Positions 1 to 29,994 of a stretch of DNA of 29,994 bases are shown piece by piece. The notes beneath the pieces were generated by a model, which ran no database searches, was not told where the DNA came from, and saw nothing but the letters and a program-made list of their open reading frames with translations. The position numbers were made by a program, and so were the translations under genes. Numbering within the stretch: position 1 is the stretch's first letter; every line of letters starts with the position of its first letter. Origin of the DNA: a virus; the IMG/VR virus record IMGVR_UViG_3300037010_000712, positions 1 to 29,994 of that record. One strand, given 5' to 3'.

Positions 1-2
1 AC

Positions 3-689
3 CGCGTGCCCAAGGCGCTGAAAGGCGCTTTGATGATGCAGGCGGACTACACGCGCAAGACGCAGGAGCTTGCGGAACTACGCCGAGCGGCAGAGGCCGA
101 GAAAACGCGGTTCCAGCAAGCAAATGCGGAACAAGTGCAGGCGCTGGCAACGGTGACGGCATTGGATCAGCAATTGCAGCAGTTCGATCAAATCAACTGG
201 CAGCAACTGTCCGATACCGACCCGGTGCAAGCGCAAAAGCTGTGGATGCAATACACGCAGCTTAAAGACGCGCGGCAACAGGTTGCAACGCGAGTGCAAC
301 AGATGGAGCAGCAGAGAGCTTTCGAGACGCAACAAGAAATTGTCAAGCGGCTCGAAGAAGGCCATGCGGTTCTGAAGCGCGAAATCCCCAATTGGGGGCC
401 GGACGTAGCGAAGCAGATCAATGAGTTTGCGGCCAAGGAATACGGGTTCCAGCCGCAGGAACTAGCGCAGATCGTAGACCCGCGCATTGTCAAGGTCTTG
501 CATAACGCAATGGTCGGCGCACAGTTGCTTAAAAAGCAACAGGGAAGCGCACAATCCAATCAGGCGGCGAAGCCCGTCACGAAGGTCGGTGGAACCAATG
601 CCCCCGCCCGGCGTGATATGGGATCGCTTCCAATCAATGACTGGATGAAGGCGCGTAGCGAACAACTTCGGAAATCAAAAGGACGGTAA
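3..689 (+). CDS. Scaffold-like head assembly protein, 3' part (partial)
   Basis: This is the C-terminal part of a gene cut by the left window edge. The frame stays open to the first bases and the first visible GTG (position 6) has no ribosome-binding site before it, so the true start is probably outside. The protein is rich in Q, E, A, K and R. A long predicted coiled coil (about residues 15-120) is followed by a basic tail ending in SKGR. Coiled coil, basic C-terminus and a position directly before the coat gene fit a scaffolding protein that guides procapsid assembly and leaves or is degraded on maturation. The role is inferred from position and composition; no enzyme motif is visible. A linker region with Q, S, N, A and P lies around residues 178-200. 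Confidence 0.7.
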   Translation, partial: RVPKALKGALMMQADYTRKTQELAELRRAAEAEKTRFQQANAEQVQALATVTALDQQLQQFDQINWQQLSDTDPVQAQKLWMQYTQLKDARQQVATRVQQMEQQRAFETQQEIVKRLEEGHAVLKREIPNWGPDVAKQINEFAAKEYGFQPQELAQIVDPRIVKVLHNAMVGAQLLKKQQGSAQSNQAAKPVTKVGGTNAPARRDMGSLPINDWMKARSEQLRKSKGR

Positions 690-695
690 TCAATC

Positions 696-1892
696 ATGGC
701 TAATACGATTCTCACTCCGCAGATGATCACGCGCGAAGCTTTGCGCGTGCTTCATCAAAAACTTAACTTTGTCGGGAACATCAATCGGCAGTACGACGAC
801 TCTTTTGCCAAAACTGGCGCAAAGATCGGCGATACGATGAAGATTCGCCTGCCGAACCAATATACGGTTCGCACAGGCAAGACGCTCTCAGCGCAAGACA
901 CGACGGAAAACCAAGTGCCGCTGACTGTCGGCACGCAGAAAGGCGTTGATGTCAACTTCAGTTCTGCTGAACTTACCTTGAGCCTTGACGACTTCAGCCA
1001 GCGAATTCTTGAACCGGCAATGGCTGTTCTTGCGGCCAATATCGAATCTGACGCGATGTCGATGTTCCTTGACGTTTACAACAACGTCAACAATATCGGC
1101 TCTGCAATCGCGCTCCGGCAGATTCTGATGGGTCGCAAGGTGCTCAACGATAACCTTGCCCCGATGGACAACAATCGCACGGCCCTGCTGAACACGCAGG
1201 ATCAGGTCGACCTTGTTGATACCCTCAAGGGACTGTTCCAGGACAGCGGTGAGGTCGCCAAGCAATACCGCGAAGGCAAAATGGGCCGATCAGCGGGGTT
1301 TGACTTCTACGAAAACACCCTGCTTCCGACTCAGGCGACCGGCACATCGGCGGCTTCCACTGGCTATACCGTGAACGGTGCGGTTACGACCAACGGCTCG
1401 TCTACCGTGACGCTTGCGACCGGCTCCACGACGTTTAAGAAGGGCGACATCATCACCTTCGCGGGCTGCAACCGCGTGCATCCGGAAACCAAGGCCGATA
1501 CTGGCGTGCTGCAACAGTTCGTCGTTACGGCGGATTACGCCGGTGGCGCTGGTGCGATCTCGATCTCCCCGGCTGTCTACACGTCTGGCGGTATGCAAAA
1601 CGTTACGGCATCGGGCATCCCGAACGGCGCGGCGGTGAACAAGATCGGCGGCGCAAGCGCGGTCTACAAGCCTTCGCTGGTGTTCCATCAAGATGCCTTC
1701 GCCTTCGCAACTGCCGACCTCATCATGCCGAAGGGTGTTGACTTCTCGGCTCGTGAGGTCTACGACGGCATCAGCATGCGGATCGTCCGCGCCTACGACA
1801 TCAACAATGACGCCCTGCCGTGTCGTATTGATGTTCTGTACGGCTACAAGACGATCCGGCCGCAGCTTGCCTGCCGAATCTTGTCTAACTGA
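696..1892 (+). CDS. Major capsid protein, P22 coat (gp5)-like
   Basis: At 398 aa this is slightly shorter than P22 coat protein (430 aa). The N-terminus (MANTILTPQMITREAL, then a VGNINRQYDDSF stretch and GAKIGDTMKIRLP) matches the P22-like coat family, which forms the T=7 icosahedral shell with an HK97 fold. A Thr/Ser/Gly/Val-rich segment around residues 210-310 probably corresponds to the inserted domain that decorates the HK97 core in this family. The start is ATG six bases after the scaffold-like stop, with AAAAGGACGG upstream. A strong hairpin follows the stop at 1902-1926, as is common after coat genes, and would stabilise or end this abundant message. Family recognition is by motif reading. 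Confidence 0.88.
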   Translation: MANTILTPQMITREALRVLHQKLNFVGNINRQYDDSFAKTGAKIGDTMKIRLPNQYTVRTGKTLSAQDTTENQVPLTVGTQKGVDVNFSSAELTLSLDDFSQRILEPAMAVLAANIESDAMSMFLDVYNNVNNIGSAIALRQILMGRKVLNDNLAPMDNNRTALLNTQDQVDLVDTLKGLFQDSGEVAKQYREGKMGRSAGFDFYENTLLPTQATGTSAASTGYTVNGAVTTNGSSTVTLATGSTTFKKGDIITFAGCNRVHPETKADTGVLQQFVVTADYAGGAGAISISPAVYTSGGMQNVTASGIPNGAAVNKIGGASAVYKPSLVFHQDAFAFATADLIMPKGVDFSAREVYDGISMRIVRAYDINNDALPCRIDVLYGYKTIRPQLACRILSN

Positions 1893-1901
1893 TGAGATGA
1901 T

Positions 1902-1929
1902 GCCCGGCCCCTAATATGGGCCGGGCTTT
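1902..1929 (+). terminator. Hairpin after coat gene, probable partial terminator
   Basis: A perfect 9-bp GC-only stem (1902-1910 with 1918-1926, 7-nt loop) is followed by TTTA. The stem is very stable but the T-run is short, so it may be an attenuator or a 3'-end stabiliser for coat mRNA. It separates the coat gene from the lower-dose genes downstream. Confidence 0.7.
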
Positions 1930-1935
1930 ACCGCT

Positions 1936-2130
1936 ATGGTGCAAATGCAAGAGTACCCCAAAGTGCTGTTCAGGCAAAAGACGTGGGATGACTACTCGGA
2001 TTTCGTAATCATTTACGACACCGAGGAAGAAAAAACATACGTTGGAAGCGGCTATATTTCGCTCAACGAGAAGAAGATGGGCGATAATGATGGCCCGGGT
2101 AAACGGGAAACCAGAGGCAGCCGCAAATGA
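1936..2130 (+). CDS. Small hypothetical protein between coat and adaptor
   Basis: A 64-aa protein with an acidic and aromatic first half (WDDYSDFVIIYDTEEEKTYVG) and a basic C-terminus. I do not recognise the family. The stop overlaps the next ATG (ATGA), which argues that it is translated. An alternative start is the ATG at 1945, giving 61 aa; neither start has a strong ribosome-binding site because the coat hairpin lies immediately upstream. A minor head or connector accessory role would fit the position but is a guess. Confidence 0.6.
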   Translation: MVQMQEYPKVLFRQKTWDDYSDFVIIYDTEEEKTYVGSGYISLNEKKMGDNDGPGKRETRGSRK

Positions 2131-2771
2131 TCTCGACGTACTCAGAACTGAAGGATGCGATTGCCGACTGGATGCACCGCTCGGATTTGAGTGCTCGCAT
2201 CCCTGACTTCATCGCGCTCACTGAATCGCGGCTGAGTCAGGACATCAGTGACATTGCATTACTGCGGTCTGAGGCGCAGATTGTTACAGTGGCTGGTCAG
2301 CGTACATATGACGCTCCATCCGGCATGATAAGCATCGAGTACGCTCGCCGCAAAGAGCCAGCATCTACTCCGATGCAAATCGTCCCGGCTCGCGTGCTGG
2401 CTCAGAAATACGCTTTCGAGCAATATACAAGCCTTCCTAATTTCATCGCGTTCGATGGCGCCTATCTGGTGCTGCACCCAACCCCGAACGGCGCGTACAC
2501 CGTCGACTATTTCTATCAGAACACCATCGACCCGCTATCGGATAGCAACCCGACGAACGTGATCCTTAAGCGTTTCCCGGCGCTGTATTTGTGGGGGGCT
2601 TGCCATGAGGCGGCAATGTTCATCCGGGATGTTGCGCTGGCGCAGGGCGCTGAACAAAAGTACCAGGCCGCGCTCACAAATGCCCGTAGCGTCGATCATG
2701 TAGGCGGCGCAACGCTCCGAACCGATCTCGGCCTTCGCAGCGGATCGTTCAACTTCTACAGCGGGGACTGA
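2127..2771 (+). CDS. Head-tail adaptor protein (SU10/gp4-like family)
   Basis: A 214-aa protein with the pattern of the phage adaptor family: an N-terminal helical segment (YSELKDAIADWMHRSDLS, then FIALTESRLSQD), a middle beta domain (about 55-150) with a predicted FxxYLVLHPTP strand, and a C-terminal helical part (LYLWGACHEAAMFIRD). Such proteins form a ring under the portal, close the filled head and attach the tail. The start ATG overlaps the stop of the previous gene by four bases, so the two are translationally coupled. Its place after the coat gene fits. The family call is by motif similarity. Confidence 0.75.
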   Translation: MISTYSELKDAIADWMHRSDLSARIPDFIALTESRLSQDISDIALLRSEAQIVTVAGQRTYDAPSGMISIEYARRKEPASTPMQIVPARVLAQKYAFEQYTSLPNFIAFDGAYLVLHPTPNGAYTVDYFYQNTIDPLSDSNPTNVILKRFPALYLWGACHEAAMFIRDVALAQGAEQKYQAALTNARSVDHVGGATLRTDLGLRSGSFNFYSGD

Positions 2772-2773
2772 GT

Positions 2774-3598
2774 ATGCCGCTTGAGACTGCATCCTATGTC
2801 GCTAATCTTGATGCGACAAACCCAACATCCACAGACCCCAAGAGCCAGGGAGACGATCATCTGCGGATGATTAAGTCGGTGCTGCAAAACAGCTTCGCCG
2901 GTTTCCCTGGCATGGTCATCGTGACAGGAAGCGAAGCGCAGGGCGCAACGGCCAGCGACTACGTAGTCACCATCAGCCCATCGCCGGCAGCCTATACGGC
3001 CTCCATGCTGGTGCTGTTCAAGGCGACGCACGCCAATACGGGAGCAGCAACGCTAGCGATCAATAGCCTAACTGCTAAGCCTTTGCTTGCGGTTGATGCG
3101 ACGGCGCTCAAATCTGGTGATATTGAGAGCGGCGGGATTGTCGCGGCCTACTACGACGGCGCGAGCTTCTATCTGGTCAGCGGAAACGACCGAGCGAACC
3201 GAAACGGCGACACCTACAGCGGTACGCATGATTTCACGGCCGCTGTGGTCAACGTTACAACGCAAGCCCAAGGCGACAATTCGACAAAGGCCGCGAGTAC
3301 GGCATATGTTGATGCGAGCACGTCGGCGGAGGCCGCAATTCGGGCATCAGTGGACGCCACGAAGTCCCCGATTAACTCTCCGTCATTCACGGGCACGCCA
3401 ACTGCACCTACCCCATCACTCGGTGACAACAGCACCAAGATCGCTACGACTGCGTTTGTTGTCCAACAAGCGTTCCAAGCGGCGCTGCCGGCTCAACCAA
3501 ATGACGGCACGCCATACGTTCTTACATCGAAAAATGGAGTGGCTTCCTGGGGCCTTGGCACACCAGGATTCCTCCTCATGTCCCAAGGAGTGATCTGA
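2774..3598 (+). CDS. Tail fibre protein with GDNSTK repeats
   Basis: A 274-aa protein. Two copies of the short tail-fibre repeat are visible near the C-terminus (GDNSTKAASTAYV at about 171-183 and GDNSTKIATTAFV at about 218-230). This repeat is typical of trimeric phage fibres (Phage_fiber_2-like). The N-terminal part (ETASYVANLDATNPTSTD) resembles the attachment region found on other podovirus fibres. The protein is Ala/Thr/Ser-rich, as expected for fibrous beta structure. It starts two bases after the adaptor stop, behind GGGGACTGAG. It is probably a short fibre that carries or precedes the adhesins encoded by the next two genes. Host range would depend on this cluster. Confidence 0.75.
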   Translation: MPLETASYVANLDATNPTSTDPKSQGDDHLRMIKSVLQNSFAGFPGMVIVTGSEAQGATASDYVVTISPSPAAYTASMLVLFKATHANTGAATLAINSLTAKPLLAVDATALKSGDIESGGIVAAYYDGASFYLVSGNDRANRNGDTYSGTHDFTAAVVNVTTQAQGDNSTKAASTAYVDASTSAEAAIRASVDATKSPINSPSFTGTPTAPTPSLGDNSTKIATTAFVVQQAFQAALPAQPNDGTPYVLTSKNGVASWGLGTPGFLLMSQGVI

Positions 3599-3599
3599 T

Positions 3600-3974
3600 A
3601 TGGCATCTAATCCGCAATACGTCGGCACGCCGAAATCGCCGTCCGTTACCATTTCGACAGCCAACGCAAACCGTGACGGCACGGGCACACTAGCCACGCT
3701 CCTGACTGCGGGGGCGAGTGGCTCGCGCGTTGACCGGGTGAACATCACTGCAACCGGTACGACAACGGCAGGAATGATTCGATTCTTCGTCAATTCTTCG
3801 CTGATCCGAGAAATTCCAGTGCTTCCATTGACTCCTTCGTCGGCAGTTCCTGCATGGTCTGCTGATGTTGTTTTTGATAACGGGTTGGTGCTTGACTCTA
3901 GCTCAGCCTTGAAGGTTGCGACGAATAACGCAGAAACGTTCCGAGTCACTGTTATCAGCGGAGGAGACTTCTAA
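3600..3974 (+). CDS. Small virion protein, fibre-associated (hypothetical)
   Basis: A 124-aa protein, rich in Thr, Ser, Val and Ala, with alternating hydrophobic residues that suggest an all-beta (jelly-roll or Ig-like) fold. It has no signal peptide or membrane segment. The start ATG follows AAGGAG at 3585-3590 with good spacing, and the stop overlaps the next start (TAATG). Its place between the fibre and the glycine-rich adhesin suggests a structural connector or a second receptor-binding subunit. No enzyme motif is seen and I cannot name the family. Confidence 0.6.
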   Translation: MASNPQYVGTPKSPSVTISTANANRDGTGTLATLLTAGASGSRVDRVNITATGTTTAGMIRFFVNSSLIREIPVLPLTPSSAVPAWSADVVFDNGLVLDSSSALKVATNNAETFRVTVISGGDF

Positions 3975-5224
3975 TGAACAAGGGCAGCTATGGATACCCT
4001 CTCCCGCCTAATGCGCCTACGCGCGTTGCGCCGCCGTATTGGAAGAATGTCAAAGCCTACATAATCCCAGGGACCTACAACGATTTCGTAGTTCCGCAGA
4101 ATGTCTATCAGGTTTTTGCGGTCGTCGTCGGCGCGGGCGGGTCTGGAGGAAGTGGTAGTGGAGGCACTGGAACTGGCGGCGGCGGCGGCGGTTTTGCGAT
4201 GGGCATCATCGACGTTGTGCCTGGTCAGACATTGCCAACGATCACCGTAGGAACTGGCGGAGCGGTGGTAACCGGAGCCTCAAACGGGATCGCAGGAGGA
4301 ACATCATCCATTGGGAATTTGCTGTCCGCGACGGGTGGCGGAGCGGGGCTTACCCAAGCAAGCGGGACAGCGGCGGCGGTAGCCGGTGGCTCTGGTGGAT
4401 CAGGTTCGGTTTCCCCGAGTATGCGCGGTGCTTTTACAGCATCAGGAGGTTCGGGAGGCGGGAAAACAGTAGCTAACACGTCGAATGGAAGCGGATTTGG
4501 CGGTGGCGGTGCCGGTTCAATCTTCGGAGCTGGTGGACAGGGCGGCACGATGGACGGGAACGCCGCACATAGCAACTTTGGTACAGGCGGAGGCGGTTTT
4601 GGAGGGAAAGGCGGCTCCATCCCAAGCACGGCGACCGGCTCGCTGTCAAATTTTGGAACCGGCGGCGGTGGACTATATAAGGGTGGAGATCGTGATGGCG
4701 GTAGCAGTGGGGGCACCGGAAACGTCGGCACTGGAGGCGGTGGCAGTGCTGGATCTGGCGTAATTGGTAACGCGATTTCCACCACGGATCAAGGTACAAA
4801 TGGCGGCCCCGGCACATTCAATATCGCAGGCATTGGTAATAACTCTGGTACTGCTGGTAACGGGTCAAGCACGAGCGTTACATCCGTAGATTTTAATTAT
4901 CTGTTGTCTTTCATTACCCCAGGTATCTTTAATGGTTCTGGGGGAGGCGGAGGCGGTGGTACAGGAGGAACTGGCGGTAGCGGCGGCATTGGAGGCGGCG
5001 GCGGTGGTGGACACTTAGGCGGGTCTGGCGGTATTGGCGGCGGGGGTGGGGGTTGCGATAGCGGTATTGTCGGCGGATATGGTGGAATTGGCGGTGGCGG
5101 CGGTGGCGGCGGGGTCTCATCAATTGGAGGAAGCGGCGGCCTTGGAGGAGGAGGTGGGGGCGGCTATTCAGGCGGGTCAGGCGGAAACGGAATGGTTCTT
5201 CTCGCATGGACGGAAGGATATTGA
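3974..5224 (+). CDS. Glycine-rich tail fibre tip / adhesin
   Basis: A 416-aa protein of which roughly half is glycine. The N-terminal 50 residues (VKAYIIPGTYNDFVVPQNVY, then FAVVVGAGG) match the start of phage glycine-rich fibre domains. The rest is built of G-runs broken by short variable loops, densest at about 315-405, and ends in GMVLLAWTEGY. Packed glycine runs of this kind form polyglycine-II helices in the gp38 adhesin of phage S16, where the loops at the ends bind the receptor. The same architecture is inferred here. GGAGGAG precedes the ATG. The next gene starts two bases after the stop, which fits a dedicated assembly partner. Long proline-rich antisense frames here are composition artefacts. 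Confidence 0.75.
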   Translation: MNKGSYGYPLPPNAPTRVAPPYWKNVKAYIIPGTYNDFVVPQNVYQVFAVVVGAGGSGGSGSGGTGTGGGGGGFAMGIIDVVPGQTLPTITVGTGGAVVTGASNGIAGGTSSIGNLLSATGGGAGLTQASGTAAAVAGGSGGSGSVSPSMRGAFTASGGSGGGKTVANTSNGSGFGGGGAGSIFGAGGQGGTMDGNAAHSNFGTGGGGFGGKGGSIPSTATGSLSNFGTGGGGLYKGGDRDGGSSGGTGNVGTGGGGSAGSGVIGNAISTTDQGTNGGPGTFNIAGIGNNSGTAGNGSSTSVTSVDFNYLLSFITPGIFNGSGGGGGGGTGGTGGSGGIGGGGGGGHLGGSGGIGGGGGGCDSGIVGGYGGIGGGGGGGGVSSIGGSGGLGGGGGGGYSGGSGGNGMVLLAWTEGY

Positions 5225-5226
5225 TC

Positions 5227-5673
5227 ATGAAAAAAGCATGGATCGAAAACGGCGTCATTCGTGACATTTGCCCCGGCGACCCGAACGAGCTGTACCGACC
5301 CGAGGTTGCCGAGCTTTACAACACCGACGTTCCTGACGAGGCCGAAAATGGCGACGGTTGGGTAGATGGGGCATTGGTGAAACGGCCAGCACCTGAACCA
5401 GCGCCAGAGCCTATCAGCCAACCCGTTCAGCGACCGCGTGTCTCGCCGGTTGAGTTCAAGCTGTTGTTCACGCCACAAGAGCGGGTTGCGATCAAATCGG
5501 CTCGAGTGAATGATCCGGTAATCGACGATTTCATGGAGATCGTCGGAGACCCGCGATTGACCTACGTTGATTTGAACCTGCAATCGACGCAGGATGCACT
5601 TGGCTATTTGGTGGCGAAAGGAATCCTCACCGAAGATCGCAAGGCGCAGATTCTTGAAGGGAAGATGCAGTAA
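5227..5673 (+). CDS. Small protein after adhesin, possible fibre assembly factor
   Basis: A 148-aa protein from the ATG at 5227, which follows GGAAGGATATTGATC. The in-frame ATG at 5206 would overlap the adhesin gene and lacks a better site. The N-terminal half (MKKAWIENGVIRDIC, then a Pro/Glu linker PAPEPAPEPISQP at about 57-69) looks like the start of small tail-associated proteins. The C-terminal half is helical (FTPQERVAIKSARVNDPVIDDF) and resembles a motif found in proteins encoded directly behind phage fibre genes. Position suggests a chaperone or a minor tail component. Function is not established from the sequence. Confidence 0.6.
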   Translation: MKKAWIENGVIRDICPGDPNELYRPEVAELYNTDVPDEAENGDGWVDGALVKRPAPEPAPEPISQPVQRPRVSPVEFKLLFTPQERVAIKSARVNDPVIDDFMEIVGDPRLTYVDLNLQSTQDALGYLVAKGILTEDRKAQILEGKMQ

Positions 5674-7229
5674 TGCCACTGGTTCGCGTGCCATCCGTTG
5701 GTGCTGTTGGTGTCATCAAAGACTTAAGCCAACACGAACTGCCGAACAACGCATGGACGGATGCGAAAAACATCCGATTCCTAGATGGCTACGCTTACCA
5801 GTTCTATGGGCACGGCGAGGTCTATAACTCACCGTCGTTCACGCCGCAATATGTAATGCCGTGTAACGTAGGCGGCAATAGGTACTGGGTCTATGCCACG
5901 GCATCCAAGATTTTTTGTGTGACCATCACTGGTGGCGTGGCTGTTCATACCGACATTACGCCAGCGTCCGCTCGGAGCGGGGTAACGAACAAATGGACAG
6001 GGACGCTTTTATCTGGCGTCCCGATCCTGAACAGCGGAGACACCAGCAATGGTCCGATGTATTGGAGCCTGAATCCTGCGAACAAGTTTGCCGAGCTTCC
6101 AAACTGGCCCGCCAATACCTATTGCAAGTCGCTGCGATCGTTCAAGAATTTCCTGATTGCGCTGAACGTCACTAAGTCGGGACAGAATTACCCGTTCATG
6201 GTCAAGTGGTCGCATCCAGCCGACCCTGGGGCGTTACCCGTAACGTGGGATCAAACTGATGCAACAAAGGACGCTGGCGAGGCCGATCTTGCAGAGGGAT
6301 ATGACCCAATCGTCGACGGATTGCAGCTACGCAATTCGTTCATGATCTACAAGCAGGCATCCTGCTGGCGCATGGACTATATCGGCGGCCCGTATGTGTT
6401 CCAGTTCTCGAAAGTGCTTGGCACAAGCGGGGCGCTGAACCCGAACTGCGTGGTGGAGGTTGACGGATTCCATGTTGTGCTGACAGGCTCAGACGTGATC
6501 GTCCACGATGGTCAGAGCGCCCAATCTGTGCTGGATAAGCAAACACGCCGTTATCTGTTCCAGAATATCGACGTTGACAACCCAGACAAGTGCTTCGTAT
6601 TCAAGAACCCGTTTTTCAACGAGGTGTTCGTCTGCTACCCGTCCATCGGCTCCTCATCGTGCAATATGGCGATGGTGTGGAACTATAAAGACAGGACGGT
6701 CAGCTTCCGCGAGATTCCGAACATCAATCACGCAGCATCTGGGCCAGTGGACAACGGCCTGATTGGAAACTGGGCGCAAGATTCAGCGCCGTGGGATTCG
6801 GATTTGACGCTGTGGAACGGCCCTGACTTTGTGCCGAGCACGGCTCGCGCGATTATGGCGAGCGCAAATACCAAGCTCTACATGATGGATTCATCCGCGA
6901 GCTTTGATGGCGTGATTCCGCATGCATACATCGAGCGGCGCGGCCTATCCTTCGGCGCACCTGAAACGATCAAACTTGTGCGCGGTATTCGCCCGCGCAT
7001 CGTAGGCAATACCGGAGAAAAGGTAAAGCTGCGCGTCGGCTGGTCGAATGATGATCCATATGCTGATCCCACATGGGGGCCAGTCATGGAGCACGTCATC
7101 GGCGACACTATTGCCAACGACTGCCTTGTTTCAGGCCGTTACATTGCGATACGTTTTGAGACTGGAACGGCTTACCAATGGCGGCTCGACAGCTATGACC
7201 TAGATGTCGAAACCGGGGGATCGTGGTGA
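5673..7229 (+). CDS. Large tail / DNA-stabilisation protein, beta-propeller-like
   Basis: A 518-aa protein whose opening (MPLVRVPSVGAVGVIKDLSQ, then NNAWTDAKNIRFLDGYAYQF) is typical of the podovirus tail proteins often annotated as stabilisation or nozzle proteins. Repeated blade-like strands with W, Y and G (about 60-420) suggest a propeller. The C-terminal part (RGIRPRIVGNTGEKVKLRVG) forms a further beta domain. By analogy with P22 gp10 it would close the head-tail channel below the adaptor; the sequence relation to gp10 itself is not clear by eye. The ATG overlaps the preceding stop by one base and the end overlaps the next start. Confidence 0.68.
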   Translation: MPLVRVPSVGAVGVIKDLSQHELPNNAWTDAKNIRFLDGYAYQFYGHGEVYNSPSFTPQYVMPCNVGGNRYWVYATASKIFCVTITGGVAVHTDITPASARSGVTNKWTGTLLSGVPILNSGDTSNGPMYWSLNPANKFAELPNWPANTYCKSLRSFKNFLIALNVTKSGQNYPFMVKWSHPADPGALPVTWDQTDATKDAGEADLAEGYDPIVDGLQLRNSFMIYKQASCWRMDYIGGPYVFQFSKVLGTSGALNPNCVVEVDGFHVVLTGSDVIVHDGQSAQSVLDKQTRRYLFQNIDVDNPDKCFVFKNPFFNEVFVCYPSIGSSSCNMAMVWNYKDRTVSFREIPNINHAASGPVDNGLIGNWAQDSAPWDSDLTLWNGPDFVPSTARAIMASANTKLYMMDSSASFDGVIPHAYIERRGLSFGAPETIKLVRGIRPRIVGNTGEKVKLRVGWSNDDPYADPTWGPVMEHVIGDTIANDCLVSGRYIAIRFETGTAYQWRLDSYDLDVETGGSW

Positions 7230-7495
7230 GAACGCCGAGCGCGTCTAGCGTTTTTTACGCGCCTTCCAATGCACCAGATGACGCAGAGCAATTTCGGCGA
7301 TACATCGAGGAAGAACTACGCAAGGTTGCTGCGGCAATCTCGTTACTCGCAGCGGGTCATCTAGATAAAACGACAAATGCTCCCGCTCGGCCCAGGGAAG
7401 GCGATATTCGGCTTGCTGACGGCGTTGGATGGAATCCCGGTAGTGGCGCTGGCGTCTATGTCTATTACAATGGAGCATGGCATATTCTCGGATAA
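7223..7495 (+). CDS. Small tail-associated protein (hypothetical)
   Basis: A 90-aa protein starting with GTG at 7223, or GTG at 7226 overlapping the preceding stop. It has an N-terminal helix (APDDAEQFRRYIEEELRKVAAAI) and a small beta end (GVGWNPGSGAGVYVYYNGAWHILG). Short proteins with the same layout (helix, then a 'P.eGdir.adG..w.pg.G.G.Y.Y..g.W' end) are encoded behind tail genes in many podovirus-like phages. No catalytic motif is visible. It is a probable minor structural or fibre-related protein. Confidence 0.6.
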   Translation: MVRTPSASSVFYAPSNAPDDAEQFRRYIEEELRKVAAAISLLAAGHLDKTTNAPARPREGDIRLADGVGWNPGSGAGVYVYYNGAWHILG

Positions 7496-7503
7496 GCCAC
7501 GAA

Positions 7504-7929
7504 ATGAAAATAACGGTGCGCGGTATTCTCTCAAGCGAAGCCAGCGATTGGTGGCCGAGGGTATCGCACTGGGTGGCAGATGCCCTGGAACATGGCGGAG
7601 AGTGCTATTCGCTAGACGATCTTTTGAACGCCATCAAGCAGCGGGATATGCAGCTTTGGGTGGTGCATGAGAACGACGAGCTAAAAGCCGTTTGCGTGAC
7701 CGAGATAAGGCAATGGCCGCAAGCAAAAATCTTGACGGCGATCATCGTTGCAGGCAATGATATGCCGCATTGGGTTTATGCCCTTGATGACACGCTGACG
7801 CGCTATGCTGTAGCGCACGGCTGCAAGGCAATCGAAGCACATGGGCGCAAAGGGTGGAAGCCGACCCTGAGCGAACTTGGATGGCGTGATGTCGTTGTGA
7901 CATACGTAAAGGAGATCAATCATGTCTAA
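7504..7929 (+). CDS. GNAT-fold phage protein
   Basis: A 141-aa protein from the ATG at 7504. The pattern is that of a reduced N-acetyltransferase fold: an N-terminal strand, a helix with WWPRVSHWVADAL, two central strands (MQLWVVHENDELKAVCVTEI and AKILTAIIVAG), then a helix (LTRYAVAHGCKAIEAHGR) and a final strand (VVTYVKEI). A clear acetyl-CoA loop (R/Q-x-x-G-x-G/A) is not seen, so catalysis is doubtful. Similar GNAT-like proteins lie next to ejection protein genes in T7-like and related phages (T7 gp13), suggesting a role in virion assembly. The end overlaps the next gene by eight bases. Confidence 0.6.
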   Translation: MKITVRGILSSEASDWWPRVSHWVADALEHGGECYSLDDLLNAIKQRDMQLWVVHENDELKAVCVTEIRQWPQAKILTAIIVAGNDMPHWVYALDDTLTRYAVAHGCKAIEAHGRKGWKPTLSELGWRDVVVTYVKEINHV

Positions 7930-9028
7930 AGGTGGGAGCCCTACAACTACCACGCAAAAGTCGGAGCCTTGGTCTGGAGTACAGCCGTATTTACTCGGTT
8001 CCAACGGCAGCCCTGGTATTTTCTCTGAGGCGCAGCGCCTATACCAAATCGGCGGATGGCGACCTGAACAGCAGGATCTCGTTGACGAGCAAAACAAAAA
8101 CCTTGCAGGCAGGGCAGATCAGGCCGGTAGCGCTTATGGCGTTGGCAATGCTGCGATAAACGGTCAGTTTGACCCGAGGATTACCCGAGTTGGGGACGTT
8201 CCAGAGGCGGATAAAGTTGTCGCGCAGATGGTAGACCCGACCAAGGCATTTGCTTCGCTTGGCGCAGCAAATCCTACGGGCGCGATCCAGCAAATGCTGA
8301 CGGGCCGAGCGGATACTTCAACCCTAAACCCGGTTGTTCAATCAGCATTTCGTAGGTTGGGCGAGGGATTTAATGAACAAGTCCTACCTGGTATTCGCGG
8401 CAATGCTATTGCTTCTGGTCAATATGGCGGATCACGACAAGGAATTGCTGAGGGCTTGGCAAGTAGGGGATTGCTATATTCGATGGGCGATGTTGCCAAC
8501 AATATGTATAACCAAGCCTATCAACAAGCGCAACAAAATATGTATGGCACGGCAAACAACATGGCCGGCCTTGGAATCAATAACGCACAGTCGAACGCTA
8601 ACCGAGATTTGTCTGCGCAAACAAGTAATGCGTCGAACCAACTGGCGGCACGGACATTTAATGCTACCCTCGGTTTGCAGAATAACCAACAGGCAATGCA
8701 ACTGGCGCAACAGCAACTAGCTAGTCGTACAGCCGGCCTAAATGCCCTCGGCATCGGAAACGCGCTACAAGACCAGAATTATCAACAGCGGTTGGGGCTG
8801 CTCGATGCACAAGATCAACACAACTGGAACAACCTGAACAATTACTCATCCATCGTGCAGAATGGCGCGAAACTTGGTGGTACTGCATCAATGTCGCAGC
8901 CGAACTACAGAAATCCTATGTCGGGCGCACTTGGAGGTGCTTTGGCGGGTGCGCAGATTGCCAATATGACTGGGTTTATGGGAGCAGGCGCTGGTGCTGG
9001 CATTGGAGCGTTGCTTGGACTTCTTTGA
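7922..9028 (+). CDS. Internal virion / DNA ejection protein 1
   Basis: A 368-aa protein. The middle (about 170-290) is a long Ala/Gln/Asn-rich helical stretch (NMYNQAYQQAQQNMYGT and similar), and the C-terminus is a Gly/Ala hydrophobic segment (GALGGALAGAQIANMTGFMG, then GAGAGIGALLGLL) that could insert into a membrane. Helical bodies with glycine-rich membrane-active ends are typical of proteins ejected by podoviruses to form the trans-envelope channel. AAAGGAG precedes the ATG, and the gene overlaps the GNAT-like gene. The role is inferred from composition and from being first in a run of three large genes before lysis. Confidence 0.65.
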   Translation: MSKGGSPTTTTQKSEPWSGVQPYLLGSNGSPGIFSEAQRLYQIGGWRPEQQDLVDEQNKNLAGRADQAGSAYGVGNAAINGQFDPRITRVGDVPEADKVVAQMVDPTKAFASLGAANPTGAIQQMLTGRADTSTLNPVVQSAFRRLGEGFNEQVLPGIRGNAIASGQYGGSRQGIAEGLASRGLLYSMGDVANNMYNQAYQQAQQNMYGTANNMAGLGINNAQSNANRDLSAQTSNASNQLAARTFNATLGLQNNQQAMQLAQQQLASRTAGLNALGIGNALQDQNYQQRLGLLDAQDQHNWNNLNNYSSIVQNGAKLGGTASMSQPNYRNPMSGALGGALAGAQIANMTGFMGAGAGAGIGALLGLL

Positions 9029-9055
9029 TGACCTCGAGTTACTGATTAGGTCATC
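9027..9055 (+). other. Intergenic inverted repeat between ejection genes
   Basis: GATGACCT (9027-9034) is mirrored by AGGTCATC (9048-9055) across 13 bases, a perfect 8-bp inverted repeat that starts inside the upstream stop codon. No T-run follows, so it is not a standard terminator. It could be an mRNA-processing or stability hairpin or a protein-binding site. Confidence 0.5.
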
Positions 9056-9097
9056 ACCATTGAAGGCGTGTATTACGTGAACTCCGGGAGAATCTAA

Positions 9098-10681
9098 ATG
9101 GCAGGCCTACTAGATCAATCAAACTTCGGATTTGGCACCAGCTTCGATGACCCGCGCTCGCTTGGAATACTAGGTGCTGCTGCTGGCCTGCTCAGTGCTG
9201 CTGGCCCGTCTCCGAGGAGAATCACGCTCGCCGATGCGATGGGGCAAGGGCTGAAAACAGGTATGGCCGGATATCAATCCGGACAACAAATGGCGCTAGA
9301 AAAGCAGAAAGGCGATTTGCTACAGGCGCAGACCAATCAGGCCATCTTGCAGGCACAACGGCAGCAGGCGCTGCAAAACTATGTCGCAGGAATTCTCGGT
9401 TTCGGCTCGCCCACCAATCAATCGTCACAAGCCTTGCCGCAGGTTGGAGGACAACAACCAGACCAAGCGCAAGACACCGGTACCGGCTTGCGCATCGGTA
9501 TGCCTCCTGGGTTGCAAGTTCCAAGTACCGACGGCGGCATTGGGCTGCGTGCGCCGAGCACCGATGTTTTATCGGCTCAACCGAAACCCGATGGCGGAAA
9601 CCAGGCTGCGCAGCAGCAAACGGCGGCTACCAATGGCCTCCAGCCGTTTGGTCAACCAGCACCAAGCGGAATGCAGCCCAAGCCGGGCGCTTTCCCGTTC
9701 TCGCTGAACCAAATCGCCGCGTTGAGCGTTTTGGGAGCTCCTGGTGCAAAAGAGCTATTCGACATGGCGAAGTATTCAATCGAGGGCGTCAAACGCGAGC
9801 CTGGCACGCACTATTTCAACCCATACACGGGAGAATATACATACGCACCCAAGGTTCAAGAGGGCGCGACACTGACCCCGGACGGGCGCATTGTAGCGAT
9901 TCCTGGGTCGATTGAATTCAACGCGGAGAATACTGGCGCTCAGACGCTTGCGACAGAGGGGGCAAAGGCGCGTTTCGCTCTAGTGCCAGTTCCTAGGGGG
10001 GACGGCAGCACGGTGATGATGACCCGTGCTCAAGCCGCATCCATTCTAGGCGGCCAAGCTACGCAACCACGAGACTCTGCCCCATTCTCGCCGAACCAGC
10101 CGGCCCTTGGTGTGTCTCAAAGACCTGGCGACAAGACCTATCAAGAAGATACGGCCAAGGCTGCGGCAGATCAATACAATAAGATTCAGGATGCTGGATT
10201 TGCTGCGGCTACAAAAAGCGCTAAGTTGCAACAACTTGGGAAGCTCCTAGATGACTTTAATGGCAGTAAGCTGTCACCGATGGGCATGGAACTTGCGCAA
10301 TTTGCCAAGTCTCTCGGATTGAATGTAGACCCAAAGCTGCCAAACAAAGAGGCATCCATTGCGCTTACGAATGAGCTAGCATTAGCGATGCGCAATCCGG
10401 CAAATGGCGAAGGCATGCCGGGCAACTTTTCGGATGCAGACCGCGAATTTGTGGTCAAATCTGTCCCGAACCTGATGCAAACTGCGCAGGGCCGTCGGCA
10501 GTTGATTGATATGCAGATCCAACTACTCCAGCGTCAGGCCGATACAGCGGCAATGGCTCGGAAATGGGCGCAGCGATACGGACGACTTGATGCCGTTAAC
10601 CCTGTAACCGGCAAGAGCTTCTTCGACAACTTGCAAGATTGGTCTGCGCGCAACCCGCTGTTTGCGCAACCGGAGCAGTGA
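9098..10681 (+). CDS. Internal virion / DNA ejection protein 2
   Basis: A 527-aa protein with a Gln/Gly/Pro-rich low-complexity region at about 110-205 and helical flanks. The N-terminus contains a small hydrophobic segment (GILGAAAGLLSAAGPS). The C-terminal helical domain (about 350-510) has the regular spacing of a coiled-coil or bundle. No enzyme motif is visible. GGGAG before ATG is a good ribosome-binding site. It sits between ejection protein 1 and the transglycosylase-bearing protein, so it is probably the second ejected internal protein. The large low-complexity linker may help it unfold and pass through the narrow tail. Confidence 0.6.
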   Translation: MAGLLDQSNFGFGTSFDDPRSLGILGAAAGLLSAAGPSPRRITLADAMGQGLKTGMAGYQSGQQMALEKQKGDLLQAQTNQAILQAQRQQALQNYVAGILGFGSPTNQSSQALPQVGGQQPDQAQDTGTGLRIGMPPGLQVPSTDGGIGLRAPSTDVLSAQPKPDGGNQAAQQQTAATNGLQPFGQPAPSGMQPKPGAFPFSLNQIAALSVLGAPGAKELFDMAKYSIEGVKREPGTHYFNPYTGEYTYAPKVQEGATLTPDGRIVAIPGSIEFNAENTGAQTLATEGAKARFALVPVPRGDGSTVMMTRAQAASILGGQATQPRDSAPFSPNQPALGVSQRPGDKTYQEDTAKAAADQYNKIQDAGFAAATKSAKLQQLGKLLDDFNGSKLSPMGMELAQFAKSLGLNVDPKLPNKEASIALTNELALAMRNPANGEGMPGNFSDADREFVVKSVPNLMQTAQGRRQLIDMQIQLLQRQADTAAMARKWAQRYGRLDAVNPVTGKSFFDNLQDWSARNPLFAQPEQ

Positions 10682-10687
10682 CGCATC

Positions 10688-12808
10688 ATGAACCTATTCG
10701 AGTTTGCCGCGCAGGAAGCGCAACGAAACGGCGTAGACCCGAACCTCGTCCTGCGCGTCATGCAGACAGAATCGGGCGGGAACCCGTCCGCTGTGTCTCC
10801 AAAAGGCGCAATCGGCCCCATGCAACTTATGCCAGCGACGGCAAAAGACCTTGGGGTTAACCCGAATGATCCGCTAGACAACATTCGCGGCGGTGTTCGA
10901 TATCTAGCGCAGCAACTCAAGAGCTTCGGGACTCCAGAGCTTGCGCTTGCGGCCTACAACGCCGGCCCCGGAGCAGTGCGAAAGTTTGGTGGTGTTCCGC
11001 CATACCCTGAAACGCAGCGGTATGTCGGGCAAATCACACAGGGCAACCCTGGTACGCAGCAGTATGCAGGGAATCCCGCACCGGATGATTCGGACATCTT
11101 CGGCACTCCGAGCGGATCGGCCACGCAGAGGGCAAGCGGACGGCAGGTAAACGACGACTCCGACATCTTTGCGGACGTTGCTAGCAAAACTCCTACCGCT
11201 AATGCTCCGCAGAAACCAGTTCAGCCTCAGCAAGCATCGCAGCCGTTGACACTGACGGATCGCGTTCTCAAAGGCATGCGCGATCCCATCGACGCCGGGG
11301 CGCAGCTTCTAACGAATGTGCTGCCTGGCAGTATCGTTCAGGCCGGGAACCAACTCAACAACTGGCTGGCCGACAAAACTGGCCTCGTGGGGAAACTTCC
11401 GACCGGCGGGGTTGACCAACAGGTTCGTGAGGCCGAACAGCAGTATCAGGCGGCTCGCAAGGCTTCGGGTAGCGACGGAATCGATTGGGCACGCATGGCG
11501 GGCAACATCCTAAGCCCGGCAAACATGGCTGCGGCTTCCAAGATTCCCCAGGCGGCAACGCTCGCCGGCAAAATCGGCGTTGGCGCACTGTCTGGTGCAG
11601 GATTCGGCGCGATGACGCCGGTTAGCTCGGGAGATTTCGGAGACGAAAAGCTCAAGCAAGTCATCAGCGGCGCGGTTGTCGGTGGTGCGGTTCCAGCCAT
11701 CGGCGCTGGACTTTCTTCACTTATCAGTCCAGCAGCATCACGCAACCCGAATCTAGCGGCTTTGCGAGCGGAAGGCGTTGAGCCTACGATCGGCCAATCG
11801 CTCGGTGGCTCGGCCAACCGAATCGAGGAAAAGCTACAGAGCGTGCCAATTTTCGGAGACGCGATCACAGCGGCTCGCCGACGCTCTGTAGAGCAGTTCA
11901 ACAATGCCGCGATTAACAGAGCGGCATCACAGGTCGGGGCTCAAGTCGATGACATTGGTCAGGCTGGAGTAAAGCAGGCCGGAGACGCAATCAGCCAGTA
12001 TTACGACCAAGCGTTGAGCCAAGTTAAAGGTGTTCCGCTCAACGATCCTCGCTTCCTGAACGATTTGACTCAACTGTCGAGCATGTCCAAGAGTATGACT
12101 CCGGACATGGCGAACAAGTTCGAAAAAACGCTGGATGATGTGTTGCTTTCACGCATGTCGCCGCAAGGCGTCCTGACTGGGCAGACCTATAAGACCATCG
12201 ATAGCGATTTGGGCACGCTTGCCGCTCGCTATGGGCGGTCTAGTCAAGCCAGCGAACAAGAGCTTGGTGACGCACTATCACAACTGAAAAACCTGCTCAA
12301 CCAGCAGATGCGGCGCACAAACCCTGAAGCGGCGTCTATGCTGCAACAAGCTGATGCAGGATGGGCAAATCTCGTGCGCGTTGAGGCGGCGGCGAAAGCG
12401 GCGAAGAACAGCGAGGGGATTTTCACGCCTGCGCAACTGAACATGGGGGTGCAGTCAGCCGATAACAGCGTGCGCAACCGTGCGGTGGCTCGCGGCACGG
12501 CGTTGCTGCAAGACCTTGCCAATGCTGGTCAGCAGGTGCTTGGGAATAAGTACCCGGACTCTGGAACAGCTGGCCGGCTGTTGCTTGGTGGCGCTGGTCT
12601 AGGTGCAGGGTTTTATAACCCGATGATCCCTGTCAGTTTGATCGGCGCATCGGCGCTATACACGCCCGCCGCGCAGCGTGCGCTGAACTTGCTTGCGACA
12701 CAGCGACCAGAATTCGCCGGCCTTCTTGCCAATGGAATAGAGAAAAGTGTGCCCTTCTTGCTCCCTGCGGCGGGCCAAACGGCGGCGGGCCTTCTCAATC
12801 AGCCATGA
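10688..12808 (+). CDS. Ejection protein with N-terminal lytic transglycosylase (SLT) domain
   Basis: A 706-aa protein. Residues 1-120 are a lytic transglycosylase domain: QTESGGNP with catalytic Glu28, GPMQLMPATA at 43-52 and AAYNAGPGAV at 88-97. This cuts peptidoglycan locally while DNA enters the cell. A linker follows with the motif DDSDIF repeated at about 133 and 156. The remaining 500 residues are Ala/Gly/Gln-rich helices with glycine-zipper-like stretches (GALSGAGFGAMTPVSSG and GGAVPAIGAGLSSLI) and a hydrophobic C-terminus, suited to membrane channel formation. The function matches T7 gp16 or P22-type ejection proteins, but the order of domains is phage-specific. It starts six bases after the previous stop. 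Confidence 0.82.
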   Translation: MNLFEFAAQEAQRNGVDPNLVLRVMQTESGGNPSAVSPKGAIGPMQLMPATAKDLGVNPNDPLDNIRGGVRYLAQQLKSFGTPELALAAYNAGPGAVRKFGGVPPYPETQRYVGQITQGNPGTQQYAGNPAPDDSDIFGTPSGSATQRASGRQVNDDSDIFADVASKTPTANAPQKPVQPQQASQPLTLTDRVLKGMRDPIDAGAQLLTNVLPGSIVQAGNQLNNWLADKTGLVGKLPTGGVDQQVREAEQQYQAARKASGSDGIDWARMAGNILSPANMAAASKIPQAATLAGKIGVGALSGAGFGAMTPVSSGDFGDEKLKQVISGAVVGGAVPAIGAGLSSLISPAASRNPNLAALRAEGVEPTIGQSLGGSANRIEEKLQSVPIFGDAITAARRRSVEQFNNAAINRAASQVGAQVDDIGQAGVKQAGDAISQYYDQALSQVKGVPLNDPRFLNDLTQLSSMSKSMTPDMANKFEKTLDDVLLSRMSPQGVLTGQTYKTIDSDLGTLAARYGRSSQASEQELGDALSQLKNLLNQQMRRTNPEAASMLQQADAGWANLVRVEAAAKAAKNSEGIFTPAQLNMGVQSADNSVRNRAVARGTALLQDLANAGQQVLGNKYPDSGTAGRLLLGGAGLGAGFYNPMIPVSLIGASALYTPAAQRALNLLATQRPEFAGLLANGIEKSVPFLLPAAGQTAAGLLNQP

Positions 12809-12938
12809 CCAAAAGATAATGCCAACTGACCCGGCTGCAATTCTGGCAAGTTCATCTGTTGTCATGGCCTCAAGTTTATACTACCTTGATGGTGTTGTAC
12901 CGGGCGAGCATTTCTAGAAGCCAATCGGAGTAGCTATC

Positions 12939-13205
12939 TTGGACTTTCGCAAACGGTTATTGAACCTATTGATTGCTATTGACCAGTTTCTATGGGTACT
13001 CACCACTCTTGGAAACGGTGAGCCAGATGAGACAATCAGCGCCGCAGCATGGAGGATGGAGCGCGACGGGAAAATCGCTGGACGTATCCTCCGGCCATTG
13101 ATCGATACCCTATTCCGCCCGTTCGAGAAAGAACACTGCTGGCTTAGTTACCAATCCGAGCTATCAGGTGCGCAGCTACCATCATCCTATAGGAAGAATC
13201 AATGA
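12939..13205 (+). CDS. Small conserved phage protein at the lysis cassette start
   Basis: An 88-aa protein that probably starts with TTG at 12939, eight bases after CGGAG; no ATG is available in frame. It has a hydrophobic N-terminal helix (LLNLLIAIDQFLWVLTTLG), then a motif I recognise from many phages of Gram-negative hosts (GNGEPDETISAAAWR, GRILRPLIDTLF, HCWLSY). The function of this family is not known. It regularly sits next to holin and endolysin genes. A membrane-associated lysis accessory is possible. The end overlaps the next ATG (ATGA), so the two are translationally coupled. Confidence 0.68.
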   Translation: MDFRKRLLNLLIAIDQFLWVLTTLGNGEPDETISAAAWRMERDGKIAGRILRPLIDTLFRPFEKEHCWLSYQSELSGAQLPSSYRKNQ

Positions 13206-13516
13206 CCGACGATCAGATCTCGGCGCTCTCAAGAGACATCAAGCACATCCGCGAAAACCAGGACACCATGCGCGCGGCTATCGAGCGCATGAGCGAGGCC
13301 GTGACCCGGCTAGCCATCGTTGAGGAACGCCAAGCAGCCGCATCACAAGCTATTGATCGCGTCATGGCCGTTGTCGAAAAGATTGATGAGCGCGTGCGCA
13401 CCCTTGAAGTTTCCGAGCCGATGCAGGCAAAGACAAGTGAATGGGTTCAGTCTGCGATGTGGGCGGCGGGTAGCGCGGCAGCCACGTTCATGGCGCACCG
13501 TGCAGGGTTATTTTGA
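13202..13516 (+). CDS. Coiled-coil protein with C-terminal hydrophobic segment, possible lysis accessory
   Basis: A 104-aa protein with a long helix and heptad spacing (about 5-75; DIKHIRENQDTMRAAIERM and AIDRVMAVVEKIDERVRTLE), then a weak membrane segment (SAMWAAGSAAATFMAHRAGLF). This layout resembles XhlA-type membrane-associated lysis proteins and some antiholins. It overlaps the previous gene by four bases and is followed 55 bases later by the holin candidate. It may tune holin timing or anchor to the membrane; this is inferred from structure and place only. Confidence 0.6.
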   Translation: MTDDQISALSRDIKHIRENQDTMRAAIERMSEAVTRLAIVEERQAAASQAIDRVMAVVEKIDERVRTLEVSEPMQAKTSEWVQSAMWAAGSAAATFMAHRAGLF

Positions 13517-13571
13517 TGACCAACCGTTTGCGTGCGGTGTAAATGAACGAGGCGCAGAAAGAGGATAAGCT

Positions 13572-13802
13572 ATGGGGAATGAACTTGGACGCAAGCTGCG
13601 CGGCCTCTGGTACAGCCGAACTCACTGGGCTGGCGCGATGCTAGGCGTGCTAGTTGGAACGACTCCGCAGATCGAGCGGCTGATGCAGATCAAGCTGACG
13701 GCGGATGACTATGCAATCGCTGGCGTCGTGCTTTATGGCGTCATCAGTTTATTGCGCTGGATCACGACTCAGCCGCTTGAGGAAAAAGGCAATGACGGTT
13801 GA
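13572..13802 (+). CDS. Holin candidate
   Basis: A 76-aa protein with two predicted membrane segments (AGAMLGVLVGTTPQI at about 20-34 and YAIAGVVLYGVISLLRWI at about 47-64), a basic N-terminus and a short charged C-terminus. Size, two membrane segments and a position directly before the endolysin fit a class II holin, which opens the inner membrane at the time of lysis. GAGGATAAGCT precedes the ATG. The end overlaps the endolysin start by 11 bases, so the two are likely coupled. The sequence gives no specific holin family. Confidence 0.75.
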   Translation: MGNELGRKLRGLWYSRTHWAGAMLGVLVGTTPQIERLMQIKLTADDYAIAGVVLYGVISLLRWITTQPLEEKGNDG

Positions 13803-14301
13803 TGACGTTATTGACGACATAATCCGGCGCGAAGGCGGATTTGTCGATAACCCTTCGGATCGTGGTGGGCCGACGAAGTTCGGCATCACGCAGGCAACTC
13901 TTGCAGAGTGGCGCGGCAGTCCAGTAACGGCAAATGATGTGGAGGCGCTGACCGTTGATGAGGCGCGAAGCATTTACCGGGCGCTCTACATCGACAAGCC
14001 CGGTCTCGACGCTTTGCCTGAGCCGTTGCGTGGATTGGTAGTTGATACCGCTGTGCAAAGCGGTGGCAAGACTGCCGTAAGGCTTTTGCAAACTGCGCTT
14101 GGTGGGCCAGCCGTGGATGGAATCTTGGGGCCGGTTACGATGGCGGCTATCCAATACGCAAACCCCGCGTTGTTGTACCGCAAGATGCTTGCCGGACGCA
14201 TCCGTTACCTTGGCGAAGTGATAACCGTGCGCCCGGCCAACGCAGAATTTGCGAAGGGGTGGATGGCTCGCGTAGCCGAATTTCTTGAGAACGCGCCATG
14301 A
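13792..14301 (+). CDS. Endolysin, glycoside hydrolase family 108
   Basis: A 169-aa protein. The start is ATG at 13792 behind GAGGAAAAAGGC; upstream in-frame starts lie inside the holin gene. The N-terminus shows the GH108 signature: RREGGFVDNPSDRGGPTKFG with catalytic Glu14, then GIT. This family cleaves the glycan strand of peptidoglycan. The C-terminal half contains a predicted peptidoglycan-binding part (AVRLLQTALGGPAVDGILGP). There is no signal peptide, so release depends on the holin. The length matches the family. The stop overlaps the spanin start (ATGA). Confidence 0.9.
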   Translation: MTVDDVIDDIIRREGGFVDNPSDRGGPTKFGITQATLAEWRGSPVTANDVEALTVDEARSIYRALYIDKPGLDALPEPLRGLVVDTAVQSGGKTAVRLLQTALGGPAVDGILGPVTMAAIQYANPALLYRKMLAGRIRYLGEVITVRPANAEFAKGWMARVAEFLENAP

Positions 14302-14831
14302 TACCGCTGCCGTCTTTCTGGCCTTGGGTGCTAGTGGCAATCGTATCTGCGGCAACTGGCGCAACGCTTGGCTACTCCTGGGAACACCGCGCTCGCATCG
14401 CCGAAGTTGCCTCAATCAAGGCCGAAATTGCCAAGCGCGAATCTGCCGCCGCCGAAGAATCACGCAGCCGCATCGAAGCCGCGCAGAAAGCCGCAGACGA
14501 AGCCATCGCGGCACGCGATGCACGGCTGGAAGAACTAGATTCCGTAAACCGGAGACTTCGCCATGACATTCAGACCGCTACCACTGGCCGCCCTTGCCTG
14601 TCTGCTGACGCTAGGAGCGTGCTCCAGCAATCCCCCGCTTTCGGCATCAAACTGCCCACGGCCACCGGCGGCGCTGCTTCAGCCGCTCCCGCCGTTGCCG
14701 CCGATCTCGGCGACAGCACAGACGCAGATGTCGCAGCGTGGATCATCGACGCCGCAGACCTCTACGAACAATGCCGCGCCAGGATTGACGCAATCAGGAA
14801 GTGGGATGAAGTGACCAACGGCACTCGGTAG
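14298..14831 (+). CDS. Rz: Inner-membrane spanin (Rz-like)
   Basis: A 177-aa protein with an N-terminal membrane anchor (PWVLVAIVSAATGATLGYSW, about 9-28) followed by an Ala/Glu/Arg-rich periplasmic coiled coil (about 33-95) and a C-terminal region with two cysteines. This is the i-spanin layout. Together with the outer-membrane lipoprotein encoded inside it, it fuses the two membranes in the last step of lysis. It is coupled to the endolysin by ATGA overlap. The late operon ends just after it at the terminator 14871-14899. Confidence 0.85.
   Translation: MIPLPSFWPWVLVAIVSAATGATLGYSWEHRARIAEVASIKAEIAKRESAAAEESRSRIEAAQKAADEAIAARDARLEELDSVNRRLRHDIQTATTGRPCLSADARSVLQQSPAFGIKLPTATGGAASAAPAVAADLGDSTDADVAAWIIDAADLYEQCRARIDAIRKWDEVTNGTR
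14563..14814 (+). CDS. Rz1: Outer-membrane spanin lipoprotein (Rz1-like), nested in Rz
   Basis: An 83-aa protein encoded wholly inside Rz in another frame. Signal peptide (residues 1-19) ends in a lipobox LGAC with Cys20 as the lipidated residue; the mature part is short and Pro/Ser/Thr-rich (RPPAALLQPLPPLPPIS), as in Rz1 proteins. The ribosome-binding site GGAG lies eight bases before ATG. Nested overlap with Rz is the classic lambda arrangement. The codon bias of the shared region is constrained by both frames. Confidence 0.88.
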   Translation: MTFRPLPLAALACLLTLGACSSNPPLSASNCPRPPAALLQPLPPLPPISATAQTQMSQRGSSTPQTSTNNAAPGLTQSGSGMK

Positions 14832-14848
14832 TCACGACCTTAGCTCCG

Positions 14849-14867
14849 CTGTAGATAGCATCTACAG
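14849..14867. repeat. Inverted repeat downstream of spanins
   Basis: CTGTAGAT and ATCTACAG form a perfect 8-bp inverted repeat with a 3-base centre. It sits directly before the late terminator and could be a protein site or extra hairpin that strengthens termination from either side. Confidence 0.55.
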
Positions 14868-14870
14868 CCC

Positions 14871-14899
14871 GACGCCCTCACTTGGAGGGCGTCTCTTTT
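14871..14899 (+). terminator. Late operon intrinsic terminator
   Basis: A perfect 9-bp stem (14871-14879 with 14885-14893, 5-base loop) is followed by TCTTTT. This fits a rho-independent terminator for the rightward lysis genes. On the other strand no T-run follows the stem, so leftward termination is less clear. Confidence 0.85.
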
Positions 14900-15114
14900 A
14901 TGGGCGCGTCCGATCTGTTTACGATGACCGCATACAAGCCGCATCGTGACATGGATTTTCTGCAAGCGGACATCCATACGCCACGCTATCGTCTCCATTT
15001 CCAAGTCCGAAGCATTGATGAAACTCGGAATGGTCAAGCAATTCTGCGTACCGATATGCTTCTACTATGTTGTACGTGTTCACGTCTAGCTTCCAACCAC
15101 TGTGCTTGCCAAAA
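14900..15114. other. Unassigned gap between convergent operons
   Basis: About 215 bases between the late terminator and the methyltransferase stop. Short open frames exist on both strands (for example leftward 15037-14840 from a TTG, and a leftward frame ending at 14919 that extends into the methyltransferase gene), but none has a convincing ribosome-binding site. The leftward frames have protein-like composition, so this may be a remnant of a gene that followed the methyltransferase. I call no gene here. Confidence 0.4.
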
Positions 15115-15996
15115 TTAGTCTTCTGCAAACATATCATGCGTCTTGGCTGACTCTGCTCCACGCAAGTTGGTGACGGCCTGCCGGTAGTAACTATCCTTAA
15201 GCTCAATGCCAATGAAACGGCGCCCCATCTCAATCGATACAAAACCTTCAGACCCAATACCGGCAAACGGAGACAGCACGATGTCGCCAGGATTAGTCCA
15301 AAGGTCGATACCGCGCCTGATTACTTCAAGCTGAAGCGGGCAAATGTGCCGCTCATCATCATGTTCGCGCGCGCTGCGGTATTGCAGCGTGTCGGACGGG
15401 TCTATGTCCATCCAGATAGGGCTTGCTATCTTTTGCCACTTCTCGACGGGGAATTGTTCCGGGTCATGCGTGACGCGGTACTCCACTTCTCCTGGGCGGC
15501 GCATCGTGACAAGGTAATCGGGGATGCCCTGTCGGCACATTGTTGCATTCGTGCGTACTGTCTTATGCAGCAGCCCTAGCGCCTTCGTGCGCTGCATAGC
15601 TGTCACTGGGTCTTTCCAGATACACACTTCACTGGCATATATGAATCCGTGTTTCTGGAATGCGCGAATCAAGTCGCCTCTGAAGTCCTTCAGCCCAATG
15701 TACCCGTCGCGCTCTTTGCTGGTCGGCAGCAGCATGCAATGAAAGCTGACGTTGTGCCCTGGCTTTACAACGCGCAGCAACTCCCGCACAAGAAAATCGA
15801 AGTGCTCGAAAAACTCATCGTCATTGCGAACATTGCCCATGTCGCGCGGGCTGTTTGAGTATGTGTATAGGCTAGCGAACGGTGGAGAGAAGATTGAGTA
15901 ATCAATACTCGCATCAGGTAGCCCTCGAAGCACTTCTACGCAGTCGCCGTTGAAGATACTAAAGTTCTTGCCGTGGAATTGATCTATACAGTTCAT
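15115..15996 (-). CDS. DNA methyltransferase (beta-class, N4-C or N6-A)
   Basis: A 293-aa protein. Motif IV SPPF (FSPPFASLY) is at about 37-40 after the GDCVEVLRGLPDASID lead. Motif I (SPFAGIGSEGFVSIEMGRRF) lies near the C-terminus at about 243-262. Motif IV before motif I defines the beta class of amino-methyltransferases. SPPF is compatible with N4-cytosine or N6-adenine; the sequence alone does not decide. It would modify phage DNA against host restriction or for regulation. No restriction endonuclease is nearby. It is coupled to the helicase gene (ATGA overlap) and is the last confident gene of the leftward operon. Confidence 0.85.
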   Translation of the reverse strand: MNCIDQFHGKNFSIFNGDCVEVLRGLPDASIDYSIFSPPFASLYTYSNSPRDMGNVRNDDEFFEHFDFLVRELLRVVKPGHNVSFHCMLLPTSKERDGYIGLKDFRGDLIRAFQKHGFIYASEVCIWKDPVTAMQRTKALGLLHKTVRTNATMCRQGIPDYLVTMRRPGEVEYRVTHDPEQFPVEKWQKIASPIWMDIDPSDTLQYRSAREHDDERHICPLQLEVIRRGIDLWTNPGDIVLSPFAGIGSEGFVSIEMGRRFIGIELKDSYYRQAVTNLRGAESAKTHDMFAED

Positions 15997-17384
15997 GCTG
16001 ACCTCATAAAGGAAGGAAGTTGTACTTTTGTGGAAGCGTTGTATTCGTTGCTTTCCCGTCTCTGACCCAATACATCGGCCTTTACGCTATCAATAACCTC
16101 GGCGGCAAGCGCATCAGCCATCGCCATTGCGTCTTTCTCTTTGCGCCTCAGATTTGAGACTATGCTGCCCTCTTGCTCGCTGGCAAAGATATGAACGTGA
16201 ACATCGCGCTTTTGCCCAAATCTCCAGCAACGGCGAACGGCCTGATAGTAGGATTCCCAAGAGTCGGTTACTCCGACGAATCCAACATTCCGGCAGTGTT
16301 GCCAGTTAAGACCCCATCCAGCGATTGATGGTTTCGTGACAAGCACGCGTATCTTCCCGGCAGCGAAATCGATTAGCTTGCGTTCCTTATCTGTCGCAGT
16401 GTCAGAGCCGCGTATCTCTACTGCATCAGGAATCGCGGCCCGCAAGGCATCTCCTTCGGCATTAAGGTCGCACCAGATGATCCACGGCTCATCACTGTCA
16501 TTCACAATGTTGGCACACGCCCTGACTCGCGCATCAAGACTATCCTTTCGAGCGTTCCTGCGCTCCATTAGGTCGGTCGCCTCCAGCGCGAACAACATCC
16601 CCGGCGTAACAGTGGAGTTGTCGGCTTTTACCGTGTGCTGGTGAACATGCAGCGGAGGCAGTATGTACGCGCTCGCGTCAAACCCCAAATCCGCCGGGCT
16701 GCGTAACATCGCGCCCCAAGTCGCCACCCATTGCCAGAACGCATGCTTTGCATGCCCCTTCAGTCGCCAAGTCTGGGTCTCACCGCCATCGTGAACAAAG
16801 AACTCCGCCAGCATTTCGGCGCGCGACCTAATACCGAGAAACTCTGCGTGTGTGCCAAGTTCTGTCCAGTCATTGGGCGCTGGGGTCGCAGTAGCGCAGA
16901 GCCGGTATGGCGTGCGAGCAAACGCATCTAGCAATGATTGGAGCGTCTTGCTGTTGTGGTGCTTGATGATGCTGGATTCATCGAGCACAACAGCGCCGAA
17001 TCGACCGGTGTCGAACTTGTGCAATCTGTCGTAGTTGGTGATTGTGATACCAGGCTTGACCTCGCTTTCATCATGCGCATGATTCACTGTGATTCCCACT
17101 GACTCCGCCTCGGCCGCCGTTTGCTGCGCTACTGCAAGCGGGGCAAGAATTAGCACGTCATGACCTTCCTCCATGTGAACCGCGTTGGCCCACGCTATTT
17201 GCATGCGCGTCTTCCCAAGCCCCGTGTCGGCGAAAATGGCTGCACGCCCACGGCGTAGTGCCCACCGCACAAGCGCTATCTGGTGCGGAAACAGTCCGTC
17301 AATGAGCGGCAGGTCTAGCGTGATTCCTACAGGCGGAATCGCCGCCAACTTTGTGCGCACAAACTCGGTATAGCTGTCATCCAT
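15993..17384 (-). CDS. SNF2-type DEAD/DEAH helicase
   Basis: A 463-aa superfamily 2 helicase. Start ATG at 17384 follows GGAG with seven-base spacing and overlaps the preceding stop; the longer frame upstream lies in other genes. Motifs: Walker A ADTGLGKTRMQ at about 52-62, DESS (motif II) in VVLDESSIIKHHNSKT, TATPAPND (motif III), and QAVRRCWRFGQKRDVHVH (motif VI) near 390. Such phage helicases are associated with replication or recombination; coupling to a methyltransferase suggests shared use, for example in access to DNA or in anti-restriction. The functional link is inferred. Confidence 0.85.
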   Translation of the reverse strand: MDDSYTEFVRTKLAAIPPVGITLDLPLIDGLFPHQIALVRWALRRGRAAIFADTGLGKTRMQIAWANAVHMEEGHDVLILAPLAVAQQTAAEAESVGITVNHAHDESEVKPGITITNYDRLHKFDTGRFGAVVLDESSIIKHHNSKTLQSLLDAFARTPYRLCATATPAPNDWTELGTHAEFLGIRSRAEMLAEFFVHDGGETQTWRLKGHAKHAFWQWVATWGAMLRSPADLGFDASAYILPPLHVHQHTVKADNSTVTPGMLFALEATDLMERRNARKDSLDARVRACANIVNDSDEPWIIWCDLNAEGDALRAAIPDAVEIRGSDTATDKERKLIDFAAGKIRVLVTKPSIAGWGLNWQHCRNVGFVGVTDSWESYYQAVRRCWRFGQKRDVHVHIFASEQEGSIVSNLRRKEKDAMAMADALAAEVIDSVKADVLGQRRESNEYNASTKVQLPSFMRSA

Positions 17385-17781
17385 GTGATGCTCCGTTTTC
17401 GTCACCGAGTCCATTGTCATGTTTCGATCTTGTGTGCCAATACGTAGGCGCCCACTCCATCGCGCTGGCGAACTCGATAGCGGTTTTGCCAAGAATTGCT
17501 CTTGCTCGATCTCGCGCGTATTTCTCAGCGCGGCTACCGCCAATTCCGCCAAGCATGAAGCACGCCGCAAGCTCTAATCGCTGTATCTCCGTAGCAGCGT
17601 CAATCGCTTGTTGCAACCCGGCTCGCAGTATTTCCTCAAGATGGGCGGACTTCCATGCGTCCATTTTTTCTGCCATGTACAGGCCGCCTTCGCGCACATT
17701 GATGAGCATACCAATGTATCCATCCCAAAACTTCGCTCGGTCAATTACGCTATGCTCAAGTTCTTCCAAGTCCTTGTCCAT
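17377..17781 (-). CDS. Hypothetical early protein upstream of helicase
   Basis: A 134-aa protein. The ATG at 17781 lies one base after the dUTPase stop and behind AGGGGCG, and is preferred to a TTG 21 bases upstream. The protein is helical and charged (MDKDLEELEHSVIDRAKFW, then MDAWKSAHLEEILRAGLQQA), with a small Gly-rich turn (FMLGGIGGSRAEKYARDRAR). No known domain is recognised. It ends in overlap with the helicase start, so expression is coupled. Confidence 0.6.
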   Translation of the reverse strand: MDKDLEELEHSVIDRAKFWDGYIGMLINVREGGLYMAEKMDAWKSAHLEEILRAGLQQAIDAATEIQRLELAACFMLGGIGGSRAEKYARDRARAILGKTAIEFASAMEWAPTYWHTRSKHDNGLGDENGASHG

Positions 17782-17782
17782 T

Positions 17783-18232
17783 TCACGCCCCTGTGCTTCC
17801 AAACCCGCCAGACCCGCGCTCCGTCTCCGTCAATTCGTCCGATTCCTCGAACTCAAGCCGAGGGACTTCGCAGACAAACGCTTGCGCGATCCTGTCGCCG
17901 GGCTTGATAAGCAGCGGCTCGTTGTCGCCACCAGGCCAGCATCTCAGTAGCACCTTCACCTCGCCTCGGTAGTCAGAATCAATGACACCCTGGAACGCTT
18001 CGACTCCGTGAGCGAAGGCAAGTCCGCTTCTAGGCGCGAGCCGCATCATGTATCCTGGAGGAATCTCAAACGCCAGACCTGTGCCGACAACAATCTGGCT
18101 CCACGGATATAAACATCCGTCATACCTATCGTCGTGAACCGTCGCCGCGTACAGGTCAAAGCACGCCGCCCCATCGGTCGCATAGACCGGCATCCTGGCC
18201 TCCGGGTGCATCCGTTTCACTTTGATCTTCAT
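17783..18232 (-). CDS. dut: dUTP diphosphatase (trimeric dUTPase)
   Basis: A 149-aa protein with all five dUTPase motifs in order: ATDGAACFDL (I), APRSGLA (II), GVIDSDYRGEV (III), KPGDRIAQ (IV) and RGSGGFGSTG (V). It hydrolyses dUTP to dUMP and pyrophosphate, keeping uracil out of phage DNA and supplying dTMP precursors. A small insert between motifs I and II (HDDRYDGCLYPW) and another before IV (RCWPGGDNEPLL) are longer than in the bacterial enzyme. The stop is one base from the next start. Active-site residues look intact. Confidence 0.95.
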   Translation of the reverse strand: MKIKVKRMHPEARMPVYATDGAACFDLYAATVHDDRYDGCLYPWSQIVVGTGLAFEIPPGYMMRLAPRSGLAFAHGVEAFQGVIDSDYRGEVKVLLRCWPGGDNEPLLIKPGDRIAQAFVCEVPRLEFEESDELTETERGSGGFGSTGA

Positions 18233-18234
18233 GT

Positions 18235-18798
18235 CTACTCCTTCGTAGCAGATTTATTCGAGCGCTGTTCGCCAGCGTTCTTGTCTATCTGCATGAAAAT
18301 CCTGTCAATTTTCTCGCCGACTGCGCGAAGTTTTTCAATACTAGCCACTTGTTCGTTTGATAGCACATCAATTCTGACGCCGCATACATGAGCGCCGAAT
18401 ATAAAGTCTTTACTGCGCATCGGGAAAAGCCTAAACATGCTGTGAAGGTGCGAAAAGTTATGCCAGCTTGGCCTGCGCTTGCTGAAAACAAACTTGTAAA
18501 GCGATTCTGCATCTTCAGCATGAATGATAGTGATGGCTTTCATTCTTATGAATCTGGCAAGAACATGCTCCGAGTAATGACATTTGCCACCATATTTCCA
18601 AGAGCGGAAATGCCCTGACCCAAGCATCACGCAGGGGAAATGCCCCTCCTCAAAATCAAAGTCACGCATTAGCCCGGAAACTCGTTTGACAGGATGCCTG
18701 CGATGCTTTGAATATGAACTCTCAGGTGTGAATGGCAGGCCGTCGCCATACTTGGCATACCACTCGTCAAACGTCCATTTTTTCTTTTGCGTTGGCAT
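18235..18798 (-). CDS. Hypothetical protein, AT-richer than its neighbours
   Basis: A 187-aa protein from ATG 18798; the upstream extension of the frame falls in the preceding gene. It is basic, with many His, Arg, Lys, Phe and Trp residues (MPTQKKKWTFDEWYAKYGDG, HFRSWKYGGKCHYSEHVLA, RRPSWHNFSHLHSMF) and an unusual number of histidines. No family is recognised; a nucleic-acid-binding role is a guess. By eye its GC content is lower than that of surrounding genes, suggesting later arrival. The start overlaps the previous gene by 32 bases. Confidence 0.6.
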   Translation of the reverse strand: MPTQKKKWTFDEWYAKYGDGLPFTPESSYSKHRRHPVKRVSGLMRDFDFEEGHFPCVMLGSGHFRSWKYGGKCHYSEHVLARFIRMKAITIIHAEDAESLYKFVFSKRRPSWHNFSHLHSMFRLFPMRSKDFIFGAHVCGVRIDVLSNEQVASIEKLRAVGEKIDRIFMQIDKNAGEQRSNKSATKE

Positions 18799-19030
18799 CA
18801 ACACATTCCTCGTCTCGGTCGTAAAGGTGCACCGGTTCGAGTTTTCCGGCCCCATGCTTTGCCCGAGCATGCGCATACTTGATCTCCATGTTGATCGTGT
18901 TGTAAATCTGCTGCGCGTAGTTACACACAGCTTTAGCCGTGCTTGACTCACGCATACCTTGCGCAGTTGCGATCATTTCTTCGATCAGGAACGCTCGAAG
19001 ATCGGCAGTTGTTTTGATTCTCGTGCTCAT
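18767..19030 (-). CDS. Small conserved early phage protein
   Basis: An 87-aa protein from ATG 19030 (an alternative TTG lies at 19042). It is helical, with the pattern STRIKTTADLRAFLIEEMI, then AVCNYAQQIYNTINMEIKYA. I recognise this layout from small proteins in early operons of many phages but know of no function. The C-terminus is charged and overlaps the next gene. A weak GAGTGAT is the only ribosome-binding candidate. Confidence 0.6.
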   Translation of the reverse strand: MSTRIKTTADLRAFLIEEMIATAQGMRESSTAKAVCNYAQQIYNTINMEIKYAHARAKHGAGKLEPVHLYDRDEECVDANAKEKMDV

Positions 19031-19094
19031 GTCATCACTCAATTGAAATACTTCACAGATTCAAGATCAATTTGTAGCTAGCCGTTCACGGTCG

Positions 19095-19397
19095 TCATTC
19101 CGGCTCGCCGCACAGGATCGTCACCCCGTAGGTTTCAACCCCGTACCTGTTTGGCTTTGCCACCACGCACCCGTCGGCCTTGAGCTTGTTCAGCGCCCTG
19201 GTGATTGATCGAGTCCAATGCTCGCCGTCAGGGTCGATCTCGCGCAGATGGTCAATCAGCTCGCGCGCGCTCCAATAGCCACCTTCATCTCGCAGCGTCA
19301 GCCAGATCGCGCGCCTGCGATCGCGGGCATCCATCGCCATGCGCTGCTTCCAGCCAGGAAGTTGTCGCTGCCGTTCGATTGCATCGGCAGTGCTCAT
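19095..19397 (-). CDS. Winged-helix-like DNA-binding protein
   Basis: A 100-aa protein from ATG 19397, coupled to the previous gene by ATGA. A basic helix (KQRMAMDARDRRRAIWLTL) is followed by a winged-helix-like unit (SARELIDHLREIDPD, then WTRSITRALNKLKADGCVVA and a predicted wing VAKPNRYGVETYGV). This fits a small transcription regulator or replication accessory protein. The in-frame extension upstream to 19700 is antisense or overlapping artefact. Target unknown. Confidence 0.65.
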   Translation of the reverse strand: MSTADAIERQRQLPGWKQRMAMDARDRRRAIWLTLRDEGGYWSARELIDHLREIDPDGEHWTRSITRALNKLKADGCVVAKPNRYGVETYGVTILCGEPE

Positions 19398-19915
19398 GGC
19401 TCTACCTCCAGCCGGTACACCTGCTGCCGCTGCATGCGTATCGCGACCTCGCGCAGCGCAAGCTCCATCTGACGCGGCGTCGAGTTGGCGACAAGCTGGT
19501 CGTGAATGTCGAGCATCGTCGCAAGCGCCTGAAGCTCCGGCCCTGTTGCGACCATGCGACCGGTGCGCATGCCGCGTGCTTGAATGTGCATTAGGGCTTC
19601 CTGTGCGTCCTGCACGACGGGCACTAGGAAGTCCGCTTCGCTCGCGGCGCGACCGTCGCGCTTTGCTACCTTGTCGATCTGTTCCGCCCGCACGAGGCAA
19701 ACATTGGCGATGATGGCGAGCGTGTCGAAGTCCCCGGCTTCTTCGCTGGCTGTGCCGGTACGAAGCGCCTCATACGCCATATGCCCAGGCAGTTGCAGCT
19801 TTGTTTGCTCGGCTTCATCAAACGCAATGCATCCCGAGATTGCACGCAGCGGCGCGGTTGGAGACGCTTCCCATCGGCGTTTCTGCGGGCGCTTCTTTGT
19901 CCGTCCAGCCATCAT
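19394..19915 (-). CDS. Hypothetical early protein
   Basis: A 173-aa protein (start ATG at 19915 or 19912). The basic N-terminus (GRTKKRPQKRRWEASP) precedes a helical body (about 55-165) with no recognised motif. Similar proteins occur in recombination-replication regions of phages from Gram-negative hosts. Both start and stop overlap neighbours by four or fewer bases, so it is translated within the coupled run. A nucleic-acid-binding role would fit the basic N-terminus, but nothing firmer can be said. Confidence 0.6.
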   Translation of the reverse strand: MMAGRTKKRPQKRRWEASPTAPLRAISGCIAFDEAEQTKLQLPGHMAYEALRTGTASEEAGDFDTLAIIANVCLVRAEQIDKVAKRDGRAASEADFLVPVVQDAQEALMHIQARGMRTGRMVATGPELQALATMLDIHDQLVANSTPRQMELALREVAIRMQRQQVYRLEVEP

Positions 19916-20163
19916 TCGCTCCCAACCTGCTTCAGTTCAATCAGCTTTTCCAGGTAGTGCATGGCCTTTTTCAAATCCTGCACTGCATCACCCTTGCGAC
20001 CAGCCCGTGCGAGATACTTGATCGCGTTTCCGCGCAGGAATCCATCGAATTCCGCAGCGCTCATCCACGACTGCATCGCAGACCACGGCTGCACCGCAAG
20101 TTCCTTATAGTGGTCTCCGCCGATCTGGTATGCGTCTGCCGCAAACCGTTCACGCTCAGTCAT
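19912..20163 (-). CDS. DUF3310 protein (nucleotide kinase-like phage family)
   Basis: An 83-aa protein with the DUF3310 pattern: IGGDHYKELAVQPWSAMQSW, GNAIKYLARAGRKGDAVQDL, then KKAMHYLEKLIEL. The family is widespread in phages and often annotated as nucleotide kinase-like, although activity has rarely been shown. It is coupled to both neighbours. In this operon it would fit nucleotide metabolism along with dUTPase. Confidence 0.85.
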   Translation of the reverse strand: MTERERFAADAYQIGGDHYKELAVQPWSAMQSWMSAAEFDGFLRGNAIKYLARAGRKGDAVQDLKKAMHYLEKLIELKQVGSE

Positions 20164-20561
20164 TCGATCACCTCCACGCTCCCATCCTTGTGATACAGCC
20201 TATTACCAACCCGGCTCGGCAGTGAAAACGCGGCCATACGAGCATTAGGAATTCCAGGAATCTTGAGCAAGTCTGCCCCGTCGTAAACATCACGGCTCGA
20301 TGCGTTGACCAACGTCCGCGCTTCTGCGAAGTCTGCGCTTTCCTTCGGATCGGACGCTCGTCTCGTCGATACCGTATATCGCCCGCCTGCACCTTTGGTC
20401 ATAGAAATCAGGCCCAACCCGCTCATTGCTCGCAGTTCTTCCCTGATGATCTCAAGCTTGCCTCCGACGGCTTCCGCTACTTGCTTGATCGTCGCGTCAC
20501 CAAGGCGGTCAATGAACGCTATGCATCGGCGCTGGAGTTCAGTGAGTTCCCCTCGGCTCAT
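20160..20561 (-). CDS. Winged-helix regulator-like protein
   Basis: A 133-aa protein. Residues 1-65 show a winged-helix pattern (LQRRCIAFIDRLGDATIKQV, AEAVGGKLEIIREELRAMSG, then LGLISMTKGAGGRYTV as wing). The C-terminal half (about 75-133) is a small unknown domain. It is coupled to recT (ATGA overlap) and to the DUF3310 gene. It is probably a DNA-binding early protein; whether it regulates transcription is not known. Confidence 0.65.
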   Translation of the reverse strand: MSRGELTELQRRCIAFIDRLGDATIKQVAEAVGGKLEIIREELRAMSGLGLISMTKGAGGRYTVSTRRASDPKESADFAEARTLVNASSRDVYDGADLLKIPGIPNARMAAFSLPSRVGNRLYHKDGSVEVIE

Positions 20562-21469
20562 GGTTGCTTGTCCTCATCTGCATCAAACTCCGCAGTCCAG
20601 TCGTCATGCTGCGCTGCTGTGGAGCTTGCGCTTTGCTCCGTAGGACCTTGCGAGTCAACCTGCTGCGGATGTTCCAAGACTTCCCCGGTCTCAGCATCAG
20701 CCGTCATTGCCGTGAGCGCGTTGTCCTGCGGAATCCCGATCTCAGCGCGCTCGTCTGCGTCGATTGCTGTTGCGAGTTCGATGCTGATCGGAAGCCACTT
20801 GAACAGGCGGCGGGTCACTGTCTTGAGCGCCATCGCCTCAAAATGCGTCACCCACGGCACGCTCGACCCGGCGCGGGACTGCGCACGCACAGCCTCGACC
20901 TCGCGTCGAGACATGACTTCAAATTGCACACCGCCGTCCTTGAGCTTTGCGACCGCGTACACAAACCGCAGCTTGTCCGGCTGCACCCGGTTTGGGTTGT
21001 CGAAGTCGGGGACGTGGCGCAGGTTGCTATCGAGTCCAAGCGACACCTCGAACGCGTCTCCTTCGTACACCGGGCGAGCTTCGATGCTCACGATCTGCCC
21101 GCTGCGGCGGGCCAGGTCGATCATTCCCCGGTAGCCAACGATGAACTGAACCTCTGTGCGGTTGGCCTTGCGGTTTTCAAACGGTATCAGGTACGCATGC
21201 CCAAGCGGTCCTCCAGGCTCCAGCCCAAGCTGAGCGCAGGTCATGAGCGCCCCGAGGAAGCTGGTTTGGTCGCAGCGTGCGAGCGCCGGGTTCTTCCGCA
21301 CCTCGGTCAATGCCACGCGCGCCAGGCGCTCGGCGGTGACGTGCTTCGGAAGAGCAAGCTGCATCTGAGCCTTGATCTTCGGATCGGTCAGCAACGCTGC
21401 GATGTCGTTGGCTGGCTTGCGGGTTGCGGGCGCTTGGCCCGTGACGGCGGCTTTGAGGGTGGTTGCCAT
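20558..21469 (-). CDS. recT: RecT single-strand annealing protein
   Basis: A 303-aa protein with the RecT family core: CAQLGLEPGGPLGHAYLIPF, EVQFIVGYRGMIDLARRSG, then WVTHFEAMALKTVTRRLFKW and a predicted central domain at about 65-225. RecT binds single-stranded DNA and anneals complementary strands, working with the 5'-3' exonuclease encoded just upstream. The acidic C-terminal tail (about 245-303, ending in EFDADEDKQP) is typical of annealases and often contacts SSB or the nuclease. The ATG lies one base after the exonuclease stop. Confidence 0.93.
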   Translation of the reverse strand: MATTLKAAVTGQAPATRKPANDIAALLTDPKIKAQMQLALPKHVTAERLARVALTEVRKNPALARCDQTSFLGALMTCAQLGLEPGGPLGHAYLIPFENRKANRTEVQFIVGYRGMIDLARRSGQIVSIEARPVYEGDAFEVSLGLDSNLRHVPDFDNPNRVQPDKLRFVYAVAKLKDGGVQFEVMSRREVEAVRAQSRAGSSVPWVTHFEAMALKTVTRRLFKWLPISIELATAIDADERAEIGIPQDNALTAMTADAETGEVLEHPQQVDSQGPTEQSASSTAAQHDDWTAEFDADEDKQP

Positions 21470-21470
21470 G

Positions 21471-22601
21471 TCAAATCTCCTTGATGAGGAACCGGCGCGA
21501 GCCGGGGGTTTCGGTGGCGTGTGCGGCGATCAGGTCAGCAGGCGCGTGCAGCGCTGCTGCGACTTCTTTCCAATCGATGCGGCGGTTCTTCTTGGATGCT
21601 TTCCAGGTCACAAGCAGCTTGCCGTGGAGCGTGAGCGCAGAACGTTCGCCAAGGGCCAGCTTGATCCGCTCGGCTGCGGCCTCGTAATCGGCCTCAGCTT
21701 GCGCGATGCGTGCCTTCGCCTCACGCGCAGCGTTGTATGCCGCAAGCAGGTCATCAGTGGCCTCGATGAACTCTCCGTTGTCAGCCGGAAATAGGCTCTC
21801 CACGTCCTTGGCATTGGCAGGCTCGGGCGGCTTGCGCGTCAGTACGTGCTGGTGCCAAAACTCGTGCGCACGCTCCAGCATTGCGGCGATGGTCTCGTCG
21901 TCCCGATGGATGCGACGGATCACCATCCTCTGACCGCCGATCAGGGCGGCGACATCTGCCCATGCCCGACCCGTGATTGCCATGTACCACATGACTTGGG
22001 CTTGGTAGTGAACAGGCACAGCATCCTCATCACCGTCACGACCCCAATCGCCGGACTTGTAGGCGCTTGCAGTCTTTACCTCTAGCAGCCCAGATGCACC
22101 TAGCAGCGTTCCGCCGTCGTCTGCCACGCGCACGCGGCTACCGGGCGAGACGACGGCGCGGTCGATATTGGCAATTGCCCACTCATGCTCCGGATGCCGA
22201 AGGATGCGGTTGACGCGCTGCACGGCGTTACCTGTACGCTCGCTGTACTCGCGGGCCACCACATCCTCCAGCAGCGTTCCCCAGCGCACCGCCTCAGCGT
22301 TTCCGATCGCGTCTTCGGTCGATTGGCCGGTCTTGTCGAGCCACACATCAACCGCCGTATTCCAGGGCGACAGGCCCAGGATGGCCGCGATGTCGGAGCC
22401 GCCGATTCCGCTGCGGCGCTTGGCGAGCCATTCGTCGCGGGCGTTGGTGGTGATCGGGTTGCGTTCGCTCGATGCTTCAGCATCGGCGACTTGAGTCAAA
22501 GCAATCTCATGGCCTTGATGTGCCGCAAGCCGTTGACCTTCGGCGAACGCTTGCAAGCAGTTTGAAAAAACAGGGTGAAGGTTATTCACAGTTGCCTCCA
22601 T
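21471..22601 (-). CDS. YqaJ-type viral exonuclease (recombinase)
   Basis: A 376-aa protein with the YqaJ/lambda-exonuclease fold: GIGGSDIAAILGLSPW at 65-80, Glu112 in WGTLLEDVVAREY, Asp147 in IANIDRAVV, Glu174-Val-Lys176 in GLLEVKTASAY, and Gln200 to Tyr206 in VHYQAQVMWYM. These are the metal-binding and catalytic positions of the PD-(D/E)XK fold. It resects 5' strands of double-stranded DNA to give RecT its substrate. The C-terminal helical extension (about 275-330) is a coiled coil of unknown role. The start directly follows the preceding stop. Confidence 0.93.
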   Translation of the reverse strand: MEATVNNLHPVFSNCLQAFAEGQRLAAHQGHEIALTQVADAEASSERNPITTNARDEWLAKRRSGIGGSDIAAILGLSPWNTAVDVWLDKTGQSTEDAIGNAEAVRWGTLLEDVVAREYSERTGNAVQRVNRILRHPEHEWAIANIDRAVVSPGSRVRVADDGGTLLGASGLLEVKTASAYKSGDWGRDGDEDAVPVHYQAQVMWYMAITGRAWADVAALIGGQRMVIRRIHRDDETIAAMLERAHEFWHQHVLTRKPPEPANAKDVESLFPADNGEFIEATDDLLAAYNAAREAKARIAQAEADYEAAAERIKLALGERSALTLHGKLLVTWKASKKNRRIDWKEVAAALHAPADLIAAHATETPGSRRFLIKEI

Positions 22602-22841
22602 TCATGAAAATACCGATTCGATTTCTTCTTCCAGGCGCTCACGCTCGCGGCTGTTGAGCTTCTTTTCGAGCCACGGCGCTAGACGGCAACGGCGGTCAAG
22701 GACGTGGTACTCGATGTCAGGCGGTGATGGAGGTCTCCAGAAATCAGCCTCGCCACCAATGCAACCCATGTCGGCTGGAGCGAAATACTTCACACGCACC
22801 ACGCACGGGATGCCTGCCACGCGGGTTTCAATGTCCATCAT
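22602..22841 (-). CDS. Small hypothetical early protein
   Basis: A 79-aa protein. The start is ATG 22841 (or 22838), which overlaps the stop of the membrane protein gene by one base. The protein (AGIPCVVRVKYFAPADMGCI, then a Pro/Glu segment PPSPPDIEYHVLDRR and a basic helix) has no recognised fold. The C-terminus is acidic (RERERLEEEIESVF). The long upstream extension of this frame is an artefact. It sits between the membrane protein and the exonuclease. Confidence 0.6.
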   Translation of the reverse strand: MMDIETRVAGIPCVVRVKYFAPADMGCIGGEADFWRPPSPPDIEYHVLDRRCRLAPWLEKKLNSRERERLEEEIESVFS

Positions 22842-23059
22842 CACAGCCACCCAAAAGCGACAAGCACCACAACGATCACGATCATGGCGATCATGATGGC
22901 CGTCATGCGATCTTCGTTGAGAATCTCGCGCCGCCCCGAGTCTTTGCTTAGAAGCGCCCTCTGGATGATGCTCGCATCGCTGTCCATCTCGGGACGGTGT
23001 TGCGCATGGTATGCCGAGCCGATCCGCAGGCCGGTTTTGGTTGTGTAGTGCGTTTCCAT
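22841..23059 (-). CDS. Small tail-anchored membrane protein, first leftward early gene
   Basis: A 72-aa protein from ATG 23059 behind AAAGGAGCAAGGA, a much better site than the upstream in-frame ATGs. A soluble N-terminal part (about 1-48) is followed by one membrane segment (MTAIMIAMIVIVVVLVAFGW) at the extreme C-terminus. As first gene of the leftward operon it is expressed early; membrane proteins in this place often serve in superinfection exclusion or host takeover, but this is unproven. Its ribosome-binding site can pair for nine bases with the candidate small RNA at 23515-23592. Confidence 0.72.
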   Translation of the reverse strand: METHYTTKTGLRIGSAYHAQHRPEMDSDASIIQRALLSKDSGRREILNEDRMTAIMIAMIVIVVVLVAFGWL

Positions 23060-23086
23060 TCCTTGCTCCTTTGTACGCATCCTCAT

Positions 23087-23232
23087 CTCGATGCGTTGAC
23101 CGCAGTTTACACCATGATGGCCGGGAAAAGTAAACCGCAGGAAACAAAATTTGAAACAAAGTGCATCAGGACGCGCTAGCCGTGCCCGGAGTCTGGCTCC
23201 CGTCGCGCGGATGCCGCCGTATACTTGAGTCC
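23087..23232. promoter_or_regulatory. Divergent early control region
   Basis: The 146 bases between the leftward early operon and the first rightward regulator gene. A leftward promoter can be drawn as TTTACT-17-TGTAAA (about 23105-23134). Both hexamers overlap GTTTAC (23105-23110) and GTAAAC (23130-23135), so a repressor bound there would block it. On the other side, TATACT at 23220-23225 is a good -10 for the rightward gene at 23233. A Cro- or CI-like protein is expected to act here, but no operator has been proven. Confidence 0.6.
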
Positions 23233-23233
23233 A
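23220..23233 (+). promoter_or_regulatory. -10 element of rightward regulator gene, possibly leaderless
   Basis: TATACT at 23220-23225 lies seven bases before the ATG at 23233, so transcription would start at or next to the start codon. No good -35 hexamer is visible at the expected place, so an activator may be needed. This resembles lambda cI made from PRM. Confidence 0.5.
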
Positions 23234-23463
23234 TGAACGACCAACCTACAGACGAACAGATCATGACGCGCGCGCTCGATCGGTGCGGCGGCAATGCCCG
23301 CGCGCTTGCTCGCGTGCTCGATGTGAAGCCCATGCGCGTGTACAAGTGGATCGAGCGCCGACGCCTAGCCGTTCCGTGGCGCTTGTACCTGTCAGCAGTG
23401 CTTGACGATCCGGCGTGGCCGCCGAAGGACAAGCTCTCGAAAAAGAAAAACCCGCCTGGGTGA
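23233..23463 (+). CDS. Small Cro/YdaS-like regulator
   Basis: A 76-aa protein with a helix-turn-helix region (IMTRALDRCGGNARALARVL, then DVKPMRVYKWIERRRLAV) followed by a short tail rich in Lys and Pro. This resembles small Cro or YdaS-type phage repressors. The start ATG 23233 lies seven bases after a TATACT -10 and has no real ribosome-binding site, hinting at leaderless expression. It is the first rightward gene at the divergent control region, the place of cro in lambdoid phages. The stop is followed by the region of the candidate small RNA on the other strand. Confidence 0.7.
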   Translation: MNDQPTDEQIMTRALDRCGGNARALARVLDVKPMRVYKWIERRRLAVPWRLYLSAVLDDPAWPPKDKLSKKKNPPG

Positions 23464-23514
23464 GGATGCGTTGCGCGCATAGCATTGGCGGGTGTTGTTG
23501 TCTGCATTGTAGGC

Positions 23515-23540
23515 AAAAAAATCCCCGCTCTGGGCGGGGA
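23515..23540 (-). terminator. Strong leftward intrinsic terminator
   Basis: Read leftward, CCCCGC pairs with GCGGGG (23534-23539 with 23523-23528, 5-base loop) and is followed by A and seven T (23521-23515). This is a textbook terminator, yet all confident genes to the right for 3.5 kb run the other way, so it serves only the short transcript from the promoter at 23597-23624. Confidence 0.9.
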
Positions 23541-23592
23541 CAAGCTGCGGGGAGACAGCAAGGAAGGAGGGGAGACACACCGATGGGTGTGT
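23515..23592 (-). ncRNA. Candidate small RNA, OOP-like position
   Basis: The leftward promoter at 23597-23624 would start RNA at about 23590-23592, and the terminator would end it at about 23515, giving about 76-78 nt. Parts in order: a 5' hairpin of ACACACC with GGUGUGU around a CAUC loop; a single-stranded pyrimidine-rich stretch (about 23542-23576) that contains CCUCCUU, the 16S anti-Shine-Dalgarno sequence; then a GC-rich terminator stem and seven U. No open frame with a ribosome-binding site is needed to explain it. Position and size recall lambda OOP RNA (77 nt, leftward, between cII and O). It does not overlap the 3' end of the upstream gene. Expression is untested. Confidence 0.7.
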
Positions 23593-23596
23593 CGAC

Positions 23597-23624
23597 ATTA
23601 TAGCAGCACCGCTGCGCGCGTCAA
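23597..23624 (-). promoter_or_regulatory. Near-consensus sigma-70 promoter for the small RNA
   Basis: Leftward: TTGACG (23624-23619), a 16-base spacer, and a perfect TATAAT (23602-23597). TGC just before the -10 makes it an extended -10 promoter too. The start would be about 23590-23592, 75-78 bases before the terminator. Confidence 0.8.
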
Positions 23625-23649
23625 GCTCCAGCTGCATCTCCATGATTGC

Positions 23650-23677
23650 TTGCGCATAGTTCGCGTTTTGTTATACA
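23650..23677 (+). promoter_or_regulatory. Promoter for second regulator and replication genes
   Basis: TTGCGC (23650-23655), 16-base spacer, then TATACA (23672-23677). Transcription would start about 23684, giving a short leader with AAAGGAG before ATG 23706. It diverges from the small RNA promoter 26 bases away, so the two may compete. Confidence 0.55.
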
Positions 23678-23705
23678 ATTTCGGCCCCGCACCAAAGGAG
23701 ACTGT

Positions 23706-23939
23706 ATGGAGCAGAAACAAGGACTACATCGAGCGATCAAGGAGGCTGGCGGGATCACCAAGCTTGCAAGAGACATCGGCAGTACCAAGCAGGGCGTATG
23801 GATGTGGGCGAATCGTCGCCGGGTGCCCGCGAAGTTTTGCCTCAAGATCGAGGCCGCGACAGGAGTTCCGTGCGAGGAACTGCGCCCAGATATCAACTGG
23901 AGCTACATGCGGCGGCGGCTCCAAGGCGGTTCGCAATGA
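23706..23939 (+). CDS. YdaS/Cro-like small regulator
   Basis: A 77-aa protein with the YdaS-type helix-turn-helix: LHRAIKEAGGITKLARDIGS, then TKQGVWMWANRRRVPAKFCL and IEAATGVPCEELRPDI. Such proteins act as Cro-type repressors or as antitoxins in phage modules. ATG 23706 follows AAAGGAG with proper spacing. The gene overlaps the DUF1376 start (ATGA), tying the regulator to replication gene expression. It is the second small regulator in this region; no toxin partner is visible. Confidence 0.82.
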   Translation: MEQKQGLHRAIKEAGGITKLARDIGSTKQGVWMWANRRRVPAKFCLKIEAATGVPCEELRPDINWSYMRRRLQGGSQ

Positions 23940-24793
23940 ACTACTACCCTTTCCACATCGGGGACTACGTAAGCGCGACGAGGCATCTCAGTTGGGAAGA
24001 GGATGCAGCTTTCCGCCGACTTCTTGACGTTTACTACCTGACTGAAAAGCCGCTCCCGGCAGAGCTGCGCTCCGTGTGCAGACTTGTTATGGCGCAGACC
24101 GAATCACAGCGCGAAGCGGTGCGCGTGGTTCTTGAAGAGTTCTTCGAGCTTACCGACGCCGGGTGGGTGAACAAGCGCGCGGACGAAGAAATTATCTCCA
24201 TGCTTGAGAAGCAGCAGAAGCAACGCGAGAAGGCTAACAGGCGGTGGGATGTGCAGCGCGCGAAGCCCGGCAATGCCGCTCCAGGCAATGCCGCAGCATC
24301 GCCGGATGATGCCGCGGCATGTAATCTCGATGCCGTGGCAATGCCACCAACACCAACACCAACACCAACACCAACACCAACACCAACACCAACACCAACA
24401 CCAACACCAAAGAAAGATAAGCGCACGCAGAGCGTGCGCAATAGCGCGCATGCCGCGCGCCTCACCGTTTGCCCGCCTGACGTTGATCCTCAGACGTTCA
24501 TCGACTGGATCGAAGTCCGCAAGGCAAAACGAGCAGGCCCGGTCACGCAAACCGTGCTCGACAGCATGAGGCGCGAAGCCGACAAGGCTGGTATCAACCT
24601 GCAAGACGCTATCGCCCATTGCTGCCTATCTGGATGGCAGGGCTTCCGGGCGGACTGGTACACGTCCGCGAAGCAGTCTGGCGGGCAGCATCCGGCGGGG
24701 CGGCGACCGTTTTTCAACCGGCAGATCGCGCTCGAAGAGGAAAACCGGCGAGTTGCACAGGAATGGCTTGCACAGCAAAGGAGCGAACAATGA
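23936..24793 (+). CDS. DUF1376 replication protein (YdaU/O-like)
   Basis: A 285-aa protein. The DUF1376 domain covers about residues 1-95: MNYYPFHIGDYVSATRHLSW, EEDAAFRRLLDVYYLTEKPL, then LEEFFELTDAGWVNKRADEE. Proteins with this domain take the place of the lambda O initiator in many phages. A perfect (TP)n linker at about 137-159, coded by eleven copies of a hexanucleotide, joins it to a C-terminal domain (about 170-285; DVDPQTFIDWIEVRKAKRAG, then GWQGFRADWY) like that of other phage replication proteins. ATGA overlaps couple it on both sides. Confidence 0.82.
   Translation: MNYYPFHIGDYVSATRHLSWEEDAAFRRLLDVYYLTEKPLPAELRSVCRLVMAQTESQREAVRVVLEEFFELTDAGWVNKRADEEIISMLEKQQKQREKANRRWDVQRAKPGNAAPGNAAASPDDAAACNLDAVAMPPTPTPTPTPTPTPTPTPTPTPKKDKRTQSVRNSAHAARLTVCPPDVDPQTFIDWIEVRKAKRAGPVTQTVLDSMRREADKAGINLQDAIAHCCLSGWQGFRADWYTSAKQSGGQHPAGRRPFFNRQIALEEENRRVAQEWLAQQRSEQ
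24345..24410 (+). repeat. Hexanucleotide microsatellite (CACCAA x 11) in replication gene
   Basis: Eleven perfect tandem CACCAA units (66 bases). Each unit codes for one Thr-Pro pair, so changes in copy number keep the frame and only change linker length. Perfect copies at the DNA level suggest recent slipped-strand expansion. Confidence 0.95.
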
Positions 24794-25407
24794 CGCAGAA
24801 CGAGCAGGACGAATTTTCAGAATTGGTTTCTGCGGCAATGGCGTACTACGGCGCTACCGCAAGCCCCTACGTGCTGTCCGTCTGGTGGGCGGCATGCGAT
24901 CGGTACACGATGGAGCAGGTACGTAAAGCCCTCACGCGACACGCCATGAACCCCGACACGGGTCGGTTCGCGCCAAAGGTTGCGGACATTGTGCGGCTGC
25001 TTGAGGGAACGACCGAGGACAAGGCAGCCCTGGCTTGGGGCAAGGCGCTCGATGCTGCGCAGCGCGTCGGGGCATATTCCGACGTTGTTTTTGACGATCC
25101 TGCTATCCATGCGGCAATCGAGGACATGGGAGGATGGCCGAAGTTTTGTCGGGTCGAGTCCAAAGACCTTTCCTACCTGCAACACCGGTTTGCTGAGTCA
25201 TACCGCGCCTATTCCGAGCGCGGAGCGTTTGACTTCCCCCGCAAGCTCGGCGGTGACCGCAGCTCGGATGACGTTTACCGGATGCGCGGGCTTGAGCCTC
25301 CGAAGCCGGTTCCAATCGGCGACCCCGAAAAGGCGCGGGCGGTCTACAAATTGGGGGGAGTCAAAACGCCGATTGGCGGCATCGCCAAACTGCTAAAGGC
25401 GCAATGA
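24790..25407 (+). CDS. DUF6475-like replication protein, possible helicase loader
   Basis: A 205-aa protein from ATG 24790 (ATGA overlap). The N-terminal 75 residues match the pattern of phage replication partners (FSELVSAAMAYYGATASPYV, WWAACDRYTMEQVRKALTRH, MNPDTGRFAPKVADIVRLL). This family usually follows an O-like gene, in the place of lambda P, and is thought to load host DnaB helicase. The C-terminal part (about 130-205) is basic and Gly/Pro-rich. The loader role is inferred from position. Confidence 0.75.
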   Translation: MTQNEQDEFSELVSAAMAYYGATASPYVLSVWWAACDRYTMEQVRKALTRHAMNPDTGRFAPKVADIVRLLEGTTEDKAALAWGKALDAAQRVGAYSDVVFDDPAIHAAIEDMGGWPKFCRVESKDLSYLQHRFAESYRAYSERGAFDFPRKLGGDRSSDDVYRMRGLEPPKPVPIGDPEKARAVYKLGGVKTPIGGIAKLLKAQ

Positions 25408-25865
25408 TGGGGCGCGAAAAAATCTTCCTACGCGTGGTCAAGGGGGCACTTGTGCCTGCGGATGACTGCGCTGCAAGCAAGCTCCGCAGCCGGGGCTTCA
25501 AGGTTGGCGACATCTTGCAGGCCGACTTGGTGAAGCTCCGCAATCCTCGGTTCCACCGGCTGGTGCATCACATCGGGGCGCTGGCGGCGGCAAACATCGA
25601 GGACTTCGCTGGCATGACTGCACACGAGGCGATCAAGCGCATACAGCTCGAGGGTGGCATCGCGTGCGAGCAGCAAGCGGTGGACATGCCGGGTCTTGGT
25701 CGATGCCTTGTCACGATCCCGAAAAGCCTGTCGTTTAGCACGATGGACGAGGGGGAATTTCACGAGACGGCCAGGGCGATGTGCCGGTTCATCTCGGGGA
25801 AATACTGGCCTAGCATGACGCCGGAGCAGGTGGAACAGATGGCGGAATCATTCGTGGAGGAGTGA
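25404..25865 (+). CDS. DUF1367 family protein
   Basis: A 153-aa protein (ATG 25404 or 25407). The pattern FLRVVKGALVPADDCAASKL, then FKVGDILQADLVKLRNPRFHR and FISGKYWPSMTPEQVEQMAE, matches DUF1367, a phage family found in the nin-like region near recombination genes. Its biochemical role is not settled. The start overlaps the previous stop by four bases. Confidence 0.82.
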   Translation: MMGREKIFLRVVKGALVPADDCAASKLRSRGFKVGDILQADLVKLRNPRFHRLVHHIGALAAANIEDFAGMTAHEAIKRIQLEGGIACEQQAVDMPGLGRCLVTIPKSLSFSTMDEGEFHETARAMCRFISGKYWPSMTPEQVEQMAESFVEE

Positions 25866-25868
25866 AGC

Positions 25869-26060
25869 ATGGGCAGGAACGACGCCGGGCATGAAAGCCA
25901 TAAAATCGGGCCTAGGAGCGATTATTTTGGTGAGCCGCCACCTTGGTATAGACTTGCGCTGAAAAACGTCTCTACGGGCCTTCTAGTGGCTTTTGCGCGG
26001 GTTTTAGGCTACTATGAGATCATCGGGCGGCGCGATTCGCCGGTTTGTAACCTGTTCTGA
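25869..26060 (+). CDS. Small hypothetical protein
   Basis: A 63-aa protein behind a strong site (GGAGGAGTGAAGC before ATG). It begins MGRNDAGHESHKIGPRSDYF and has a hydrophobic middle (LKNVSTGLLVAFARVLGYYE). The family is not recognised. Good ribosome-binding site and tight spacing (three bases after DUF1367) support a real gene. Confidence 0.6.
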   Translation: MGRNDAGHESHKIGPRSDYFGEPPPWYRLALKNVSTGLLVAFARVLGYYEIIGRRDSPVCNLF

Positions 26061-26067
26061 ACGTTTT

Positions 26068-26319
26068 ATGGGATGCGAAAAATGCACACGCGAAAAGACA
26101 GCGCCGCTATCGGATGGCAGGACCGTCTGCACATGGTGCCGGGAATGGCTGGTGGAGTGCGAGGCGAGGCACTTGCTTTCGATGCCATTGGATGCCCGAC
26201 GCGAGGCGCTGGCTGCACGGGAAAAAGTGCGCGGCTCGGTCGAGGACTTGAAGGACGCGATAGAGCGGCTGCACGCGCAAATGCGATCCTTGATTCCGTC
26301 AAAGATGGGGCGGAGATAA
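26068..26319 (+). CDS. Small zinc-ribbon-like protein (two CxxC)
   Basis: An 83-aa protein. Two cysteine pairs, CEKC at 3-6 and CTWC at 19-22, separated by 12 residues, form a likely zinc-binding knuckle; a further Cys lies in WLVECEARHLL. The rest is helical and charged (REALAAREKVRGSVEDLKDA). ATG 26068 starts directly with the first knuckle. Similar small proteins occur in nin-like regions; they may bind DNA or support recombination. Another frame over the same bases (26073-26366) is a shadow. Confidence 0.65.
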   Translation: MGCEKCTREKTAPLSDGRTVCTWCREWLVECEARHLLSMPLDARREALAAREKVRGSVEDLKDAIERLHAQMRSLIPSKMGRR

Positions 26320-26362
26320 TGCCGGGACTGATTCGATGGGCACTAAAGCGGACGGGTGATTT

Positions 26363-26659
26363 GTGAAGGGACGCACTCCGACCAAAGAAGATCGGGAACT
26401 ATGGGATCGAATCGCGGCTTATGGGTGTGTCGCCTGTCGAAAGGACGGATGGCATAACCCGGTTGTTTCGATCCACCATATCGACGGACGGACGAAACCC
26501 GGAGCGCATAGCCGAGTTCTTCCGCTATGCGCTGGACACCATCAAGACGGGACGGGCATCCCTGGCTTGATCTCGGTGCATCCGTGGCGGGCGCGGTTTG
26601 AGGCCAAATACGGACGCCAAGACGATTTATTGTCCGAAGTCATGGCCGCAATTTCGTGA
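26363..26659 (+). CDS. Ref-like HNH nuclease (RecA-dependent nuclease family)
   Basis: A 98-aa protein starting with GTG at 26363. It has the layout of P1 Ref: CVACRKDG zinc pair at about 22-29, HHIDGRTKPGAHSRVLPLC with the catalytic His pair, GHHQDGTGIPGLISVH, then HPWRARFEAKYG. Ref enzymes cut D-loops made by RecA and stimulate recombination. It is immediately before a RusA resolvase, forming a small recombination unit. The N-terminal basic tail of P1 Ref is absent. Confidence 0.85.
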   Translation: MKGRTPTKEDRELWDRIAAYGCVACRKDGWHNPVVSIHHIDGRTKPGAHSRVLPLCAGHHQDGTGIPGLISVHPWRARFEAKYGRQDDLLSEVMAAIS

Positions 26660-26701
26660 CGCTTAAGTAATACCGTTTATTTTTTGTAACAAGACGCAAA
26701 A

Positions 26702-27064
26702 ATGCTTGTATCGTTGCCGTGGCCGCCGCGCTCGCTTAGTCCGAACGCTCGGATGCACTGGGCCGCGCTTCACCGAGCGCGCTCGCGGTATCGAGCCGAG
26801 GCGCGAATTTTGGCTCTGGATGCCGGAGCGATGGACACGGCAAAGACTCTGCCACAGGTCGAGCCGCTGCGCGTCACGCTGCGCGTCTACCCGCCGGACA
26901 AGCGCCGGAGGGATTTGGACAACATCGTGGCATCTCTCAAATCTGGGCTTGACGGAATCGCGGATGCGCTTGGCATTGATGATTCACGATTCCGGCTCGC
27001 TATCGACATGCTGCCGGAGATTGTCAAGGGCGGGCGCGTTGACGTGGTAATCTCGCACGAGTAA
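26702..27064 (+). CDS. rusA: RusA-type Holliday junction resolvase
   Basis: A 120-aa protein with PWPPRSLSPNARMHW at the N-terminus and the active site KRRRDLDNIVASLKSGLDG (Asp71, Asp73), then GIDDSRF (Asp93-Asp94). RusA is a metal-dependent dimeric endonuclease that resolves Holliday junctions. Length matches E. coli RusA (120 aa). The gene ends at a hairpin shared with the convergent cassette. An AT-rich gap precedes it, with no strong ribosome-binding site. Confidence 0.92.
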   Translation: MLVSLPWPPRSLSPNARMHWAALHRARSRYRAEARILALDAGAMDTAKTLPQVEPLRVTLRVYPPDKRRRDLDNIVASLKSGLDGIADALGIDDSRFRLAIDMLPEIVKGGRVDVVISHE

Positions 27065-27066
27065 AT

Positions 27067-27086
27067 GGGGCTTGCGCCCCTTTGTT
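27067..27086. terminator. Probable terminator between convergent genes
   Basis: GGGGC (27067-27071) pairs with GCCCC (27076-27080), 4-base loop, followed rightward by TTTGTT. Short but placed exactly between the rusA stop and the end of the leftward cassette, so it may act in both directions. Confidence 0.55.
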
Positions 27087-27354
27087 ACTTTCGGATCACT
27101 GCGGCGGAATACTTGCCGCCGTGCTCGTCGTAGAGATACCCAACATCTCCGCATTGATAGATCACTTCATCGCTCTCTTTCGCCTCATCAGTTAGGGAGC
27201 ATCCTTTGATGCTCTCAAGGCCGCTGAGGTCAAACTGCTCTGGATCAATGTCTACCGAGGCCAGCACGCGCATAACTTCGGCCTTGATGTCGCCTCCGTC
27301 TGGAACGACACCGTAGAGGACGCCATCAATCAGCGCGATCGTGTAGGTGTTCAT
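27085..27354 (-). CDS. Small acidic protein in reversed cassette
   Basis: An 89-aa protein with many more acidic than basic residues (for example DIDPEQFDL, then LTDEAKESDEVIYQCGDVGY). AAAGGAGCAAGACA before ATG is a strong site, nearly the same as that of its upstream partner. I recognise no family. Small, acidic, early-type proteins in moron-like cassettes include DNA mimics and anti-defence proteins, but that role is only inferred. The gene is oriented against both the genes before and after the cassette. Confidence 0.68.
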   Translation of the reverse strand: MNTYTIALIDGVLYGVVPDGGDIKAEVMRVLASVDIDPEQFDLSGLESIKGCSLTDEAKESDEVIYQCGDVGYLYDEHGGKYSAAVIRK

Positions 27355-27378
27355 TGTCTTGCTCCTTTGACTGCACGT

Positions 27379-27678
27379 TTAGTTGTGCGCAAATGCATGT
27401 TCGCAGTAGTACTGCATCACTTCCTCGGCGAGCTCTTCGCAAACTGCGCACAACGTAGTGTGCTTAGCTCCGAACATCTTTATCCAATACTCATGGCCGC
27501 CTGAGTATCCAAGTGTGATACGTCTCCTGTTGATGATGATTTCATTTTTGGCCCCTGCGCTCCAGGTCATTTTGTCGAACGAGCGCGCAAGTGCTCGCAC
27601 CGCGTCTTGATACCACTCGGGGCATGTTTCATAACTGCGCTGAACCTTAATGTCGAAGGTATGGGATTCTGTTTGCAT
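27379..27678 (-). CDS. Hypothetical protein, first gene of reversed cassette
   Basis: A 99-aa protein from ATG 27678 behind AAGGAGCAAGAC. The frame extends upstream to 27750 but that part lies in the leader. The protein has a mixed fold with DIKVQRSYETCPEWYQDAVR, RRRITLGYSGGHEYWI and a C-terminal helix with several Cys and His residues (TTLCAVCEELAEEVMQYYC). Family unknown. Base composition is AT-richer than the neighbours. It is expressed from its own promoter at 27742-27769. Confidence 0.68.
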   Translation of the reverse strand: MQTESHTFDIKVQRSYETCPEWYQDAVRALARSFDKMTWSAGAKNEIIINRRRITLGYSGGHEYWIKMFGAKHTTLCAVCEELAEEVMQYYCEHAFAHN

Positions 27679-27741
27679 GTCTTGCTCCTTCCCCTGAGCC
27701 CCAGGGATCGGGTGGCAGCTCCGCGCTGTCAATGGATAGGC

Positions 27742-27769
27742 ATGATACACGAAAATGTTTACTTGTCAA
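27742..27769 (-). promoter_or_regulatory. Strong leftward sigma-70 promoter of the cassette
   Basis: Leftward: perfect TTGACA (27769-27764), 16-base spacer, TATCAT (27747-27742). Transcription would start near 27735 and give a leader of about 57 bases with a small CCCTG/CAGGG hairpin before the ribosome-binding site. The spacer contains GTTTAC (27758-27763 on the plus strand). Confidence 0.8.
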
Positions 27770-27793
27770 CCAGTCTAGCCGAAGAAAATTGCA

Positions 27794-27810
27794 ACAAGTT
27801 GTAAACTTGT
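27794..27810. promoter_or_regulatory. 17-bp palindromic operator candidate
   Basis: ACAAGTT-GTA-AACTTGT: perfect 7-bp arms around a 3-base centre. It lies 25 bases upstream of the cassette promoter and just before the rightward small gene at 27833. A half-site-like copy, GTTTACTTGT, is at 27758-27767 within the promoter. Such spacing fits a dimeric helix-turn-helix regulator that controls both directions. Confidence 0.65.
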
Positions 27811-27832
27811 GGGGCGCCGAAAGAGCGCAGAC

Positions 27833-28036
27833 ATGGAAAATGAATCGAGCGGGGTTCGTATGCAGCTGAAGCCGGGCGGTTGGGCCGCGCCGTGGCTTGC
27901 AAGGGTTCGCGCGCTTCATGCAGCCGCACAGCTACGGCGCGAGCACATAACCATCGACATCCCCGAGGCCGATTCCTGGTACTGCCTTGATCGAGTGCTG
28001 TGGCGCGAGACTTATCCAGACGACGGACGCCGGTAA
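27833..28036 (+). CDS. Small hypothetical protein divergent from the cassette
   Basis: A 67-aa protein from ATG 27833 (weak AAAGAGCG site). A GTG at 27809 overlapping the operator would add eight residues. The protein is rich in Arg, Trp and Ala (LKPGGWAAPWLARVRALHAA, then IPEADSWYCLDRVLWRETYP). No clear helix-turn-helix is seen. As the only gene divergent from the cassette it is a candidate regulator of it, but that is a guess from position. Confidence 0.55.
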   Translation: MENESSGVRMQLKPGGWAAPWLARVRALHAAAQLRREHITIDIPEADSWYCLDRVLWRETYPDDGRR

Positions 28037-28186
28037 GAGTTGCGACAGCGCCGGCTTGCGCCCTGGCCTAACTCCTGGCATGGCTACGCACGGGGTAGAC
28101 GCCGGAATGTGGCTCGCGTAGCCACTAGGGAGCGATGGGCCGGCGTCGCGAGCTACTAGCTTTCAATGGTGCGGCGCTAAATCGGC

Positions 28187-28200
28187 GGCGCAATTGCGCC
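28187..28200. repeat. Perfect 14-bp palindrome
   Basis: GGCGCAATTGCGCC is fully self-complementary. It overlaps the -35 hexamer TTGCGC (28194-28199) of the terminase promoter, so a protein bound here would control it. Confidence 0.7.
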
Positions 28201-28222
28201 CATGCGCACAATAGTATATTAT
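28194..28222 (+). promoter_or_regulatory. Promoter of the terminase genes, inside an inverted repeat
   Basis: TTGCGC (28194-28199), 17-base spacer, TATTAT (28217-28222). The -10 lies in the AT-rich centre of an 11-bp perfect inverted repeat, GCCCATGCGCA (28198-28208) with TGCGCATGGGC (28224-28234). The start would be at or next to the ATG at 28229, so the message may be leaderless. Confidence 0.55.
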
Positions 28223-28228
28223 CTGCGC

Positions 28229-28723
28229 ATGGGCAGAAAATCGACCTACGCACAAGAGATCGCCGATGAAATCTGTGAGCGCATCGCAGAGGGCGAAACG
28301 TTGCGATCTATCTGTAAGGATGAGCATATGCCGTCGTGGAGGACGGTCTATGACTGGTTGAATGTCAATTCTGACTTTGCCACACGCTTCGCGCAATCCA
28401 GAAAGCTCGGATTTGATGCCATTGCAGAAGAAGCCTTCGAGATTGCGAACAACCCGGTAATGGGCGAGGAGATCGAAGAGGACGGCGACCGGGTAAAGGT
28501 CAAGCGTGCCGATATGCTCGGGCATCGGAAACTGCAAATCTGGACGCGTCTTCAGCTATTGGCGAAGTGGTGCCCTGAGAAATACGGCGACCGCACCGCT
28601 ATGGAGTTAACCGGAGCGAATGGCGGGCCGGTGGTGCAGGAAGTCGTGCGCCGGATCGTAGACCCGAAAAAAGGCTCCGATGCTGCCGGCGGTAATGGAC
28701 AAGATGGCGGCGGTAGTCTTTGA
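28229..28723 (+). CDS. terS: Terminase small subunit
   Basis: A 164-aa protein from ATG 28229; an in-frame ATG at 28202 would add nine residues (MRTIVYYLR) that lie over the promoter. The N-terminal helix-turn-helix (YAQEIADEICERIAEGETLR, then SICKDEHMPSWRTVYDWLN and SDFATRFAQSRKLGFDAIA) is the DNA-recognition part of phage terminase small subunits. The central helical part (about 100-130) would form the oligomer, and the Gly-rich C-terminus contacts the large subunit. It overlaps the large subunit gene by 44 bases. No ribosome-binding site is visible, consistent with a leaderless message. Confidence 0.85.
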   Translation: MGRKSTYAQEIADEICERIAEGETLRSICKDEHMPSWRTVYDWLNVNSDFATRFAQSRKLGFDAIAEEAFEIANNPVMGEEIEEDGDRVKVKRADMLGHRKLQIWTRLQLLAKWCPEKYGDRTAMELTGANGGPVVQEVVRRIVDPKKGSDAAGGNGQDGGGSL

Positions 28724-29994
28724 GACGCCGCGCGTCTTTGAGCCTCTGCTACAGCCTGCGCGGTATAAAGGCGCATACGGCGGGCGCGGTTCGGGCAAAT
28801 CCTGGTTCTTCGCAACGCTGCTAGTCGAAGAATGTTTGCTTTTCCCGGGTGCCAATGGCGGCGCTGGTATGCGTGCGGTCTGTATCCGCGAAGTTCAAAA
28901 GTCGCTCAAGGAATCGAGCAAGCGGCTCATTGAGGACGCATTGCAGAAATACGGCCTAGGCGAGCGCGACGGGTTCAAAGTGTTTGCAGACGTGATCCAG
29001 ACCCCCGGCGATGGCGTAATCGTCTTTCAGGGGATGCAAGATCACACCGCCGAATCCGTGAAGTCAATGGAAGGATTCAGCCGAGCATGGGTCGAAGAAG
29101 CGCAGACGCTATCGGAAAGGTCGCTACAGCTACTGAGGCCAACCATTCGGGCGGATGGCTCTGAACTCTGGTTCTCATGGAACCCGCGCCGGAAAACAGA
29201 CCCGGTAGACGCAATGCTCCGCGGGCCGAGCCCCCCGAGCAATTCCGTCGTCGTGCGGGCCAATTGGGCAGACAACCCGTATTTTCCCGAGGTGCTGGAA
29301 CAAGAGCGGCAAGATTGCTTGCGCAATGACCCGGATCAGTACGCGCACATATGGGAAGGTGACTATGCCTCCGTATCGACCGGAGCCTATTTCGCCAAGG
29401 GCTTGGCCGAAGCCCGTGCAGATCGGAGAATCGGCAGGGTTGCCGCTGATCCGCTCATGACGATACGGCTCTTTTGGGACATTGGCGGCACTGGTGCGAG
29501 AGCGGATGCCTGCGCGATTTGGGCGGTCCAGATCATCGGCAAGGAAATTCGCGTGCTCGACTACTATGAGGCCGTGGGCCAGCCGCTCGCCGTGCATCTT
29601 GATTGGATGCGCAGCCGTGGATATACGCCGGAGCGGGCGCAGGTATGGCTTCCGCATGACGGGGCGCAGAATGACAAGGTATATGCTGTCAGCTATGAAT
29701 CGGCTTTGAGACAGGCCGGGTATTTTGTTTCGGTCGTTCCGAATCAGGGCAAAGGCGCTGCGCGTCAGCGCATTGAGGCTGTGCGGCGTTGGTTGCCCGC
29801 GTGTTGGTTTAACGAATACACTACGGCGGCAGGGCTTGAGGCATTGGGCTGGTATCACGAAAAACGTGACGAAGCCCGGGGCATCGGCCTAGGGCCGGAG
29901 CATGACTGGTCAAGCCACGCTGCGGATGCATTTGGATTGATGGCTATATGCGCAGAGCAGCTATTTGAGGTTGCCAAGCCAAAGACACAACAAA
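28680..29994 (+). CDS. terL: Terminase large subunit (partial, runs off right edge)
   Basis: Open to the window end, 438 codons seen. The start is taken as ATG 28680 because AAAAAAGG lies five bases before it; ATGs at 28695 and 28704 are alternatives. The ATPase domain has Walker A GGRGSGKS at 34-41, a Walker B-like region AWVEEAQ at about 136-142, and SWNPRRKTDP near 166-175. The nuclease domain shows FWDIGG with Asp267, LPHDGAQNDK and HDWSSHAADAFG, the acidic residues of an RNase H fold. It resembles PBSX-type (Terminase_3) enzymes. It cuts and pumps DNA into the head through the portal, whose gene should follow outside the window. Confidence 0.93.
   Translation, partial: MLPAVMDKMAAVVFETPRVFEPLLQPARYKGAYGGRGSGKSWFFATLLVEECLLFPGANGGAGMRAVCIREVQKSLKESSKRLIEDALQKYGLGERDGFKVFADVIQTPGDGVIVFQGMQDHTAESVKSMEGFSRAWVEEAQTLSERSLQLLRPTIRADGSELWFSWNPRRKTDPVDAMLRGPSPPSNSVVVRANWADNPYFPEVLEQERQDCLRNDPDQYAHIWEGDYASVSTGAYFAKGLAEARADRRIGRVAADPLMTIRLFWDIGGTGARADACAIWAVQIIGKEIRVLDYYEAVGQPLAVHLDWMRSRGYTPERAQVWLPHDGAQNDKVYAVSYESALRQAGYFVSVVPNQGKGAARQRIEAVRRWLPACWFNEYTTAAGLEALGWYHEKRDEARGIGLGPEHDWSSHAADAFGLMAICAEQLFEVAKPKTQQ

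Follow-up and report, generated by a model that had tools for sequence, protein, structure and literature searches.

We describe a short leftward transcription unit in a viral sequence of 29,994 nucleotides (IMG/VR record IMGVR_UViG_3300037010_000712, positions 1 to 29,994; hereafter, the window), which very probably represents a genuine small RNA (sRNA) gene and is present in its entirety in nine other viral contigs. The most likely, if still tentative, function of this RNA is that of a self-standing, trans-acting phage sRNA that would mask the ribosome-binding sites (RBS) of leftward phage genes, in particular the first gene of the leftward early operon. We infer transcription, pairing in the cell and the direction of regulation from sequence elements, conservation, predicted structure and complementarity.

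Anatomy and genomic context of the probable sRNA locus

The unit consists of the following elements:

23619..23624 (-): -35 box TTGACG of the leftward promoter, recognized by its sequence
23597..23602 (-): TG-extended -10 box TATAAT
23515..23593 (-): predicted sRNA of 76-79 nt, with the 5' end placed at ~23590-23593 from the fold and the conserved unit
23574..23593 (-): predicted 5' hairpin GACACACC-CAUC-GGUGUGUC, with hairpins of differing sequence at the equivalent place in relatives
23553..23568 (-): predicted pairing region UCCUUCCUUGCUGUCU, which includes the invariant C-N-UGCU core
23544..23559 (-): predicted middle hairpin GCUGU-CUCCCC-GCAGC with a C/U-rich loop
23515..23541 (-): intrinsic terminator, an 8-pair stem followed by seven T
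23440..23492 (-): second terminator-like hairpin CCCGCC...GGCGGG followed by a T-rich run, behind the first terminator (by reading; also in L006)

The promoter and the terminator are real, and their combination in one unit is beyond chance. As the preliminary description of this DNA had proposed, the promoter is near-consensus (TTGACG-16-TATAAT with TG ahead of the -10 box, spanning 23624-23597(-)); it is the sole match in the window at no more than one mismatch, with 0.08 expected and at least one match in 7 of 100 shuffled sequences. The -35 box reads TTGACC in L004, L006 and L010. The terminator with seven T that had been placed about 75 nt past the promoter was found as well (stem 23541-23521(-)), and the claimed layout of a 5' hairpin, a pyrimidine-rich middle and a terminator is predicted by folding (z -5.0), with an unpaired pyrimidine stretch followed by a small middle hairpin in which the UGCU of the window-type RNA is half buried. 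The RNA has no ATG of its own and no match in Rfam at gathering thresholds.

The flanking genes are:

23233..23463 (+): HTH1, a 76-aa helix-turn-helix protein with a weak YdaS-type HTH, convergent to the sRNA and its constant neighbor
23706..23939 (+): YdaS/Cro-like regulator, upstream of the sRNA promoter
22841..23059 (-): opens the leftward early operon and encodes a small protein of 72 aa whose C-terminus is hydrophobic; best predicted target
22601-21471 (-): YqaJ exonuclease, leftward early operon
21469-20558 (-): RecT, leftward early operon

The gene for the YdaS/Cro-like regulator is followed, rightward, by that of an O-like primosomal protein; YdaS has been argued to be Cro-like in function in a lambdoid prophage (PMC8630535). 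A run of CCAACA repeats (Thr-Pro codons) lies within the O-like gene (24340-24400 (+)) and is found in the relatives too. The leftward operon starts at 23059 or 23086, ~0.45 kb beyond the sRNA terminator, and includes the YqaJ exonuclease and RecT, so the earlier statement that no confident leftward gene follows for 3.5 kb was mistaken. Genes for a dUTPase, a helicase and a methyltransferase come later in the leftward direction. By reading, the operon has a weak promoter-like site of its own (23134-23104, spacing 19). No repressor gene is present between HTH1 and YdaS in the window. At the start of HTH1, the sequence GTATACTTGAGTCCATG (23220-23235 (+)) places a -10-like box just 7 nt before the ATG; it is kept in relatives, which suggests that the HTH1 mRNA is leaderless. 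The sole lead to a host is a metagenome-assembled genome of Burkholderiales with a RecT piece that is 80% identical.

Conservation in related phages

Searches with YdaS, RecT, HTH1, an RNA model and exact DNA patterns all retrieved an identical set of contigs. The search for this layout in related phages that the preliminary description had suggested yielded nine other viral contigs with the whole unit (L003, L004, L006-L009, L010, L011 and L012), all of which keep the -10 box, the 5' hairpin, the pyrimidine-rich middle, the small middle hairpin and the terminator; a shortened version is present in two contigs (L002 and L107). The -10 box and the C-N-UGCU motif are invariant in all six aligned sequences. 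The spacer between the sRNA promoter and YdaS shows only the identity expected of random sequences, even in a case in which the aligned bases of the RNA reach 95% identity. Because the unit is conserved in relatives, a self-standing phage sRNA is well supported.

The distance from the HTH1 stop to the end of the sRNA is 7, 7, 7, 37 and 51 nt in five types, the last value being that of the window; in the L006-type contigs, the gap is 619 nt and is filled by an inserted 127-aa gene (L006 3200-3583 (-)). Every type has a predicted 5' hairpin, whose stem sequence differs from type to type; it is significant in five of the six sequences (p 0.00-0.03), the exception being the L003 type, where it is predicted but not significant. 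Its register slides between types, so that RNAalifold missed it, and strict column covariation is weak. As judged from these models, the 5' hairpin is kept in place; pair-by-pair compensation is not claimed.

The heptamer CCUCCUU, identical to the 16S rRNA anti-Shine-Dalgarno sequence and previously taken to be the core of the RNA, is indeed present at 23570-23564(-) but is neither enriched (two CCTCCTT in the window vs 2.75 expected) nor conserved: it is confined to the window, L006 and L010 types and is absent from L004, L012 and L003. The invariant core is C-N-UGCU and not this heptamer, which therefore weakens the reading of the RNA as a general mimic of 16S rRNA. Nor is the six-codon frame that had been pointed out on the opposite strand maintained: by direct reading, it is open beyond six codons in L006 and lacks an ATG in L004 and L012.

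Outside this set of contigs, no near relatives of the window were detected by DNA comparison in INPHARED, and no HTH1 relatives were detected in bacterial genomes. In L030, which encodes an HTH1-like protein (42% identical), reading of the sequence revealed no unit of this kind. The covariance model produced 25 matches in 21 of 201 bacterial genomes; the five readable ones among the eight top matches fetched are plain terminators with the same stem and were rejected as homologues of the sRNA, and the matches in L116 and L127 are likewise terminators.

Two further observations concern the region upstream of the sRNA promoter. A palindromic 12-mer similar to ACCTATCGAGGT is found there in L003, L004, L006, L010 and L012 (for example, G001:2425-2436 and L010:3045-3056) and is absent in the window; it is possibly an operator. 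In L012 (~2110-2200), about four direct repeats of TGACCTGCATATCTATGCG reach into the -35 region of the sRNA promoter.

Predicted targets of the sRNA

Three copies of the decamer AAGGAGCAAG are present in the window, where 0.05 would be expected, and every one of them is the RBS of a leftward gene:

23062..23071 (-): RBS of gene 22841-23059, conserved in relatives
27681..27690 (-): RBS of leftward gene 27379-27678, second possible target
27358..27367 (-): RBS of leftward gene 27085-27354, third possible target

The latter two genes form a small leftward pair among rightward genes, with an 11-of-12 promoter TTGACA-16-TATCAT at 27769-27742(-).

For each phage, the pairing of its own RNA with the translation starts of the 44 window genes or their counterparts was scored, using an interaction program of our own that adds opening costs; it replaced Vienna duplex_subopt with accessibility, which missed short pairings. 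In the window, L004, L012 and G001, RNA positions ~25-42 are predicted to pair with positions ~-11..+4 of gene 22841-23059 (-9..-1 in G001), so that in four phages the UGCU region faces the conserved RBS AAGGAGCAA of the first leftward gene:

Window: UCCUUCCUUGCUGUCU with AGGAGCAAGGAAUGGA
L012: CCUUUCCAUGCUCCU with AGGAGCAAGGAAUGG
L004: UCCAUUUCCAUGCUCCU with AGGAGCAAUGAAUGGA
G001: UUGCUCCUU with AAGGAGCAA

For G002 (L006 type) and L010, the inclusion of opening costs shifts the preference to a CUCCUUC pairing of 7 bp at -13..-7. The accessibility-aware rank of this gene across the six phages is 2/44, 4/17, 1/10, 1/8, 3/10 and 1/3. The top rank in the window belongs to gene 13572, and a pyrimidine-rich RNA pairs with many ribosome-binding sites.

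Composition-preserving shuffling of the RNA middle only was applied to seven genes. For gene 22841-23059, none of the 60 shuffled RNA sets matches the joint score over six phages, and this gene alone beats the shuffles; for the other six genes, 15 to 55 of the 60 shuffles are equal or better. YdaS, HTH1, the exonuclease, the O-like gene and other starts, which do no better than with shuffled RNAs, were accordingly discarded as common targets. With 500 shuffles on three representatives, seven reach the score of the target (p ~0.014, for one of seven genes tested). The values for single phages are 0.25, 0.05 and 0.004, the window RNA alone being unremarkable (25% of shuffles equal it). The joint p of about 0.01, before correction for multiple genes, makes the assignment of gene 22841-23059 as a target suggestive and not proof, because several genes were tested and the phages are related. 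Gene 27379-27678 was rejected as the single target: it pairs strongly in the window, but its only relative is in a contig without the full RNA.

Under the mechanism that we propose, a non-coding RNA of ~78 nt would be transcribed between a near-consensus promoter and a terminator that are both its own; the bases in and around the invariant UGCU would pair with ribosome-binding sites of the AAGGAGCAA type, mainly that of the first leftward early gene, with two further leftward genes of the window sharing the site. Such pairing would cover the Shine-Dalgarno sequence and the start codon and thereby lower translation. Of the earlier proposal of a trans-acting or ribosome-site-masking RNA, this much stands as the best-supported function, whereas the general 16S-mimic form of it is weakened.

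Comparison with known phage RNAs and alternative explanations

The sRNA belongs to the known class of phage regulatory RNAs that includes OOP, sar and c4 (PMC12197685) but is a member of none of these families. Like lambda OOP (77 nt), it is a short leftward RNA with its own promoter and terminator, here recognized from sequence elements alone, and it is convergent to a small rightward regulator gene and located upstream of an O-like replication gene (PMC12197685, PMC5869508). The previously noted likeness to OOP in size and place holds at the level of sequence elements. However, 52 bases of OOP overlap with the 3' end of cII, whereas the sRNA does not overlap HTH1, from which it is separated by 51 nt in the window; furthermore, it lies before the Cro-like gene and OOP lies after it, and no LexA-type box CTGT-N8-ACAG, a feature of lambda OOP, was found by reading in 23580-23710. 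P22 sar and P1/P7 c4 are small RNAs of phage regulatory regions that block phage mRNA at the RBS (PMC12197685). These RNAs act on ant, whereas no ant gene is opposite the sRNA, the opposite strand being the HTH1-YdaS intergenic region, and the predicted target, ~0.45 kb distant, encodes a small protein and would pair with the sRNA over a short, imperfect stretch. In style, the RNA resembles, without membership, anti-Shine-Dalgarno sRNAs such as alpha-r14/NfeR1 of Rhizobiales, which has three hairpins and C/U-rich unpaired motifs and occludes the RBS of several mRNAs (PMC10746234). The alpha-r14 RNA is chromosomal and carries an identical, unpaired CCUCCUCCC in each hairpin; the phage RNA has no such repeat, its core is UGCU(CCU), and CCUCCUCCC is absent.

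The strongest rival of trans-acting RBS masking, although itself rather unlikely, is cis-antisense action similar to that of OOP. Here, the HTH1 transcript would read into the RNA locus, with a perfect duplex being cut or transcription being blocked, so that either HTH1 expression is lowered or read-through from HTH1 into the YdaS-replication operon is stopped. The sRNA is always convergent to HTH1, within 7 to 51 nt in the five types listed above, and a terminator scan detected no rightward terminator between the two. The lack of overlap with the HTH1 reading frame speaks against such action but is a weaker argument than it had been made, because the OOP-guided RNase III cut is itself 12 nt downstream of cII (PMC5869508) and because three relatives have just 7 nt between the HTH1 stop and the end of the sRNA. 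Also against it are the 127-aa gene of the L006-type phages, which keeps HTH1 and the sRNA 619 nt apart, and the conserved unpaired C-N-UGCU, which a fully complementary antisense RNA does not need. Improbable is a role in host takeover, with host mRNAs as the main targets and the pyrimidine-rich stretch acting as an anti-Shine-Dalgarno sequence of general use: in the window, L006 and L010 types, CCUCCUU and GUCUCC lie in unpaired or loop positions, and bacterial sRNAs of this style exist (PMC10746234), but L004, L012 and L003 have no CCUCCUU.

The two remaining explanations appear highly improbable. The locus might be an inert remnant, a promoter and a terminator left behind after the loss of a leftward repressor gene; the L116 and L127 prophages, which have a related RecT, carry a CI-like gene, which the window lacks between HTH1 and YdaS, and a similar terminator in the stretch before the recombination genes. 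Conservation of the internal sequence, the hairpins and the UGCU core across diverged phages argues against this. The least probable explanation is a leader or attenuator of the leftward early operon, in which transcription stops at the terminator unless an antitermination factor permits it to read on. The strong promoter, followed after 75 nt by a terminator, does point at that operon, but the oppositely directed HTH1 sits in between, the second leftward terminator-like hairpin lies behind the first one in the window and L006, and the operon has its own weak promoter-like site.

A far-reaching extension of RBS masking, which we consider distinctly unlikely, is that this is a new RNA family, encoded in the immunity region, that controls a regulon of leftward genes marked by AAGGAGCAAG in phages with no repressor at the usual place; if so, the RNA would partly replace the repressor in the control of the left operon. 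Phage sRNAs whose target in the phage is known are, to our knowledge, few. The present sRNA combines an anatomy that is conserved among a group of uncultured phages, the lack of an Rfam entry and a short list of candidate ribosome-site targets. If the proposed masking is right, phages with an unusual immunity region would have an additional, post-transcriptional layer of control over their left early operon.
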